Source: Dehalococcoidia bacterium
GTDB taxonomy: Bacteria > Chloroflexota > Dehalococcoidia > Lucifugimonadales > UBA3495
NCBI GenBank assembly: GCA_022827095.1
Contig: JAJDTP010000009.1
Coordinates: 124,001-188,000 of the forward strand
Direction: 5' to 3'
DNA: 64,000 nucleotides
A program made the position numbers and the translations under genes. Below are positions 1 through 64,000 of the stretch, piece by piece. Under the pieces are notes generated by a model. It had not been told where the DNA came from. It saw nothing but the letters and a program-made list of their open reading frames with translations, and did not search any database. Each line of letters opens with the position of its first letter. Position 1 is the stretch's first letter.

Positions 1-2
1 CC

Positions 3-2303
3 GCCGCCGCCGACCGCCTCGGCGTCGTCTACACCCCCAACGAGGTCGTCGACTTCATCATCCGCGGCACGGACCACCTATTGCAAAAACACTTCGGCCG
101 CACCCTGGCCGACGACAACGTGCAGATTCTCGACCCGGCCACCGGCACTGGCACCTTCATCACCGGCCTCATCAACCACCTGCCCCTGGACCGCCTGGAG
201 TACAAGTACCGTAACGAAATCCACGCCAACGAGGTCGCCATCCTCCCCTACTACATCGCCAACCTCAACATCGAGTACACCTACAAGGAGCGCACCGGCC
301 GCTACCTCGAGTTCCCCAACCTCTGCTTCGTGGACACCCTGGACAACATGGACTGGCAGGGCGCCAGCGGCGGCGCCGTCACCCGCCAGGGCGCCTTCAA
401 CCTGGGCGGCGTCTCCGAAGAAAACTGGATCCGCGTCCAGGAGCAGAACGAAAAAAGCATCAGCGTCATCATCGGCAACCCGCCCTACAACGCCAACCAA
501 CGTAACTGGAACGACTTCAACGCTAATCGTGAATATCCTGGGATTGATCGTCGAGTACGCGATACGTATGTTGCATCGAGCACTGCACAAAAAACCAAGC
601 AATACGATATGTACAAGAGATTCGTGCGCTGGTCGTCGGACAGACTGGCGGACGACGGGATCGTCGCATTCATTACCAACAGATCTTATATTGATAAGTT
701 CCAGGACGACGGATTCCGCAATGTCGTAACTCAAGAATTCAGTGACATCTACATCGTGGACTTAGGTGGAGATGTCCGCGGGAAGAGCCGGTCTGGCAAC
801 ATATTCGGCATCATGACTGGGGTCGCCATTGGTTTCTTCGTGCGACGTTCCAAAAGCGAAGCTGTTAGTAATCTGAATTACTACGCTGTCGATGATCAAC
901 AGCCGGGAGCTCAGAAACTCCACAGCTTGGCAACCCTCGATCTGGATACCATACCTTTCGACGTGATCCGGCCTGATGACAGTCACAATTGGCTTGACCA
1001 ATCCCACCCAGAGTTCGCACTTTTGTCACCGTTGGTTTATCGACAAGTCAGATCCGCCAAATACAGCGGTGATGAACAGGCGATTTTCGGTCTATGTTCG
1101 ATGGGCGTTTCGACTAACCGCGATGATTGGGTGTACGACCACTCCGTTGGTGACTTGCGTAACAAAGCCCTTTTCTTTGCCGATACCTATAACTACCTGT
1201 TGGAAAGCGACGACCATTCTTTCCCTGTGACTATCAAATGGAGTAGCACGTTGCGCTCGAAGTTCGAACGAAGGCAGTCGATCGTCTATAACGATGGTCA
1301 TCGCATTTGGTCGCTGTACCGTCCGTTTGTGAGTAGGCATCACGTAGCCCATCCAACGATGAATGACAGGCTAACTCGGAATCACTACGAGATGTTTGGC
1401 GAGGATCTCCGGCACGTTAACAAATTGATTTGCTTTCAAGCTACTGGAGCCCGCAGACCGTTTGCAACACTGGCAAGCGACCGGTTAACAGATAATCACT
1501 TGTTTTTCGATGGTACCCAATGCCTCCCCCTCTACCGCTACACCCCCGACGGCGAGCGGGTGAGCAACATCACCCAGTGGGGCCTGCGCCAGTTCCGCGA
1601 GCATTACGGCGACGACAACATCACCGCCGAGGACATCTTCGCCTACACCTACGCAATGCTCCACGACCCGGCCTACCGCCAGCGGTTCGAGATCGACCTC
1701 CGCCGCGAGTTTCCCCGGGTCTACTTCCATGAGGATTTTGCATGGTGGGCCGGCAAGGGCCGGGAACTGCTGGACCTGCACCTGAACTTTGAGACGGCGG
1801 ACCTGTACCCGCTGGAACGGGTGGACGTGGATTCCCGCGTTCGCGGGAATGACGGAGGAAAAGCCATCCTCCGCGCCGACAAAGAGCGCAACCGCATCAT
1901 CCTGGACGACCAGACCACCCTGACCGGCATCCCCGACGCAGCCTGGTGGTACCAACTGGGCAGCCGTTCCGCCCTCGAATGGGTCCTCGACCAGTACAAG
2001 GAGCGCAAGCCCCGCGACCCCACCATCCGCGAACGCTTCAACACCTACCGCTTCGCCGACCACAAAGAGCGCGTCATCGACCTCCTGCAACGCGTCTGCA
2101 CCGTCAGCGTCAAGACCATGGCAGTGGTGGACGACATGGCGTACTGGGAGGACGGCCACCTGATCGTGTGGGGCGACCGGGACAAACACGAATGGGAGAC
2201 CGTGGCGCTGGAAGCCTTTAACTCCTACTACGACGAATCGGATGATGATCCTGAATACCAGGCATGGCTGGCCTCGCTGCCCGATATTCGGGACACCAGG
2301 TAG
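3..2303 (+). CDS. Type ISP-like restriction-modification enzyme, methyltransferase and specificity part (5' partial)
   Basis: The frame is open to the left edge, so the start lies outside the window; the TTG at 81 is not the start because YTPNEVVDFI (about 30-60) is already in frame. The protein carries SAM-binding motif I (DPATGTGTFI, near 132) and the adenine-methylase motif NPPY (near 477). The C-terminal third resembles the type ISP specificity domain (ITQWGLRQF, then EDIFAYTYAMLHDPAYR, then a run ending in AVVDDMAYW). The role inferred is N6-adenine modification, with any nuclease/helicase domains encoded upstream. Two oddities stand out. Roughly 520-1510, where target recognition is expected, is visibly poorer in G+C than its flanks. 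A perfect palindrome at 1831-1850 is translated in frame. A related large methyltransferase lies at 35630. Family call firm, subtype likely. Confidence 0.85.
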   Translation, partial: AAADRLGVVYTPNEVVDFIIRGTDHLLQKHFGRTLADDNVQILDPATGTGTFITGLINHLPLDRLEYKYRNEIHANEVAILPYYIANLNIEYTYKERTGRYLEFPNLCFVDTLDNMDWQGASGGAVTRQGAFNLGGVSEENWIRVQEQNEKSISVIIGNPPYNANQRNWNDFNANREYPGIDRRVRDTYVASSTAQKTKQYDMYKRFVRWSSDRLADDGIVAFITNRSYIDKFQDDGFRNVVTQEFSDIYIVDLGGDVRGKSRSGNIFGIMTGVAIGFFVRRSKSEAVSNLNYYAVDDQQPGAQKLHSLATLDLDTIPFDVIRPDDSHNWLDQSHPEFALLSPLVYRQVRSAKYSGDEQAIFGLCSMGVSTNRDDWVYDHSVGDLRNKALFFADTYNYLLESDDHSFPVTIKWSSTLRSKFERRQSIVYNDGHRIWSLYRPFVSRHHVAHPTMNDRLTRNHYEMFGEDLRHVNKLICFQATGARRPFATLASDRLTDNHLFFDGTQCLPLYRYTPDGERVSNITQWGLRQFREHYGDDNITAEDIFAYTYAMLHDPAYRQRFEIDLRREFPRVYFHEDFAWWAGKGRELLDLHLNFETADLYPLERVDVDSRVRGNDGGKAILRADKERNRIILDDQTTLTGIPDAAWWYQLGSRSALEWVLDQYKERKPRDPTIRERFNTYRFADHKERVIDLLQRVCTVSVKTMAVVDDMAYWEDGHLIVWGDRDKHEWETVALEAFNSYYDESDDDPEYQAWLASLPDIRDTR
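1831..1850. repeat. Palindromic repeat (family R3) inside a coding region
   Basis: Two 9-base arms (ATTCCCGCG and CGCGGGAAT) are separated by TT. With the following GAC this is the common dispersed element of the form CATTCCCGCGnnCGCGGGAATGAC. It is read in frame as SRVRGNDGG within the methyltransferase-specificity protein. Relatives occur at 15486-15581 (intergenic) and 37573-37600 (inside another methyltransferase gene). Confidence 0.85.
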
Positions 2304-2309
2304 TGGCGA

Positions 2310-2322
2310 CTCACGCGCGTAC
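2310..2322. repeat. Short R2-associated motif CTCACGCGTACCC
   Basis: The 13-base string CTCACGCGTACCC also occurs at 5558 and 10526, where it sits just upstream of the GTCATTGC element of family R2. Here it stands alone, just after the stop of the methyltransferase gene, and looks like a repeat remnant. Confidence 0.5.
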
Positions 2323-2342
2323 CCGATTTGCGGCGTAGAAAC

Positions 2343-2451
2343 GTCAGAAGCAGGATTTTCAAGATTTACGGATTATCAGGATTGGAGCCGTTCGGTGATG
2401 AAATCTCCCAATCCTGCCCAATCATAAAATCCCGTAAATCCTGCTTCAGAC
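2343..2451. repeat. R1 hairpin repeat, copy a
   Basis: An imperfect inverted repeat. The left arm reads GTCAGAAGCAGGATTTTCAAG and continues to CAGGATTGG. The right arm begins CCAATCCTG and ends CCTGCTTCAGAC. The arms are about 40 bases with a loop of about 20. Other full or half copies lie at 2860, 2934, 9589 and 20221. Confidence 0.8.
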
Positions 2452-2479
2452 AACCACCCACCCGCACTAACTGAACAAA

Positions 2480-2845
2480 ATGGTCAACGACGATCTCACC
2501 TACCGGATAATCGGATGCGCCATGAAGGTGCACCGCACCCTTGGCGGCGGATTCCAGGAGGTGATTTACCAACGCGCCCTGGCTATCGAGATGGCCCGCG
2601 CCGGCATCGACTTTGGCCGGGAAGTCGAACAGCCCATCTATTACGAGGGCATAGAGATCGGTTCCAGAAGGGCAGACTTCATCGTAGGAAATAGCGTCGT
2701 AGTGGAGTTGAAAGCCCTGGCCGAATTGGAAGCCGTCCACCTGGTTCAGGTGAAAAATTACGTGGCCGCCTACGGTTTCAGCTTGGGCCTCCTGTTGAAC
2801 TTCGGCGGACCCAGCCTGGAACACCGCCGCATTTTCGGTAACTGA
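2480..2845 (+). CDS. GxxExxY protein
   Basis: A 121-residue protein of the GxxExxY family (PF13366). The naming motif is visible as GGGFQEVIY, followed by a YQRAL helix. A central strand pattern RADFIV...VVVELKA carries D and ExK residues spaced as in PD-(D/E)XK folds, so a nuclease-like core is plausible. The family has no established biochemical role. Length is normal. The gene sits alone between R1 hairpin copies (2343-2451 on the left, 2860-3043 on the right), which suggests that gene and repeats travelled together. ATG start at 2480, with only a weak purine-rich stretch upstream. Confidence 0.85.
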   Translation: MVNDDLTYRIIGCAMKVHRTLGGGFQEVIYQRALAIEMARAGIDFGREVEQPIYYEGIEIGSRRADFIVGNSVVVELKALAELEAVHLVQVKNYVAAYGFSLGLLLNFGGPSLEHRRIFGN

Positions 2846-2859
2846 CGGTGGTGGTGTTT

Positions 2860-2902
2860 GTCAGAAGCAGGATTTTCAGGATTCAGGGATTATCAGGATT
2901 GG
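2860..2902. repeat. R1 hairpin repeat, half copy b
   Basis: Left-arm half of the R1 element: GTCAGAAGCAGGATTTTCAGG followed by ATTATCAGGATTGG. The matching right arm is missing or supplied by copy c about 90 bases further on. Confidence 0.75.
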
Positions 2903-2933
2903 AACTGCGGCGGCGAGCGCGGTTTCTTGGATT

Positions 2934-3043
2934 GTCTGAAGCAGGATTTGCCGGATTATCGGATGTTCAGGATTGGAACTGTTCTGCGATGGAGATCCTC
3001 CAATCCTGGTAAATCATAAAATCTTGAAAATCCTGCTTCTGAC
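2934..3043. repeat. R1 hairpin repeat, copy c
   Basis: Full inverted repeat. The left arm starts GTCTGAAGCAGGATTTGC and the right arm ends AAAATCCTGCTTCTGAC, with a purine-rich loop around 2980-2998. Same architecture as copy a. Confidence 0.8.
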
Positions 3044-3378
3044 GTTTGCCCATCGCAGGAGGAACATCAGCCGGCAGCCTCGTACCCTCGCATCCGTAAA
3101 TCCCGTTTACCCTGTCCATCCATGCCAAGCAACCACCGGAAACGGAACGCTGCCCGGCAAGCCGCATTTCCGAAAAACGGGCGGCGGCTCTCCAAAGGGA
3201 GCAACTGATGTGCCGGTCGTGGGCAGCGTCCACCGGCGCAGCGTCTTCCCAGGTGGTCAATCCCCTGGACAGCTCGCCGGCCGAACGGTCCCACACCCGA
3301 TTACGATCTCTGGTACAGTGGCGAAGACGCGCCTGCCCTTCCAAGATGCGAGCCATCCCCTCTGAAATGGTGAGATAA
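3044..3378. other. Gene-free stretch upstream of the P450 gene
   Basis: No supported gene. The two overlapping open frames here have no recognisable family, and neither has a convincing ribosome-binding site. The piece TAAATCCCGTTTACC near 3096 looks like a decayed R1 arm. The remainder is presumably the 5' flank of the P450 gene; I see no convincing -35/-10 pair. Confidence 0.4.
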
Positions 3379-4800
3379 ATGAGCGCCGTGACCTCTCCTC
3401 TGCCCGCAAAGTTGCCGCCAGGTCCGAGGGGTCTGCCGTTGTTCGGGTCGCTGCTGGAACTGCGCCATGACACCCATCTGGCTATTGACCGGCTGGCCCG
3501 GCACTACGGCGACGTCTGCCTGCTGCGCTTCGGCAACGTGCCGACGGTGATAATCAGCCACCCGGACCTCCTGCAGGACGCTTTCGGCAGGCCGGAGCTG
3601 GCTGACCGCTGGGTCAGCGAGATCATGGATATTCTCAGCAGCGGGAACGACCTGGTGCTGGCCCCCTACGGCGACCGCTGGCGGCAGATGCAGCGCTTCG
3701 CCAACCGCGAGTTGCTCAGCGCCCGCAACCTGGACAATGTGCGGGAGCGTCACATCGAGGGCATAGTCAACGGGCTGGTGGACGAGATGGCCGCAATGGG
3801 AGATGCCGGCGAGTTGGTGTCGCCCCCGGTGATGCTGGCCCGCAGCAACTCCGAGATGATGTTCCGCGCCGTTTTTGGACGGGACGAAGACAGCGCCGGG
3901 GAGTTTGTGCAACTGCGGGGCGCGCTGCTGCAACACGTCAACTGGATCTTCGCCAACGCCAACGCCACCAACCTGGCGGACTACATTCCCTTGATGAAGT
4001 TCCTGCCCAACAATGCCCTCAAGGAAGCCGTCCGGCAGTCGGAAATCGGCGCGGCAATCATCGATTCCCTGCTGCAGGGCGCCCGCAACCGCCCCGGCCT
4101 CGACCTGTCGGCTCCCACCTGCCTGGTGGAGGTGATGCTGGCCCAGGAGGAGACGGGCGAGATAGAGAGCGACATGATCAACGACCTGTGCATGGATCTG
4201 CTGCTGGCCGGCACCGACACCTCAGCGCAAACCGTCAGCTGGACCCTGCTGCTGCTGGCCAACCGCCCGGAGCTCCAGGCCAAAGTCCACGATGAGTTGG
4301 ATGGAGTCATCGGATCCGACGCCCTGCCCACGGTGGACGACCGGACGCGGCTGCCCTACACCTTCGCCTGCCTGGCCGAGTCGATGCGCTACCGCACCAT
4401 CGGTCCCCTGGCGGTGCCGCACCAGGCCGCGGAAGACACCGAGGTCGGCGGCTACCTGGTGCCGGCGGGAGCGCAGGTGCTGGGCAACATTTATTCCATC
4501 CACCACGACCCGCGCTTCTGGGATTCGCCCGATGATTTCATTCCGGAGAGGTTCCTGCCCCAGTCTGACGGCTCGCCGGCTGCTGCGCTGACCGGCAACG
4601 CCTTTATCCCGTTCGGTACCGGCCATCGCCGCTGCCCGGGGCGTCGCTTCGCGGAGACCACCGTCTGGCTCCACCTGACCCGTATGTTGCACCGTCTCCG
4701 CTTCGAGACGCCGGCCGGCAGCCCGTTGTCCGAGGCCGAGGTGTTCGGCCTGGCGATCTCGCCTCTTCCCTACTCCCTGCGGGTGGAACGACGCCGGTAA
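3379..4800 (+). CDS. Cytochrome P450
   Basis: A 473-residue haem monooxygenase, complete. The I-helix oxygen-activation motif is AGTDT (residues 277-281). The K-helix ExxR is ESMR (334-337), followed by a PERF-type segment FIPERF. The haem-binding loop FGTGHRRCPG places the ligand at Cys419. The N-terminus opens with KLPPGPRGLPLFGS, the proline-rich hinge typical of microsomal-type P450s, but no membrane anchor precedes it, so a soluble enzyme is expected. That hinge and the overall length are closer to the CYP2/CYP17 style of animal enzymes than to short bacterial P450s. No ferredoxin or reductase partner is nearby and the substrate is unknown. ATG start 3379. Confidence 0.95.
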   Translation: MSAVTSPLPAKLPPGPRGLPLFGSLLELRHDTHLAIDRLARHYGDVCLLRFGNVPTVIISHPDLLQDAFGRPELADRWVSEIMDILSSGNDLVLAPYGDRWRQMQRFANRELLSARNLDNVRERHIEGIVNGLVDEMAAMGDAGELVSPPVMLARSNSEMMFRAVFGRDEDSAGEFVQLRGALLQHVNWIFANANATNLADYIPLMKFLPNNALKEAVRQSEIGAAIIDSLLQGARNRPGLDLSAPTCLVEVMLAQEETGEIESDMINDLCMDLLLAGTDTSAQTVSWTLLLLANRPELQAKVHDELDGVIGSDALPTVDDRTRLPYTFACLAESMRYRTIGPLAVPHQAAEDTEVGGYLVPAGAQVLGNIYSIHHDPRFWDSPDDFIPERFLPQSDGSPAAALTGNAFIPFGTGHRRCPGRRFAETTVWLHLTRMLHRLRFETPAGSPLSEAEVFGLAISPLPYSLRVERRR

Positions 4801-4837
4801 CGTCCTTGCCAGCTCCGGGGTTCCGCCGGCCGGCCGT

Positions 4838-5170
4838 TCACGGTCTATCCGTCGGATGACGCAGTTCAATGCCGTAGCTGGCCGCCACCCCCGGCACGGT
4901 AGCGTCGACCAGGAAGTAGCCGGTCCAGTCTTGCTGGACCCGCAGCCGTCGGTTGAGACGGGTGCGGTGCGGCAGCTTGGGGAACAGATAGCCATAGTTG
5001 TCTTTGAACCAGTGGTAGAAAGCTCGTTGACTAACGTTCTTCATGGCTTGCAGCACGCCGATGGTAACCAGTGCACTGATGGAGAGGATGGCTTGGCTGT
5101 GGTGAGTAGCCTCGGGCCGGGCGTCGTCTATTTTGCGGAACAGTTCGGTGATAAAATCGGCGATGTTCAT
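4838..5170 (-). pseudogene. Truncated transposase, N-terminal fragment
   Basis: The 110-residue frame (MNIADFITELF start; later QRAFYHWFKDNY, then LFPKLPHRTRLNR) resembles the N-terminal domain of DDE transposases of about 290 residues, probably IS982-like. The frame stops shortly after a GIELRHP segment, before any catalytic acidic residues. The sequence beyond, towards the P450 gene, shows no continuation, so the 3' half has been deleted. The hairpin at 5172-5220 just upstream may mark the original left end of the element. Interpreted as an insertion-sequence remnant beside the P450 gene; the exact IS family is uncertain. Confidence 0.65.
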
Positions 5171-5171
5171 A

Positions 5172-5220
5172 GGGGTTCCTCCCTGCGGAGTGTTGGCAAC
5201 TCGCAGATTGCAGGAACCCC
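5172..5220. repeat. Imperfect hairpin at the end of the transposase remnant
   Basis: GGGGTTCCT (5172-5180) pairs with AGGAACCCC (5212-5220). Inner CTGC/GCAG and GAGT/ACTC pairs surround a short loop. The position directly before the transposase start suggests an IS terminus or a leader hairpin. Confidence 0.5.
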
Positions 5221-5222
5221 AT

Positions 5223-5742
5223 GATATTTTCAGCGTTTTCTAAATAGGGGCATTTGAAACTCCGCTTGTCGGCGCTTGATTGCAGCCCGACGTGATTCGC
5301 GCCTGGGTTGTCGCTTCTTGGGTTCTCCTCTGGTAGGCTTGGGTTGTGAAGCCGTGTCCGCTGACAAGACGGCGGTTGGTCGGCTTGGAATCGGACGCTT
5401 GTTGGCTTCCTTTCGTACCGCGTTTCTCGGAGGCAGACTGGCGGTAACCCCGTTTCGGATATTCGGGCAACGGGATCTCAATCTCGCCAATTGTTCCTAT
5501 TGAACCCCTTGCTTTCGCGCGGTGATGCCCTTTATTCGGCGCAAGTCGGACGGGAGCCTCACGCGTACCCACTCAACGACCTGTCATTGCCAGCGCAGCG
5601 CGGCAATCCCGTTGCTTGCTTGGTGGCCGCTGCGGGAACTACACCACCGCCCTGTTCGTACCGTTGGCTGACTCACTCACTGAAACGTTGCTGAGCTGTT
5701 GCTGGCGGATAATGTCTGCCAAATTCTCAAGGAGCCCCACCC
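5223..5742. other. Gene-poor spacer with R2 repeat
   Basis: No convincing gene. Minus-strand frames over 5230-5570 are rich in R, K, S and T and match no family I recognise; they may be debris of the same insertion. An R2 repeat starts at 5558. The nitroreductase ribosome-binding site AAGGAGCCCC lies at about 5728-5737. Confidence 0.4.
5558..5613. repeat. R2 repeat copy
   Basis: CTCACGCGTACCCA is followed by GTCATTGCCAGCGCAGCG and CGGCAATCCCG. The same arrangement recurs at 10526-10580; larger inverted versions lie at 9453-9562 and 12692-12809. Confidence 0.7.
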
Positions 5743-6399
5743 ATGCCCGTCACCCACGACCTCTCGCCTGATGCCCTTCTGACCACCACCCGCGCTGTCC
5801 GCAAACGGATGGACTTCGACCGGCCCATCCCCGACGAGATCATCCGCGAATGCCTGGCCGTGGCCCAGCAGGCTCCCACCGCCAGCAACCGGCAGAACTG
5901 GCACTTCATGGTCGTCACCGACCCCGACAAGCGCCAGGCCATCGCCGACCTCTATCGCCAGGGGTGGAACCAGTACACCCAGTCACCTACGGCGGCCACC
6001 AACCTGACTTACGATGACCCCGTGCGCGCCGCCGTCCAGGAGCGCGTGGGCGACTCCGCCCAGTACCTCGCCGACAACCTGCACCGCGCTCCCGTCATGG
6101 TCATCCCCTGCATCGCGGGCCGCACCGACTCCGCGCCGGCCCTGGTCCAGAGCGCGCAGTGGGGCACCATCATTCCCGCCGCCTGGAGCTTGATGCTGGC
6201 CGCCCGCGCCCGCGGCATCGGCTCGGTTTTCACCTGCATCCACCTGATGCACGAGGAGGAGGCTGCCGCCGTGCTGGGCATCCCGTACCGCCGCATCATG
6301 CAGGCCGGCCTCATCCCGCTGGCCTACACCATCGGCGACCGTTTCCGGCCTGCCCACCGCGAGTCGCTGGACGACATCGTCCACTGGAACCGGTGGTAG
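5743..6399 (+). CDS. Nitroreductase family protein
   Basis: A 218-residue FMN-dependent oxidoreductase of the nitroreductase fold. The N-terminal TTRAVRKRMDFDRPIPDEII segment is the typical FMN-phosphate-contacting start. QQAPTASNRQNWHF matches the conserved S/N-rich FMN loop, and the C-terminal GDRFRPAHRE fits the family's last FMN-contacting strand. It probably reduces nitro- or quinone-like compounds, or acts as a flavin-dependent dehydrogenase; the substrate cannot be told from sequence. A strong Shine-Dalgarno sequence (AAGGAG) precedes the ATG. The following gene lies 67 bases downstream on the same strand. Confidence 0.9.
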   Translation: MPVTHDLSPDALLTTTRAVRKRMDFDRPIPDEIIRECLAVAQQAPTASNRQNWHFMVVTDPDKRQAIADLYRQGWNQYTQSPTAATNLTYDDPVRAAVQERVGDSAQYLADNLHRAPVMVIPCIAGRTDSAPALVQSAQWGTIIPAAWSLMLAARARGIGSVFTCIHLMHEEEAAAVLGIPYRRIMQAGLIPLAYTIGDRFRPAHRESLDDIVHWNRW

Positions 6400-6466
6400 G
6401 TGGCCTCCGGATATGCTGGTAGAATGATTTTCGCCGCCGGCAGCGCAATGGAGAGCAGGAGGGGGC

Positions 6467-7156
6467 ATGATTAGTATTTTCCGGCGCCTCCGTCGCGAGT
6501 CGGGCGGCTCGGCGGATGGCCGCAACGTTAAAATCCGCGCCCCCCAGGTATTCAGCCCGATACCCTGCCTGGACGGACTGGTCTGGATCGAAGACGGTTG
6601 CCTGCACAAGTCGGGCATGGACACCAGCCAGTCCTTCCGCCTGCCCCTGACCGACGTGTCCGATATCGTCGCCGACTGGGATTTCTTCAAGGAGAACCCC
6701 TCCCGCGCCGAGACCAGGATCATGGTCCAGGGCCCTGCCGGCCTCGTCCGCGCCAGCTTCGGCCCCCTGCAGTATTGGGGCATGATCGGCCTCACCGCCC
6801 ACCTTCACCACGTCTACACCGAAGAGCAGACCACGGAACTGGGCGAAACCTCATCCGAAGCCCCCGAGATGGTCGGGCCCTTTGAATGTCGCCGTGGCAT
6901 GATGTGGGCCGACCGCGACTTTGTCTATCTGGGCAAGTCCGTTTCCGCCGACTCCGCCCGCGTCCCCATGTCCACCATCGACGGCGTCAAGGCCCACTGG
7001 GATCGGTCCGTGGTCAGCAACGGGCGACGCATCCGCCTGGACGTATTCAGCCGCCTGGGTGGCCTGATGGGCTCGGAGTTTCTGGTAAAGCAGGCCTCCG
7101 GCGTCTTCGCGCTGGTCAACTACGTGAACCAGATGCGCACCGACCCGCCGGAATAG
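6467..7156 (+). CDS. Hypothetical protein with two tandem copies of one domain
   Basis: I do not recognise a named family. The 229-residue soluble protein consists of two related halves, residues about 24-115 and 128-222. Aligned landmarks are VFSPIPCLDGLVWIEDGCLHKSG with VGPFECRRGMMWADRDFVYLGKS; FRLPLTDVSDIVADWDF with ARVPMSTIDGVKAHWDR; and IGLTAHLHHV with FALVNYVNQM. Each half looks like a small beta-rich domain ending in a helix, reminiscent of PH-like folds, although that is only inference. There is no signal peptide. The ribosome-binding site AGGAGGGGG directly precedes the ATG. Confidence 0.75.
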   Translation: MISIFRRLRRESGGSADGRNVKIRAPQVFSPIPCLDGLVWIEDGCLHKSGMDTSQSFRLPLTDVSDIVADWDFFKENPSRAETRIMVQGPAGLVRASFGPLQYWGMIGLTAHLHHVYTEEQTTELGETSSEAPEMVGPFECRRGMMWADRDFVYLGKSVSADSARVPMSTIDGVKAHWDRSVVSNGRRIRLDVFSRLGGLMGSEFLVKQASGVFALVNYVNQMRTDPPE

Positions 7157-7339
7157 CAAGATGCGGCAGAATGTCAAGTGCTGCCGGCCGGCATACGGCC
7201 CGATTGGGACCGGTCTTGCGGTGTCCACCGGCCTCCCATAACCGACAGCTGAATCGCCAACCGCTGCCTTGCTGACTCCGTGGCCACGGCGCCGGGCGTG
7301 TCGGGCGGGCCCGCCCAGAACGGCGGCCGACGGATGCTT

Positions 7340-7345
7340 TATAAT
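7340..7345 (+). promoter_or_regulatory. Candidate -10 element TATAAT
   Basis: A perfect TATAAT sits 55 bases upstream of the ATG at 7401 in otherwise GC-rich sequence. No good -35 hexamer is visible at 16-18 bases. Confidence 0.4.
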
Positions 7346-7400
7346 GGCAGACGCGCCTGTTTCGTGAATGCGACGGCCTCGCGTCAATAGGCATTGGCTT

Positions 7401-8168
7401 ATGACTACCATCGCCACATTTGAAGACCTCCTCGCCATCCTCGAGCAGAACCCACAGCTCCGCTCGGCGCTGCGGAACCATATCCTTGACGAGGAATTGA
7501 AACAATTGCCGGCCATCGTCAGGCGGAACCAGGAACTGCTTGAGCAATTCATCCAGCAGCAGGCCGAGATAACGGCAAAGCTCCAAGCCGGCATCGATCA
7601 GCTCAACGACACGCTGAACCGTTTCATGGAGAGTACCAACGCCATGTTGGCCGCCCACGCCGAGAGAATGGCGCGGCTGGAGACGGACGTGGCGGTGCTG
7701 AAGACGGACGTGGCAGAACTGAAGACCGATGTGGGTTGGCTCAAAGGTCACATCACGCCCACGATCGCCCGGCGCATGATCGGGAGAATCGCCGATGTTA
7801 CCCAATGCCGGCGGCCACGCTGGCTGGAGGAGCACGAAATCATCGACATCGCGGATGACGCAGATACCGACGGCGTACCTGACAACGAGCTGGAAAGTTT
7901 CCGCGCCATCGACCTCGTCATGCGCGGCATCGACAAGACCAGCGCCACCGGTGAGATGCAGTACGTCGTCATCGAGTGTTCCGCCACCGTGGCTGCCAAC
8001 GATGTGACCCGGGCCCGACGCAACGCCGACCACCTGTCCCGGTTCACTGGTATCGCCTCCCGTGCCGTGGTCATAGGAACCGAAATACCCCCCACCATCG
8101 CCAACTTGGCCCAAGGCGAGTTAGTGCACTGTATCGCCATCACCAACAAGGGCGCTCGCCCCAGATAG
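7401..8168 (+). CDS. Coiled-coil protein with PD-(D/E)XK-like C-terminal domain
   Basis: A 255-residue protein; I take the start at the ATG of MTTIATFEDLLAIL rather than the in-frame ATG at 7368, because this N-terminus looks like the natural domain boundary. Residues 1-60 are helical. Residues about 60-115 form a coiled coil ending in three heptads (LETDVAV, LKTDVAE, LKTDVGW) encoded by near-identical 21-base repeats. The C-terminal part (FRAIDLVMRGIDK, then YVVIECSATVAANDVTRARRN) has the strand pattern and acidic residues of a PD-(D/E)XK nuclease fold and includes ASRAVVIG. Function is unknown; such proteins are often found in variable genome regions. Confidence 0.75.
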   Translation: MTTIATFEDLLAILEQNPQLRSALRNHILDEELKQLPAIVRRNQELLEQFIQQQAEITAKLQAGIDQLNDTLNRFMESTNAMLAAHAERMARLETDVAVLKTDVAELKTDVGWLKGHITPTIARRMIGRIADVTQCRRPRWLEEHEIIDIADDADTDGVPDNELESFRAIDLVMRGIDKTSATGEMQYVVIECSATVAANDVTRARRNADHLSRFTGIASRAVVIGTEIPPTIANLAQGELVHCIAITNKGARPR

Positions 8169-8217
8169 CCGCAACCTCGCGTTGGCGCCCGGTCAAAATA
8201 GGAGACAGTTCACGTCG

Positions 8218-9408
8218 ATGCCCAGCAAAAAGATCGTCCTCGCCTACTCCGGCGGCCTTGATACCTCCGTCGCCGTCCCCTGGCTCAAGGAAAACTACGA
8301 CGCCGAAGTCATCACCTGCACCATCGACCTGGGCATGGTGGACCTGGAGTCCATCCGCCAGCGCGCCTACGCCGTGGGCGCATCCGAGGCCGTCACTGTC
8401 GACGGCCGGGAGACGCTGGTCGAAGAGTTCCTCTGGCCTGCCCTCCGCGCCGGCGCCATCTACGAAGGCCAGTACCCCCTGGCCACCGCGCTGGGCCGTC
8501 CGCTCATCGCCCGCTACCTGGCCGAGGTGGCCCGGGCGCACGACGCCGACGCCGTGGCCCACGGCTGCACCGGCAAGGGCAACGACCAGGTGCGTATCGA
8601 GGTCGGCGTCTCCGCCCTCGCCCCCGGCGTGGAGCTCATCGCCCCCATCCGCGAGTGGGGCATGAACCGCGAGGACGAGGTGCTCTACGCCCGCGACCGC
8701 AACCTGCCCATCGCGCCCTCCAACAACAAGTACAGCACCGACGAGAACCTATGGGGCCGCAGCGCCGAGGCCGGTGAACTGGAGGACCCCTGGGTCGAGC
8801 CGCCCGAGGACGCCTACGAGTGGACCGTCAGCCCCGCCGCCGCGCCCAACGAGCCGGCCTACGTCGAGATCCGGTTCGAGGAGGGTATCCCCACCGCCGT
8901 CGACGGCGAGACCATGGCCGGCGTCGCCATGATCAGCCACCTCAACACCCTGGCCGGCGCCCACGGCATCGGCCGCATCGACCATGTGGAGAACCGGCTG
9001 GTTGGCATCAAGAGCCGCGAGGTCTACGAGTCACCGGCCGCGGTCCTGCTGCACGCCGCCCACCGCGCCCTGGAGACCATGACCCTCTCCCGCGAGCAGA
9101 GCCGTTTCAAGGAGCGCATCGCCCAGGAGTATGCCGAGCTGGTCTACAACGGCCTGTGGTACACCGCCCACCGCCGCGACCTGGACGCTTACGTCGACAG
9201 CACCCAGAGCCACGTCACCGGCGACGTGCGCGTCCGCCTGCACAAGGGTTCCTGCGTGGTTGTGGGACGCACCGCCGACCGCCCGCTCTACAACTACGGC
9301 CTCGCCACCTACGACCGCGCCGACGAGTTCGACCACACCGCCGCCAAGGGCTTCATCGACATCTACGGCCTCCCCGTCCGCACCCAACGCCGCCAGCAGG
9401 GTGATTAG
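8218..9408 (+). CDS. argG: Argininosuccinate synthase
   Basis: A 396-residue enzyme joining citrulline and aspartate with ATP, the penultimate step of arginine synthesis. The ATP pyrophosphatase P-loop SGGLDTS is at residues 11-17. HGCTGKGNDQVRIE and SNNKYSTDENLWGRS are the family's conserved nucleotide and citrulline/aspartate-binding stretches. Length matches the family. The start is taken at ATG 8218, where the conserved KKIVLAYSGG begins after four residues; the in-frame upstream ATG at 8182 would add a poorly conserved tail. An ArgD-type aminotransferase lies about 2 kb away on the other strand, so arginine genes are nearby but not in one operon. Confidence 0.97.
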   Translation: MPSKKIVLAYSGGLDTSVAVPWLKENYDAEVITCTIDLGMVDLESIRQRAYAVGASEAVTVDGRETLVEEFLWPALRAGAIYEGQYPLATALGRPLIARYLAEVARAHDADAVAHGCTGKGNDQVRIEVGVSALAPGVELIAPIREWGMNREDEVLYARDRNLPIAPSNNKYSTDENLWGRSAEAGELEDPWVEPPEDAYEWTVSPAAAPNEPAYVEIRFEEGIPTAVDGETMAGVAMISHLNTLAGAHGIGRIDHVENRLVGIKSREVYESPAAVLLHAAHRALETMTLSREQSRFKERIAQEYAELVYNGLWYTAHRRDLDAYVDSTQSHVTGDVRVRLHKGSCVVVGRTADRPLYNYGLATYDRADEFDHTAAKGFIDIYGLPVRTQRRQQGD

Positions 9409-9452
9409 TTGGAGAGCGAACTCGCTCGGTCATTGCGCATCGCCCTTGCTCG

Positions 9453-9562
9453 TGTCATTGCGAGCGGAGCGCGGCAATCCCGTCGGCGCAGGGGATTCCT
9501 TCGGGGCAGACAGTGCTGCAACCGCGTCCAGATTGCCACGGCGCAAACGCCTCGCAATGACA
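9453..9562. repeat. R2 repeat, long inverted form
   Basis: GTCATTGCGAGCGGAGCG and CGGCAATCC at the left are mirrored by GATTGCC and CTCGCAATGAC at the right, giving an imperfect inverted repeat of about 110 bases between argG and the SDR gene. Relatives occur at 5558, 10526 and 12692. Confidence 0.75.
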
Positions 9563-9588
9563 ACCTACTGAATTCTGAACAGTCACTC

Positions 9589-9632
9589 CCAATCCTGATA
9601 AATCATCAAATCCCGTAAATCCTGCTTCTGAC
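9589..9632. repeat. R1 repeat, half copy d
   Basis: Right-arm half of the R1 hairpin: CCAATCCTGATAAATCATC followed by CCGTAAATCCTGCTTCTGAC. It lies immediately next to the R2 element in the argG-SDR spacer. Confidence 0.75.
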
Positions 9633-9659
9633 GATTTACGGTGGGCTAACTCGCTCCCG

Positions 9660-10493
9660 CTACTCCAGCCCAACCCGCCGCAGCGTGTACGCCTCCCCGG
9701 CCATGATTTCGGGGATCCGCGGCGGCAGCGCGCGGAAGTCGTCAGTCGTCGCCGAGATCAGCCGGCCGGTCAGCGCTCCGCTGTCCTCCGAGGCCAGCCA
9801 CACCGCCAACTCGGCGCACTCGTCAATGGACGCCCCGCCGCCGGACGTGACCCGCAGCCCCAGCTGGTGAATGAAGTCCGCGCCGGCCTCGGCGGCCTGG
9901 TCTGTCATCCGGTCCCACATGCTGGTGTGAACCGAGCCCGGCCCCAGGGCGTTCACCGTAATTCCCTGGCCATCAAGTTCCTGGGCCAGCACCTCGGTGA
10001 GCCGCACCACCGCCGCCTTGCTGGAGCAGTAGGCCGACATATTGCTCCACGCATTCGTCGCGCCGGCCCCAGACAGGTTGATGATTTTGCCGCCGCCCTG
10101 CTCCAGCATCACGGGTATGACCGCCCGGCACACCAGGAATGTGCCCGTGATATTGACATTGATAGTGCTCACCCAGTCGGCGATGTCGTTGCCCTGCAGG
10201 GGGCCCACCGGCCCGGATATGCCGGCGTTGTTGACCAGCAGGTCAATCCGCCCGAAACGCTCCACCACTCGCTGGGCCAACCGTTCCGTGTCCTCCGAGT
10301 TGGTGACATCGGTGGGCACAGCAATGGCCTCGACGCCTAGTTCCGACACGGCGCCCACCGCATCCTCCAGCTCCGACTCGCTCCGCGCGGCCAGCCCCAG
10401 CATCGCGCCTTCCCGGGCGTAGGCCAGCGCGATGGCCCGCCCAATCCCGCGCCCCGCGCCCGTAATCACCGCAACCCGACCATCCAGTTTCAT
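9660..10493 (-). CDS. SDR family NAD(P)-dependent oxidoreductase
   Basis: A 277-residue classical short-chain dehydrogenase/reductase. The cofactor-binding motif TGAGRGIG is at residues 11-18 and the structural NNAG at 88-91. Catalytic Ser141, Tyr155 and Lys159 lie in LSGAGATNA and SAYCSSK. The central part looks like 3-oxoacyl-ACP reductase-type enzymes, and the C-terminus extends about 25 residues beyond the usual length of 250. The substrate is unknown. It is transcribed convergently to argG and stands alone, with repeats on both sides (9453-9632 and 10526-10580). Confidence 0.93.
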   Translation of the reverse strand: MKLDGRVAVITGAGRGIGRAIALAYAREGAMLGLAARSESELEDAVGAVSELGVEAIAVPTDVTNSEDTERLAQRVVERFGRIDLLVNNAGISGPVGPLQGNDIADWVSTINVNITGTFLVCRAVIPVMLEQGGGKIINLSGAGATNAWSNMSAYCSSKAAVVRLTEVLAQELDGQGITVNALGPGSVHTSMWDRMTDQAAEAGADFIHQLGLRVTSGGGASIDECAELAVWLASEDSGALTGRLISATTDDFRALPPRIPEIMAGEAYTLRRVGLE

Positions 10494-10525
10494 GTCATAA
10501 CCTCGCTGAAAGGGTCAACCAGATC

Positions 10526-10580
10526 CTCACGCGTACCCAAGTTGTCATTGCGAGCGTAGCGCGGCAATCCCGTCGGCGCA
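10526..10580. repeat. R2 repeat copy
   Basis: CTCACGCGTACCCA is followed by GTCATTGCGAGCGTAGCG and CGGCAATCCCGTCGGCGCA. The left half matches the copy at 5558 and the right half the start of the copy at 9453. Confidence 0.75.
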
Positions 10581-10620
10581 ACGATGTTAGTCTCCGGACC
10601 TGTCGTTCGTTATTCACGAA

Positions 10621-11007
10621 TCACACCGCCGGCGTTATATCCGTCCGCGCAAAATCGTTCCCCTTGAACAGCAGCGGCAAATTGCGGACTGAAGCCAGCG
10701 CGTAGGCAAACGTGTCCCCAAAGTTCAAGGCCGCGGGATGCCGTCCCCTGCCGTAGCGACGGTGAGCTTCTCCGGCGGCGAATATAAAGGTTCGGTCAAG
10801 CTGCACTATCTCGATATCGCGGCCATTCAACATGGTAATGGCATCCCGGTATACGGCTTCGCCTTTGCCGAGTGCGACGATCAGTAGTTCTACGGCCGTA
10901 GCGGTAGTGACCAACACGGGCGAGTTGCACTGTAGCTCATTCGCAAACGTGTGAGTGTCGGACTCCCCGGTGAGAATAGCGATTAACGCCGACGTGTCAG
11001 CTACCAT
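10621..11007 (-). CDS. VapC-like PIN-domain toxin
   Basis: A 128-residue PIN-domain ribonuclease, the likely toxin of a type II toxin-antitoxin pair. Acidic residues expected to bind metal are Asp4 (VADTSALIAIL), Glu40 (TAVELLI) and Asp98 (FGDTFAYALA), with Asp118 (GNDF) as the fourth. The gene overlaps the upstream frame at 11007 by one base (TAATG), a coupled arrangement typical of antitoxin-toxin operons. VapC enzymes cleave tRNA or rRNA when released from the antitoxin; the target here is unknown. Confidence 0.88.
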   Translation of the reverse strand: MVADTSALIAILTGESDTHTFANELQCNSPVLVTTATAVELLIVALGKGEAVYRDAITMLNGRDIEIVQLDRTFIFAAGEAHRRYGRGRHPAALNFGDTFAYALASVRNLPLLFKGNDFARTDITPAV

Positions 11008-11327
11008 TATTTCGGCAGCCCATTTTCGTCATAGAGTTCTTCCCGCCAAACTTTGGACGGCGGGTTGTCATCATCATAAGGATGTTCCTTACGATACTGA
11101 CGGCCGTGCTCGAGGATCTCCTCCCAGCGGGCTTTCGACTCCGCTCGTTCCTCCGGCGTCAGTTGGGGCGGTGGAAGGACGTTAATCAATGTTTGCAGAG
11201 CCTTCAGCACCGCCTGGTTCCGCGCCTGTGGGCCTTGGTAGCCCAATCGCCTGGCAACCTCTACGGCATATTCTTCAATGAGAGCTTCCGGATCGGTTGT
11301 CGTTGGAAAGAAGGCCATGATCTCCAT
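11007..11327 (-). CDS. Probable VapB-like antitoxin
   Basis: A 106-residue protein directly upstream of, and overlapping by one base, the PIN-domain toxin gene. I see no clear ribbon-helix-helix motif. Residues about 15-50 are helical (YAVEVARRLGYQGPQARNQAVLKAL), and the acidic, Pro-rich tail (HPYDDDNPPSKVWREELYDE) could wrap around the toxin as VapB tails do. The antitoxin role is inferred from position and from the charged C-terminus; the N-terminal region differs from the classic short VapB proteins. Confidence 0.65.
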   Translation of the reverse strand: MEIMAFFPTTTDPEALIEEYAVEVARRLGYQGPQARNQAVLKALQTLINVLPPPQLTPEERAESKARWEEILEHGRQYRKEHPYDDDNPPSKVWREELYDENGLPK

Positions 11328-11412
11328 TCCTTCACGCCACAGGCATTTTGTGCCAACGCCGGCGGCATCCCTTTCGGAACACCGCCGGCGCGTACGATGA
11401 TCCCAGTACGAA

Positions 11413-12603
11413 CTAAACGTTCCCCAGCGCCTCGCTCAGCCGGTTCACGCCCTCGTCGATCTCGTCCTCGGTGATGTTCAGCGCCGGCATGATCCGCACC
11501 GCGTTGGGCCGCACGCCGTTCAGCAGCACGCCCGCCGCCTCGGCCGCGTCCATCACCGCCGGCATGATGTCGCTGTCGAACTGCACGGCGGCCAGCAGGC
11601 CCTTGCAGCGGATCTCCTCGACGAACCCGTACCGCGCCTTCAGACCGTTGAGCTTGTCACTGAGCACGACCTCCATGCGCTTCACGTTGCCCAGCACGTC
11701 GTTCTCCAGCAGGTAGCGCGTGCCGGCCGCTGCGGCCGCCGTGGTCAGCGCGTTGCCGCCGAAGGTGCTGCCGTGGTCGCCGTAGGTCAGCGCCATGGCG
11801 TTCTCCTTGGACAGGAACGCGCCGATGGGCACGCCGTAGCCGAGCCCCTTGGCCAGGATCATCACGTCCGGCTCCACGTCGTACTCCTGGTGGCCGAACA
11901 GGCTGCCCAGCCGGCCCATGCCGGTCTGCACCTCGTCCAGGATCAGCAGGATGTCGTTCTGGTCGCACCACGCCCGCAGCCGCTGGAAGTAGTCGTCGTC
12001 GGGGATGTTCACGCCGCCCTCGCCCTGCACCGGCTCGACCATCACGGCGACGGTGTTCTCGGTGGTGGCGTTCATCACCGCCTCCACGTCGTTGAAGTCC
12101 ACGTAGGTGAACCCCTCGGGAATGGGCTCGAAGAGCTCGTGGTAGTGCGGCTGGCCGGTGGCGGCCACGGCGTTCATCGTCCGCCCGTGGAAGGAGTTGA
12201 ACGCCGTGATGACCTCAAAGGCGCCGTCCTTGTGCAGCTTGCCGTAGCGGCGGGCCAGCTTCAGCGCGCCCTCCACGGCCTCGGCGCCGCTGTTGCAGAA
12301 GAAGACCCGGTCCATGCACGAGTTCTCGATGAGCATCTCGGCGATGTCCAGCTGCGGCAGCGTGTAGAACTGGTTCGACGTCTGGATCAGCGTCGCCGCC
12401 TGCTGGGCGATGGCGTCCACCACCACCGGCGGGCAGTGCCCCAGGTTGTCCACGGCCCAGCCGGCCACGAAGTCGATGTACTCCTTGCCGTCGGCGTCCC
12501 ACACTCGAGAGCCCTCGCCCCGCACGATGACCACCGGCCGCCGGCGCACGGTCTGGGCATAGTACTTCTGCTCGATGGCAATGTATTCAGCGTTGCTGGG
12601 CAT
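11413..12603 (-). CDS. argD: Acetylornithine/class III aminotransferase
   Basis: A 396-residue PLP enzyme of the class III aminotransferases, most like acetylornithine aminotransferase. SGAEAVEGALKLAR binds the PLP phosphate, Asp223 in LDEVQTG contacts the pyridine nitrogen, and Lys252 in ILAKGLGYG forms the Schiff base. GSTFGGNAL completes the active site of the partner subunit. The start is taken at ATG 12603 (MPSNAEYIAIEQKYY); the in-frame upstream frame adds 21 unconserved residues. Proximity of argG supports a role in arginine synthesis, but ornithine or GABA aminotransferases are close relatives. Confidence 0.85.
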   Translation of the reverse strand: MPSNAEYIAIEQKYYAQTVRRRPVVIVRGEGSRVWDADGKEYIDFVAGWAVDNLGHCPPVVVDAIAQQAATLIQTSNQFYTLPQLDIAEMLIENSCMDRVFFCNSGAEAVEGALKLARRYGKLHKDGAFEVITAFNSFHGRTMNAVAATGQPHYHELFEPIPEGFTYVDFNDVEAVMNATTENTVAVMVEPVQGEGGVNIPDDDYFQRLRAWCDQNDILLILDEVQTGMGRLGSLFGHQEYDVEPDVMILAKGLGYGVPIGAFLSKENAMALTYGDHGSTFGGNALTTAAAAAGTRYLLENDVLGNVKRMEVVLSDKLNGLKARYGFVEEIRCKGLLAAVQFDSDIMPAVMDAAEAAGVLLNGVRPNAVRIMPALNITEDEIDEGVNRLSEALGNV

Positions 12604-12969
12604 GACAAATCCGCTCCCTGTGAGTGTGTTGCTGAACGCCGCCACACGCGGCGGCGCGTAGGCCATTATACCCCGCCGGCCGCCCCCGGTCTGTCATCGC
12701 GAGGCGCTCGCGCCGTGGCAATCTCGACGCCACCGCAGCAGCGCCGGTTCTTAAGGACGCCCCTGCGCCAACGAGATTGCCCCCGTATCAAGTACGGGGT
12801 CGCAGTGACACCTTCCCCGCAACTCTGAACAATCACGTAGTTGGTAGCGGTTTGACTCGCCATCGCCATCCCGCGTATCGTGCCGATTTTATCGAGTTGA
12901 GCGGGTGATGGGCGCGGCGACCGGGCGCGGCCGCGAGCGTAGTGTCCACCGCCTGACGGGAGCGGACGC
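12604..12969. other. Intergenic region dominated by a long R2 repeat
   Basis: This 366-base divergent spacer between argD and the MFS gene has no supported gene. Most of its left half is the R2 inverted repeat at 12692-12809. The right part must hold the MFS promoter, but I see no clear -35/-10 pair; GGGAG about 9 bases before the TTG start is a fair ribosome-binding site. Confidence 0.5.
12692..12809. repeat. R2 repeat, long inverted form
   Basis: GTCATCGCGAGGCG and GGCAATCTCG at the left are mirrored by CGAGATTGCC and GTCGCAGTGAC at the right. A secondary hairpin CCCCGTA-TCAAG-TACGGGG lies at 12781-12799. It is diverged from the copy at 9453 but has the same plan. Confidence 0.7.
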
Positions 12970-14217
12970 TTGGCACGGATCTCCAGCGCTCCGGTTTTTG
13001 TAGTCCTGCAGGACCGGAACTTCCAGTACCTGTGGGCAGCCCGGTGGATCCATGAGGTCTCCCGCCGCATGGAACTGATCGTGCTGGGCTACCTCGTGCT
13101 GGAACTCACCGACTCGGCTTTCCAGGTCGGCCTGATCTCGGTGTTCCTGAACGCGCCGCGGGTGCCGTTGGCTCTGGCGGCCGGTATGCTGGCCGACCGA
13201 CTGGACCGCTGGCGCATCCTGGCCACCATCCACGCCATCTACCTGGCGCTGGCCTCGTGCCTGCTGGTCCTGCTGCTGCTCGGGCTGGTCGAGCCGTGGC
13301 ATGTGTTCGTCGTTGTCCTGGCCCAGGGAACCGCCAAGGTGCTGGACGACCCGACCCGCCGCGCGTCCCTGTTCGATCTGGCGGGTCAAGACCGCATCGC
13401 CCACGCCATGTCGCTGGAGACGATGACCAACAACGGCGGCAAAATCCTCGGGCCGATCGTCGGTGGCCTGTTGGTGCAGTTCTACGGGTTCACCGGCGCG
13501 TTCATAGTGCTGGTGGCGCTGGACCTGGTGTCGGCGATACTCATCTGGAGGATGCGCTTACCCGAACGTTCCATGTTGATTGTGCGGGATACCGCCTTCT
13601 TTACCGGCATACGGTCCGGGATCGGGCATTCCTTCTCCAACAAGTTCGTCCTGGGCGTGCTGTCCATATCCCTGCTGATGAACGGTATGGTCCTGCCGCT
13701 GCAATACTTCATCCCAGTCATCGCCACGGACGTGCTCAAAGTGGGGCCGGCCCTGGGCGGGTTGCTGGGGGCTGCCGACGGTATCGGCGCGTTCGTCGGA
13801 GCCATGATCATCGCCACGCGGCGCAACTACAGCTTCCACGGCCGTTACTTCGCATTTGGCGCGATCATTGTGGCGGTGGGCGTGGTGGCCGTCGCGTGGT
13901 CGCCGTGGTTCTTCGTCTCGTTCCTGGTGCTCTTCACCGCCGGCGTGGGTCAATCCGGGTTCAGCACCATGCAGAGCACCATCCTCATGCTGTCGACCGC
14001 GCCGGAAATGCGCGGCAGGATCATGGGATCCCAGGGCCTGGTCAACGGGCTCGGTCACCTGGTCGGTGGGTTCGAGATCGGCGCAATCGCGCAGGCTTTC
14101 ACCATTTCCCTGGCCATCGGTCTGAACGCGGGTATCGGCCTGCTCCTGATGGCGCCGGTGATGATATTGACCCCCCTGATAAAGCGGGCGGTGGAGCCGT
14201 ACCAACCCCGGGGCTGA
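12970..14217 (+). CDS. MFS transporter
   Basis: A 415-residue major facilitator superfamily protein with about twelve hydrophobic segments. The loop after the second transmembrane helix reads AGMLADRLDRWRI, the family's GxxxDRxxRR-like signature, and the N-terminal FQYLWAARWI segment is typical of the enterobactin-exporter-like (MFS_3) branch, mostly drug or metabolite exporters. The start is TTG at 12970, seven codons before the conserved FVVLQDRNF. It converges on the flavoprotein gene with a gap of about 14 bases. A second transporter of the same type lies at 33520. Confidence 0.9.
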   Translation: MARISSAPVFVVLQDRNFQYLWAARWIHEVSRRMELIVLGYLVLELTDSAFQVGLISVFLNAPRVPLALAAGMLADRLDRWRILATIHAIYLALASCLLVLLLLGLVEPWHVFVVVLAQGTAKVLDDPTRRASLFDLAGQDRIAHAMSLETMTNNGGKILGPIVGGLLVQFYGFTGAFIVLVALDLVSAILIWRMRLPERSMLIVRDTAFFTGIRSGIGHSFSNKFVLGVLSISLLMNGMVLPLQYFIPVIATDVLKVGPALGGLLGAADGIGAFVGAMIIATRRNYSFHGRYFAFGAIIVAVGVVAVAWSPWFFVSFLVLFTAGVGQSGFSTMQSTILMLSTAPEMRGRIMGSQGLVNGLGHLVGGFEIGAIAQAFTISLAIGLNAGIGLLLMAPVMILTPLIKRAVEPYQPRG

Positions 14218-14231
14218 CCGTTTCCCGGCCG

Positions 14232-15431
14232 TCACGCCAGGCCGGTCACGCAGCGGGCGGGGTCGGACTCCGCCAAAACCTGCGGCCGATTCCCGGTATG
14301 AACGTAATCGGCGATCAGCTTGCCCGCCATTGGTCCGCGCCCGAAGCCCGATGACGCCAAACCGCTGACGATGTACAGGTCATCAATCTGCGGTATCTTC
14401 CCGATGATCGGCCGGCCGTCCAGGGAGAAGGGCATCATGCCCGACCACGTGCGGTTGATGGACAAACCCGACAGCATGGGGAGGATCTCGCTGGCGTGGC
14501 CGAAGTTCACCTCCACCCCGCTGGCGTCGACGGTATAGTCGTAGCCAACCAATTCGCGGTCGCCGCCGAAAATGATCTCGCCGTCCCGGTTCTGCCGTCC
14601 GTACAAGTGTCGAGTGACCCGATTGGAGCGGATGTGGGTCAGTTCCGGCGGGTGGTCGGCGTCCCAGCCCGGGTGTTGGCTCCAGTGCGCGTAGGATTCA
14701 GCGGACGACAACGAGTGGAAAGACCGGGGAGGCAGTGGCTGCGTCGCCCACATCTGCCCGCGCACCGGCACGATGGGGATGCGCAGACTCAGCATCTCGC
14801 CCAACGGGCCGCACCATGCTCCACCCGCGATGACCAGCCGATGGGCGGAGAACTCTCCGTTGGTACAGGCGACCCGGTAGGTTCCTTCAATCGTGCGCGC
14901 GATCCCCGTGACCTGACAATCCGTGAGGACAGTTGCGCCGCGTGCCACTGCCGCGTCGGCGAAGGCGCGGGTGGTCTTCTTGGGATCGGCCTGGCCCCGC
15001 AGGGGGAAGTGCATCGCCCCATACAGGTCAGGGCTGAGCTCCGGCTCGATGCCCCGGGCTTCGTCCGTCGTGAGCAGTTCCAGGGTGTAGCCGCGGGATT
15101 TCAACGCCAGCACACGGTCCCGGGCATAGACGTACTGCTCTTCCGTTTGGATAGCCTGGAGCCCGCCGGACGCGCGGAATTCAATGTCGTAGCCCAGCTC
15201 CAGATGGAGACTCCGGAAGATCTGCAGGCTGCCCATGGTCAGGTACGACTCCAGGTCCGGAATGTGACCCCAACCCAGCGCGCCAATGCCACCGGCATTG
15301 CCCCCCGATGCCTCTGAGCCGATCTCGCCCCGCTCCAGCAGCGTGACGCTGCGACCGTACGATGCGAGATGGAAAGCCGCGGACGCTCCGGCGATACCCC
15401 CGCCGATGACGATTACTTCAGCATCCGCCAT
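14232..15431 (-). CDS. FAD-dependent amine/amino-acid oxidase-like flavoprotein (DAO family)
   Basis: A 399-residue flavoprotein with the dinucleotide-binding fingerprint VIVIGGGIAGASAAFHL and LLERGEIGSEASGGNAGG at the N-terminus. The FAD-return segment IYIVSGLASSGFGRGPMAGKLIADY near the C-terminus is typical of the D-amino-acid/sarcosine/glycine oxidase family. The ATG at 15431 is preferred because GAGGTG is well placed before it and would overlap a GTG start two codons earlier. It lies 166 bases downstream of the oppF-type gene on the same strand, separated by R3 repeats, so it may use an amine or amino acid supplied by that transporter. The substrate is not deducible. Confidence 0.88.
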   Translation of the reverse strand: MADAEVIVIGGGIAGASAAFHLASYGRSVTLLERGEIGSEASGGNAGGIGALGWGHIPDLESYLTMGSLQIFRSLHLELGYDIEFRASGGLQAIQTEEQYVYARDRVLALKSRGYTLELLTTDEARGIEPELSPDLYGAMHFPLRGQADPKKTTRAFADAAVARGATVLTDCQVTGIARTIEGTYRVACTNGEFSAHRLVIAGGAWCGPLGEMLSLRIPIVPVRGQMWATQPLPPRSFHSLSSAESYAHWSQHPGWDADHPPELTHIRSNRVTRHLYGRQNRDGEIIFGGDRELVGYDYTVDASGVEVNFGHASEILPMLSGLSINRTWSGMMPFSLDGRPIIGKIPQIDDLYIVSGLASSGFGRGPMAGKLIADYVHTGNRPQVLAESDPARCVTGLA

Positions 15432-15485
15432 GCTCACCTCGTATGGTATCTGTCCAGACTTGAAATTTCCGTCTCACACCAAAGC

Positions 15486-15581
15486 CGTCATACCGGCGAA
15501 AACCGGTATCCAGGAGTCTTGGCCGTATACACGTTTGCCGGTGCCTGGGCTGCCTGGATTCCTGCGGAAACAGGGATGACG
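15486..15581. repeat. R3 composite inverted repeat
   Basis: GTCATACCGG-CGAAAA-CCGGTAT starts the element, followed by CCAGG. The far end reads CCTGGATTCCTG and CAGGGATGAC, so the whole stretch can fold on itself. It sits between oppF and the flavoprotein gene and could end or attenuate oppF transcription. Confidence 0.7.
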
Positions 15582-15602
15582 TTTTTCCCGATTTACCGCG
15601 CC

Positions 15603-16670
15603 TCACGCCTCATAACACGCAACCCAGTGCCCGGGCCCATGCTCCTCCATGGGCGGATGCGGGTTGTCCCGGCAGTGGTCGGTGGCGACTGGACAGCGGT
15701 CGTAGAAGCGGCATCGGGGCGGAGGGTTGATGGGCAACGTCAGGTCGCCGCGAATGTCGGGGCGATCCCGGCGGTAGGTCGGATCCGGCACCGGTACCGC
15801 CGACAGCAGGGCCCGTGTGTACGGATGCAGCGGGTTGCCAAGCAGTTCCTCGGTTTCCGCCATCTCGACGATCTTGCCCAGGTACATGACCGCGATACGA
15901 TGGCACATGTAGCGGGCCACCGCCAGGTCGTGGGTGATGTACAGGTAGGAGATGCCCAAGCCCTGCGCCAGGTTTTGCATCAGGGTCATGATGCCCGTCC
16001 GGCTGGACACGTCCAGCATGGACGTGGGCTCGTCGGCAACCACGAAGGACGGGCCGATTACCAGCGCCCGCGCAATCGCCACCCGCTGCCGCTGCCCGCC
16101 GGAAAGCTCGTGGGGATGGCGGAACAGGAACGACCCCGCCGGCGTGAGCCCCACCTGGGTCAGTATCTCAGTGACTCGGTCCACCCGGTCGGTCAGGTGG
16201 CCGACGCCCTGCACCGCCAACGGTTCGGCGATGGTGTCGTATATAGTCCGGCGCGGGTTCATAGACTCGTATGGGTCCTGGAAGATCATCTGCGCCTGTC
16301 GGCGGAAGGCGCGCAGGTCGGCAGAGCGTATCGTGCTGGCGTCCACCGCCTCGCCCGACCCCGCGTCCGGCGAGGGGAACCGGAAGCTGATCTGGCCGGA
16401 CGTGGGCTCGATCAACTTCACCAGCAGCTTGCCCACCGTGGTCTTGCCGCACCCGGACTCACCCACCAAGCCCAGGCTCTCGCCAGGGGCCAGGCTGAAT
16501 GAAACATCTTCCACCGCGTGGATGAAGCTGGACGCTTGGCGAAACAGGCTCTTGGACACCGGAAACCGTTTGGTCAAACCCTCCACGGCCACCAGCGCCT
16601 GCCCGTTGCCTCCCATCAGGAGATCCGAAACGACAGCGTGACTATCCGCAACCATCTCGGCTCCCATCAC
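15603..16670 (-). CDS. oppF: Oligopeptide/dipeptide ABC transporter ATP-binding protein (OppF-like)
   Basis: A 355-residue ATPase. Walker [10 protein letters not shown] is at residues 70-78, the signature is [15 protein letters not shown], and Walker B is [11 protein letters not shown] with the switch His in [13 protein letters not shown]. The C-terminal Cys-rich oligopeptide-transporter extension is present ([14 protein letters not shown]), matching OppF/DppF. It overlaps the preceding oppD-like gene by 29 bases. A shorter start at 16616 ([18 protein letters not shown]) is possible. It energises peptide import with the permeases at 17801-19962. Confidence 0.93.
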
Positions 16671-17655
16671 CGGTAACCGTTACTTCCAGGGGATGCCAGC
16701 AGGCGGCCCAATGATCCTCGTGGATCGACCGCTCCGGGAATTCCGTTCGACAGACCTCATCGGCGTACTGGCAGCGAGGATGGAACGGGCATCCCGAGGG
16801 AGGGTCGATCAGGTTCGGTGGCTCGCCGGCCAGGCCCTGAAGTGGCAACCTCTCACCGTGCACGCTGGGGAACGAGGACATCAACGCCGCAGTGTACGGA
16901 TGCATCGGCGAGCGGAACACGTCGGCGGTGTCTCCCAGTTCCACCAACCTTCCGGCGTACATCACGCCGATCCGGTCCGTCACCTCCGCTACGACGCCGA
17001 TGTCGTGGCTGATGTAGATCATGCCCATGCGGAGTTCCTGCTGCACCAGCTTCAATTCCCTCAGGATGCGGTCCTGGACGATGACGTCCAGCGCGGTGGT
17101 CGGTTCGTCGGCGATGATCAGGTCCGGATCGCACGACAACGCCATGGCGATCACCGCCCGCTGCCGCATCCCTCCGCTGAACTCGTGGGGATACCGGTCC
17201 ATCAACTGCGGGTCCAAGCCCACCATGCGGAACAGGCGCGCCACGCGCTCCCGGGCATCCGACACCGTGGTCTCCATTCCGTGGGCCTCGATGGCCTCGA
17301 TGATCTGCTGCCCGACCCGATGCACGGGGTCCAGGGAGTTCATCGCCGCCTGAAACACCATGGCGATGCGACGCCAGCGGTAGGATCGCATCTCCTCGTC
17401 GTCCAGTTCCAACAAGTCGGTTCCATTGAGCCTCACCTGCCCTCTGGTGAGGCGGGCGTTCTCGGGCAGCAGCCGCATCAGGCTGGTGGCAACGGAGGTC
17501 TTGCCGCAGCCCGACTCGCCCACCAGGCCCAGCGACTGCCCCTGCTGTAACTCGAAGCTGACCCCCTCCACCGCCTGAACCTCGCCCTGTCGAGTCTGGT
17601 AGCGCAGGGAAAGGTCAATCACTTGCAGGACCGGTGTGTGGGTTGAAGTTGTCAT
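16642..17655 (-). CDS. oppD: Oligopeptide/dipeptide ABC transporter ATP-binding protein (OppD-like)
   Basis: A 337-residue ATPase with Walker [10 protein letters not shown] (residues 46-53/54), signature FSGGMRQRAVIAMAL, Walker B LIIADEPTTALD and switch His in YISHDIGVVAEV. The C-terminal extension has the paired cysteines of the family (CPFHPRCQYADEVC). It is the second ATPase of the transporter. It lies 145 bases downstream of the oppC-like gene; that spacer holds two copies of a 25-base dyad element (17662 and 17721). Confidence 0.93.
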   Translation of the reverse strand: MTTSTHTPVLQVIDLSLRYQTRQGEVQAVEGVSFELQQGQSLGLVGESGCGKTSVATSLMRLLPENARLTRGQVRLNGTDLLELDDEEMRSYRWRRIAMVFQAAMNSLDPVHRVGQQIIEAIEAHGMETTVSDARERVARLFRMVGLDPQLMDRYPHEFSGGMRQRAVIAMALSCDPDLIIADEPTTALDVIVQDRILRELKLVQQELRMGMIYISHDIGVVAEVTDRIGVMYAGRLVELGDTADVFRSPMHPYTAALMSSFPSVHGERLPLQGLAGEPPNLIDPPSGCPFHPRCQYADEVCRTEFPERSIHEDHWAACWHPLEVTVTGDGSRDGCG

Positions 17656-17661
17656 TTTAAC

Positions 17662-17686
17662 TGGACACCAGGCAGGTCAATGTCCA
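17662..17686. promoter_or_regulatory. Dyad element TGGAC-N15-GTCCA, copy 1
   Basis: Arms TGGAC (17662-17666) and GTCCA (17682-17686) are spaced by 15 bases, followed on the plus strand by a T-rich run. It shares internal GGTCAAnGTCCAT with copy 2. It starts seven bases upstream of the oppD start codon, so it could act as an operator or as an RNA hairpin. Confidence 0.5.
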
Positions 17687-17720
17687 TTATTTTTCAAGTA
17701 TAGGGCCTACTCAAAAATGT

Positions 17721-17745
17721 TGGACATGCCAGTGGTCAACGTCCA
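17721..17745. promoter_or_regulatory. Dyad element TGGAC-N15-GTCCA, copy 2
   Basis: Same plan and spacing as copy 1, beginning 59 bases further right, with GTGGTCAACGTCCATT shared. An inner CCA-G-TGG pair strengthens a hairpin. Confidence 0.5.
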
Positions 17746-17800
17746 TTTTTTGAGCGTCCCTATTGCGGCGTATTCGAGCATAAAAACCCGGCAAGTCGCG

Positions 17801-18814
17801 TCACGAGGTGTGCCGTCGCAGCCGCGGGTTGACCACCTCGTCCAAGGCGCGGCCCACCAGGTAGAACGCGCTGCACAGGAAGGTGATCGAGGCGCCGGCC
17901 GGAATGATGAGCCACCAGTACCTGGTGCCGCCCAGCAGATAGCCGCCGGTGTTGGCGGTGTGGATCATGATCCCCCAGCTCATCCGCAGGTCCAGCAGGC
18001 CCAGGAAGGACAGCACCGCCTCGGCGAAGATGGCGCCGGTCACGGTGAACATCATGTACAGCAGCGACAGCGGCAGCAGGTTGGGAATGATGTGCACGAA
18101 AATGATGTGGAAGTGCCCGCCGCCGGCCACCCGCGCCGCCTCGATGTAGGGCTTGACGCGGATGCTGAGCGCCTGCGATTTGAGGATGATCGCTGTCCCG
18201 CCAAAGCCGCCCAGGATGCCGATGATGAGCGCCAGATAGAACAGGTTCAGCCGGAACAGCGCGCTGAGCACGATCAGCAGCGAGATGCCGGGCAACGCGA
18301 TGATCAAGTCCGCCAGGCGCATGAAAAGCGCGTCCACCAACCCGCCGTAGTAGGCCGCGACCGCGCCCACCGTCGTGGCGATTCCCACCGTGACCAGAGC
18401 CGCGGTGATCCCCAGCACGAACTCGGACCTCGTGCTCGACAGGAGTTGGCTAAGGACGTCCCGCCCCAGTGGGTCGGTGCCCAGCGGATGCCTCCAGTTC
18501 GGCGGAGCCGGATGGTCCAGCCGGTCGAATGCGTACCCGGTCACCGGGTCGTACACCTCGGCGTCCCAGACGGTCGCCATGAGGATGGGATGCGAAATCG
18601 CCATCAGCGCAAACAGGACGATGGTCGCCAGCGACAGCACCCCGATGCGGCTCTCCACGAAGATGGCCCAGCCGCCGCGGAAGGATCGCAGCGCCAACCT
18701 CGCACGGGCCAGCGCCATCTGCCAGCGGCCCGGATGAAGGTCGACCAGCGGCGACTCCGGTATTCCGGGCGGTTCGCGGGAGAAGTTCTGCTGGTCTGAC
18801 TGCGGGCTGATCAC
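17801..18814 (-). CDS. oppC: Oligopeptide ABC transporter permease (OppC-like)
   Basis: A 337-residue inner-membrane permease. A hydrophilic N-terminal stretch of about 50 residues and the first membrane helix (IGVLSLATIVLFALM) are followed by a periplasmic loop with HPLGTDPLGRDVLSQLL, a hallmark of OppC/DppC. Five more membrane helices follow. The cytoplasmic EAA-type loop EAARVAGGGHFHIIFVHIIPN contacts the ATPase. The start is placed at GTG 18814, which overlaps the oppB stop as GTGA; the longer open frame would run deep into oppB. Confidence 0.92.
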   Translation of the reverse strand: MISPQSDQQNFSREPPGIPESPLVDLHPGRWQMALARARLALRSFRGGWAIFVESRIGVLSLATIVLFALMAISHPILMATVWDAEVYDPVTGYAFDRLDHPAPPNWRHPLGTDPLGRDVLSQLLSSTRSEFVLGITAALVTVGIATTVGAVAAYYGGLVDALFMRLADLIIALPGISLLIVLSALFRLNLFYLALIIGILGGFGGTAIILKSQALSIRVKPYIEAARVAGGGHFHIIFVHIIPNLLPLSLLYMMFTVTGAIFAEAVLSFLGLLDLRMSWGIMIHTANTGGYLLGGTRYWWLIIPAGASITFLCSAFYLVGRALDEVVNPRLRRHTS

Positions 18815-19962
18815 TGGTACCGAATCCGGGGATCTAGGTAAACGTACAGCACGTCGACGATGACGTGGGCCAGCAGCGAGAAGAGCCCGATGAACACCAT
18901 TGAGCCCATCACCAGCGGCAGGTCTTCGGAGCGCACGGCGTCGAGCAGGGTCATGCCCATGCCGGGCCACGAGAACACGCCCTCTATGATCACGCTGCCG
19001 TCGATGGCAAAGATCAGGCTGTACACCAGGCTGGTAACCACCGGAAGCAGCGCGTTGCGTGCCGCGTGCCGGTCGCGCACCACTTTCTCGGGCAACCCCT
19101 TGGCTCGGGCCGCCATCACGTAGTCCTCGCGCATCGTTTCCAGCATGCTGTTCCGCGTAAGCAGCATCGTTCCGGCGAAGGAGATCAGCGTCAGAGTGAC
19201 GATGGGCAGGATCATGTGCCGGAGGATATCCAATGCCAGATAACCGATATCCGAAAAGGCCCAGGCCACGGGAATGGCCAGCGCCGCCACCGCGATGACC
19301 GGCCTCACCAGCGGGGCTGAGCCGATCCGCCCCGATCTCCTGAAAAAGAAAAGGACCAGGAATGCGAAGGCGATGAAGGCGGCGCCGGTCACCAGCATGT
19401 AGCTGAACACATGGTTGGCGCTGACCTCAGCGCCCCTCCAAACCAGGGGATCCAGGAACTTGCCCACCGGAAGCCATCCGAGTTTGAATGCGAAGATCCA
19501 GATCATCATCAGGCCAAAGGCAGGCGTAAACGCGGTGAACAGCGTCGCTCCCGAGATGGTCGCCGCATACTCCAGCACGCCGCCCCGTCGCCAGGCGATG
19601 GCTTTGCCGAGAAAGAACCCGACGTAAAACGACACCGCCGTGGCGGTAAGGAACAGCACCGCCGTTCGCGGTAGCCGCTCCGCCAGCACATCGAGCACCG
19701 GCCGGGGAAAATGCCCGAACGAAACCCCGAAGTTACCCGTGAAAGTGTTCTTCATGTGGACCAGGTACTGCTGCCACAGCGGCTTGTCCAGCCCGAAGGA
19801 CTCCTTGATCTGTGCCCTCACCTCCGCCGGCAGGTCGGGGTTCAGCGCGTAGAAGGTGGCGTAGTCGCCCGGCTGGGCCTGCACCAGGAAGAACGTCAGG
19901 GTGACGATCAGGAACAGGGTCAGCGCCATCTGGCCGGCCCGCTTGGCCAGGTACCCCGTCAT
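18811..19962 (-). CDS. oppB: Oligopeptide ABC transporter permease (OppB-like)
   Basis: A 383-residue permease with the family's N-terminal pattern RAGQMALTLFLIVTLTFFLVQAQPGD and a conserved segment GLDKPLWQQYL before the membrane domain. The cytoplasmic EAA loop reads MAARAKGLPEKVVRDRHAARNALLPV, followed by a DGSVIIEGVFSWPGMG segment. The protein is about 60 residues longer than typical OppB (about 310-330); the extra length is two additional hydrophobic segments around residues 160-235. First permease of the cluster oppB-oppC-oppD-oppF. Confidence 0.92.
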   Translation of the reverse strand: MTGYLAKRAGQMALTLFLIVTLTFFLVQAQPGDYATFYALNPDLPAEVRAQIKESFGLDKPLWQQYLVHMKNTFTGNFGVSFGHFPRPVLDVLAERLPRTAVLFLTATAVSFYVGFFLGKAIAWRRGGVLEYAATISGATLFTAFTPAFGLMMIWIFAFKLGWLPVGKFLDPLVWRGAEVSANHVFSYMLVTGAAFIAFAFLVLFFFRRSGRIGSAPLVRPVIAVAALAIPVAWAFSDIGYLALDILRHMILPIVTLTLISFAGTMLLTRNSMLETMREDYVMAARAKGLPEKVVRDRHAARNALLPVVTSLVYSLIFAIDGSVIIEGVFSWPGMGMTLLDAVRSEDLPLVMGSMVFIGLFSLLAHVIVDVLYVYLDPRIRYQ

Positions 19963-20049
19963 CGTGGGATAAGCCTCTCTACCACTTCATCTTTGCGGTA
20001 GCAGGGCGCAGGTCGGTACAATACACAGCACGGCGCATGGAGGGATCCC

Positions 20050-20319
20050 ATGGAAGATATTTTGGTTATCATCCTGTTGGTTGTCATGGTAACCGCGGGG
20101 ATAGTGTTGTTCTTCGGGGGGCTGGCCGGACTCGCGTTCAACGCTTATCGTTCAATGCGTCGCTCACAATCGCCAGCAGGCCGGGACGATTCCGCGAGCG
20201 TCGAGGCTGAGGCGTTCGTAATTTATCAGGATCAGGATTCACGGGATTCAGGGATTTACAGGATTGGGCCGATTGATGATGGAGCCTCCCTAATCCTGGT
20301 AATCCGTAAATCTGGCTAA
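20050..20319 (+). CDS. Small membrane protein with repeat-encoded tail
   Basis: An 89-residue frame starting MEDILVIILLVVMVTAGIVL, one strong membrane helix, then a polar segment (YRSMRRSQSPAGRDDS). The last 33 or so residues (from FVIYQDQDSRDSGIYRIG) are the translation of an R1 hairpin repeat (20221-20332), so the original C-terminus has probably been replaced or extended. An upstream GGAGGGATCCC gives a plausible ribosome-binding site. No family recognised; it may be a real short protein or a decayed gene. Confidence 0.45.
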   Translation: MEDILVIILLVVMVTAGIVLFFGGLAGLAFNAYRSMRRSQSPAGRDDSASVEAEAFVIYQDQDSRDSGIYRIGPIDDGASLILVIRKSG

Positions 20320-20332
20320 TCCTGCTTCTGAT
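20221..20332. repeat. R1 hairpin repeat, copy e
   Basis: The left arm contains ATCAGGATCAGGATTC and ATTTACAGGATTGG. The right arm contains CTAATCCTGGTAATCC and TAATCCTGCTTCTGA. The loop is GATGATGGAGCCTCC-like, as in copies a and c. It overlaps the 3' end of the small membrane-protein frame. Confidence 0.75.
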
Positions 20333-20347
20333 AATCCCCAATAGCGA

Positions 20348-22414
20348 TTACTTGAACTGCACCAGCGTCGTCAGGCCTGAAGCGTCTTGCAGGCCGCCCA
20401 GGGAGTGGGTGTAGGGGAACTTGATGCGGTCGCTCCGGTAGGCTTCCACCAGCGGCGTGTCGAACAGCGGAACGTATGGCAAGTCCTCCGCCAGGAATTC
20501 CTGCATATTGAACACCAATTGTCGCGCCGCCTCGACGTCGGTTTCGGCCAGCAACTGGTCGGCAAGCTTATCAAACTCCGGATTATTGTAGCCGCCGGCG
20601 TTGTGCCCCTGGAGACCGGAGTGCCGGCTGTGGAAGAACGACTCCAGGTAGTCGGGGTACAGGCTCAGCCCCCAGCCCAGGATCCACATGTCGAAGTCCT
20701 GCTGGTCGAACACCTTCTCGACGATCAGGTTGAAGCCGGTCAGATCGGCGTGCACCGGGATGCCCACCTCGTTCAGCCACCGCTCGATCCAGATGGCGAA
20801 GGTTGACCGCAGCGGATCATAGCCCGGGCTGGGAGCAAGGATGTCAATGGCGGGGATCGGTTCGCCGTTGGGCATCTTCAGTCCCTCGCCCCGCTGCTCC
20901 ACAAACCTCCCGTCTTCGCTGACCCTGGGCTCCGTTTCCCAGGTGAAACCGGCCGACTTCAGCAGTTCCACCGCCCGTGCCACCCGTTCGGCTCGGCTCA
21001 TTCCCTTGCCGATCTCGGGAACGTCCGCGTTGTACCACGCCTGGTTGCCGGGCGGCACCATCGCGTACATGGGGAAGGCCACGCCCTGCAGCACCGTGCT
21101 GGTCAGGAATTCCTTGTCGATCAGCGTGGCCACGGCCTGCCGGAACTCCTTGCTGCTCATTGGCTCCTTGCGGAAGTTGAAACCCAGATAACGGACCCCG
21201 TCATTGGGGTTTTCAATTACCGTCAGCCCGTCTTCGCCTTGAAGCTGCTCCTGCAGACCGCGGGAGAGCCCCAGCGGGTTCAGCATGAAATCGATGTCGC
21301 CCTTTTTGAGGGCCAGCACGGTGGCGTCCTGGCTGCCGTATATCGAGTAGATGGTGCTGTCCGCGTAGGGGCCCACGGTGTATTCCAGCGACTTGTCGCC
21401 GCCGGTTTCCCCGAACGCGCCGAACTCGTGACCGCCGGGTTTGGTTTCAAAGTAAGCCCCGCTGGCATACTGGGTGACCACCGTGTCGGAGAAATAGTAG
21501 TCGGGGTTACTGATCTTCTCTGCGAAAGCCCCGCGCTCCCATTTTTCAAATCCATAGCCGCCTGCGGTGGGTTCGTCGCTGGCATCGTGGGCATACAGGA
21601 CTTTCTGCTGCTCGGTGAGTTCCCCGGCTTGCATGGCCTCGGCCACCACCGGCTCCCAGTACGCCTTCGAGAAGATGGGCATGAACGCCAGCGAGAACTG
21701 CCAGCGAGCAAGCCCTGGCTTCTGTTTGAAATATATTTTCAGCTGGTGTGGGCCGAGCGCTTCGGCGTGGTCGAAGTACTCCGGGTCCACGATTGATGGC
21801 CAGTTGCCCGACAATTGCATCTCAGCGACGGTTTGGGCGGTGAAGGCGAAGTCCTCGGCCGTAACTGGGGCGCCGTCGCTCCACGTCACCCCCTCCTTGA
21901 GCGGTACTTCGGTGGTCCAGAAAGTTTGGCCGTCCACCGGTTCCTCCGCCAGGGCCGTGGGGAAGTCCGAGGCCAGCGAGGGTACCCAGTCAAATCGCTG
22001 TGCGGAGTAGGTATAAAGCGAAGGCTTGGAGCCGCCCAGCACGTACTGGTTCCATATCGTCCCGTCCGGCCCGAGGTAGGCCCAGACGTTGGTGGTGGTC
22101 AGGTCGGCCGAGATGCCGATCTGATACACGTTCTCCACACCATCACCGGCGTCCGGCGTAGGGGAGACACTGGCCGGGGCCGCGGTGGCCGCGGGCACAG
22201 CCGGCGTCGCGGATGACGCCGGCGTGGACGTCGCTTCCGTCGCCTGGGGACGGGCCGCGGTGGTGGGTGGAGCTGCCGGCGGAGCACTTGCACCCGCAGG
22301 GTCAGGCGTCGCGGTCACCACCACTTCTGTCACCACTTCCCGGGTACATCCCGCCAGTACCAGAGTTGCCACTATCAGGCCTATTATCATCGAGAATCTA
22401 TACGTATGCAGCAT
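20348..22414 (-). CDS. Peptide ABC transporter substrate-binding lipoprotein
   Basis: A 688-residue SBP family 5 protein. The signal sequence ends at a lipobox (LVLAGC), and a linker of about 60 residues rich in A, P and T leads into the binding domain (ITTTNVWAYLGPDGTIWN-like start, LKEGVTWSDGAPVTAEDFAFT). The start is at ATG 22414, preceded on the minus strand by GAGGTGG; the open frame reaches 112 codons further up without a sensible protein. It is the only binding protein next to the oppB-oppC-oppD-oppF set on the same strand, separated from oppB by about 385 bases containing the small plus-strand frame. It probably captures oligopeptides or similar solutes outside the membrane. Confidence 0.9.
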   Translation of the reverse strand: MLHTYRFSMIIGLIVATLVLAGCTREVVTEVVVTATPDPAGASAPPAAPPTTAARPQATEATSTPASSATPAVPAATAAPASVSPTPDAGDGVENVYQIGISADLTTTNVWAYLGPDGTIWNQYVLGGSKPSLYTYSAQRFDWVPSLASDFPTALAEEPVDGQTFWTTEVPLKEGVTWSDGAPVTAEDFAFTAQTVAEMQLSGNWPSIVDPEYFDHAEALGPHQLKIYFKQKPGLARWQFSLAFMPIFSKAYWEPVVAEAMQAGELTEQQKVLYAHDASDEPTAGGYGFEKWERGAFAEKISNPDYYFSDTVVTQYASGAYFETKPGGHEFGAFGETGGDKSLEYTVGPYADSTIYSIYGSQDATVLALKKGDIDFMLNPLGLSRGLQEQLQGEDGLTVIENPNDGVRYLGFNFRKEPMSSKEFRQAVATLIDKEFLTSTVLQGVAFPMYAMVPPGNQAWYNADVPEIGKGMSRAERVARAVELLKSAGFTWETEPRVSEDGRFVEQRGEGLKMPNGEPIPAIDILAPSPGYDPLRSTFAIWIERWLNEVGIPVHADLTGFNLIVEKVFDQQDFDMWILGWGLSLYPDYLESFFHSRHSGLQGHNAGGYNNPEFDKLADQLLAETDVEAARQLVFNMQEFLAEDLPYVPLFDTPLVEAYRSDRIKFPYTHSLGGLQDASGLTTLVQFK

Positions 22415-22626
22415 CCAATCCACCTCAAACAGTGCGCCAAAATCTAACACGTCGCACGCGATTGCGGCAAGGAAGTGTTTTGCAGTAAGGCCGTGCTGGA
22501 TCCCTCCGCTGTCTAAAGCGTCGAGCGGATGCACGATGGATCCTGTCATGCGCAGATGGGCTATGTTTGAATGTAAACAGTCACTAGGACTGCGGCTACA
22601 TGTGACATCGAATGCGGCTCTCCTCA

Positions 22627-23070
22627 TTACGGTCGCACGTCTTGCCCCGCTTCTTGCGGTGGAACCCGGTACGTGTCGTGGGCAACGAACGTCAACATTC
22701 CGAACAATGATTCGTGCTCCGGTTCGTAGCTGACTAATACCCGGTAACATTCTCCAGTGCTCAGGCTGATCGGAGGGAGAGGAAAATCATCTCGATATTC
22801 CAGGCGCACCGCCACCCGGTGAGGATTGGTTTGCAGCCCCCAGGCGTCGCCCACGATGCGCCAGTCCTGGTCTAGGGGTTGATCGGGCATCTGGTGGCAA
22901 CCCGCCAGAACGTATTGTTCACCCTCCACCAACTGTGCCCATTCCGGCGCGTCCGGTTGGCCCACCACCAGCAGGTCACAATCCGTGCAACCTAACATCC
23001 GCTGACTCCGGGGCTCCGTGACGATAACGCATACGGCGCAACCCCCCATCATGAATAACACCGCGAACAA
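22627..23070 (-). CDS. Hypothetical secreted or membrane-anchored Cys-containing protein
   Basis: Not a family I recognise. The 147-residue protein begins with a short hydrophobic segment (MFAVLFMMGGCAVCVIV), either a signal anchor or part of a lipoprotein signal. It then carries several cysteines (LGCTDCDLLV, VLAGCHQM, STGECYRV) in an otherwise beta-rich, acidic sequence, compatible with a disulfide-bonded extracytoplasmic domain. It overlaps the preceding membrane-protein gene by 22 bases and is probably co-transcribed with it. Confidence 0.6.
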   Translation of the reverse strand: MFAVLFMMGGCAVCVIVTEPRSQRMLGCTDCDLLVVGQPDAPEWAQLVEGEQYVLAGCHQMPDQPLDQDWRIVGDAWGLQTNPHRVAVRLEYRDDFPLPPISLSTGECYRVLVSYEPEHESLFGMLTFVAHDTYRVPPQEAGQDVRP

Positions 23071-23549
23071 CGCCCACAGAACGAACGTGGCGCACCCGCG
23101 CGCCAGGGAATCCCCTCACGCTCTTTCAGTTGCCGTTTGCGCCGCCAGCGACAACCCATCAGTGTGATGACCATTCCCAATGTCCCAACGGCTGCCTGGC
23201 ACAGGAACTCCCCGGCAGAGGGGGGATGTATCAACGTCCCCCCAGTTTCACGGGTGAGGGAACCATCAAGACCCGGCACGGAAAGCAGGATGACCAAGCC
23301 CGCGACGGCAACCACCAATCCGACGCCAAATCCCCAGACCAAGCCCAGAAACTCATCGTACTCGTTCATGGTGTAACCGCTCAGTACCCCGACGACCATG
23401 CTCGGCACAATCGGCAGCCAAACATAGATGAAAAACAAGTGGGAAACGACGTACAGCAACGTCGATATGTCGGTGATCTCCAGAGCGAAGATTGGCGCTG
23501 CATTCAAGGTGAATCTCCGTGGCTGGTCTCGGCCCGACGGGGGCACCAT
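23049..23549 (-). CDS. Hypothetical membrane protein
   Basis: A 166-residue protein with three likely membrane helices (LLYVVSHLFFIYVWLPIVPSM, LVVAVAGLVILL and CQAAVGTLGMVITLMGC) and a basic cytoplasmic tail (RWRRKRQLKEREG). No named family recognised. Its 3' end overlaps the Cys-containing gene by 22 bases, indicating coupled expression. The exact start is uncertain: the ATG at 23549 gives a polar 15-residue lead. Confidence 0.6.
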   Translation of the reverse strand: MVPPSGRDQPRRFTLNAAPIFALEITDISTLLYVVSHLFFIYVWLPIVPSMVVGVLSGYTMNEYDEFLGLVWGFGVGLVVAVAGLVILLSVPGLDGSLTRETGGTLIHPPSAGEFLCQAAVGTLGMVITLMGCRWRRKRQLKEREGIPWRAGAPRSFCGRCSRCYS

Positions 23550-23834
23550 ACACCAAAGGGGCGAATGATGTACTCTACAGACGAACCGGATTAGTTCCCG
23601 GAAAGTCTTTTGGCATGGAATACGTTGGGAGAATACGCGACGTCTCAGGCAGATGAGGGATCTAGCAGGGTTCTATTTGCTGGAATGCACGCGCTCCACC
23701 GGTTGCGGGTCGATGCGTGATGGTAGGATGGAGCCGGCTGAGTTCGCTGCGTGTTCGCGATCTTGGTAACGCGCACTGCGGAAGCCTGCGGAGCCGCAAA
23801 CAAAATTTGACATTACAAACCAGAGGTGTTGCTC

Positions 23835-24212
23835 ATGAACATCCAGACGTTAGAACAGAGCCCACGGAACCATCGCGGTGGTCAAGTTTCCCACCTGCTA
23901 TTGGCGTCGGGCCAGTTCGGATCCGAGAACCTGGCCGTGACCTGGGTTGAGGGCGAGCCGGGAAGTGAGCAGGCCGTCCACTCCCATGACGGCCGTGAGC
24001 AGGTTTACGTGATCGTACAGGGCACCGGAGCCATGAGGGTCGGTGAGGAGGTGGAAGAGGTCAGCGCGGGAACGGCCATACTGGTTCCCCCCGGTACCGA
24101 CCACTCGATTCGTAACGTCGGCGAGGAGAATCTGATCTACGTTTCAGCTACGTCGCCGCCCTTTGCGATGCAGGAAGGCAACACCCAGTGGTCCGCCCCG
24201 ACGGGATCGTAG
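23835..24212 (+). CDS. Cupin-domain protein
   Basis: A 125-residue single-domain cupin. Motif 1 is recognisable in GSEQAVHSHDGREQVYVIVQGTGAMRVG (two His and a Glu positioned for metal binding), and motif 2 in PPGTDHSIRNVGEENLIYV with one His. The enzyme or sensor role is undefined; small cupins include isomerases, dioxygenases and sugar-binding proteins. The start at ATG 23835 is preferred over 23826 because AGAGGTG is spaced correctly before it. The downstream cysteine desulfurase is on the same strand about 118 bases later. Confidence 0.88.
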   Translation: MNIQTLEQSPRNHRGGQVSHLLLASGQFGSENLAVTWVEGEPGSEQAVHSHDGREQVYVIVQGTGAMRVGEEVEEVSAGTAILVPPGTDHSIRNVGEENLIYVSATSPPFAMQEGNTQWSAPTGS

Positions 24213-24281
24213 GTGGCCCACCTGTCGCGCATCAAGCTCGAAGACACTTCTTTACCGCGACGGCTTCGGTCCGCCGTGGTC

Positions 24282-24287
24282 TATAAT
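24282..24287 (+). promoter_or_regulatory. Candidate -10 element TATAAT
   Basis: A perfect TATAAT lies 44 bases before the cysteine desulfurase ATG (24331). No strong -35 is visible at standard spacing. Confidence 0.4.
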
Positions 24288-24330
24288 GCGTGACGATCAT
24301 TACTCTTACCGCGTCGCGCCGGAGCCGGAT

Positions 24331-25482
24331 ATGGACGGCATCTACCTCGACTACAACGCCACCACGCCCATTGACCCCGCCGTCGCCGCGGCCATGCTGC
24401 CCTACGTGCACGGGCTCTTCGGCAACCCGTCCAGCGGCCACGCCTTCGGCCTTGCCGCACGCGAGGGAGTTGACCTGGCCCGGCAGCAGGTGGCTGCGAT
24501 GTTGGGTTGCTCGGCGGACGACCTGATCTTCATCAGCGGCGGCACCGAGGCCAACAACCACGCCATCAAAGGCGTCATCGGCTCTCACCGCCATCGCGGC
24601 AACCACATCATCACCTCGGCGGTCGAACATCCGGCGGTGACCGAGGTCTGCCGGTTTCTTGAGGGGCAAGGGGTACGCACCACTTACCTGCCCGTTGACG
24701 AGTACGGGATGGTTGACCCCCGACAGGTCGAAGACGCCATCACACCCGAGACAGTGCTGGTCACCATCATGCACGCCAACAACGAGGTCGGGTCCATCCA
24801 GCCCATCGCCGAGATCGCTGAAATCGCCCACCGCCACGGCGTGCTGGTGCACAGCGACTGCGCCCAATCCGTCGGCAAGATTCCCGTGAAGGTGGACGAC
24901 CTGGGCGTCGATCTCCTTTCCGTGGCCGGCCACAAGCTGTACGCGCCCAAGGGCATCGGCGCGTTGTACATCCGTCCCGGCGTCCAGCTGGAAAAATTCA
25001 TGCACGGCGCCAACCACGAGGGGAACCGCCGCGCCGGTACCGAGAACATCATCCTCATGGCCGGCCTGGGCAAAGCCTGCGAACTCATCGAGCGTAACCT
25101 GGCCGAATACGCCGGCCACATGGCCGCCATGCGCGACCGCCTGGAGCAGGGCCTGCTGGCATCGGGCCACGACGCCCGGGTCAACGGCCACCCGACCGAA
25201 CGGTTGCCCAATACTTGCAGCATCGGCTTGCGTGGATTTGAAGCGGATGGCATACTTGCCGGTCTGCCTACGGTGGCTGCCTCGGCCGGCGCGGCCTGCC
25301 ACAGTGACCAGGTGGAGCTGTCCCACGTGCTCGAAGCCATGCGCGTGCCCACGGAGTACGCCATGGGTACTCTGCGCCTCACTGTGGGCCGTTACACTAC
25401 CGAAGACGAGGTGGACCGGGCGATTGCTGAAATCACGGACGTGGTTGCCCGACTGTCGCCGGTACAAATAGCTGCCAACTGA
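24331..25482 (+). CDS. Cysteine desulfurase (NifS/IscS-like)
   Basis: A 383-residue class V aminotransferase-fold PLP enzyme. The N-terminal YLDYNATTPIDPAV and SGGTEANNHAIKG are diagnostic. Lys202 in SVAGHKLYAPKG binds PLP, and Cys323 in ASAGAACHSDQ is the persulfide-forming residue in the loop of group I desulfurases. It mobilises sulfur, or selenium, from (seleno)cysteine. The ATG at 24331, with GGAG ten bases upstream, fits the family N-terminus better than the in-frame upstream codons. No IscU or IscR gene adjoins it. Given the selenoprotein at 60384, a selenium-delivery role is possible but unproven. Confidence 0.93.
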   Translation: MDGIYLDYNATTPIDPAVAAAMLPYVHGLFGNPSSGHAFGLAAREGVDLARQQVAAMLGCSADDLIFISGGTEANNHAIKGVIGSHRHRGNHIITSAVEHPAVTEVCRFLEGQGVRTTYLPVDEYGMVDPRQVEDAITPETVLVTIMHANNEVGSIQPIAEIAEIAHRHGVLVHSDCAQSVGKIPVKVDDLGVDLLSVAGHKLYAPKGIGALYIRPGVQLEKFMHGANHEGNRRAGTENIILMAGLGKACELIERNLAEYAGHMAAMRDRLEQGLLASGHDARVNGHPTERLPNTCSIGLRGFEADGILAGLPTVAASAGAACHSDQVELSHVLEAMRVPTEYAMGTLRLTVGRYTTEDEVDRAIAEITDVVARLSPVQIAAN

Positions 25483-25503
25483 CCCGCACCGGAGTGAACA
25501 ACG

Positions 25504-26856
25504 ATGACGACCCAGACCAATCCAGGCGCTCTCGACGCCGCCACGATGGCCGGCTTCCAGGAAGACTTCGCCTCCCAACCCAACCACCAGCTGATGCAAA
25601 ACGTCGTCACCCAGCATGACGTAAACGACGTCGCCCTGAACCGCAACATCGTCGCCGAAGCGACCCATAGCTTTTCCACGGTGCTGGACGACTGGAGCGT
25701 AACCAACCAGGCCCGTTCCGGCCGCTGCTGGATGTTTGCCGGCCTCAACCTGTTCCGGTCCGAGACGCGCAATGTCCTCAACGTCAAGGAGTTCGAGTTC
25801 AGCCAGAGCTACGTCATGTTCTGGGACAAGATGGAGCGCGCCAACTACATCCTGGAAGCCGTCATCGAGACCGCCGACCGGCCCATCGACGACCGCGTGG
25901 TGGCCTGGCTCCTGCAGCAGCCCCTGGGCGACGGTGGCCAATGGGACATGTTCGTCAGCCTGGTGCGCAAGCACGGCGTGGTCCCGAAGACGGTCATGCC
26001 CGAGACCGAAAGCTCCGGCAACTCCATGCGCATGAACGCCGGCCTGAACTACCAGGTCCGCCAGGGCGCTCGCAACATCCGCAGCCTCTACGCTGATGAG
26101 GCCGGCCTGGATGCTATGCGCGAAGCCAAGCAGGAAGCGCTGCAGGCGATTTACCAGATCCTGTGCATCCACCTGGGCACCCCGCCGGCCCAGTTCGACT
26201 GGCAGTGGAAGGACAAGGATGGCGAATTCCACCGGGACGGCGAGATGACGCCCCTGGCGTTCGCCGAGAAGTACATCACCACACCCATGGAGGACTACGT
26301 CTGCTTGGTGAACGACCCCCGGGGCTCCAGCCCGCCGGGGCGCACCTACACCGTCCAGTACCTGGGCAACGTGGTCGACGGCACCCGCATCACCTACCTG
26401 AACGTCGACATCGATATTATGAAAGACATCGCCATGCGCATGCTCCAGGACGGCACTCCCGTGTGGATGGGCTGTGACACCGGCAAGCAGATGCACCGCG
26501 ACAAGGGCCTGTGGGACGCCGAGCTCTTTGACTACGGCAGCGTTTACAGCGCCGACTTCGAGATGAACAAAGCGGAACGGCTGGAGTACCACCAGACTGC
26601 CATGACCCACGCTATGCTGTTCACCGGCGTCGACGTGGTCGACGGCAAGCCCCGCCGCTGGCGCGTGGAGAACAGTTGGGACGACAAGGTCGGCGAGAAG
26701 GGCTTCTTCCTGATGAACGACTCGTGGTTCGCCGAGTACATGTTCGAGATCGCCGCGCCGAAGAGCTACCTGCCCCAGGAGTTGCAGGACGCGCTGGCCC
26801 TTGAACCCATCGTGCTCCCGCCGTGGGACCCTATGGGGTCGCTTGCGACGGGGTGA
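25504..26856 (+). CDS. pepC: C1-family aminopeptidase (bleomycin hydrolase/PepC)
   Basis: A 450-residue papain-like aminopeptidase. The oxyanion Gln69 and nucleophile Cys75 are in TNQARSGRCWMFAGLN, His369 is in MTHAMLFTG, and Asn390 is in VENSWDD, completing the catalytic triad. Length and the N-terminal arm match bleomycin hydrolase/PepC, cytosolic hexameric peptidases that trim peptides from the N-terminus. It starts 21 bases after the desulfurase stop, so the two are probably one operon. An intrinsic terminator follows at 26879. Confidence 0.95.
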   Translation: MTTQTNPGALDAATMAGFQEDFASQPNHQLMQNVVTQHDVNDVALNRNIVAEATHSFSTVLDDWSVTNQARSGRCWMFAGLNLFRSETRNVLNVKEFEFSQSYVMFWDKMERANYILEAVIETADRPIDDRVVAWLLQQPLGDGGQWDMFVSLVRKHGVVPKTVMPETESSGNSMRMNAGLNYQVRQGARNIRSLYADEAGLDAMREAKQEALQAIYQILCIHLGTPPAQFDWQWKDKDGEFHRDGEMTPLAFAEKYITTPMEDYVCLVNDPRGSSPPGRTYTVQYLGNVVDGTRITYLNVDIDIMKDIAMRMLQDGTPVWMGCDTGKQMHRDKGLWDAELFDYGSVYSADFEMNKAERLEYHQTAMTHAMLFTGVDVVDGKPRRWRVENSWDDKVGEKGFFLMNDSWFAEYMFEIAAPKSYLPQELQDALALEPIVLPPWDPMGSLATG

Positions 26857-26878
26857 AATCAGCCCAATGATTGAACGG

Positions 26879-26909
26879 TAGGGGCGATAATCATTCGCCC
26901 CTATTTTTT
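26879..26909 (+). terminator. Intrinsic terminator after pepC
   Basis: A 9-base-pair stem (TAGGGGCGA / TCGCCCCTA) with a 7-base loop is followed by TTTTTT. It overlaps the stop codon of the convergent methyltransferase gene. Confidence 0.9.
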
Positions 26910-27703
26910 GCGTCCATTGCGCCGGACGCTGGTCCACCCACTTTCGTCGTGACCAGGTACAGCCAAGGCGCCCCCAGTGCGAAAGGTGTCATATCCAGGT
27001 CGCCGTAGGACTGGTGGCCGCCGAAGCCGGCCTGCTCCAGCAGGGCGATCAGTTCGCGGTAGGTGTAGAGGCGGATCGACATGTGCCGCGTTTCGCGCGC
27101 GGCGCCCCGTATGAAAGTCCACGTTGATTCCAACCGGCCGGTTTCGTGGTCGTAGGCACGCTCTTCCAGCGCCAGCAGGTCCCCGGCTTTTTCCCAAACC
27201 CGGGATTCCTGAACGGCGTCCAGCAGCAAAGTTTCCAGCAGCGGCGTATCCAGCGCCAACCGGCCGCCCGGCTTCAGGCTCCGGGACACCGCACGCAGGA
27301 ACTCCAGGTTCCCCGCGTCGTCGAAGTAGCCGAAGCTGTTCCAGAAGCACACCGCGCCATCGTAGGTTCCGTCCTGGAGCAGGCCCCGCATATCGCCGAC
27401 CCGCCAGTCGACTTCCAGCCCGCGCGACGCAGCCGCTACCTCTCCCCACTCGATGAGCCGCTGGTTCCGGTCAATGGCGGTTATGCGGAAATGCCGGTCG
27501 GCCAATTCCAAGGCCAGACGCCCGCTGCCGCAGGGCACGTCAAGCACTCGAGCCCGAGACGGCAACCCCATCGCCTCGTGGATGAAACCGACCTCGGCCC
27601 GGGTCTGCTCCTCGTCGCGGGCATCCCGGACGTACTCCAGGCACAGGCCGGAGAAGAATTGATCCCACCAACCGCTTTGATCTGCTACCATCGTCACGCT
27701 CAA
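26891..27703 (-). CDS. Class I SAM-dependent methyltransferase
   Basis: A 270-residue protein. Motif I is VLDVPCGSGRLALELA, motif II ends in ITAIDRN, and the acidic motif III follows as DWRVGDMRGL. Its C-terminal half is divergent and carries a GDLDMTPFALGAPWL segment, so the acceptor substrate (small molecule, lipid or protein) is unclear. It reads convergently into pepC; the last codons share the terminator hairpin. The alpha/beta hydrolase gene upstream on the same strand ends 12 bases before this gene starts. Confidence 0.88.
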   Translation of the reverse strand: MSVTMVADQSGWWDQFFSGLCLEYVRDARDEEQTRAEVGFIHEAMGLPSRARVLDVPCGSGRLALELADRHFRITAIDRNQRLIEWGEVAAASRGLEVDWRVGDMRGLLQDGTYDGAVCFWNSFGYFDDAGNLEFLRAVSRSLKPGGRLALDTPLLETLLLDAVQESRVWEKAGDLLALEERAYDHETGRLESTWTFIRGAARETRHMSIRLYTYRELIALLEQAGFGGHQSYGDLDMTPFALGAPWLYLVTTKVGGPASGAMDAKNRGE

Positions 27704-27715
27704 AGACTCTCCGTG

Positions 27716-28729
27716 TCAGCTGGCCAGCAGTTCCTTCAACTGCGCGTCGATGAATGCGGTGTCCGCCGGGTTGCGGCCCGGCCCGCCGCCGGTGTGACCC
27801 CAGATCGTCTCGATGACCCGAAGCTCTGCGTTGGGCATCATCGACACCTCGATCTCGTTGTCCTCCGGCGGGAAATACTGGTCGGTGCGGGAGGGCATGA
27901 CGAACGCCTTGGCCTTGATCGAACCCAGGGCCTTCTCGAAGTCGCCGCCGTAGAGGGGGTTGTCGCTGATGTCGCCGGCCTGCCACGTGGCAACCATCGC
28001 CAGGATGTTGTTGGCGTCCTGCTGCAGGTACCGCCCTTCCCAGGACGTGATCAGATAATCCTCCAGCGAGGAGTGGCCGATGTCTAGGTACACCTTTTCC
28101 CGGTAGAACGCTTGCGAAGGCGCCCAGCCGGCGTACACCCGCGCCATCGCCCGCAGACCCTTCGCCGGCGGCGTGTCGTACCAGCCGTTGTTCCAGGCAT
28201 CATCGGCGCACAGGGCGGCTTTCACGCCCTCGAGGAAAACGAAGTTGTGCCGGGCCGTCTTCGCCGAGCCGCACCACGGCGCGATGCGCTCCACCATATC
28301 GGGATACAGGGCGCCCCAATGGAAGGACTGCTGCGCCCCCATGGAGAACCCGCATACCAGCGCGATGCGCTCGACGCCGAACTGCTCGGTGACCAGCCTC
28401 TGCTGGAAACCGATGTTGTCGTAGTAGGTGACCCGGGGGAATCGCGCCCGGCCGTAGGGAGCCGGCGTGTTGCTCGGGGACGACGACAGCCCGTTGCCGA
28501 ACAGGTTGGGGATGACGATGAAATACCGCGACGGGTCCAGCGCCATGCCCGGGCCGATCATCGGCTCGTTGGCCGGGTGCTGCGACCCGAAGAACGTGGG
28601 AAAGACGATCACGTTGTCCTTGCGGGCGTTCAGCTCGCCGTAGGTCTGGTAGGCGAGCCGCGCTCCTCGCAACCGCAGGCCGCATTGCAGGTCAACGTCG
28701 CCCAGTTCAAAAATCTTGTGGTCGCTCAT
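27716..28729 (-). CDS. Alpha/beta hydrolase, homoserine O-acetyltransferase (MetX)-like
   Basis: A 337-residue alpha/beta-hydrolase-fold protein of the MetX-like group. The nucleophile Ser129 lies in CGFSMGAQQ, the acid is probably Asp283 (RTDQYF), and the base is His312 (IWGHTGGG). The opening LQCGLRLRGARLAYQTYGELN is the typical MetX-like N-terminus. MetX-like proteins include true homoserine or serine acetyltransferases as well as hydrolases of other esters; no methionine gene adjoins it here, so the reaction is left open. The ATG at 28729 follows GAGGACGG; the frame extends upstream without conserved residues. Confidence 0.85.
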   Translation of the reverse strand: MSDHKIFELGDVDLQCGLRLRGARLAYQTYGELNARKDNVIVFPTFFGSQHPANEPMIGPGMALDPSRYFIVIPNLFGNGLSSSPSNTPAPYGRARFPRVTYYDNIGFQQRLVTEQFGVERIALVCGFSMGAQQSFHWGALYPDMVERIAPWCGSAKTARHNFVFLEGVKAALCADDAWNNGWYDTPPAKGLRAMARVYAGWAPSQAFYREKVYLDIGHSSLEDYLITSWEGRYLQQDANNILAMVATWQAGDISDNPLYGGDFEKALGSIKAKAFVMPSRTDQYFPPEDNEIEVSMMPNAELRVIETIWGHTGGGPGRNPADTAFIDAQLKELLAS

Positions 28730-28822
28730 GTTCCGTCCTCGCCGGGGTTGAATGCCGGCCCGAAAACCAATAGGCTGCAACCAAGTCTAACAGCCCGCAA
28801 ATCCAAACGTGAGAGGTCTATC

Positions 28823-29230
28823 ATGCTGAACAAAGTGCATCACGTGACCTATGTCGTGGAAAACGTCGACGACATGGCCGCCTACATCGAACGCAACTTC
28901 TCCCTCACGCCCATCCGCACCGACGAGTTCACCGAGCGCGGCTTCAAGTCCATCCTCTACCAGATCGGCGACACCCTCGTCGACTTCTTTGAGCCCCTGC
29001 GGGACGACACCCCCATGGCCGCCCAACTCCAAGCCACCGGCCCCGGCGTCATGCACGTGGCCTGGGGCGTGGACGGCATCGGGCAACTGTTCAATGACCT
29101 GCAGGCCAACGGCAACGACATGCGCGGCGACGGGCCGTCGGCCAGCCCCTTCGGCTACCTGACCGCCAGCATCGAGCCGGCCAGCTCCCACGGCATCTAC
29201 TTCCAGCTGGCCGAGGGAGAACACAGCTAG
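28823..29230 (+). CDS. VOC/glyoxalase-family protein
   Basis: A 135-residue vicinal-oxygen-chelate domain. HHVTYVVENVDDMAAYIERNF opens the first beta-alpha-beta-beta-beta module, with the metal-binding His in VHHVTYVV. The Glu in VDFFEPL and the HVAWGVDGI segment supply the other ligands, much as in methylmalonyl-CoA epimerase and glyoxalase I. The reaction is unknown. GAGAGG precedes the ATG well. The aldo/keto reductase gene begins three bases after its stop, so the two are co-transcribed. Confidence 0.88.
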   Translation: MLNKVHHVTYVVENVDDMAAYIERNFSLTPIRTDEFTERGFKSILYQIGDTLVDFFEPLRDDTPMAAQLQATGPGVMHVAWGVDGIGQLFNDLQANGNDMRGDGPSASPFGYLTASIEPASSHGIYFQLAEGEHS

Positions 29231-29232
29231 CC

Positions 29233-30204
29233 ATGGAATACACGCAACTGGGCCGCACCGGCCTGACCGTATCCCGCGCCGGCTTTGGCGGCGGAGGCAT
29301 CGGCCAGGTCTGGGGACCCACCGACGAGGCGGAGGCCATCGCTTCCGTCCACCGGGCCCTGGACCTGGGCATCACCTTTTTCGACGTGGCCCCGTCCTAC
29401 GGCGACGGCAAGGCCGAGAAGGCATTGGGCAAGGCGCTGGAAGGCCGCGCCGAGCCGGTAGTGGTCGCCTCCAAGGTCCGCCTGCGCGCCGACGAGATGG
29501 ACGACGTGGCCGGAGCGGTACAACGCTCCGTGGAAATCAGCCTGCGCCGGCTGCGGCGGGACTCGGTTGACGTGCTGCACGTGCATAACCGATTCACTGA
29601 GTATCGCGGCGAGGTTGCCGACTCACTGTCGGCCGACGACGTGTTGGGCCCAGTGTTGGACGCCTACCGGAGCGTGCAACGAGCTGGCAAGACCCGGTAC
29701 ATAGGGTTGTCCGCAATGGACCACCACGTGCCCACCATGCACCAAATCCTGGAGGCCAACGAGTACGACACCGTTCTGGCCTACTACAACTTGCTGAACC
29801 GGACGGGGATGGAACCGCCGCCGCCCGGCTTCAGTCAGCACGACAACGGGCAGATTATCCCGCTGGCGCGCAGCCTGGGCATGGGCGTCATCGGCATCCG
29901 TTCCCACGCCGCCGGCGCGCTGACCGCCGCTCTGGACCGGCCGCCCCGTCCGGGCGACGCGCTGATGCAGAAGGACCTGGCCAGCGTCCAAAAGCTCGGG
30001 TTCCTGCTGGATGGCCCCATCCGGACCCTGTCCCAGGCAGCGATGGTTTACTGCCTGATGAACCGGGACATCCACACCACCGTCCCCGGAGTCAAGAACC
30101 GCGCTGAGGCCGAGGAAACCGCCGCCTGCGTCGACCTGCCGCCGATTCCGGCCGAGCACCTGGAGCGGCTGCAGCAGCTCTACGAAAACGACTTCCGGGA
30201 CTGA
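29233..30204 (+). CDS. Aldo/keto reductase
   Basis: A 323-residue TIM-barrel NADPH-dependent reductase. The N-terminal GRTGLTVSRAGFGGGGIG, then FFDVAPSYGDGKAEKALGKAL with the catalytic Tyr of the DxxxxY motif, and the Lys in VASKVRLRA are typical of the AKR family. C-terminal VPGVKNRAEAEET resembles the cofactor-binding end. It is likely to reduce or oxidise a small carbonyl compound. It starts directly behind the VOC gene, a pairing that suggests one pathway for a reactive carbonyl or sugar derivative. Confidence 0.92.
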   Translation: MEYTQLGRTGLTVSRAGFGGGGIGQVWGPTDEAEAIASVHRALDLGITFFDVAPSYGDGKAEKALGKALEGRAEPVVVASKVRLRADEMDDVAGAVQRSVEISLRRLRRDSVDVLHVHNRFTEYRGEVADSLSADDVLGPVLDAYRSVQRAGKTRYIGLSAMDHHVPTMHQILEANEYDTVLAYYNLLNRTGMEPPPPGFSQHDNGQIIPLARSLGMGVIGIRSHAAGALTAALDRPPRPGDALMQKDLASVQKLGFLLDGPIRTLSQAAMVYCLMNRDIHTTVPGVKNRAEAEETAACVDLPPIPAEHLERLQQLYENDFRD

Positions 30205-30244
30205 TGGCCAGCCCCGGAAGTTCTACGTAGGGTTCGTCTGGCCC

Positions 30245-32044
30245 CTACAGCGCCAACGCGTAGCACGCCCGACGCGGGTCAGCCCCGGTGCTCAGCGAGC
30301 CAGTTTCCGGGTCGCGCACCGACACTGTCGCGCCCAGCCCGCAGTTGGCCGTGCGGTGGATTTTGTGGCCCAGCGCCTTCAGGGCGCCCACCGTCGAGTC
30401 GGCGAACCCGTCCTCCAGGTCCAGTTGACCGGGGTAGTACACGTGGGGGTAGAAGGAGTTCACGTTGCTGGAAGTGGCGAACCGGGGCGCTTCCACCGCC
30501 TGCTGGGGATCCATACCGAACACCAGCGAGTTCAGGATCAGTTGCAGATTGCCCTGCACCTGGTTGTCGCCGCCGGGGCAGCCCACGGTCATCGCCGGCT
30601 TGCCGTCCCTGGCGACGATGTAGTTCACCAGGGTGGTGCGGGGACGCTTGCCCGGCTCCACCACGTTGGGGTGGCCCGGTTCGCAGTTGAACATTTCGAT
30701 GCGCGTGCTCAGGCAGCAGCCCAGCTCGGGGAAGAACACCGACTTGGAGAAGGACCCGCCGCTGATGGTGCCGCACACCAGATTGCCGTGCCGGTCCAGC
30801 ACCGACACGTGCGTCGTCCCGTCATCGGCGGAGGTGTCCGGCCCGAGTGCGGCGGCCATGACCTGCGGTGCGGTGCGCCCGGTCTTTTTGGAGAATCGCC
30901 ACGGATCGCCCGCCGGCCGCTGCTCCGGATACGCGCCCTCGGGGTCGATCTCTCCGGCCCGGATGGCCGCGTACTCCTTGGACAGCAGGCCGTCCATGGG
31001 CACCGTCGCGAAATCAGGGTCACCGTAGAAGGCTTCGCGGTCTCCGAAGCAGAGTTTCAGCGCTTCGGCCACCGTGTGGATGTAGGCCGGACTATTGTGC
31101 CCCATCGCCTTGAGGTCGAAGTTCTCCAAGATGTTCAGCGCCTGCATCAGCATCGGCCCCTGGGTCCAGGAATCCTGACCCCAAACGTCGTAGCCTCCGA
31201 AGGTCGTGGTCACTGGCTGTCCGAACTGCGACCGGTATCCCGCCAGGTCCTCCATGGACAGGATGCCGCCCACTTTCCGTGACTCCTCCACGATCAACTC
31301 CGCCACCGGACCCTCGTAGAACGCCGCCCGCGCGGCCTTCAGGCTCTCTACCCTGGAGACGGAGGCGTTTGCTGATGCGTCGCGCATGGCCTTGAGCGTG
31401 TTGGCCAGGCCCGGCTGCCGCATCATCGCGCCAGGCGCAGGAACCTCGCGGTCCTCATAGAACACTTCCCAACCGCCCGGCGGGAAATTGTCGAACTGCT
31501 CCTGGCCCGTCCGTGAACGGAGCCGTTCCAGCATGTACTCGTAGTGCGGTATCCCGTCCTCGGCATAGCGAATTGCCGGCTCGGCCACTTCCGCAAACGA
31601 CATTGTCCCGTACCGGTCCAGCATGTTGATGAACGCGTCGACGATCCCCGGCTGGGTGAAGGACAGCGGCGCGTCCATGCCCGGCCCGGTGGGGATGCGT
31701 TCATGGCCGCGCGAACGATAGAACTCCGCCGTGGCCGCGCCCGGCGCGCCACCCTGCCCGCTCAGCGACACCAGGTCGCCGCTGTCGGAGTCGTACAGCA
31801 TGAACACCCCTTCGGCCGCCAGCGAGTAGGACGCGATGGGCTCAACCACCGCCGCGGCGAGGCTGGCCGCAACCATAGCGTCGAAGGCATTACCGCCGGC
31901 CAGCAGTATCCGCATTCCGGCCATCGATGTGAGGTAGTGTCCCGAGGAGATCACCCCTTCATTGGAGCGGACTACAGGTCGCCCCGTGTCGGGCAGGTTC
32001 ACGTCGCCCTGTTCCAGGTTGTGGATCGTTTGCGCGATGGCCAT
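30245..32044 (-). CDS. ggt: Gamma-glutamyltransferase family protein
   Basis: A 599-residue N-terminal-nucleophile hydrolase. Thr410, in DDGTTHVSVLDRHGNLV, should become the N-terminal residue of the small subunit after self-cleavage. The substrate-pocket segment SGGSF follows, and the conserved GCPGGDNQ near residue 490 shapes the oxyanion side. The long N-terminal half includes LAGGNAFDAMVAASLAAAVVEP as in GGT. No signal peptide is evident, so a cytoplasmic or unusually exported enzyme is likely. It may act on glutathione, gamma-glutamyl amides or related acylated substrates. Confidence 0.9.
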   Translation of the reverse strand: MAIAQTIHNLEQGDVNLPDTGRPVVRSNEGVISSGHYLTSMAGMRILLAGGNAFDAMVAASLAAAVVEPIASYSLAAEGVFMLYDSDSGDLVSLSGQGGAPGAATAEFYRSRGHERIPTGPGMDAPLSFTQPGIVDAFINMLDRYGTMSFAEVAEPAIRYAEDGIPHYEYMLERLRSRTGQEQFDNFPPGGWEVFYEDREVPAPGAMMRQPGLANTLKAMRDASANASVSRVESLKAARAAFYEGPVAELIVEESRKVGGILSMEDLAGYRSQFGQPVTTTFGGYDVWGQDSWTQGPMLMQALNILENFDLKAMGHNSPAYIHTVAEALKLCFGDREAFYGDPDFATVPMDGLLSKEYAAIRAGEIDPEGAYPEQRPAGDPWRFSKKTGRTAPQVMAAALGPDTSADDGTTHVSVLDRHGNLVCGTISGGSFSKSVFFPELGCCLSTRIEMFNCEPGHPNVVEPGKRPRTTLVNYIVARDGKPAMTVGCPGGDNQVQGNLQLILNSLVFGMDPQQAVEAPRFATSSNVNSFYPHVYYPGQLDLEDGFADSTVGALKALGHKIHRTANCGLGATVSVRDPETGSLSTGADPRRACYALAL

Positions 32045-32092
32045 GTCGTCTCCTTGCGTTGAGTGGCGAAATTCTCGTTTATTGTCAACCGG

Positions 32093-33265
32093 CTAGATTG
32101 TACCGTTGGTGTCAGTCTCCAGCAGCGCCCTGGCGTATTCCTGTCCCACCAGGTCCATGATGAGCGTATCGCGGTGCGCCACCGCCTGCGCGTCCCGGTG
32201 GAAGCGTTGCAACGGATCGGAATCGAAAAGCCCGTGGCCGCCGCTGATGTCGAACAGGCGGTTCACCGACTGCAGGCACAGCTGGACGATGTAGCCTTTG
32301 TCCCTGCGGTATTTCGCCCGTTCCAGTAGAGCGTAGCCCGCTCCCGACTCGGCCCGGTCGAATATATCATCCAGGTCTCGGTCCATCAGCGCCCGCGCCG
32401 CGTCGAGTTCGGCGGCGCTCTGCGCCAGTCGGATATGCACCATGGTGGAGTCGGCCGATTTGCCGCCGCCGGAAGTGCCCGTGGTCTTGGCGACGAACTC
32501 GTCGATCATGCCCTGGGCGATCCCCAGCATCGGCGCTACCAAATCCCACCCCAGCAGCACGGTGATGGGAATCCGGTACCGACTCTGCCGGTGCAGTTCC
32601 CAACCGCTCCAGTCGCCATCGCCGGCCGACGGCACGTCCAGGATGCGATGGGCCGGCACGAACGCGTCGTTCACGAGAATGTCTTTGCTGCCACTGCCGC
32701 GCAGGCCCGAGACGAACCAGGTATCCACGATTTCGTAGTCGCCAGCCGGCAGCAGCGCCCAGTTTCTCTCGCCGATGCCCGGCACGCCCAGCATCAGCCA
32801 GTCCGCTGCGTCGCAACCGCTGGAGAACTCCCACCTTCCGGACAAGCGATACCCGCCGTCCACCGCCGTGCACGTCGACCTGCCGACGTTCAGCGAGCTC
32901 GAGCTGAGGGCGTCCGAGTTCGTCCTGAACACCTCCTCCTGTGCCCGCAGCGGCCAGTATCCCACCAGCCACGAGTGGGCGGCCCACAGGCCATAGCACC
33001 ATGCCGTCGCCGGACAGCCCCGGGCCAGTTCCGCTGCCACGTGCAGGCTCACGCGGTAATCCGCGTCGAGTCCTCCAAACCGCCGGGGCACAGCGATACG
33101 GCAGAGGCCCGACGCCAGGAGATCATCGACAGTCTCCTGGGGCAAACGTCGCAGCTCCTCGGTACGCGTCGCCCGCTCCTTGAGCGCGGGCAACATTTCC
33201 GTCGCCCTGCGGAGCAATTCCGTTTCCGATGCTGTATCAGCGCTAATTCGAGATACGACAGTCAC
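32093..33265 (-). CDS. Acyl-CoA dehydrogenase-like flavoprotein, probable flavin-dependent monooxygenase
   Basis: A 390-residue protein with the acyl-CoA dehydrogenase fold of the HsaA/DszC-type monooxygenase subfamily. Landmarks are LPQETVDDLLASGLCRIAVPRRFGG near the N-terminus, then YRLSGRWEFSSGCDAADW. The C-terminal SVNRLFDISGGHGLFDSDPLQRFHRD is typical of flavin-dependent hydroxylases in place of a dehydrogenase catalytic Glu. Such enzymes need reduced flavin from a separate reductase; the nearest candidate in the window, the nitroreductase at 5743, is far away. Substrate unknown. Confidence 0.85.
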   Translation of the reverse strand: MTVVSRISADTASETELLRRATEMLPALKERATRTEELRRLPQETVDDLLASGLCRIAVPRRFGGLDADYRVSLHVAAELARGCPATAWCYGLWAAHSWLVGYWPLRAQEEVFRTNSDALSSSSLNVGRSTCTAVDGGYRLSGRWEFSSGCDAADWLMLGVPGIGERNWALLPAGDYEIVDTWFVSGLRGSGSKDILVNDAFVPAHRILDVPSAGDGDWSGWELHRQSRYRIPITVLLGWDLVAPMLGIAQGMIDEFVAKTTGTSGGGKSADSTMVHIRLAQSAAELDAARALMDRDLDDIFDRAESGAGYALLERAKYRRDKGYIVQLCLQSVNRLFDISGGHGLFDSDPLQRFHRDAQAVAHRDTLIMDLVGQEYARALLETDTNGTI

Positions 33266-33519
33266 GAATTCAACCTTTCGTGTGAGCCGATGTTCATATA
33301 AAAAGGAGTGCCCTATCCCCTATCAATGTTGCTCCTCGCTTCGGCCAGCCTAACACGGCCAGCCCAAGCCGGCTAACCTGGCCGGCTCCCCGCGGCCCCT
33401 ATGGTATCATCGGCCACCCCAAGGCCCCGCACGCTCGCACCAATAGCCGGACAGCGCAACCCGTAAGGGCCTAACGGGCATGGCGCCCTTCGAGCCTGAT
33501 AACCTTTCGGAATCCAATT

Positions 33520-34749
33520 TTGCGAATCTCCGCCACGCTCAACCGCGCTTCCTCCCCGCTGAGCATTTTTCGGAACCGCGACTTTGCCTTCGTCTGGGGG
33601 TCCACCGCCCTTGTGGGCGTCGGCACGCAGATGGAGTCCGCGGTGCTGGGCTGGTTCGTCCTCACCCTGACCGACTCGCCGTTTCTGGTGGGCGCCATCG
33701 CCGCCGCCCGGATGGCGTTGAACTTCCTGGCCCTGTTCACCGGCGCCCTGGCCGACCGGTTGCCTCGCAACCGTCTCCTCTCCTCCGTGGAATTCATCAT
33801 GGGTTCGATGGGGATCCTGATGCTGGCCCTGATCCTCACCGGCCGGCTGGAGGTCTGGCACATCTTCGCGATCACGCTGGTGATGGGCGTAGTCCGTCTT
33901 TGCCAGATGCCGGTGGCTCAGTCCCTGGTCGCGGACACCCTGCGCACCGACCAACTGAGCCACGGCGCGGCGTTCAACACCGTTGCCATGAACATCGCGA
34001 TGCTCTGCGGCCCGGTGATCGGTGGTTATCTGTTCAAAGGACTGGGGCCGCAGGGAGCGTACACCGCCATCGCCTGCCTTTACCTGGTCAGCGGCGGCGT
34101 GGCCCTAGGCATACGTCGGCCGGAGTCCAATGTCGTCCGCGCGCCGGAGCGCGTGCTCAGTACCGTGGTCAGCGGCCTGCGATATGTCGCCGGCAACCAG
34201 GTGCTCTGGGCAGTGCTCGCCGTGGCCGTCATCATCAATCTGGCCGGGTGGACCGTACACACCGGCCTGGCGCCCATCTTCGCCCGCGACGTGTTGGGCA
34301 GCGACTCCGCCGGCCTGGGGTTGCTGCTGTTCGCCTTCGGCAGCGGAGCGCTGAGCGGATCCCTAGGTTTCACCATGCTGCCCAGCATCCGCCGCCCCGG
34401 GCTGTTGCTGATCCTGGCGGTGCTGTCATGGCACGGCACCATTCTGCTGTTCTCCCTGTCGTCATCCTTCTATCTATCCATGGGCATATTCGTCCTGGTG
34501 GGGATGTCATTTGCCTCCACGCAGGTTCTGATCCTGACCCTCCTGCTGCGCACCACCGATCAGCAGTTCAGGGGCCGCGTCATGAGCCTGCGGTCCTTTG
34601 CGATCCTCGCCTACAGCTTCGGCAGCGTCGGCGCCGGCGCAATTGCCGGATCGTGGGGCGCTCCAGTCGCGGCCCAGGTGGTGGGGTTCACCGGCATCGC
34701 CCTGGTCGCGCTCTTGGCCGTGGTGGCTCCGCAGTTGCGCCGCGCCTGA
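33520..34749 (+). CDS. MFS transporter
   Basis: A 409-residue major facilitator protein with about twelve membrane segments, similar in plan to the one at 12970. The N-terminal FRNRDFAFVWGSTALVGVG and TGALADRLPRNRLL are the usual first helix and the loop 2-3 signature. Probably an exporter of drugs or metabolites. The start is TTG at 33520; the first membrane helix begins about 23 residues later, so this choice is reasonable. The long alternative open frame over the same bases is a composition artefact. Confidence 0.9.
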   Translation: MRISATLNRASSPLSIFRNRDFAFVWGSTALVGVGTQMESAVLGWFVLTLTDSPFLVGAIAAARMALNFLALFTGALADRLPRNRLLSSVEFIMGSMGILMLALILTGRLEVWHIFAITLVMGVVRLCQMPVAQSLVADTLRTDQLSHGAAFNTVAMNIAMLCGPVIGGYLFKGLGPQGAYTAIACLYLVSGGVALGIRRPESNVVRAPERVLSTVVSGLRYVAGNQVLWAVLAVAVIINLAGWTVHTGLAPIFARDVLGSDSAGLGLLLFAFGSGALSGSLGFTMLPSIRRPGLLLILAVLSWHGTILLFSLSSSFYLSMGIFVLVGMSFASTQVLILTLLLRTTDQQFRGRVMSLRSFAILAYSFGSVGAGAIAGSWGAPVAAQVVGFTGIALVALLAVVAPQLRRA

Positions 34750-34855
34750 GGCCCGTTGCCCTCGATAGCCTGATCCATACCCATCTTCCGGTATCGCTGG
34801 GTGATACAATCCTGATAATCGCCGACCCTGGGGCGATGGTATGGTGAGGTGAACA

Positions 34856-35110
34856 ATGCCTACGGTGGCGACGGAGGGACAGTTCCGCTTCGTAGTCAAC
34901 ACCAGGGAGAATAGTCAACACCAGGGAAAACAGGTCGAACCGCCTCACGTACATATCTGGGTAGGCAACGAGGACGTGTGCCGTATCGAACTGAACGGCG
35001 GAAGTTACATGGATGAGCCTCCGCCGGGAAATTACCGGGACATTCGGCAGGCTTACGCCTGGCACGCCATAGCAATCAGGGAAACCTGGGACCGGATACA
35101 CGGGGGCTGA
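34856..35110 (+). CDS. DUF4160 protein
   Basis: An 84-residue protein of the DUF4160 family, recognised by EPPHVHIWVGNEDVCRIELN and YMDEPPPGNYRDI. DUF4160 proteins commonly occur beside DUF2442 proteins, as here, in small mobile two-gene units suspected to be toxin-antitoxin-like. It carries an unusual insert: a 19-base tandem duplication (34893 and 34912) read in two frames, first as VNTREN and then as SQHQGK, before the conserved core resumes. GTGAGGTG lies before the ATG. Three bases separate it from the next gene. Confidence 0.85.
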   Translation: MPTVATEGQFRFVVNTRENSQHQGKQVEPPHVHIWVGNEDVCRIELNGGSYMDEPPPGNYRDIRQAYAWHAIAIRETWDRIHGG

Positions 35111-35113
35111 ACC

Positions 35114-35602
35114 ATGGCAACGGCGCTGGTGAAAAACGCCGACCGGATGATGCTTACTGCCGTTCCGCTGGACGAAGGTATTGAGATCGCCTTCGCAGAT
35201 GGACGTGCGGGTTTGATCCCCTTTCGCGACCTGCCGGAGATTTTGTCCGGCGAGGGCGTGGCCGGTCTGGAGTTGCCCAACCCCTACGAGATCGTAGTAA
35301 TGATGGCCGGCGGCGACTGCACGGAGATTCCCTGGGACTTCGCCCGCCACTACTGCGACCAGTCGTACCGTCCCCGGGTAGAAGCCGTCGCTCGGCAAGG
35401 TCGGTCAATCATGGCCCGGCGCATCCGTGAACAAAGGGCGCACACGGGCCTCTCCCTGGAGGAATTGGCCCAACGCTCGTCAGTTGAAATATCCATCCTG
35501 GCGCACATCGAAAGCGGCGCGCACAGCCCACGGCTCGATACCCTCTCCGCCATCGCACACGCCCTGGGTTTGACCGTTGAGGATCTGCTGAATACGTCTT
35601 GA
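35114..35602 (+). CDS. DUF2442 and XRE-type HTH fusion protein
   Basis: A 162-residue protein. Residues about 10-60 fit DUF2442 (DEGIEIAFADGRAGLIPFRDLPEI). Residues about 100-160 are a Cro/C1-type helix-turn-helix (RIREQRAHTGLSLEELAQRSSVEISILAHIESGAHSP), which ends in LSAIAHALGLTVEDLL. It probably binds DNA and represses its own two-gene unit with DUF4160. Fusion of DUF2442 to a DNA-binding domain fits an antitoxin-regulator. The large methyltransferase gene follows 27 bases later and may be under the same control. Confidence 0.88.
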   Translation: MATALVKNADRMMLTAVPLDEGIEIAFADGRAGLIPFRDLPEILSGEGVAGLELPNPYEIVVMMAGGDCTEIPWDFARHYCDQSYRPRVEAVARQGRSIMARRIREQRAHTGLSLEELAQRSSVEISILAHIESGAHSPRLDTLSAIAHALGLTVEDLLNTS

Positions 35603-35629
35603 TGGGATTGTCCTTCGCCGGCTGTCCAT

Positions 35630-38600
35630 ATGGTCACTCAACGCTCCCCCAACAGCGAAACCAACGCCAACACCGAACTCGGCAATGTGCTGCGCGGGAT
35701 GCTGTACGGTTGCACGGTGCTTACCCAGAACACCCGGCTGATTGTGGGACAGCCCATGCTGGAACCGGACAACCTGGTTACCGCGCCCGACCGCGCTCCG
35801 GTGGCGGTTGAAGCCGAATACGAGGCCGTGGGCACCGGCGAAGCAGACGCCGCCGCCCGCCTGGGCCTGCGGGTGGTAAACCAGACTCACCCCATCGAAG
35901 CCGCCATCGCCCTCCGCTATCCCGATACCGTCAGGTTCGCCGGCAACCTGCGCGACGCGCTGGCAACCGCCCGCCTCTCCTACGCCGTGCTGTATCAGGA
36001 CGGCAGCCGGTTTCCGGAATCGGGCTGGCTGGAAGGCTCCGTTGCCGACCTGGCAGACTTGATCCGCCTGGTGTCCGTGCCGCAAGAGGCCGTGGACGCC
36101 GCCGCGGCCGCCCTGGAGCAGGGCATCGAGCGGGCGGCGGTGATCCTCAACGAAATGGTTGCGCTGCGTCCCAACATCACCCCGGCCATTGCCCGGCTGC
36201 TGGGGATGACCGACGTGCCGCAAACCCGGCGCATGGCCGGCGCCATCATCGCCAACGCCCTGGTCTTTCACCAGCGCATCGCCGGAATGCACCCGCAGGT
36301 GAAACACCTGGGGCTGGTCTGCGGCCCCAGCGTCGCCAACCCGCAGGCGGAAACCCTGGCCGCCTGGACGCACATCCTGAGCATCAACTACTGGCCCATC
36401 TTTGCCATCGCCCGGGACATCCTGGAACAGCTCCCCGCCGGCGAGGCCGGCCGTATCCTTGCCGAACTGCGCGAAACCGCCCAGCAGGTAGACACCGCCG
36501 GCGTAACCAATGCTCACGACCTCACCGGCCGCATCTTCCAGCGGCTCATTGCCGACCGCAAGTACCTGGCGACTTTCTACACCCTGCCCCCGTCCGCGGC
36601 GCTGCTGGCAAGGCTGGCGGTGAGCAAAATGGACGCGCCATCTCCTTCCGCTCATCCTGAGCCTGTCGAAGGACGTGGTTCGACAAGCTCACCACGAGCG
36701 GTTGACACAGTTGAAGGGGAATTTGATTGGGGTGATGCCGCCGCCATTGGACGGTTGCGCATCGCCGATTTCGCCTGCGGCACCGGCGCCCTGCTATCAG
36801 CCGTGTACGAGCAAATCGCCGCCCGCCACGCCAACGCCGGCGGCGACCCGGCTGCGCTGCATCCGGCCATGATGCAGGAAGTCCTCTACGGCTGCGACGT
36901 GATGCCCTCGGCCATACACATCACCGGCTCCACTCTGTCCGGCGCCTGGCCCAACGTCGGCTTCGACCAGTCCCGCCTGTACACCATGCCCTACGGACGC
37001 CAGTCCGACGGCACGGTGAAAATCGGCTCCCTGGAACTGCTGCAATCCTCGTCGGCCATGACCCTCTTCAACACCAGCGACCCCGCAATGCGCACCGGCA
37101 GCGTGGGCGAGGAAACCGCCGCCCAGATCACCGCCGACATCCCCGACGAGGGGTTTGACCTGGTGATTATGAACCCGCCCTTTACCCGCGCCACCAACCA
37201 CGAGGGTGCCCACGCCGACGTCACCAACCCCGCTTTCGCCGCCTTTGACGCTACCCGCGACGACCAGACCGCCATGGGCAACCGCATCAACGACCTGGGC
37301 AGGGGCAGTTGCTATCACGGCAACGCTGGCATCGCGTCAGCATTCGCGGCGTTGGCGCACAGCAAGCTCAAGCCGGGCGGTGTGCTGGCGTTGGTGCTGC
37401 CCCTGTCAGCGGCCGCCGGCCTGTCGTGGCAGGGTTTCCGTCAAATGCTGGCCGACGACTACGCCGACTTGGAAGTGTTGAGCATCGCCGCCAACGGCAG
37501 GGATATGTCCTTTTCGTCGGATACGGGCATGGCGGAGTGCCTGGTCATCGCCCGCAAAAATCTACTCTCTCGTCATTCCGGCGAAAGCCGGAATCCAGAC
37601 ACCCCTGCGCGTTTCATCTCCCTGCGCCGCCGCCCGTCGGGATTCGCGCCAGCCGCCGCAATCGCCCAAAACGTCATCGCCGCCGATGGCATCCGGAGTA
37701 TCGAGGATGGACCATACGGCGGCGCCTATCTAAACGTCGGAGACGATATGGCTGGTGAAATGCTGGCCGCTCCGCAGTCCGACTCCGGCGAAAATTGGGG
37801 CAGCGTCCGCCTGCTGGACTACGCCCTGGCGCAGACGGCCTACGCTCTGACCCAATCCCAACTCTGGCTGCCCGGACAGCCGGCCCCGCTGGACTTGCCC
37901 GTTGCGGATTTGGGCAGCATCGGCAAAATGGGATTGGTGCATCGGGACATCACTGGCCCGGCACCACGCGGTCCGTTCAACAAAATTGCCCCCAGCCCAA
38001 CGGCAACCTACCCCGCCTTGTGGAATCACGACGCCAAGAAAGAAACCCGTATCGTCTGCGAACCCGATGCGCAGTTGCAGGTGCGTCGGGGCATGGAGAG
38101 CAAGGCGGCGGAAGTTTGGGCCATCGCCAGCCATGCCCATTTGAACCTCGATTTCCGCTTCAATTCCCAACCGTTAGCCGCTGCGTTCACCGAGCAGGAA
38201 AGCATCGGTGGCAGGGCATGGCCGAATGTTGGTTTCAGTGACCGGCGTTTTGACTATGCTTTTGCGGTGTGGACTAACAGCACGTTGGGTATGTTGCCAT
38301 ACTGGTGGCACTCCAACCGCCAAGTATCCGGCAGGGGCGCGATGACCATACGCATGGCCGAGTCGTTGCCCACGTTGGACCTCCACTGGCTTACCTACGC
38401 TCAATTAGCTATGGCGGAAACCATCTTCAACGAGTTCCGCGTCAAGGAGTTGCAGCCGGCCTATCTGGCCGACGCCGACGCCAACCGCGCCCTGCTGGAC
38501 CGCCGCGTAATCTGCGACCTGCTGGGCTTCGACGACGGCGTGTACCAGGCGGTGCGGCGTCTGACGGCCAAGTGGTGCGCCGAGCCGTCGGTGCACGGCG

Positions 38601-38638
38601 GCAAGCGCCGGCCCCGGGGGGCGGGGCTGGTCATGTAA
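35630..38638 (+). CDS. Large N6-adenine DNA methyltransferase with unassigned N-terminal domain
   Basis: A 1002-residue protein. SAM motif I is IADFACGTGALLSAVYEQI (about residues 379-397) and the catalytic NPPF is near 515. Further motifs follow (SAFAALAHSKLKPGGVLALVLPL). The first 300 residues match no family I know; PVAVEAEYEAVGTGEADAA followed by HPIEAAIALRYP could be an acidic nuclease-like core, which would make this a type IIG/IIL-like restriction-modification fusion, but that is speculative. Two palindromic repeats are translated in frame: SAHPEPVEG...STSSPR near residue 342 and SRHSGESRNPDTP near 648. It follows the DUF4160/HTH pair and precedes a toxin-antitoxin pair. Confidence 0.85.
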   Translation: MVTQRSPNSETNANTELGNVLRGMLYGCTVLTQNTRLIVGQPMLEPDNLVTAPDRAPVAVEAEYEAVGTGEADAAARLGLRVVNQTHPIEAAIALRYPDTVRFAGNLRDALATARLSYAVLYQDGSRFPESGWLEGSVADLADLIRLVSVPQEAVDAAAAALEQGIERAAVILNEMVALRPNITPAIARLLGMTDVPQTRRMAGAIIANALVFHQRIAGMHPQVKHLGLVCGPSVANPQAETLAAWTHILSINYWPIFAIARDILEQLPAGEAGRILAELRETAQQVDTAGVTNAHDLTGRIFQRLIADRKYLATFYTLPPSAALLARLAVSKMDAPSPSAHPEPVEGRGSTSSPRAVDTVEGEFDWGDAAAIGRLRIADFACGTGALLSAVYEQIAARHANAGGDPAALHPAMMQEVLYGCDVMPSAIHITGSTLSGAWPNVGFDQSRLYTMPYGRQSDGTVKIGSLELLQSSSAMTLFNTSDPAMRTGSVGEETAAQITADIPDEGFDLVIMNPPFTRATNHEGAHADVTNPAFAAFDATRDDQTAMGNRINDLGRGSCYHGNAGIASAFAALAHSKLKPGGVLALVLPLSAAAGLSWQGFRQMLADDYADLEVLSIAANGRDMSFSSDTGMAECLVIARKNLLSRHSGESRNPDTPARFISLRRRPSGFAPAAAIAQNVIAADGIRSIEDGPYGGAYLNVGDDMAGEMLAAPQSDSGENWGSVRLLDYALAQTAYALTQSQLWLPGQPAPLDLPVADLGSIGKMGLVHRDITGPAPRGPFNKIAPSPTATYPALWNHDAKKETRIVCEPDAQLQVRRGMESKAAEVWAIASHAHLNLDFRFNSQPLAAAFTEQESIGGRAWPNVGFSDRRFDYAFAVWTNSTLGMLPYWWHSNRQVSGRGAMTIRMAESLPTLDLHWLTYAQLAMAETIFNEFRVKELQPAYLADADANRALLDRRVICDLLGFDDGVYQAVRRLTAKWCAEPSVHGGKRRPRGAGLVM
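36651..36705. repeat. Palindromic repeat (family R4) inside a coding region
   Basis: TGAGCCTGTCGAA (36658-36670) pairs, with one mismatch, with TTCGACAAGCTCA (36679-36691). It is flanked by CATCC and CCACGAGCGG. This is a common dispersed bacterial palindrome; here its translation is HPEPVEG...STSSPRA within the methyltransferase. Confidence 0.85.
37571..37600. repeat. Palindromic repeat (family R3) inside a coding region
   Basis: ATTCCGGC-GAAA-GCCGGAAT (37575-37594), preceded by CGTC and followed by CCAGAC, is the same family as 15486 and 1831. Its translation is SRHSGESRNPD in the C-terminal half of the methyltransferase. Confidence 0.85.
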
Positions 38639-38672
38639 AATGGCGCCATCTGCATAGGGAGAAAATGGGGAA

Positions 38673-38945
38673 ATGCGAATAGATCTGAGAGGCACCATCA
38701 AGGGGCAAACCATAGAGTTGGACGAACCCATAGACCTTCCTGAGGGCGAGCGGGTGGAGTTGGTCGTTTTGTGGCCGGAGCTGGTCCCGGTTAAACTCAC
38801 GCCCGAGGAACTCGAGGCGGCGAAGGCCGACTACGAGGCGAGATGCGAAGACCCGGTGTATCGTGCGCTTCATCCTCGACCTCCTACCGGCCATGTGGTC
38901 ACCAACGAGATGGTCAACAGAATCCGGGAAACTATGGGGTATTAG
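38673..38945 (+). CDS. Probable antitoxin (DUF104/AF2212-like)
   Basis: A 90-residue protein that opens with MRIDLRGTIKGQTIELDEP and DLPEGERVELVV, a pattern seen in DUF104/AF2212-like antitoxins (short beta-barrel domain). The C-terminal half is charged and probably disordered until it binds the toxin. The toxin gene begins immediately after its stop codon (TAG then GTG), so translation is probably coupled. GGGAGAAAATGGGG upstream provides the ribosome-binding site. Confidence 0.8.
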   Translation: MRIDLRGTIKGQTIELDEPIDLPEGERVELVVLWPELVPVKLTPEELEAAKADYEARCEDPVYRALHPRPPTGHVVTNEMVNRIRETMGY

Positions 38946-39377
38946 GTGCTTCCGTCGCTGTTGGACATAAACGTACTTGTCGCTTTGCTTGACCTGATGC
39001 ACTTGCACCACTCAAGGGCATTTGATTGGTTCAGAAGCAACAGCGCGGACGGATGGCTGACCTGCCCGCTGACACAAAACGGCTGCGTCCGCATCCTGTC
39101 CCAGCCGCAATACGCGCGCCCCCTGAGCGTAGCTGTCGCTATGGAACGGTTGCAGATTACGATGTCCATAGGACATCACCGGTTCATCCCCGACGACGTC
39201 AGCCTGCTGGACGACGGGCGAGTGGACTCCCGGCGGACGTTGGGCCACCGCCAGATAACGGACGTTTATCTGCTGACCCTGGCCGTGGCCCACGACGCGC
39301 GGCTGGTGACGCTGGACAGACGTATCCCGCTAGACGCCGTTCATGGAGCGGATGAAAACCAACTGGTCGTGATCTAG
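38946..39377 (+). CDS. VapC-like PIN-domain toxin
   Basis: A 143-residue PIN-domain protein starting with GTG, directly abutting the antitoxin stop. Asp7 in LLDINVLVALLD and the HHSRAFDWF helix are characteristic of the VapC group that has histidines after the first acidic residue. The later TDVYLLTLAVAHDARLVTLDRRI contains the other metal-binding Asp residues. Expected to be a Mg-dependent RNase kept inactive by the preceding gene product. It closes the accessory island that starts at 34856. Confidence 0.88.
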   Translation: MLPSLLDINVLVALLDLMHLHHSRAFDWFRSNSADGWLTCPLTQNGCVRILSQPQYARPLSVAVAMERLQITMSIGHHRFIPDDVSLLDDGRVDSRRTLGHRQITDVYLLTLAVAHDARLVTLDRRIPLDAVHGADENQLVVI

Positions 39378-39411
39378 ATCCCTGATTCTGACGTTTCCCC
39401 GCCGGAAATGG

Positions 39412-39447
39412 CATGGCGGTCGCAACCCCCAGGTTGCGACCGCCATG
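39412..39447. terminator. Perfect 16-base-pair hairpin between convergent genes
   Basis: CATGGCGGTCGCAACC pairs exactly with GGTTGCGACCGCCATG around a CCCA loop. It lies between the convergent vapC-like (+) and NarK-like (-) genes, where a bidirectional terminator is expected, although no long T-run follows. Confidence 0.6.
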
Positions 39448-39495
39448 TTCTCTATACATCGTTCGGCGATAACGCCGGTCCTGAAAGGGTCCGTT

Positions 39496-40863
39496 CTAGT
39501 CAGCCGCGCCGGGAGCTAACGCCCCGTTGGCTCTGGCGGCCAGCGCGTTGTCCAGCACCTGCCGCTCCGCCCGTTCGGTCTCCCGCGAGAACCGCACCAG
39601 GAACACGAGTGAGGATGCGATCAGCACCGTGATTCCAACTACCAACAGGGCGTCGGCGTAGGTAAGGTTCTCCGCGCGGATCAGGAAACCGAACGCCACC
39701 GCTCCCGCGTTTCCTCCCGCGCCCACGATCCCGGCCACCGAGCCGAGCGCCTTGCGGTTGATGAACGGCACTACCGAAAAAGTGGCCCCTTCCGACATCT
39801 GCACGAACAGGCTGAACACGACCATCGCGCCCACGGCCAGGAACAGGGTCGCCATCTGGGAGAACAACACCAGCGCGACACCCTCGCACAGCAGCACTCC
39901 TCCAAGGAACATCACCCGCCCCCTCAGGCCGAATTTGATGCCCGCCTTGTCGCCGAACATGCCGCCCAGCGTACGGGCGAAGATGTTCATCAGCCCAAAC
40001 AGGCCGGCGATCAATCCGGCGGTGGCCAGGTTCAACTCGAACCGGTCGTGGTAGTAGAGAGCCGCGATGTTATTGATGGTCAACTCTACCCCGAAACACG
40101 CGCCGTAGATGACGAACAGCGCCCAAACCCGGTAGTCCTTTGCCGCTTCCCAGAAGGTTCCCCTGGTGTCGGCGACTGAAGGCATCAACCCCCGCGCCCG
40201 CAGGTCCCGGTAATTCCCCGACGGCGTGTCCTGCGTCAGGAAGAAGTAGGCGATGCCCACCAGCAGCAGGGCCGCGCCCGGTATCACCATGGCAATCCGC
40301 CAGCCGAACACCTCGCCTACGCCGAACATCAGCACGCCGGCGAAGACCAGGGGCATCACGATTTGCGTTACTCCGCCGCCCAGGTTGCCCCAACCGGCGG
40401 TGGTGGCGTTGGCGGTGCCCACGACGTTCGGCGCGAACATGACCGAGGTGTGATACTGCGTGATCACGAAGGACGCGCCGATGACGCCGATTGCCAGCCG
40501 GAACAGCAGGAAGGATTCATAGCTGTTCGCCAAACCGATGCACATGACCGGGATCGAGCCAAAGATGAGCAGGCCGCTGTAAGCCAGACGAGGCCCGATG
40601 CGATCGCAGAGCCATCCGAACACCAGGCGCGCGATGATGGTTATCGCCACGGAGGCGATGATGGTGTTGCCGATCTGCGCTTTGGTGAGCAGCAGATCCT
40701 CTCGTACCACCGCCATCAGCGGCGCGATGCCGAACCAACCGAAAAAGCAGAGGAAAAACGCGAACCAGGTCAGGTGGAACGTCCGCATGTGCGGCGTTGC
40801 CAGGCTGAACAGGTTTATCCGTGTTGCTTTAGCGCTTTCCAGGGCTGCGCCCAGCGTGCTCAT
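39496..40863 (-). CDS. narK: Nitrate/nitrite MFS transporter (NarK/NasA-like)
   Basis: A 455-residue major facilitator protein with about twelve membrane segments. The segment FVITQYHTSVMFAPNVVGTANATTAGWGNLGGGVTQ contains the nitrate-nitrite-porter signature (a Gly-rich AGWGNLGGG helix), and WLCDRIGPR is the loop 2-3 motif. It imports nitrate, or exchanges it with nitrite, and is the third gene of a nitrate assimilation set transcribed leftwards: narB/nasA, the FAD/[2Fe-2S] reductase, then this transporter. The spacer to the reductase gene is about 100 bases. Confidence 0.9.
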   Translation of the reverse strand: MSTLGAALESAKATRINLFSLATPHMRTFHLTWFAFFLCFFGWFGIAPLMAVVREDLLLTKAQIGNTIIASVAITIIARLVFGWLCDRIGPRLAYSGLLIFGSIPVMCIGLANSYESFLLFRLAIGVIGASFVITQYHTSVMFAPNVVGTANATTAGWGNLGGGVTQIVMPLVFAGVLMFGVGEVFGWRIAMVIPGAALLLVGIAYFFLTQDTPSGNYRDLRARGLMPSVADTRGTFWEAAKDYRVWALFVIYGACFGVELTINNIAALYYHDRFELNLATAGLIAGLFGLMNIFARTLGGMFGDKAGIKFGLRGRVMFLGGVLLCEGVALVLFSQMATLFLAVGAMVVFSLFVQMSEGATFSVVPFINRKALGSVAGIVGAGGNAGAVAFGFLIRAENLTYADALLVVGITVLIASSLVFLVRFSRETERAERQVLDNALAARANGALAPGAAD

Positions 40864-40965
40864 ATGATCAACTCCGATTAGATTTGCCGGTCACGGGCTT
40901 GGGAATGGAATTCGGAACCCACGCCTGATGTTGCGTTTGAATTGCTCAGGCCGCGTTTACGGGCT

Positions 40966-42723
40966 TCATCGATAGCCTTGGGACGCGCCGACGGCAACCG
41001 AAACGGCACGTGCATCGCCGCTCGGCCACGTCGTGACCGTCGCGAACACCGAGCTTTCCTCAATCAGCGTGTCCCTTTCGTATTCCTCCGTTTCTCCCCA
41101 GATTTCGCGCAGGAGGAACTCCAGGCCTGCTTCTGCTTGCGCGTCCGCAGCGCCTTCGGACAGCGCTTCCAGCACCGCCGCCGCGCTCCGGAGTTTCATC
41201 GCCTTGATGGCTCCGGTCAGTTCCGGTTTGGTGAGCGCAATGCCGGGGACGTAACGGTCCAGGTCACCGGCATCCGCGGCAACGTTTTCCCCTTCCAGGT
41301 CGACCAACGCCTGCACCTGCGCTGTACATGAACCGCATCCGGATCCGGCCCGAGTGGCGGCGCAGACCGATTTGACGTCCCGATTGCCCGATCGCACGGC
41401 CACCACGATCCTGCCCTTAGTAACGCCGTTGCAATCGCAGATCTGCGCCTCGTCGGGCAGGTCTTCCACTTTGACCGCCGGGCCGAGGATGTCCACCAGC
41501 GGGAAGAGCAACTCCGAGCGGTTATCCGGCAGCGGTTCCTGACGGTCGAAGGCCTGCAGGACCCTCGGGATCGCGAGCCCGTCACCCAGCAGGATGGCGC
41601 CCTTGACCTTCCCCTCGCGCACGATCACTTTCTTGTAAACGTTGCGGTTCGGCTCGACATAGGTGACCACCTCGTCGTCGGCCTCCAGCGGGTCCTTGTC
41701 GCCGGCCACCGCCAGTTCGACGCCCATCACCTTCAGCTTCGTCGATATCCGCGACCCCGCGTACAAGGCGTCCTCGTCGTGTCCGGTCAGCCGCTCGGCC
41801 AGCACACGAGCCTGCTCCCAGAGCGGAGCGACCAACCCGTAGACCTGGCTGCGATGCTCCGCGCACTCGCCGATGGCGTAGATGTCCTGGTCGTTCCGGC
41901 AGGCCATGCTGTCGTTCACCAGGATGCCCCGCCGCACGTGCAGCCCGGCCATGCGCGCCAGGTCCACGTTGGGCCGGACGCCGGCGGAGACAACGACCAT
42001 GTCGCAGTCCAGCGTGTTTCCATCCTTGAACTGAAGGCCGGTCACCTTTTCGTCGCCCATCACGGCCGTCGTCAGCTTCTCCAGGTGGAACGTCACTCCC
42101 AGCTCTTCCAGGCTTTGCTGCAGAAACTGGCCGGACATTGGGTCCAGCTGGGTTTCCATCAGCCATCCCGTCAGGTGGATGACGTCAACCTGGAGCCCGC
42201 GGTTCATCAAACCCTTGGCCGCCTCCAGGCCAAGCAGTCCTCCGCCGATTACCGCCGCCCGTTTTGTGTCGCCGGCGTATTCGATAATCTCGGTGCAGTC
42301 CTCCAACGTGCGGAACACGAAGGCCCCGGCCTTGTACGACCCGTCCTCGTCGTACAGCCCGTCCATCGGCGGGACGAACGCGCTGCTGCCGGTGGCGATC
42401 ACCAACTTGTCGTAGGGGATCAGCACTCCGCCCTGCCCGTAAGCCATCTTGCCCTTACGGTCCACGCCGATGACCCGGACGCCGGCGTGCAGTGCCACGC
42501 CGTTCTCTTCGTACCAATCCAGGGGGTTGATGAAGATGTCGTCGGGAGCGTGGGAACCGGACAGCACACTGGACAGCAGAATGCGGTTGTAGTTGCCGCA
42601 CCTCTCCTCCCCGATCACCGTGATGTCGTAGAGATCGCGTCCGCCCATAGCGACCGTCTCTTCCACGAACCGCGCACCGGCCATGCCGTTGCCGATGACT
42701 ACCAGTTTCTGCTTCTCGGTCAT
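40966..42723 (-). CDS. NAD(P)/FAD-dependent reductase with BFD-like [2Fe-2S] domain (NasB-like)
   Basis: A 585-residue electron-transfer protein. The FAD fingerprint VVIGNGMAGARFVEE is at the N-terminus, the NADH-binding AAVIGGGLLGLEAAKGL is mid-protein, and a BFD-like [2Fe-2S] domain (ICDCNGVTKG...TRAGSGCGSCTAQV) sits at about residues 428-471. It resembles the front half of NirB, but no sirohaem nitrite-reductase domain follows; only about 115 residues remain. That architecture fits NasB-type subunits feeding electrons to an assimilatory nitrate reductase. The nitrate reductase gene directly precedes it, ending five bases upstream of this start. Confidence 0.85.
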   Translation of the reverse strand: MTEKQKLVVIGNGMAGARFVEETVAMGGRDLYDITVIGEERCGNYNRILLSSVLSGSHAPDDIFINPLDWYEENGVALHAGVRVIGVDRKGKMAYGQGGVLIPYDKLVIATGSSAFVPPMDGLYDEDGSYKAGAFVFRTLEDCTEIIEYAGDTKRAAVIGGGLLGLEAAKGLMNRGLQVDVIHLTGWLMETQLDPMSGQFLQQSLEELGVTFHLEKLTTAVMGDEKVTGLQFKDGNTLDCDMVVVSAGVRPNVDLARMAGLHVRRGILVNDSMACRNDQDIYAIGECAEHRSQVYGLVAPLWEQARVLAERLTGHDEDALYAGSRISTKLKVMGVELAVAGDKDPLEADDEVVTYVEPNRNVYKKVIVREGKVKGAILLGDGLAIPRVLQAFDRQEPLPDNRSELLFPLVDILGPAVKVEDLPDEAQICDCNGVTKGRIVVAVRSGNRDVKSVCAATRAGSGCGSCTAQVQALVDLEGENVAADAGDLDRYVPGIALTKPELTGAIKAMKLRSAAAVLEALSEGAADAQAEAGLEFLLREIWGETEEYERDTLIEESSVFATVTTWPSGDARAVSVAVGASQGYR

Positions 42724-42727
42724 GGGA

Positions 42728-44854
42728 TCATTCACCTTTGTCGTTTGAGCGTAGGGCGGCCTCGATACGTACCGCGCAAACCTTGAACTCGGGCATCCGG
42801 CTGGTTGGGTCCAGCGCCGGATTGGTGAGCCGGTTGGCGGCCTGCACCCCGCCCCAGTGGAACGGAACAAACACTGTGTCTTCGCGGATGCCACGAGTGA
42901 CCTTGACGTTGAAATTCGCCGCGCCCCGGCGGGTAACCAGGGTGACGCCGCTTCCTTCTTCAAGCTGGTACCGGCTCGCTGTGGCGGGATGGATCTCCGC
43001 CAACGGCAAGGGGGTCATGCTCGTCAATTCTTCGACCCTTCGCGTCTGGGTGCCCGATTGGTACTGGGCCAGGTTGCGACCGGTCGTGAGGTAGAGGGGA
43101 TAATCCGCGTCCGGTTCCTCGGCCGGCGATCCGTGCCGCACCGCGTGGAACCTGGCCCGGCCGCTGGCGGTGGGGAACCCGTCGACGAACATGCGCGGCG
43201 TGCCCGCGTGGTCCGCATCGGGGCACGGCCAGAAGACGCCGTTGTTGGCGTCGATCTTTGCGTACGTGATGCCGGCATAGTCCGCCGGCCCGCCGGCAGA
43301 CGCTCGGCCCAATTCATGAAATATCTCTTCGGCGCCGGAATAGCGAAAATGCCTGCCCTCTCCGAGACGCTCCGCCAGCTCGCAGATCACGGAAACATCG
43401 TCCCGAACATCTGCGGGCGGGTTGGTCACCCGACGGCGGCGAATAACCCGTCCTTCCAGGTTGGTCATCGTGCCTTCCTCTTCCGCCCACTGCGCCGCCG
43501 GAAGCACCACGTCGGCCAACTCCGCGGTCTCCGAACGGAAGAAGTCGCTCACCGCCAGGAAATCCAGGGAGCGCAGCCGATCCACCACGTGCCTTGCGTT
43601 GGGGGCGGAAACCACCACGTTGGACCCCATAACCAGCAGCGCCATGACCCCGCCTTCCAGCCCCAGGGAGTCCAGCATTTCGTACGCCGATTTGCCCGGC
43701 CCCGGGATGCGTGCTTCATCCACTCCCCAGACCGCGGCCACGTGAGCCCGCGCCGCCGGATCGTCGATGCGCCGGTAGCCGGGTAACTGGTCCGCCTTTT
43801 GCCCGTGTTCACGGCCGCCCTGGCCGTTGCCCTGTCCGGTCAGGCAGCCGTAACCGCTGTTGGGCCGGCCGATAAGTCCCAGCGCCAGGGCCAGGTTGAT
43901 GAACGACCGCACGTTGTTCACCCCCTGTGCCTGCTGCTCCGTTCCTCGTCCGGTGAGCACCATCGCGGCGCCAGCCTCGCCGAGCAGGCGCGCCGCTCTT
44001 TCCAGTTCGCGTTGCGGTACCCCGGTGATCCGCTCCACGCGTTCCGGCCAATAGGTGGCGATGGTCCCCTTGATGTGATCGAAGCCTTCCGTCCGCGCGT
44101 CGATGTAGTCCTGGTCGAGCCGGCCGTCGCGCATCAGAATGTGCAGGATCCCGTTGGCCAGCGCGGAGTCCGTTCCCGGCGTCAGGCGCAGGTGCAGGTC
44201 CGCGCGACTGGCCGTCGCGGTCAACCGGGGATCGGCTACGATCAGCATCCCGCCGTTGGCGCGCTGTTCCTCGAAGTACTGCATCAACGGGGGCATAGTC
44301 TCGGCCGAGTTGCTGCCCGTCATCAGGACCACCTCGGCGCCCGCGATGTCGGCCAGCGGAAACGGCAAACCGCGGTCAATTCCCAGCGACCCGATGCTCG
44401 CCGCCGCCGCGGACGACATGCAGAAGCGGCCGTTGTAGTCGATGTTGGACGTCTGCAACGCCACCCGCGCGAATTTGCCCAGCAGGTAGCTCTTCTCGTT
44501 GGTCAACGACCCGCCGCCGAAGATGCCCGCCGCGTCCTTGCCGTATGCGCCCTGCGCGTCTTTGAATCCCTGCGCGACGCGGTCTAATGCCGCGTCCCAG
44601 CTCACCGGTACCAGCACTCCTGACTCGTTTCTGGCCAGAGGAGTGGTGAGCCGCTCGGGATGCGTCAGCGTGGCCGCGGCCGTCCAGCCCTTGATGCACA
44701 GGGCTCCCTTGTTGACCGGAAACTCCGCGTCGCCGGTGACTGCGATTTCCTTGCCGGCGGCGGAAATGCGCATGCCGCACTGGAACGCGCAATAGGGGCA
44801 ATGGGTGGCGGTGGCGCCCGCGTTTGAGTCCATTTGGTCGTTGACCTGCTGCAT
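42728..44854 (-). CDS. Assimilatory nitrate reductase, molybdopterin catalytic subunit (NarB/NasA)
   Basis: A 708-residue bis-MGD molybdoenzyme. The N-terminal [4Fe-4S] motif has Cys19, Cys22, Cys26 and Cys53 (HCPYCAFQCG, then LCIKGW). Cys145 in NGRFCMSSAAAA is the probable Mo ligand. The later CLTGQGNGQGGREHGQ and LDPTSRMPEFK are typical of assimilatory nitrate reductases. No Tat signal is present, so it is cytoplasmic. It reduces nitrate to nitrite for nitrogen assimilation with electrons from the neighbouring NasB-like protein. No nitrite reductase gene lies within this window. Confidence 0.93.
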   Translation of the reverse strand: MQQVNDQMDSNAGATATHCPYCAFQCGMRISAAGKEIAVTGDAEFPVNKGALCIKGWTAAATLTHPERLTTPLARNESGVLVPVSWDAALDRVAQGFKDAQGAYGKDAAGIFGGGSLTNEKSYLLGKFARVALQTSNIDYNGRFCMSSAAAASIGSLGIDRGLPFPLADIAGAEVVLMTGSNSAETMPPLMQYFEEQRANGGMLIVADPRLTATASRADLHLRLTPGTDSALANGILHILMRDGRLDQDYIDARTEGFDHIKGTIATYWPERVERITGVPQRELERAARLLGEAGAAMVLTGRGTEQQAQGVNNVRSFINLALALGLIGRPNSGYGCLTGQGNGQGGREHGQKADQLPGYRRIDDPAARAHVAAVWGVDEARIPGPGKSAYEMLDSLGLEGGVMALLVMGSNVVVSAPNARHVVDRLRSLDFLAVSDFFRSETAELADVVLPAAQWAEEEGTMTNLEGRVIRRRRVTNPPADVRDDVSVICELAERLGEGRHFRYSGAEEIFHELGRASAGGPADYAGITYAKIDANNGVFWPCPDADHAGTPRMFVDGFPTASGRARFHAVRHGSPAEEPDADYPLYLTTGRNLAQYQSGTQTRRVEELTSMTPLPLAEIHPATASRYQLEEGSGVTLVTRRGAANFNVKVTRGIREDTVFVPFHWGGVQAANRLTNPALDPTSRMPEFKVCAVRIEAALRSNDKGE

Positions 44855-44964
44855 GATTTGACCGCGCCCGTGATTTAGTTAGCGCGATTCAGCATATGCA
44901 GTGGGTTTTGCGTATCCTTTGCGAGACGGTTACGCGCCGGTTGCAATTTTGTGAATTAGGGATA

Positions 44965-44983
44965 ACGGCACGGTAAATGCCGT
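44965..44983. promoter_or_regulatory. Inverted repeat upstream of nitrate reductase gene
   Basis: ACGGCA-N7-TGCCGT (44965-44970 and 44978-44983), about 110 bases ahead of the nitrate reductase start. A possible operator; no matching regulator gene is visible nearby. Confidence 0.4.
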
Positions 44984-45124
44984 GTAACCGCCGAGGGGTT
45001 GCCGCGGTCCCGGCAGCTTTTGTTCTGGGCTCGGAGCAGAATTTCCCCGCCGCCGCAACGTTGAACAGCCAACGTCATTATGTTTCGCAATAATAATGTA
45101 AGGTGATAATTAGTATACGATATA

Positions 45125-45151
45125 TTGACATTGCGGATTCCGTCCTATAGA
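45125..45151 (+). promoter_or_regulatory. Candidate promoter of the second peptide-uptake operon
   Basis: TTGACA (-35) and TATAGA (-10) are separated by 15 bases, short of the usual 16-18. They lie in an AT-rich stretch about 155 bases before the first binding-protein gene. Confidence 0.4.
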
Positions 45152-45307
45152 CTGCGACGGCGGTAACAACCCTGATTTTCGAGACTAGGAACTCGAAACC
45201 CGGAATAGGCGCGAATTCGCCACATCCCAGCCTTATAGCGGCGGGCTCGTAGAGCCCGTTTTCCTACGGTTTCTTCACATTGGAAAACTCCGACCGGAGG
45301 TAGTTTG

Positions 45308-47167
45308 ATGAGTTGGTTCGGAATCAGCCGCAAGAGTTTGCTTGTCCTTGTCATTGGGGGTTTGGTTCTGACCCCCATTGTGGCGTGCGGCACCGCAGAA
45401 GAGGCGCCGGCGCCGGCCGCCGCGCCCGCAGCCGCTCCGGCGCAGCAGGCCGCGCCCCAGCAGCCAGCATCCGGCAGTCAGCAGGCCGCGGCACCGGCCG
45501 CCGCGCCTGCCCAGGCGGCTCCCGCCCAGGCCCAGGCGCAAGCGGCGCCCACCGCCGTGCCTCAGTCCGCCGGTTCGAGCGACTCCATGATGATGGCGGA
45601 GCCCAAGGGCATCCTCAGCACCGGCCTGAAGGAAATGGGACCCTTCTTCCTGCACCCCAGTACCCTGGGCAACCCGCAGATCTTCGTCCACGGCACCGCG
45701 CCCATCGGCGAGGGATTGTTGCAGGAGGACGTGAACCGCGAGGTTCTGGGCCTGTTGGCCGAATCTTGGGAGATCTCCGACGACTTCCTCGTCTGGACAT
45801 TCCATCTGAACAAGGGCGTGCAGTTCCACAAGGGCTACGGCGAGATGACCGCGGAAGACGTCGTCTGGTCGATGCAGCAGTGGGGCTTGAGCAAGCACCC
45901 TCGCGCCGGCCAGTTGGAGACGTTCTGGGCGGAACGGGACGGCTCGATGATCATCGACAGCCATACCTTGCAAGTGCACACCGGCGAACCGTTGGTCCAC
46001 GTGATCGCCCAGCGCTGGCACATGACCCCCGGCGGCGCCTCCACCTTCATCGCCAGCAAGAAGCAGACGGAAGAGTTGGGCGTGGAAGCCGCAAGCGAGC
46101 AGATGGCCGCCACCGGTCCCTGGGAAATCGTGGACCATCGCACCGGCGAGTTCTGGAGGATGAAGGCGGTACGCGATCACTGGCGACACACCCCCGCCTT
46201 CGATGAGTTTGTCATGTGGGAGATTCCTGAAGAGTCCTCCCGCGTCGCCGGATTCAAGGTCGGCTCACTGGACACCTTCCTCATGGGATATGACTCCATC
46301 CCCAGCGTCCTGGATGTGGAAGGCGCCGAACTGATGAAGGTTCCCAACGCCATCGTGCAAAGCCTGCGGATTTACGGAAACTGGTACCCGGTCGAGGGCG
46401 TCGAAGCCCGGCCTGGCTACGACCCCGAAAACCCCTGGGTTTCCCCAACCGACGATATAACCTCGCCGGAGTGGGACCGGGCCCGCAAGGTCCGCCTGGC
46501 CCTGATGACCGCCATTGACCGCCAGGCCCTGGTTGACGAAATCCTGTCCGGCAACGGCAGCACCGCCACGCCCATCCACTCGTACAGCGGCTTCGAGCAC
46601 TACCTGGACGGCCGGGACTGGGAGTACAGCCCCGAACGCGCCATGCAGTTGCTGGAAGAAGCCGGATACCCGGATGGGTTCAGCATCACGCTGACGCCGG
46701 CCCTGCGCGGCGCGCCCCAGGAAGTGGAAAGCTGCGAGGCCATCGCGCAGATGTGGCATGACATCGGCCTGGACGTGAACTTCCAGAATATCCCCTACGG
46801 CACCCTGCGCCCCACGCTGGTGGGCCGGACCTACCAGGGCGCGACCTGCCACGCCGGTGGCCCCCTGCCCACGCCGGCAAGCGGCTTCGGCAGCTACCTG
46901 ACCGAAAACCCCTTCAACCGCGGCCTGGAGCACCAGTGGTCTGACGACCTGATGCGCCGCGCCATGGGTGAAGTGGATCCCGACGCTCGCGAGCTGATGG
47001 AGCGTGAACTCGGGCAGTTCCTGTTCGACCACGCCCTCACCGACCTGACCTACTACAACATCGACGCGATATGGCCGGTGGGGCCGCGCATCCAGCAGTG
47101 GGGCGATTACGTCCGACGCAGCGACGTCCGGCAGATCAACGGCTACGAGTACATCAAGCATCGGTAG
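45308..47167 (+). CDS. Peptide ABC transporter substrate-binding lipoprotein 1
   Basis: A 619-residue SBP family 5 protein. The signal peptide ends in lipobox PIVAC, and a linker of about 70 residues of A, P and Q leads into the binding domain (VQFHKGYGEMTAEDVVW, EIPEESSRVAGFKVG). The ATG at 45308 follows GGAGG; the TTG one codon earlier is unlikely. First of three tandem paralogues (next at 47215 and 49125) and the most diverged of them. It should deliver oligopeptides or related solutes to the permease pair at 51721-53570. Confidence 0.93.
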   Translation: MSWFGISRKSLLVLVIGGLVLTPIVACGTAEEAPAPAAAPAAAPAQQAAPQQPASGSQQAAAPAAAPAQAAPAQAQAQAAPTAVPQSAGSSDSMMMAEPKGILSTGLKEMGPFFLHPSTLGNPQIFVHGTAPIGEGLLQEDVNREVLGLLAESWEISDDFLVWTFHLNKGVQFHKGYGEMTAEDVVWSMQQWGLSKHPRAGQLETFWAERDGSMIIDSHTLQVHTGEPLVHVIAQRWHMTPGGASTFIASKKQTEELGVEAASEQMAATGPWEIVDHRTGEFWRMKAVRDHWRHTPAFDEFVMWEIPEESSRVAGFKVGSLDTFLMGYDSIPSVLDVEGAELMKVPNAIVQSLRIYGNWYPVEGVEARPGYDPENPWVSPTDDITSPEWDRARKVRLALMTAIDRQALVDEILSGNGSTATPIHSYSGFEHYLDGRDWEYSPERAMQLLEEAGYPDGFSITLTPALRGAPQEVESCEAIAQMWHDIGLDVNFQNIPYGTLRPTLVGRTYQGATCHAGGPLPTPASGFGSYLTENPFNRGLEHQWSDDLMRRAMGEVDPDARELMERELGQFLFDHALTDLTYYNIDAIWPVGPRIQQWGDYVRRSDVRQINGYEYIKHR

Positions 47168-47214
47168 TAACCTATCCGCAAAACCGCCCCCGATCACAAG
47201 ACGATGAGGTTAAT

Positions 47215-49101
47215 ATGCTTCGATTTCCAGGAAAGTCTCTGACCGCCGCTGCCGGTCTCGGCGCGCTATCCCTGGTGCTGGCCCTGGTGGTTGCCTGCGG
47301 CGGCGCGGCGGAGACCCCCGCTCCGGCCACGGGCCAGACGACCTCCGCCGGCCAGAGCGCTGCGCCGGCCGCGCCGGCGGCTACGCAAGCCCCGGCGGCC
47401 GATTCCCGATCATCGGCGCCGGCAGCCACTGAGGTGCCGGTGGCAGCCGCAGTGACGGCGCCCACGGCCACCCCGCAAGCTGCCGCGGTGATGGTTGACG
47501 ATAAACCTGTTGGCAGGTTGATAGTTGGTCAGAAGGAACTTGGACCCTTCATGGGCCACCCCGCACTGACCGGAAACCCCCAGATTTTCGTCCTGCAAAC
47601 CGCTCCCATCGGCGAGTCGCTGCTGACCGTGTCCAGCGAACTGAAGCCGGTAGGCATGCTGGCCAGGGATTGGTCGGTGTCCGAGGACGGATCAACGTGG
47701 ACTTTCAATCTCAACGAAGGCGTTCAGTTCCACAAGGGCTACGGCGAGATGACCGCCGAGGACGTCATTTGGGGTATGCGGCAATTCGGGGCTGACGGGT
47801 CGAAGCACCCTCGCGCGTCCAACATCCGCGGCATCTGGGAAAACCCGGAGGGCCACGCCACAGCTATCGACGACTACACCGTCGAGGTTAATACCGGCAC
47901 GCCCTGGTCTGAGGTTCCGGTCAACGAAATCCTGACCAGCGCCGGCGGTGGCGGAACCTGGATCGTCAGCAAGAAACAGACCGAAGAGCTCGGAGTGGAA
48001 GAAGCCAACGACCAGATCGCCGGCACCGGACCCTGGGACCTGGTGGACTACCGTACCGGCGAGTTCTGGCGCATGGAAGCCGTAGAAAACCACTGGCGGA
48101 AAACTCCCCACTTCGCAGAGTTGATCTTCCAGGAAATCCCCGAAGAATCATCCCGCGTGGCTGGTTTCAAGACCGGGAACCTCGATACCACGCTTCTGGC
48201 CTTCGACTCCCTGTCCGAGGTTGAGAGCGTCGACGGCGCTGAGATAATGCGTGTTCCCGGCGGCGGCGAAGCGGCGTTGACCTTCTACGGCCAGTACTAC
48301 GTGGGCATCGGCACCGAGGACCAACAGCCCGGCTACGATCCGGACCTGCCCTGGGTGTCCGCCGACCCCGACATCAATTCCGAAGCGTGGAAGAACGCGG
48401 CCAAGGTTCGCACTGCGCTGTCCATCGCCATTGACCGGCAGGGCATCGTTGATACGTTGCTGCACGGCTACGGATCCCCCGCCGTCCTCTGGGACTTCGG
48501 CCAGTACGAAGAATCCTGGCTGCCGGCGGAACTGCGCTGGGAGTACAACCCCGAACGCGCCATGCAACTTCTCGCCGAGGCCGGTTACCCCGACGGATTC
48601 AGCATCACGCTGACCCCGTCGCTGCGGGGCGCGCCGGTGGAAGTGGAAGCCTGCGAGGCCATCGCGAGCATGTGGGGTGACATCGGCTTGGACGTCAAGT
48701 TCCAGAACCTGCCGTACACCACCTTGCGACCCAGCCTGATCGCCCGTAACTACCAGGGTTCCACCTGTCACGCCGGCGGCATCCGCCTGGAGCCCGGCCA
48801 GGGCTTCTCGGGAATGCTGTCGAAGTTGCACCACCAGGCCGTCTGGAACCGCGGCGTTGAACATCCCTGGATGGACGAGAAGGTTTCCCAGCACATGGCC
48901 GAGGTGGATTCGGAGGCGCGGCGTGAGCTTGCCATCGAAATCGCGACGTTCATGTTCGAGAATGCCCTCACCGGCGTGGGGTTGTATAATTTCGATAGCC
49001 TGTGGCCGGTAGGCCCGAACATCCAGCCCTGGATCGAGGGCGTGCGCTATCGTGACCTCCGCAATATCAACGGCTACGAGTACATCCAGCCCAGGGGCTA
49101 A
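47215..49101 (+). CDS. Peptide ABC transporter substrate-binding lipoprotein 2
   Basis: A 628-residue protein with lipobox LVVAC, an A/P/T-rich linker and an SBP family 5 domain (GQKELGPFMGHPALTGNPQIF, FHKGYGEMTAEDVIWGMRQFG). ATG 47215 is preceded by GATGAGG; the frame open to 47071 runs into the previous gene. Much closer to the third paralogue (49125) than to the first, so this pair arose from the more recent duplication. Confidence 0.93.
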   Translation: MLRFPGKSLTAAAGLGALSLVLALVVACGGAAETPAPATGQTTSAGQSAAPAAPAATQAPAADSRSSAPAATEVPVAAAVTAPTATPQAAAVMVDDKPVGRLIVGQKELGPFMGHPALTGNPQIFVLQTAPIGESLLTVSSELKPVGMLARDWSVSEDGSTWTFNLNEGVQFHKGYGEMTAEDVIWGMRQFGADGSKHPRASNIRGIWENPEGHATAIDDYTVEVNTGTPWSEVPVNEILTSAGGGGTWIVSKKQTEELGVEEANDQIAGTGPWDLVDYRTGEFWRMEAVENHWRKTPHFAELIFQEIPEESSRVAGFKTGNLDTTLLAFDSLSEVESVDGAEIMRVPGGGEAALTFYGQYYVGIGTEDQQPGYDPDLPWVSADPDINSEAWKNAAKVRTALSIAIDRQGIVDTLLHGYGSPAVLWDFGQYEESWLPAELRWEYNPERAMQLLAEAGYPDGFSITLTPSLRGAPVEVEACEAIASMWGDIGLDVKFQNLPYTTLRPSLIARNYQGSTCHAGGIRLEPGQGFSGMLSKLHHQAVWNRGVEHPWMDEKVSQHMAEVDSEARRELAIEIATFMFENALTGVGLYNFDSLWPVGPNIQPWIEGVRYRDLRNINGYEYIQPRG

Positions 49102-49124
49102 ACCCGCATTTTCCTGAGGTGTCC

Positions 49125-51026
49125 ATGCTGAGCCTTCCTCAAAAGTTCTCCACCTTCGCGGTCGCCATGGGGACACTGTCCTTGCTGCTGGCGGTGGGGA
49201 TCGCGTGCGGTGGCGCTGCGACCGAGGAAGGCTCAGGAGTTCAACCGGCCGCGTCAAATCAACAAGCAGCGCAGCCGACTGCGCCCCAATCGGCAGCCTC
49301 GGGACAACCGGCTGCGGAACCCACTGCAGCGCAGCCTGCTCCACAACAGCAGGCCGCCACGGCCGTTCCTATCGCCACCCCAATTCCCACTCCTGAGAGT
49401 TCGACCATGGACTCATCGGAAAGACCCGAGGGAACCCTCAACGTCGGGCAGAAGGAACTTGGACCCTTCATGGGCCATCCCGCCGTCACGGGTAATCCAC
49501 AGATTTTTGTCCTCCAAACCGCCCCAATCGGCGAATCGCTCCTGACGGTCAGCAGCGACTTGGTGGCTGTGCCGATGTTGGCCCACAGTTGGGGAGTTTC
49601 CGAAGACGGTTCGACCTGGACGTTCCAATTGAACAAGGGCGTCCAGTTTCACAAGGGTTACGGTGAAATGACCGCCGAGGACATCATTTGGGGTATGCGG
49701 CAATTCGGAGCCGAAGGCTCCAAGCATGCTCGGGCATCCAACGTCCGCGGGATTTGGGAAAACGAAGACGGGTACGCCAAGGCCATCGACGACTACACCG
49801 TGGAAGTCAACACCGGCGCTCCCTGGTCGCAGGTTCCCGTCAATGAAATCGTCACCAGCCCGGGCGGCGCAGGTTCCTGGATCATCAGCAAAAAGCAGAC
49901 CGAGGAATTAGGGCAGGAAGCCGCCAACAGCCAGATCGCCGCTACGGGTCCTTGGGACCTGGTGGAATTCAGCACCGGCTCGTTTTGGCGTATGGAAGCC
50001 GTGGAAGACCACTGGCGCAAGACCCCGCATTTCGCCGAAATGTACTTCCGGGAAATTCCTGAAGAATCCTCGCGGGTCGCCGGTTTTCAGACCGGAAACC
50101 TGGATACAACCGTGAGCGCTTTCGACTCTCTGGATGCGCTGGTCAGCGTGGAAGGGGCGGAACTGATGCGCCTGCCCGGCGGGGGAGAATCGGCCCTCAA
50201 CATCTACGGTCAGTACCATGTGGGCGCCGGCACGGAAGACCAACTGCCTGGCTTCGATCCTGATCTGCCCTGGGTTTCGGCAAACGCGGACGTCGACTCT
50301 GTGGAATGGGCCAACGCGGCGAAGGTTCGTAATGCGCTGTCCATCGCCATCGACCGACAAGGTATTGTCGACACCCTGTTGCGTGGATATGGCAGCCCGG
50401 CGGTAATGTGGGAGTACGGTCAGTACGAAGACACCTGGTTGCCTCCGGAAATGCGCTGGGAGTACAACCCTGAACGGGCCAGACAGCTATTGACAGAGGC
50501 TGGCTACTCCGACGGATTCAGTATCACACTGACACCTTCTCTGCGGGGCGCGCCGGTTGAAGTGGAAGCTTGTGAAGCGATCGCTTCCATGTGGGCCGAC
50601 ATCGGCGTGGACGTGAACTTCCAGAAGGTCCCCTACAGCACGCTCCGGCCTACGATAGTGGGACGAACCTACCAGGGCGCCACCTGCCACGCCGCTGGCA
50701 TCCGCCTCGAACCGGGCCAGGGGTTTACGGACAAAGGCTCGAAACTCAACCACCAGGCGGTCTGGTCCAGCGGTGCGGATCACCCGTGGTTGGACGAAAG
50801 GATCGCACAGCACAAGGGTGAGGTGGACTTCGAGGCGCGCCGAGCGTTAGCCATCGAGATCACCACCTTCATGTTCGAAAACGCCATCACCAATATTGGG
50901 CTGTACAATTTCGACGTGGTTTGGCCGGTGGGCCCCAGGATCCAACCCTGGTCCGAAGGCGTGCGCTACCGTGACCTCCGCAACATCAATGGGTACGAGT
51001 ACATCCGTCCGCGGCCGCAGAACTAG
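49125..51026 (+). CDS. Peptide ABC transporter substrate-binding lipoprotein 3
   Basis: A 633-residue protein with lipobox VGIAC, an A/Q/P-rich linker and the same domain landmarks as copy 2 (KELGPFMGHPAVTGNPQIF, FHKGYGEMTAEDIIWGMRQFG, RDLRNINGYEYIRP). ATG 49125 is preferred over GTG 49119 because GAGGTG forms the ribosome-binding site. It is separated from copy 2 by 23 bases. Codon choice in its linker is less GC-rich than in copy 1, but the reading frame is intact. Confidence 0.93.
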   Translation: MLSLPQKFSTFAVAMGTLSLLLAVGIACGGAATEEGSGVQPAASNQQAAQPTAPQSAASGQPAAEPTAAQPAPQQQAATAVPIATPIPTPESSTMDSSERPEGTLNVGQKELGPFMGHPAVTGNPQIFVLQTAPIGESLLTVSSDLVAVPMLAHSWGVSEDGSTWTFQLNKGVQFHKGYGEMTAEDIIWGMRQFGAEGSKHARASNVRGIWENEDGYAKAIDDYTVEVNTGAPWSQVPVNEIVTSPGGAGSWIISKKQTEELGQEAANSQIAATGPWDLVEFSTGSFWRMEAVEDHWRKTPHFAEMYFREIPEESSRVAGFQTGNLDTTVSAFDSLDALVSVEGAELMRLPGGGESALNIYGQYHVGAGTEDQLPGFDPDLPWVSANADVDSVEWANAAKVRNALSIAIDRQGIVDTLLRGYGSPAVMWEYGQYEDTWLPPEMRWEYNPERARQLLTEAGYSDGFSITLTPSLRGAPVEVEACEAIASMWADIGVDVNFQKVPYSTLRPTIVGRTYQGATCHAAGIRLEPGQGFTDKGSKLNHQAVWSSGADHPWLDERIAQHKGEVDFEARRALAIEITTFMFENAITNIGLYNFDVVWPVGPRIQPWSEGVRYRDLRNINGYEYIRPRPQN

Positions 51027-51061
51027 TCGGAACGGAAGGATTGTGGGCAGGTAACGCCAGT

Positions 51062-51619
51062 ATGGGGCCGCAGAAGCCTTGGATATCAGTCGTCGCCAGA
51101 ACTCTCCTGGGGTTTCCCCTGGCCGGGGTTCTGGCAGCCCTCGGGATGGCGCTAGCGTCCGCGTTGGCGGTGTTTTTCGGGGTAGCGGCCCTGCCGAAAA
51201 TCCTTATGATGCTTATGGTAGGCGCGGGGGTGGGCGCTGGAATCGGGGCAGGACTGACCATGCTGAGAGTGGACGCCATCCCGTCCTGGCCTGTGTTGCT
51301 GGCCGTCGGTCTTGGTTTGTCCGCGGTTAGCGCCGCAGGGGCTTGGATCGGTTTCCAAATCGGCGGCCACATTACCGCCATTGAGGACGCCAGATGCATA
51401 GGCGTTTGCCCCTACCTGTTCAAGCCGCGAACCTATATTGCCCTGGGAGCGGCGCTGGTTCCGAACATCATTGCGCTGCTCTTCAACGTCGGCTATGAAG
51501 GCATGTTCGGAAGGTTCGCTCGCGCCGCGCGTCAGCCGCGAGGCGGCGGGACGCTGGGGTCCTCCAACGGGTCCGGGTCCGGCAATGACGAAGCCCGGGC
51601 CGCTGGCAGCTCGTCGTGA
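51062..51619 (+). CDS. Hypothetical membrane protein inside the opp operon
   Basis: A 185-residue protein with about four membrane helices (LLGFPLAGVLAALGMALASALAVFFGVAAL, LMMLMVGAGVGAGIGAGL, LLAVGLGLSAVSAAGAWIGF and TYIALGAALVPNIIALLFNV) and a Gly/Ser-rich C-terminal tail. No family recognised. ATG 51062 is chosen; a TTG at 51041 would add seven residues. It lies between the third binding-protein gene and oppB on the same strand, so it is probably co-transcribed, perhaps as an accessory membrane protein; that is inference from position only. Confidence 0.65.
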   Translation: MGPQKPWISVVARTLLGFPLAGVLAALGMALASALAVFFGVAALPKILMMLMVGAGVGAGIGAGLTMLRVDAIPSWPVLLAVGLGLSAVSAAGAWIGFQIGGHITAIEDARCIGVCPYLFKPRTYIALGAALVPNIIALLFNVGYEGMFGRFARAARQPRGGGTLGSSNGSGSGNDEARAAGSSS

Positions 51620-51720
51620 TTTGACCCGGCATACGACCAGCGACTCTCGGCGAAAGTTCATCAATCGCCGCTAATCACCGGCAACGCTCAGGGAAACAAT
51701 TTGTGAGGTAATGAAACAAC

Positions 51721-52656
51721 ATGCAGCGATACCTGTTGCGGCGCATCCTGCTGGCCCTGGTAACCCTGCTGGCGGTGTCGTTGATCATCTTCGTGATGAG
51801 CCGGGCGGCCGGCGATCCCAGGCACGTGTACCTGGATGACTATTCCACCCAGGAAGACTGGGACCGGCTCACGGCAACTCTCGGGTTGGACAAGCCGTAT
51901 TATCAGCAATACGGCATATTCCTGGGGAGCGCCCTGCGCGGCGACTTCGGCAAGTCGATCAAAGAGGGCCGGCCGTCCATGGAGGTCATCATCGAGCGCA
52001 TACCGGCGACGCTCCAACTGGGACTGGCGGCCTTCGCATTCTCGGTAATCGTCGGCGTGCCCCTGGGCATCCTGTCGGCAGTGAAACGAGGAAGTTTCCT
52101 GGACATGGCCGGGAAAGTGGTCGCCCTGGTGGGACAATCTGCCCCGGTGTTCTGGTTAGGACTGATGCTGGTGTTCCTGTTTTCGGTGCGCTGGAATGAT
52201 TGGTTCGGGGACAGTCTGGTGCCGCCGTACGGCCGACAGGAGATCACCAGCATTATCTTGCCGGCGGTGACGCTGGGATGGTTCTATGCCGCGGCCAACC
52301 TGCGTTTGCTGCGGTCGGCCATGCTCAACGTTCTGGACTCAGAATACGTGAAGTTGGCGCGAGCCAAGGGCGTCTCCAACAACATCGTGATCTGGAAGCA
52401 CTCGTTGCGCAACGCGCTCATTCCCGTGCTGACTTTCGCCGGCATAACCCTGGGCAGCCTGGTCACCGGTTCGCTGGTCGTCGAAACTGTGTTCGCGTGG
52501 CCGGGATTGGGGCAGCTGGCGATCCAGGCCCTGGCCGGCAACGACTACCCGCTGCTCCAGGCCGTGGTTATCGTGTTCACGCTGATGTACGTGGCGGCGG
52601 CGCTGTCGGTCGACATCATGTACGCCTACATTGATCCCAGGATTCGGTACTCCTAA
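51721..52656 (+). CDS. oppB: Oligopeptide ABC transporter permease (OppB-like)
   Basis: A 311-residue permease of normal length for the family. The N-terminal helix RRILLALVTLLAVSLIIFVMSRAAGDP is followed by LGLDKPYYQQYGIFLG, and the EAA loop KLARAKGVSNNIVIWKHSLRNALIPVLTFAGI is characteristic. Unlike the first system's oppB, it has no extra central hydrophobic segments. It pairs with the oppC-like gene 14 bases downstream to form the membrane channel fed by the three binding lipoproteins. Confidence 0.94.
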   Translation: MQRYLLRRILLALVTLLAVSLIIFVMSRAAGDPRHVYLDDYSTQEDWDRLTATLGLDKPYYQQYGIFLGSALRGDFGKSIKEGRPSMEVIIERIPATLQLGLAAFAFSVIVGVPLGILSAVKRGSFLDMAGKVVALVGQSAPVFWLGLMLVFLFSVRWNDWFGDSLVPPYGRQEITSIILPAVTLGWFYAAANLRLLRSAMLNVLDSEYVKLARAKGVSNNIVIWKHSLRNALIPVLTFAGITLGSLVTGSLVVETVFAWPGLGQLAIQALAGNDYPLLQAVVIVFTLMYVAAALSVDIMYAYIDPRIRYS

Positions 52657-52670
52657 GGGGAGGGGAAATC

Positions 52671-53570
52671 GTGGCAGCAGATGCAACTCTGGTCATACAG
52701 CAGCCGGCGGCGCCGGCCCGAATAGCCAGGAAACTCTGGCAACTCCGGAGATGGCCACTGATCCCGATGTTCTTCCTGGCGGTCTTCGTGATCACCGGGA
52801 TCTTCGCCCCGTTGATCGCGCCGCACGATCCCGAGCGCGGCGGCCTCCGCGACCGCAACCTGCCCCCGGCATGGGAAGCGGGCGGAAGCTCCGAATTCCT
52901 GCTGGGCACGGACCACCTGGGCCGCGACATGCTCAGCCGGGTCATCTTCGGCGCTCGCATCTCGCTCGCGGTGGCGGGCGTTACCCTGGGCGTAGGCATG
53001 GTCATCGGCGTGGCCAGTGGCCTCATCGCCGGGTGGTATGGAGGCTGGCTTGATGAGTTCCTGATGCGGATCGTGGACATTAAGCTGGCGATACCGACCA
53101 TATTGCTGGCCCTGGTGCTGGTGCTGGCCCTGGGGCAGTCATTCCTCATAATCGTCGCGATCCTGGCCATCGCCGTATGGCCGCGTTTTGCCCGCAACGT
53201 GCGGGGCGAGGTTCTCCAGCTGAAAACCATGGACTTCGTAGCGCTGGCCAAGGTGGCGGGAGCGTCAACGCCGCGCATCCTCTTCATGCACATCTTTCCG
53301 GGTGTCATCAACACCCTCATCGTGTTGGCTACCCTGGAGGTCGGCATCGTCATCCTGCTGGAGTCCACCCTGAGCTTCCTGGGAGCGGGAGTTCCGCCGC
53401 CCACGCCGGCCTGGGGCTCCATGGTATCCGACGGACGCGACCGGCTGGCAGTGGCCTGGTGGATCTCCACCATGCCCGGCCTGGCCATCATGCTCGTCGT
53501 GCTGTCAATGAACCTGTTCGGCGACTGGCTGCGCGACCGCCTCGATCCCAGGCTCCGCCAACTGAACTGA
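52671..53570 (+). CDS. oppC: Oligopeptide ABC transporter permease (OppC-like)
   Basis: A 299-residue permease. It has an N-terminal helix (PMFFLAVFVITGIFAPLIAPHDP), the diagnostic LLGTDHLGRDMLSRVIFGARISL loop, and EAA loop VALAKVAGASTPRILFMHIFPGVI. The C-terminal FGDWLRDRLDPRLR is the usual OppC ending. The start is GTG at 52671 with a strong GGGGAGGGG upstream. Second permease of the operon. Confidence 0.94.
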   Translation: MAADATLVIQQPAAPARIARKLWQLRRWPLIPMFFLAVFVITGIFAPLIAPHDPERGGLRDRNLPPAWEAGGSSEFLLGTDHLGRDMLSRVIFGARISLAVAGVTLGVGMVIGVASGLIAGWYGGWLDEFLMRIVDIKLAIPTILLALVLVLALGQSFLIIVAILAIAVWPRFARNVRGEVLQLKTMDFVALAKVAGASTPRILFMHIFPGVINTLIVLATLEVGIVILLESTLSFLGAGVPPPTPAWGSMVSDGRDRLAVAWWISTMPGLAIMLVVLSMNLFGDWLRDRLDPRLRQLN

Positions 53571-53616
53571 TCCCCGCGACCAACGGCTGTCGTCCCACTC
53601 ACAAGAAGGCTAACGC

Positions 53617-54609
53617 ATGACAACTAGCACAACCGAAAACACATCCCCTGTGGTGCTTCAGGTTGACGGACTGAAAACCTATTTCGAGACCCGTTGGGGG
53701 ACGGTGAGGGCGGTCGACGGCGTCAGCTTCGACCTGCGACGCGGCGAGACCCTGGGCATCGTCGGCGAATCCGGTTCCGGCAAGTCGGTGACCATGCTGT
53801 CGCTGATGCGGCTCATCCCGGAGCCACCGGGTCGCATCGTTGACGGGCAGATACTCCTGGAAGGCCAGGACCTGGTGCAGCTCTCAGACAAAGAGATGAG
53901 CGAAATCAGGGGAAGCCAGATCGCATTGATCATCCAGGACCCCATGACCTCCCTCAACCCGGTGTTCTCCATCGGAAACCAGGTGGGCGAGGCCATCAAG
54001 ATCCACCAGGACATACCCAAGCGCACCGTCGTGCAGCAGGTCCTGGACGTGCTCCGCAAGGTGAACATCCCCGCCGCCGAGACACGGGTCCGGGACTATC
54101 CCCACCAGATGAGTGGAGGCATGCGCCAGCGCGTCGTGGGAGCCATCGGCATATCCTGCGAACCCATCGTGCTGATCGCCGACGAGCCTACGACCTCACT
54201 GGACGTCACCATTCAGGCGCAGTACCTCAAGCTCCTCAAGGAATTGCAGGAAGCATCCAACATCGGGCTGATCTTCATCACCCACGACTTTGGCATCGTG
54301 GCCAAGATGTGCGACCGTGTGGCTGTGATGTACGCCGGAAGGATCGTCGAGATGGGCGACGTGCGGGACATCTTCAACCATCCGTCGCACCCCTACACCG
54401 AGGCCCTGTTGTCATCGGTCCCGAAGCTGGAAGAGGACGTAGATCGCCTGTATTCCATCGAGGGGCAGCCGCCGACGCTCCACGACCTGCCGCCGGGCTG
54501 CCCCTTCGCGCCCCGCTGCCAATACGTCATGGACAAATGCTTGGAAACCTATCCGTCGCAATTCGACGTGAGCGATAGCCACTACGCCGCCTGCTGGAGG
54601 CTGGAATGA
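53617..54609 (+). CDS. oppD: Oligopeptide ABC transporter ATP-binding protein (OppD-like)
   Basis: A 330-residue ATPase. Walker A GESGSGKS is at residues 50-57, the signature [16 protein letters not shown], Walker [13 protein letters not shown], and the switch His is in FITHDFGIV. The C-terminal extension carries [14 protein letters not shown] as in OppD/DppD. It overlaps the start of the oppF gene by four bases (ATGA), so the two ATPases are translated together. Confidence 0.94.
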
Positions 54610-55610
54610 CCACCCTGGAAGCAAATCCGATGACCCAAACTACGAGCGAGGTGCTCCTCGAGGCCTCGGGCCTCAAGAAGCACTTCCCCGTGACCAAGGG
54701 CCTTCTGATCTCCAAAGTCACCGGTTGGATCAAGGCCGTCGACGGCGTTTCCTTCCAGATCCGCGCCGGCGAAACGCTGGGCATCGTGGGCGAGTCCGGG
54801 TGCGGCAAAAGCACCACCGCCAAGATGCTCCTGCAATTGGAAGAACCCACCGAGGGCACCATTCGCTACCAAGGGGACGAGATACACAACGCCACCGCCG
54901 AGCAGCGCCGCGCCTATCGCAGTTCGGTGCAGGCGGTCTTCCAGGACCCCTGGAGTTCTCTCAATCCCCGGATGCGCGTCCGTGACCTGATCGCCGAGCC
55001 CATGGTCATCAACTTGAACCTGAGCCGGCGCGAGATGCAGGACCGCGTCGCCAAGCTCCTGAACGACGTTGGGCTCAGCAGCTACCACGCCAACCTGTAC
55101 CCGCACGAGTTCAGCGGCGGGCAACGCCAGAGGTTGGCCATCGCCAGGGCGCTGTCCGTGGAGCCGCGAGTGATCGTGCTCGACGAGCCGGTTTCGGCGC
55201 TGGACGTGTCCATTCGTGCCCAGATCATGAACCTGCTGATGGACCTGCAGAACGAGTACAACGTCAGCTATCTGCTGATCGCCCACCATCTGGCCACCGT
55301 GCGGTACATGTGCGACTGGGTGGCCGTGATGTACTTGGGGCAGATTGTGGAATACGGCCCCACCAAGGAACTGTTCGACAACGCCTCGCATCCCTACACC
55401 AAGGCCCTGATGAACGCGGCTTTGCCATCCCACCCGGACATCGAGCAAGAGGAAATGATCCTCACTGGCGAGGTGCCTTCACCGCTGAATCCACCCGAAG
55501 GGTGCCGGTTCCATCCCCGGTGCCCGTTCGTTATGGACCGCTGCTCACGGGACATTCCGCAAGTTACGGAGTTGGAGCCCGGCCACGTGGTGTCCTGCCA
55601 CCTCTACTGA
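54606..55610 (+). CDS. oppF: Oligopeptide ABC transporter ATP-binding protein (OppF-like)
   Basis: A 334-residue ATPase. Walker A GESGCGKST ends at about residue 70, the signature is FSGGQRQRLAIARAL, Walker B VIVLDEPVSALD, and the switch His is in LIAHHLATVRYMC. The C-terminal CRFHPRCPFVMDRC extension matches OppF. Last gene of the operon that starts at 45308 (three binding proteins, a small membrane protein, oppB, oppC, oppD, oppF). Confidence 0.94.
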   Translation: MTTLEANPMTQTTSEVLLEASGLKKHFPVTKGLLISKVTGWIKAVDGVSFQIRAGETLGIVGESGCGKSTTAKMLLQLEEPTEGTIRYQGDEIHNATAEQRRAYRSSVQAVFQDPWSSLNPRMRVRDLIAEPMVINLNLSRREMQDRVAKLLNDVGLSSYHANLYPHEFSGGQRQRLAIARALSVEPRVIVLDEPVSALDVSIRAQIMNLLMDLQNEYNVSYLLIAHHLATVRYMCDWVAVMYLGQIVEYGPTKELFDNASHPYTKALMNAALPSHPDIEQEEMILTGEVPSPLNPPEGCRFHPRCPFVMDRCSRDIPQVTELEPGHVVSCHLY

Positions 55611-55627
55611 CCCGCATCCACAAAAAG

Positions 55628-55650
55628 GAACCCCGGGCCTACCGGGGTTC
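55628..55650 (-). terminator. Intrinsic terminator of the aldolase gene
   Basis: GAACCCCGG / CCGGGGTTC stem with a five-base loop. Read on the minus strand it is followed by CTTTTT, about 30 bases beyond the aldolase stop codon. It may also stop oppF transcripts from the other side. Confidence 0.85.
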
Positions 55651-55678
55651 GCCACTGCCTCGTTGCGACGCCGCCCCA

Positions 55679-56446
55679 TCACAGGGCGGCGTTCACGTTT
55701 TTCAGGAAGTCCTCCGCGCCGATACGAAGCAGTCCCCAGCCGGACACCGTCACGAAGTTCGCGCCCAGCTTGATGAACTCGGCGACTCCGGCCGTGTCCG
55801 CGGGATTATTGCCGCCCACGCCGACGTTCTTGCCGCCGGCCCGCACTCTAGGGATCACCTCGCTCATCACCCGGCGCACTTCGGGGACGCCAGGGTTGCC
55901 CATGCTCTGGCCCAGGTCCGACGCCGCCACGTGCAGCACATCCGCGCCGGAAACGGCCAGGATGTCGTCCAGATTGCCGACGGCTTCGATGTCCTCGACC
56001 ATTGGGATCACCAGCACGTTCTCGTTCACCCACGCCGTCGCCTCGTCCCGGGCAACCCCGATGCCGTAGTCCTGCGCCCGGCCGCCGCCCATGCCACGAT
56101 ACCCGTCGGGGTAGTAGCGCGCGGCGCGGGCGATGGCCGCCGCCTGCTCCCCGGTGTTGACGTGGGGGACGATGATCCCCTGCAGGCCCCGGTCCAGGAA
56201 CCGCAGGATCGTCTGGTCCGAGTGATCAGGTATGCGCGCTATCGGCGTTATTCCGAAGGACTCGGCGGCACGCACCATGTGCTCCACCTGGTCCAGGTTG
56301 GCCGGACCGTGCTCGCAGTCGATCATGACGAAGTCGTAGCCCAGCGCACCGAAGATCTCGACCATATCGGGCGCATAGCGCGTGATGATCGCGCCGAAGA
56401 CGACCTGGCCGTCATTCAGTTTTGCCTTGGTGGTGTTGGTTCGCAT
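55679..56446 (-). CDS. HpcH/HpaI-type aldolase
   Basis: A 255-residue class II (metal-dependent) pyruvate aldolase-like protein. FVMIDCEHGPANLDQVEHMVRAAES holds the Asp-x-Glu-His motif typical of this family, PIARIPDHS the substrate-carboxylate Arg, and VIPMVEDIEAVGNLDDIL the metal-binding Glu/Asp. Members cleave 4-hydroxy-2-oxo acids or related substrates to pyruvate or glyoxylate plus an aldehyde. It is co-oriented with the TPP enzyme upstream (45-base gap), suggesting a shared route in which one makes or uses a 2-oxo acid or aldehyde handled by the other. Confidence 0.9.
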   Translation of the reverse strand: MRTNTTKAKLNDGQVVFGAIITRYAPDMVEIFGALGYDFVMIDCEHGPANLDQVEHMVRAAESFGITPIARIPDHSDQTILRFLDRGLQGIIVPHVNTGEQAAAIARAARYYPDGYRGMGGGRAQDYGIGVARDEATAWVNENVLVIPMVEDIEAVGNLDDILAVSGADVLHVAASDLGQSMGNPGVPEVRRVMSEVIPRVRAGGKNVGVGGNNPADTAGVAEFIKLGANFVTVSGWGLLRIGAEDFLKNVNAAL

Positions 56447-56491
56447 TAGTTCGTCTCCCGTGTCCGTCTTGTCGTCAACCCTGAGCCTTAC

Positions 56492-58162
56492 CTACAGGGA
56501 GCCGTCGATCACCATGTCCAGCAGGGCCGGCTTGCCGGAGGCCACCGCCCGGTCGACCGCGGGTTTGATCTCCACCGGTTCCGTGATGCGTTCGCCGTGC
56601 ACGCCCATGCTGTTGGCGATGGCGGCCATGTCGAAGGGCGTCCCGAAATCAGAGTACAAAAGCCGCCCTCCCGAGGTTTCGGGCAGGTTCAGCACGTCCC
56701 GCTGGTACACGTTGAAGTTGGTCTTCAGCACCCGGTACATGCCATTGTTGCAGATGACGAAGACGCAGGGGATGTTGTCGTTGGCTGCGGTCCACAATCC
56801 CTGTATGGTCATCATGGCGCTGCCGTCGCCGATGATGCCGAACACCGGCCGGTCGGGGTACGCGCACTGGGTGCCCATGGTAACGCCGATGCCGCCGCCG
56901 ATGGACTGCCCCCGTACCCCGCGCAAGTCGGGCCGGCGCTGGGCCTGGAAGTAGTGCCGCATGGTCGCCCGGTTGCTTATGGAATCGTCCACCACAATGG
57001 CGTGGTCGGGGATTGCCGCGGCCAGCTCGGACATCATGCGGGCCGGCGTCATCGGTCGGTGGTCCCACTTCTCGGCCGCTGACTCTTCGAACGCCGCCCG
57101 GACGCTCTGCCGGTCCGCGATCACCGCCTGTTTGCGCAGTCCAATCTCCGAGCGGTCGCTGGTGGAAAGGCGCTCCTCCAACGCCGCGATCAGTTCTGCC
57201 AATGCCGGCCCGCAGTGGCTCACGATGCCCACGTCGGTTGGCTCCGATCGCCCGATCTTGCTGCGGTCCGGGTCGATGTGAACCAGCCTGGCCTCCGCCG
57301 GCAGGATGACATCGCCCCAGTAGAAAAGCTCCTCAAAGGGATCCGAGCCCACGGCCAGAACGAGGTCCACGGCTTGCAACACCGCCCGCTGCTCGGTGAC
57401 CCGCAAGGACAACGCGCCCATGAACTGCTCATGCGTGGTGGGGAAGGCCACCTCCGCGCCCCGCGCCTGGTACACCGGAAGTCCCATCAACTCGGCCAGC
57501 GCGACCGCCTGATCCACCGCGTCGTCGTCGGAAAGCCTATCTCCCACCAGCATCAGCGGCTTGCTGGCCCCCGCGAGCAACGAAGCCGCTTCGGCGATCC
57601 CCTCCATGTTGGGCCTCGCTCCGTCATAAACCGGACGGGACGGCTCGAGGTTCATCTCGGCCATGCCCTCCAGGGCATTTGAGGTGAAGCCAACGTACAC
57701 CGGGCCCTTGGGGTGGCTGTTGGCTTCGTTGAACGCCCGCCGGATCACGCTGGGTATCTGGTCAGGATGGGACAGTTCTACCGCCCACTTGGTAACCGGC
57801 CGCACCAGGTCGGCCAGATCCGTGATGGTCTCGTTGACCTTGCGGATGTCGTAGTTGGCCGACGTCACCACCATCGGTGTGCCGGTGTTGAGGGCATCCA
57901 GCATCAGCGCGATGCCGTTGGCTAGGCCACTGTCCACATGCAGGCTGACGAAAGACGCCGTGCCCCTGGCCCGGGCGTAGGCCTCGCCCATGCCCATCGC
58001 CACGCTCTCCTGCAACGTCAGGATGTAACGGAACTCGGGGTAGTCCCCCAGCAGGTCGATGATCGGCCCCTCGCTGGTGCCGGGGTTGCCGAAGATGTAA
58101 TCCACCCCCTCGGCCTTGAGCATCTCCAGCAGGGCCTGCTTGCCGGTCATCATCTGGGACAT
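56492..58162 (-). CDS. Thiamine pyrophosphate-dependent enzyme (benzoylformate decarboxylase/acetolactate synthase-like)
   Basis: A 556-residue TPP enzyme. The N-terminal Pyr domain has the catalytic Glu in ILTLQESVAMGMGEAYAR. The C-terminal PP domain has GDGSAMMTIQGLWTAANDN with the ThDP/Mg motif (GDG ... NN). The sequence NPGTSEGPIIDLL is typical of benzoylformate decarboxylase-type and oxalyl-CoA decarboxylase-type proteins rather than classical acetolactate synthase. The substrate 2-oxo acid is unknown. ATG 58162 follows GGAGGAGCC; the longer frame adds nine residues. Confidence 0.9.
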   Translation of the reverse strand: MSQMMTGKQALLEMLKAEGVDYIFGNPGTSEGPIIDLLGDYPEFRYILTLQESVAMGMGEAYARARGTASFVSLHVDSGLANGIALMLDALNTGTPMVVTSANYDIRKVNETITDLADLVRPVTKWAVELSHPDQIPSVIRRAFNEANSHPKGPVYVGFTSNALEGMAEMNLEPSRPVYDGARPNMEGIAEAASLLAGASKPLMLVGDRLSDDDAVDQAVALAELMGLPVYQARGAEVAFPTTHEQFMGALSLRVTEQRAVLQAVDLVLAVGSDPFEELFYWGDVILPAEARLVHIDPDRSKIGRSEPTDVGIVSHCGPALAELIAALEERLSTSDRSEIGLRKQAVIADRQSVRAAFEESAAEKWDHRPMTPARMMSELAAAIPDHAIVVDDSISNRATMRHYFQAQRRPDLRGVRGQSIGGGIGVTMGTQCAYPDRPVFGIIGDGSAMMTIQGLWTAANDNIPCVFVICNNGMYRVLKTNFNVYQRDVLNLPETSGGRLLYSDFGTPFDMAAIANSMGVHGERITEPVEIKPAVDRAVASGKPALLDMVIDGSL

Positions 58163-58467
58163 GGGCTCCTCCGTGCGGGCCGCCTTCACTGGAAGCGGCA
58201 GGGGATTGGTTGACGGCCAATTCTACAACAGGAAGAGACAGTGGTGGCGGCACAGCGTCAATCGTCTCCAACGGCAGGGATTCCAGACCTCGAAGCATCG
58301 CCCGGTCCAGGCAAAGGTACTCTTCCACCATCCACAGATTGCTCAAGCCGCGCCAGCGGCGAGCCCTGAGATCGCTTGTCGGGCAACCCGGTGCGTGGTT
58401 AACTACAGTGGGTGAAACGCGAGGAGCTCGCCGGTGTCCCCGACGTCCTCCGTTCCAAGAGCGCATC
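58163..58467. other. Divergent spacer with no supported gene
   Basis: A 305-base stretch between the divergent TPP-enzyme and lipoprotein genes. Its open frames are rich in R and S and look non-coding. No clear -35/-10 pair or hairpin was recognised; it must contain both promoters. Confidence 0.4.
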
Positions 58468-58929
58468 ATGCTGATAAAACCGCTTTTCCAATCCACGTTG
58501 CAACGGTTCACTCCTGGAGTGTGTCGATGGATTCTGGCGACAACGGCGGCATTGACCGTATGCCTGCTTGCAGCGTGCGGTGGCGGCGTTCCGCAACCTG
58601 AAAGCTCCAACGCCAACGGAGAGGACGCGCCCATTTCGATGCCGCCCCAGACTGTAAGCGACCGACAGGAGCAGGCGCGCCTGCTCCTGGCTGATCGGCT
58701 GTCAGCGCCGGTGGATAGTTTGGCGCTGGTCAGCGACGAACCCGTGTCCTGGTCGGACGCTTCACTGGGCTGTCCTGAGGAAGGCATGGCGTATGCTCAA
58801 GTGATCACCCCGGGGCATCGCATAACCTTCAGTTACCAGGGAGAGCGGTATGAGGTCCACACGTCCCGCGATGACGGCGCCGGGCCTCAACTGAGGATGG
58901 TGTCGTGCGAGGGTGGAACGTCCTACTGA
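58468..58929 (+). CDS. Hypothetical lipoprotein
   Basis: A 153-residue protein with a hydrophobic signal (WILATTAALTVCLLAAC) ending in a lipobox, so it is probably lipid-anchored outside the membrane. The mature part contains SLALVSDEPVSWSDASLGCPEEGMAYAQVITPGHRITFSYQG, which resembles a small family of secreted chloroflexal/actinobacterial proteins I cannot name. Two later cysteines (LGCPEE, VSCEGG) may pair. ATG 58468 is chosen for the signal peptide; no strong ribosome-binding site is seen. Confidence 0.7.
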   Translation: MLIKPLFQSTLQRFTPGVCRWILATTAALTVCLLAACGGGVPQPESSNANGEDAPISMPPQTVSDRQEQARLLLADRLSAPVDSLALVSDEPVSWSDASLGCPEEGMAYAQVITPGHRITFSYQGERYEVHTSRDDGAGPQLRMVSCEGGTSY

Positions 58930-59069
58930 CCGCGGCTATCGGCTACAACCCATTGGATACTGGCGCGGCTTGCTTCTGCCGCCGCCTGCGACACGCGCTG
59001 ATTGACGCCCGTCGCGCCCTGCGGTATCGTTGTTCCCGCCTACGCTAACGATATTGGGAGTGCGCCACT

Positions 59070-59495
59070 ATGGCTGAACAGGAACTGCCCCTCTTCGATT
59101 ATGACGAAGTTCAGGTTGGCGAGGAGCTGGGCTCCTACGAGTACCTGCTGACGCAGGAGATGGTGGATCTCTACCGCCGCGCTGTGGACGATCCCGATGC
59201 CGTGTTCCCCACCATTGCCGTCAAGCACGACGCCACGTCCCTCTCGCTGGCCTACGACGACCAGACCGGCAGCATCAACGCGGGGAACGAGGTCGACCTC
59301 TTCAATCCGCCGATCCCCGGCAAGAAGATCCGCGTTACCGGCCGTATCCACGACAAGTTCGTCCGGCGCGAGAAGCCGTACCTCGTCATCGAAGCCACGG
59401 CCACCGACGAGGACGGCCGGATGATCGAAAAGATGCGCACCTACCAGATCAAGAAACCCGAGGAGTTGGGCAAGAAATGGCATCCCCAAGGCTAG
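59070..59495 (+). CDS. MaoC-like dehydratase, N-terminal-type hot-dog domain
   Basis: A 141-residue hot-dog-fold protein of the FAS1-like/MaoC N-terminal dehydratase type. It begins with LPLFDYDEVQVGEELGSYEYLLTQEMVDLYRRAVDDP and later has FNPPIPGKKIRVTGRI. It lacks the classic catalytic Asp-x-x-x-x-His pair and is expected to pair with the next gene product, as the two halves of enoyl-CoA or hydroxyacyl hydratases often do. The 3' end overlaps the next gene by 19 bases. Confidence 0.82.
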   Translation: MAEQELPLFDYDEVQVGEELGSYEYLLTQEMVDLYRRAVDDPDAVFPTIAVKHDATSLSLAYDDQTGSINAGNEVDLFNPPIPGKKIRVTGRIHDKFVRREKPYLVIEATATDEDGRMIEKMRTYQIKKPEELGKKWHPQG

Positions 59496-59899
59496 ACAGC
59501 GAAACCCTCCCCGTCGTCACCAAGCACATCACGCAGGACGTGATCAACCAGTTCGAGGCCTGCGGGATACTCAACCGCTCCAACATCCACAACGACCCCG
59601 AACTGGCCTCCAAGCGGCTGGGCACCACCTACGCCATCGCCTCGGGTCGCATGAGCATTGCCTTCTGCACCGAGGCCATGCGCAAGTTCATCGGCGGCGA
59701 GGACTTCCACCGCAGCGGCAACGTCAACCTGAAGTTCCTCCGCCCGGTGAAGCACGGCGACACCGTCAGCGTCCACGGGCAGGTCAACAGCCGTGAGCCC
59801 CAGGACGACGGGAGCACGCTGGTCACGGTGGATGTCTATTGCGAGAACCAGAACGGCGACAAGACCGCCGTCGGCCAGGCCAGCGCCCGCGTCAATTAA
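59477..59899 (+). CDS. MaoC-like dehydratase, catalytic hot-dog domain
   Basis: A 140-residue hot-dog protein. QDVINQFEACGILNRSNIHNDPELASKRLGTTYAIASGRMSIAFC contains the MaoC hydratase signature with the catalytic Asp and His in NIHNDPE. LKFLRPVKHGDTVSVHGQV is the downstream strand typical of R-specific enoyl-CoA hydratases. It likely forms one enzyme with the preceding gene product, hydrating or dehydrating an acyl-thioester. Overlapping translation supports a fixed stoichiometry. Confidence 0.85.
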   Translation: MASPRLDSETLPVVTKHITQDVINQFEACGILNRSNIHNDPELASKRLGTTYAIASGRMSIAFCTEAMRKFIGGEDFHRSGNVNLKFLRPVKHGDTVSVHGQVNSREPQDDGSTLVTVDVYCENQNGDKTAVGQASARVN

Positions 59900-59957
59900 C
59901 CTGCGCCCGTCACTACAACCTGCGCCCGACCACTTCGCTTAATCTCGAGAGTTCGCC

Positions 59958-60314
59958 ATGACCACCGTTGTCGATTACCACGCTGAACGGAGTTGGCATT
60001 TTCTCGATCTGGTGGACGACGAGGTTGAACGCGGTGAATTGGAGGAGGCCTGCAACAAGATCTGGGGCGCGGCCGCCCATGCTATCAAAGCCGTCGCCGA
60101 GCGCAGAGGGTGGTTCCATGGATCGCACAATGCCCTGGCGGAAACGGTATTGCGTCTGATTGATGACGAGGGTGCCCCTCCGGTGCTGTACACCTACTAC
60201 CTCGCCGCAAGCTCGTTCTACTCACGGTTCTACGGCTGGCCCCCCGGCGTGGACGAAATCCGCCACGGTAAAGGGGAAATTGCTAACTTCATCCGTATGC
60301 TGGAAAATCTGTGA
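59958..60314 (+). CDS. PaREP1/HEPN-like protein
   Basis: A 118-residue all-helical protein. WHFLDLVDDEVERGELEEACNKIWGAAAHAIKAVAERRGWFHGSHNAL has the PaREP1-like pattern (PF05942): a helix with a Lys-x-Trp-Gly-Ala segment and a following His-containing turn, akin to HEPN folds. Members are abundant in archaeal and bacterial genomes without a settled function; some HEPN proteins are RNases. The start ATG 59958 has only a weak ribosome-binding site. The selenoprotein gene starts 69 bases later on the same strand. Confidence 0.72.
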   Translation: MTTVVDYHAERSWHFLDLVDDEVERGELEEACNKIWGAAAHAIKAVAERRGWFHGSHNALAETVLRLIDDEGAPPVLYTYYLAASSFYSRFYGWPPGVDEIRHGKGEIANFIRMLENL

Positions 60315-60367
60315 GACCGGGGTCGCCTCTTGCCACCAAAGCGCATCCCCCTGCTAAACGACCGAAT

Positions 60368-60372
60368 AGGAG
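60368..60372 (+). promoter_or_regulatory. Ribosome-binding site of the selenoprotein gene
   Basis: AGGAG lies 11 bases before the ATG at 60384. It supports translation initiating upstream of the in-frame UGA. Confidence 0.75.
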
Positions 60373-60383
60373 AATCAACCCGA

Positions 60384-60701
60384 ATGACTATGACCCGCTC
60401 AGAGTTTGGCAAGGTTGAAGTGGATATCGTCTACTGCGTGCCTTGAGGCTACCACGGCCTCGCCACGTGGCTGGCGACCGAATTCTGGCGTTCCCAAAAC
60501 GCCGGCGATATTGCAATCAAGCTCACCCCCGCGGACAAGGGCCGCCTCGAGATCTATCTGGACGGCGAGAAGATCTTCGATCGTTTTGACGAGGATGGCG
60601 ACGAGTACCCGGGCTACAGCAAGGTCAACGAGCTCAAGATGGTCGTGGCCGAGCGTGTCTTCGACGTCGAAGACGAGATCGCTGCTGCGAGAAACGCATA
60701 G
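60384..60701 (+). CDS. SelW/Rdx-family selenoprotein with in-frame UGA
   Basis: A 105-residue protein (including selenocysteine) of the SelT/SelW/SelH (Rdx) family. Codon 21, TGA at 60444-60446, is read as Sec in VYCVPUGY, giving the CxxU redox motif after the first strand. The frame continues without another stop for 84 codons and matches the family: a helix (HGLATWLATEFWRSQ), then IAIKLTPADKGRLEIYLDGEKIFDRF. Its thioredoxin-like fold and CxxU point to thiol-disulfide redox work. UGA is a normal stop in nearby genes, so this is recoding, not a changed code. TAG at 60699 abuts the next gene's ATG. A possible SECIS hairpin begins six bases after the UGA. Confidence 0.9.
60452..60470 (+). promoter_or_regulatory. 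Possible bacterial SECIS hairpin
   Basis: CCACG (60452-60456) and CGTGG (60466-60470) can pair around a nine-base loop, GCCTCGCCA, just downstream of the UGA at 60444. Position is right for a bacterial SECIS, but the loop lacks an obvious GU/GGU apex, so the exact fold is uncertain. Confidence 0.4.
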
Positions 60702-61403
60702 ATGGCCAATCCCGATCATGTAGCCGCGGTCACCGGCGGCAAGAAAAACCTCGAAGCGTGGCGGTCCGCCAATCCTGATCAGCATCTTGATCTTCGCGCC
60801 GCCGACTTGTCCGGACTTGACCTGTCCGGCATGGACCTGCGCGATGCCGATTTGCGGGGAGCATCCCTGTCGGACGCCCGCTTGACCCGGGCCAACCTGT
60901 CCCGCTGCGATCTGCGCGCCGCCGATTTCACGGGAGCCGATCTCTATGGCGCTACCCTGTCTTCCGCGCAAATGGCGATGGCCATCCTGCGGAACGTCAA
61001 CCTCTTCTGGGCCGACCTCAAGCAGTCGAATATGCAGGAGGCGATCCTGCAGTGGTCCCGCCTCAATCGGGCTTCGTTCCTCAACACGGACCTGACCGAC
61101 GCCGATTGCAGCCAGGTCACCGCCATTGAGGTCGACCTGCGTTCCGCGGACCTGACCAACTCCAACTGGCAGGGCGCCAATCTGAACGGAGCTGACGTGA
61201 GCCGCGCTACCATGCGGGGGGCGGACTTCACCAACGCCAAGATCCGCGACTCCATGTGGATCATGACCGACATGCGTGGCGCAAACTTCAACCGCGCGAG
61301 TCTGCACCGCTGCGACATGACCATGAGCAAGTGGGACGACACGACCAACTTCCCGCCTGGCTTTGATCCGAACTATATTGAGAACCGGGTCGACGACTAC
61401 TAG
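60702..61403 (+). CDS. Pentapeptide-repeat protein
   Basis: A 233-residue protein. From about residue 28 on it is a nearly continuous series of A(D/N)LxX five-residue repeats (LRAADLSGLDLSGMDLRDADLRGASLSDARL...), forming a right-handed quadrilateral beta-helix. It starts immediately after the selenoprotein stop (TAG-ATG), so coupled translation is expected. Such helices can mimic DNA (Qnr/MfpA-type) or serve as scaffolds; nothing here identifies the partner. The antisense strand also looks open because the repeats are so regular; that frame is not a gene. Confidence 0.93.
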   Translation: MANPDHVAAVTGGKKNLEAWRSANPDQHLDLRAADLSGLDLSGMDLRDADLRGASLSDARLTRANLSRCDLRAADFTGADLYGATLSSAQMAMAILRNVNLFWADLKQSNMQEAILQWSRLNRASFLNTDLTDADCSQVTAIEVDLRSADLTNSNWQGANLNGADVSRATMRGADFTNAKIRDSMWIMTDMRGANFNRASLHRCDMTMSKWDDTTNFPPGFDPNYIENRVDDY

Positions 61404-61428
61404 TCGCGCCTGATCTTCGGGTTTCCTC

Positions 61429-62409
61429 ATGTCTGTCCTGCTCGTAGCGTCCCACCAACCCGGCGCTGGCAAGACATCCGTCGCCGCGGGTTTGGCCACC
61501 CTGATCGCCCGGTCCGGCGCCAGGGTGTCTGTATGCAAGCCGGTCTCGCCGGCCGGACGCACCGACCCGGACGCCGTTTACTTTGCCGGCAATTTCCGTG
61601 GCGGCGTTGCCGTGGCATCATCGGAGGACGCTGCCGGCCTGGACGCGGCCGCCAGCGCCGTTCGCTCGCTCACCGGCATCAGCGAGCACGTGATCGTCGA
61701 GGTGGCCAACCCGTCCACCGGTTCCGGCGTGACCTCAGCCATCGTATCCGGACTGGCGGAGCGGCTCTCGGCTCGCGTGGTCGCAGTCTTCGGCTACGAA
61801 CCGAACATCTCCGCGGTGGGGGTTTCCGGCGCGGTGGCTACCCTCGGGTCACGGCTGGTCGGCGTGGTCATCAATGAGACGCCGCGCTACCGAGTCCAGC
61901 GAGTGACGGCCCTACGGTCCGAGCTTTCCACCGCCGGAGTGCCGGTAATCGGCACTTTGCCGGAAGACCGCGCCATGCTCTCGCTGAACCTTGATCAGCT
62001 GGAGTCCAACCTTGCCGGTCGCTGGGAGCTCGAGCCGGCGGACGGCGGCGCATGGGTCGACCGCTTCCTCATAGGCGGGAACATCATGGACTCCGGCGCC
62101 GGCTATTTCGGGCGTTATGGACACCAGGCGGTGATCACCCGCGCCGAACGGCCCGACATCCAGATGGCGTCCCTGATGCAGGATACGCGTTGCCTGGTGC
62201 TGACCGGTGGCTCGCGACCCACCGAGTACATCAGGGTCGAGGCGGCCAAGCGTAATGTGCCCGTCCTGCTGGTAGATCAGGGGACTGTGGCCACAGCCGA
62301 CGCCGTCGGCGGACTGATGGGCGCCGTTGTGCCCCACGCCCGGCACAAGGCCGAGCGCATGGCCGACCTGCTGGCGGGTCAGGTAGATCTGGGTGCCCTG
62401 CTGGCGTGA
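61429..62409 (+). CDS. BioD/phosphotransacetylase N-terminal-like P-loop protein with DRTGG domain
   Basis: A 326-residue protein. The N-terminal P-loop PGAGKTS (residues 11-17) opens a BioD-like P-loop NTPase domain (VAAGLATLIARSGARVSVCKPV). The C-terminal half, from about residue 200, is a DRTGG-like domain (FLIGGNIMDSGAGYFGRYGHQAVITRAERPDIQMASL). The same pair of domains precedes phosphotransacetylase in some enzymes, but here the acyltransferase domain is absent, so a regulatory or ligand-binding role is more likely. An intrinsic terminator follows at 62436. Confidence 0.82.
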   Translation: MSVLLVASHQPGAGKTSVAAGLATLIARSGARVSVCKPVSPAGRTDPDAVYFAGNFRGGVAVASSEDAAGLDAAASAVRSLTGISEHVIVEVANPSTGSGVTSAIVSGLAERLSARVVAVFGYEPNISAVGVSGAVATLGSRLVGVVINETPRYRVQRVTALRSELSTAGVPVIGTLPEDRAMLSLNLDQLESNLAGRWELEPADGGAWVDRFLIGGNIMDSGAGYFGRYGHQAVITRAERPDIQMASLMQDTRCLVLTGGSRPTEYIRVEAAKRNVPVLLVDQGTVATADAVGGLMGAVVPHARHKAERMADLLAGQVDLGALLA

Positions 62410-62435
62410 CGCCCTGCTGACCGGCGCGTTCGCAG

Positions 62436-62460
62436 GGGCGAATCTTCATTCGCCCTTTTT
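62436..62460 (+). terminator. Intrinsic terminator
   Basis: GGGCGAA (62436-62442) pairs with TTCGCCC (62449-62455) around TCTTCA, followed by TTTTT. It ends the rightward run of genes that starts at 58468 or 59070. Confidence 0.85.
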
Positions 62461-62753
62461 CAGTCTTGCATCTCGAAGCGCTCAGACTCGGGCGGGCGGG
62501 ACCAGAGATCGTCCGCGCCGGCCATGGCGACGGCGCGCTCGGGACTGGCTCGCCAAGCATCATAGATCTCGTTGCTATCCCAAGTGACCAGGGTCGAGAT
62601 CTTGGTTGGGTCCGCCAGTGAGATGAAGGTATGACGCGCGCCGAAGCCGGGCGCGTGGCTCTGGGCCACACCGTTCCGATCCAGCAACGCCTTAGCCTCT
62701 TCGACCTTGTCTTCCTTAGCCCAATGGTGGGTCAGTACACCTATCAATGCCAT
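62460..62753 (-). CDS. Antibiotic-biosynthesis-monooxygenase (ABM)-like protein
   Basis: A 97-residue ferredoxin-like single domain. IGVLTHHWAKEDKVEEAKALLDRNG and ISTLVTWDSNEIYDAWRASPERAVAM follow the ABM/dimeric alpha-beta barrel pattern. Roles in this superfamily range from haem degradation to quinone monooxygenation; no metal or haem residues identify one here. It lies just upstream of NhaA on the minus strand, reading the same way with a gap of about 75 bases. Confidence 0.7.
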   Translation of the reverse strand: MALIGVLTHHWAKEDKVEEAKALLDRNGVAQSHAPGFGARHTFISLADPTKISTLVTWDSNEIYDAWRASPERAVAMAGADDLWSRPPESERFEMQD

Positions 62754-62827
62754 CGGCGTGTCCTCCTGTCAGGTTAGATCGGTTGCAGGGCGACGGCGAA
62801 CGGACCAGGCCGATCGCCCAGCGGTGG

Positions 62828-64000
62828 TCAGCTGCGAGTCCAAGGGAAAATTATCCTGGATCGCAGGCCCTCATAGCGGACGCGTAATACCTTGCCCAGG
62901 ACGAATGCCACCAGCGCAGCGCCAATGCTTAACACGGCTCCCATTTTGCCCGGCTCCTGGAACGGGGAATCCCCGGGGAACGCCTTTCCCGCAACGAACA
63001 GGGCAACCGTCAGCCCGAGGCCTGCTACAACCCCCGTGACCACCAGGTGCCGCACGCCCATTCCCGGAGGCAATGGGAAACCGATCAGCGACGCTACCCA
63101 GGAGAACAAAGTTACGCCAATGGCTTTGCCCACTATCAGCGAGACCAGGACCATCATTGTCACCCACCCGATGCTGGTGAACGCCACGCCCGCGTTGGCA
63201 AAAGCAAAGAAAAACAGGCCGTAGTCCACGAAGGGTTTGAGCTGGTGCTCGAAGTTTTCCAGCACGCCATGGCCCCCATGCTCGGCGGCGCCCGCGTGAT
63301 GTGCCGCATCCGCGAGGTGGGGGTGGGGCGCAGTTTCCGCAGCGTGCGCGTGCTCCTCCTCGTGCGATCCTGTGTGGTGGATGGCGGCGGGCATGAACGG
63401 CACGATGGGCACCAGCGCGAGCGCAGGCTCCACTCCCGCCTTGGCCATACCGATCCACGACAGCGCTCCGCCGATCAGGATGTAAACCGGCCACCAGCGG
63501 ACTCGGAACCGCCGGATGGCATACGCGGCCGCCATGCCGCCGACCACAAACAGCAGCCAGATGGGTTCCACCGGATGATTCGGATCCGGGTAGAAGACGG
63601 CGATGATCACCAGTCCGATGGCGTCGTCGGCCACCGCCAGGAGCAGGAGAAAGTTCACGGCCGGATGCATGGGGCCGAACACAACCCGTGCCACCAGCCA
63701 GGCCAGCGCGATGTCTGTGGCGGTGGGAATCGCCCATCCATTGGCTACCGCGCCGAAATCGTCGGTGCCTCCGTAAAGAAGCCAGGCGAGCGCGAAGTAC
63801 ATGCCCACTGGGCCGAACACACCGCCCAGAGTTCCGGCCAGCGGGTTGATGGCCCGCCTCAAGGGGTTTAGCACGCCGCCCGGCAACGTCGACTCGGTGA
63901 TCTCCTTCGCGGCAATGCCGAAGAAAAGGCACATGAAAATGCCGTTGATGATGAAATGGACCGTCACCGGGTGCCCGAACACGTAGGCGTGATGGCCCAA
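62828..64000 (-). CDS. nhaA: Na+/H+ antiporter NhaA (5' partial)
   Basis: The last 390 residues of NhaA; the start lies beyond the right edge, since the visible sequence begins inside the membrane domain (about the second or third helix). The transport-site Asp pair is in VADDAIGLVIIA, and the ATDIALAWL motif supplies the third Asp in the helix 4/11 assembly. The odd feature is a long His-rich insert between membrane helices (HHTGSHEEEHAHAAETAPHPH, then HHAGAAEHGGHGVL), absent from typical NhaA. It exchanges Na+ for H+ at alkaline pH. Confidence 0.9.
   Translation of the reverse strand: MGHHAYVFGHPVTVHFIINGIFMCLFFGIAAKEITESTLPGGVLNPLRRAINPLAGTLGGVFGPVGMYFALAWLLYGGTDDFGAVANGWAIPTATDIALAWLVARVVFGPMHPAVNFLLLLAVADDAIGLVIIAVFYPDPNHPVEPIWLLFVVGGMAAAYAIRRFRVRWWPVYILIGGALSWIGMAKAGVEPALALVPIVPFMPAAIHHTGSHEEEHAHAAETAPHPHLADAAHHAGAAEHGGHGVLENFEHQLKPFVDYGLFFFAFANAGVAFTSIGWVTMMVLVSLIVGKAIGVTLFSWVASLIGFPLPPGMGVRHLVVTGVVAGLGLTVALFVAGKAFPGDSPFQEPGKMGAVLSIGAALVAFVLGKVLRVRYEGLRSRIIFPWTRS

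Follow-up and report, generated by a model that had tools for sequence, protein, structure and literature searches.

The interrupted reading frame at positions 60384-60701 of the window, the 64,000-nucleotide stretch of Dehalococcoidia DNA that was analyzed, is a genuine gene for a selenoprotein, one of the bacterial SelW-like proteins, a well-known family. The UGA within it almost certainly encodes selenocysteine (Sec), since all of the Sec machinery is encoded in the same genome. The best explanation of the locus, to which we assign a probability of about 96%, is an Rdx-family, SelW-like selenoprotein with Sec inserted at codon 21 and a predicted function as a thiol/selenol oxidoreductase. 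The frame, family, predicted fold, conservation, machinery and hairpin described below were all computed. The initial annotation had called this an overlooked selenoprotein, which is true relative to standard gene calling but not of the family itself. The coordinates of the features are given in Table 1.

Table 1. Features of the SelW-like locus and related genes. Positions without a contig are those of the window; G000 is the genome from which the window comes, and C5 and C20 are contigs of that genome.
Feature	Location	Strand	Description or basis
selW-like selenoprotein gene	60384..60701	+	105 residues, Sec at 21, stop TAG 60699-60701
CxxU active-site motif	60435..60446	+	TGC GTG CCT TGA = C18-V-P-U21
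In-frame UGA, candidate Sec codon	60444..60446	+	Codon 21; homologue codons and genomic Sec machinery
AGGAG, candidate ribosome-binding site	60368..60372	+	11 nt upstream of ATG 60384; sequence
Candidate bacterial SECIS hairpin	60460..60477	+	Stem UCGCCA/UGGCGA, loop CGUGGC, 19 nt 3' of UGA, -7.9 kcal/mol
Pentapeptide-repeat protein gene	60702..61403	+	ATG at 60702 directly after selW; conserved neighbour
HEPN/PaREP1-type small protein gene	59958-60314		29.6 bits to PF05942
SelW-like paralogues in G000	C5 66382-66666 and C5 552825-553091		TGA at CxxU; both match Rdx
selD (L016)	G000:C20:25694-26614	minus	Own in-frame TGA, HCAGUAAK

The interrupted frame and its family

Read through the TGA, the frame encodes one unbroken 105-residue protein (MTMTRSEFGKVEVDIVYCVPUGYHGLATW...AAARNA), as the initial annotation had described. 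That annotation had also recognized a CxxU redox site with a sequence fitting the family on both sides of it, and profile searches bear this out. The Pfam Rdx model (PF10262) matches the protein at 45.4 bits (E 9.8e-12; cut-off 22.6) and TIGR02174 (CXXU_selWTH) matches it at 36 bits (cut-off 34.2). The Rdx alignment crosses the TGA, running from residue 12 to 85 of the protein and from position 1 to 69 of the profile. The proposed ribosome-binding site ahead of the ATG and the stop codon abutting the start of the next gene were both located (Table 1).

Standard gene calling would cut this frame at the TGA, which is what a true stop codon would call for, with a 20-residue upstream peptide and a separate downstream ORF. 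We regard a true stop as extremely improbable. The Rdx match spans the codon, the fold's first strand and its conserved YC lie within the first 20 residues, and TGA is replaced by Cys codons alone in homologues. As had been claimed, UGA is a genuine stop elsewhere in the window: the nearby gene at 59958-60314 terminates in TGA. The selW frames of several orthologues (L032-L037) themselves terminate in TGA as well. A scan of the window for further in-frame TGA codons with a redox motif returned, besides 60384-60701, low-complexity or out-of-frame candidates only, as judged by eye.

The codon at position 21 in paralogues and homologues

Three SelW copies are present in the genome, including the window gene, and each has TGA at the CxxU motif. 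The two paralogues (L002 and L003) carry the motifs CVPU and CWDU and share 44% and 32% identity with the window protein, respectively. In a collection of 84,980 genomes, a scan turned up 24 related loci with 33-98% identity. All of them are labelled as Dehalococcoidia, SAR202 or Chloroflexi/Chloroflexota MAGs, and nearly all as Dehalococcoidia/SAR202. TGA is retained at codon 21 in 24/24 of these loci from other genomes and, therefore, its presence is not due to chance.

In a class-wide search of 245 genomes, a homologue was present in 94, and in every homologue read, codon 21 was TGA, TGT or TGC and never anything else. Whether Sec or Cys occupies position 21 had been named beforehand as a check on the annotation, and only these residues were seen. 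The in-frame UGA of the window gene thus aligns with Sec or Cys in its homologues, which is a criterion for bacterial selenoproteins. G014 and G050, which belong to the same order as the window's genome and yielded no full SelA or SelB, have TGT at this codon (L077 and L078).

These codons bear on the possibility that a Cys codon, TGC or TGT, was turned into TGA in a gene that is broken or misread. TGA is one base from both TGT and TGC, and Cys forms do occur in the class. Against a pseudogene or sequencing error, the independent assemblies all carry TGA, as do both paralogues in the window's genome and many more loci of the class, and the protein beyond the TGA remains conserved. Since homologues hold only TGA, TGT or TGC at this position and TGA is conserved across independent genomes, we consider sequencing error and pseudogene to be ruled out, with a negligible probability left to them.

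Selenocysteine machinery and the SECIS-like hairpin

The window comes from a draft genome of 3.79 Mb in 35 contigs, which is 97.65% complete with 4.24% estimated contamination. The initial annotation had predicted selA, selB, selC and selD elsewhere in this genome, and all of the corresponding genes were found above their cut-offs. The scores were 540.9 bits for selA (cut-off 267.9), 355.5 bits for selB, which is full length (cut-off 242.25), 376 bits for selD (cut-off 125) and 66.4 bits for tRNA-Sec (cut-off 47), the anticodon of which is TCA (UCA) by ARAGORN. selA and both SelW paralogues share one large contig, C5, and it is, therefore, unlikely that selA is a contaminant. The selD gene of this genome is a selenoprotein gene too, with its in-frame TGA at a site (HCAGUAAK) that we take to be the known Sec/Cys position of SelD proteins. 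One further suggestion, that a class III desulfurase at 24331 could be a selenium source, gained no support. The best score of this frame is with NifS (472 bits, where 530.75 are needed), followed by IscS models, also below their cut-offs, and it therefore gives no evidence for a supply specific to selenium.

UGA could also be decoded as a residue other than Sec, by near-cognate suppression or by reassignment to Trp, and such decoding would at first glance give the same picture, with UGA in frame in several of a genome's genes. We judge this to be very improbable, given that UGA terminates other genes of the window and that homologues have Cys, never Trp, at position 21. The presence of tRNA-Sec, SelA, SelB and SelD in the genome and of a SECIS-like hairpin 3' of the UGA also speaks against it.

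The TGA form of the gene, which we read as encoding Sec, is associated with SelA. SelA was found in 42/50 genomes with a TGA form and in 119/195 without one (Fisher p 0.0024). The link was weaker when only genomes encoding a SelW homologue of any kind were counted (42/50 and 30/44, p 0.09). Eight genomes encode SelW in the TGA form, yet a complete SelA was not found in them (G015, G137, G158, G169, G196, G212, G225 and G231). This is probably due to incomplete bins with missing contigs, since SelB is above its cut-off in six of the eight and one of those six, G158, has a SelA fragment. Four of the five genomes with a TGA form in family f71 fall among these eight.

A search of the whole 64-kb window with Rfam gave no match and, therefore, the hairpin was checked against published rules for bacterial SECIS elements. 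These rules call for an apical loop of 3-9 nt with a G within loop positions 1-2, a stem of 4-16 bp, a distance of 16-37 nt from the UGA and an energy of -7.5 kcal/mol or lower (PMC13188914). The hairpin at 60460-60477 agrees with all of them, with a loop of 6 nt, a stem of 6 bp, a spacing of 19 nt and an energy of -7.9 kcal/mol. On its own, it is modest evidence for a SECIS because 7% of synonymous recodings of the window sequence yield an equally stable hairpin at that spacing.

Hairpins were also compared between TGA and Cys forms of the gene. A hairpin of -5 kcal/mol or lower at 16-24 nt was present in 58 of 68 distinct TGA forms compared to 8 of 39 Cys forms. The difference in hairpin energies has a p-value of 3.5e-6; the compared sequences are related, which makes the p-values too small and indicative only. 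The median percentile of each form in its own synonymous null was 0.11 for TGA forms and 0.72 for Cys forms. A first alignment, mostly of close orthologues, showed weak covariation (1/6 pairs). Double changes were clearer with wider sampling, where stem pairing is kept through two-sided changes, such as UA, GC and CG at +14/+31. Within the SelW family, the stem is found in either of two registers, which are offset by three bases. A Cys-type homologue (L080, in G142) has a SECIS-like hairpin, GGGCCA-CAUGGC-UGGCCC, with no G in loop positions 1-2, and this hairpin might be a remnant of a Sec-to-Cys change.

Predicted function, neighbours and comparison with known systems

An AlphaFold2 model of the window protein (pLDDT 83.7, pTM 0.77) predicts a strand followed by a helix, three further strands and a second helix. 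In the model, the CxxU motif (residues 18-21) lies in the loop between strand 11-18 and helix 24-37. Foldseek returned 22 matches with E up to 0.001, all of them SelW-family structures, mouse SelW included, and sequence-profile matches to known structures agree with this result. From established pathway knowledge, SelD would make selenophosphate, which SelA would use to convert seryl-tRNA-Sec to selenocysteyl-tRNA-Sec. SelB would then deliver Sec-tRNA-Sec to the ribosome at UGA codon 21, given the hairpin at 60460-60477. The predicted product is a small thioredoxin-like selenol/thiol oxidoreductase with Cys18 and Sec21, and this site may engage partner proteins in the exchange of disulfide, selenenylsulfide or glutathione adducts. 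A redox function was suggested from the CXXU motif in the Sargasso Sea paper, where the function was called unclear (PMC1088965).

The pentapeptide-repeat gene lies downstream of SelW in 23/23 orthologous loci (L028-L050), with about 51-90% identity, and this conserved adjacency suggests a functional link between the two proteins. That the Sec-type SelW of the Dehalococcoidia clade works together with the adjacent protein is a tentative and rather unlikely proposal. If true, the pentapeptide-repeat protein would be a specific partner for a bacterial SelW family. A MaoC-like gene pair is found upstream of SelW in many orthologous loci. The HEPN/PaREP1-like gene between this pair and SelW is patchy, being present in some related loci and missing from others. 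The conserved neighbours of SelW provide a lead.

Bacterial SelW-like selenoproteins are known from the Sargasso Sea and GOS selenoproteomes (PMC1088965, PMC2398784). The SELENOW-like family (PF10262, CxxU) is among the prokaryotic families predicted with high confidence (PMC13188914). The window gene has in common with this family the domain, the CxxU motif with UGA at the second redox position and a bacterial-type SECIS, here a candidate, in the coding region just 3' of the UGA. There is no difference of kind; the window gene comes from a Dehalococcoidia/SAR202 clade, and its genome has three Sec-type copies. The Cys-type Rdx structures 2OKA, 2OBK, 2FA8, 2P0G and 3DEX have the same fold (TM about 0.6-0.7, query-normalised) and a clear sequence match to the window protein. 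As read from the alignments, 2P0G and 2FA8 have CxxC where the window protein has CxxU, and the window protein differs from the Cys-type structures in a predicted long C-terminal helix (78-103). Mouse SelW (2NPB) shares the fold as well (Foldseek E 1.8e-4, profile E 0.0015, about 23% identity). Eukaryotic SECIS elements are located in the 3' UTR (PMC1088965), whereas the window hairpin is of the bacterial type and lies within the coding sequence.

The window SelW is an ordinary but solid addition to a known family. Literature searches found no report on selenoproteins of this lineage in the library covered; two papers that mention both SAR202 and selenocysteine have other subjects, judging by title and abstract. 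With Sec insertion in the host organism inferred from the data above, this SAR202/Dehalococcoidia lineage would be a selenocysteine user. At least four of its genes, three SelW-like genes and selD, have an in-frame UGA and would be cut short by standard annotation.
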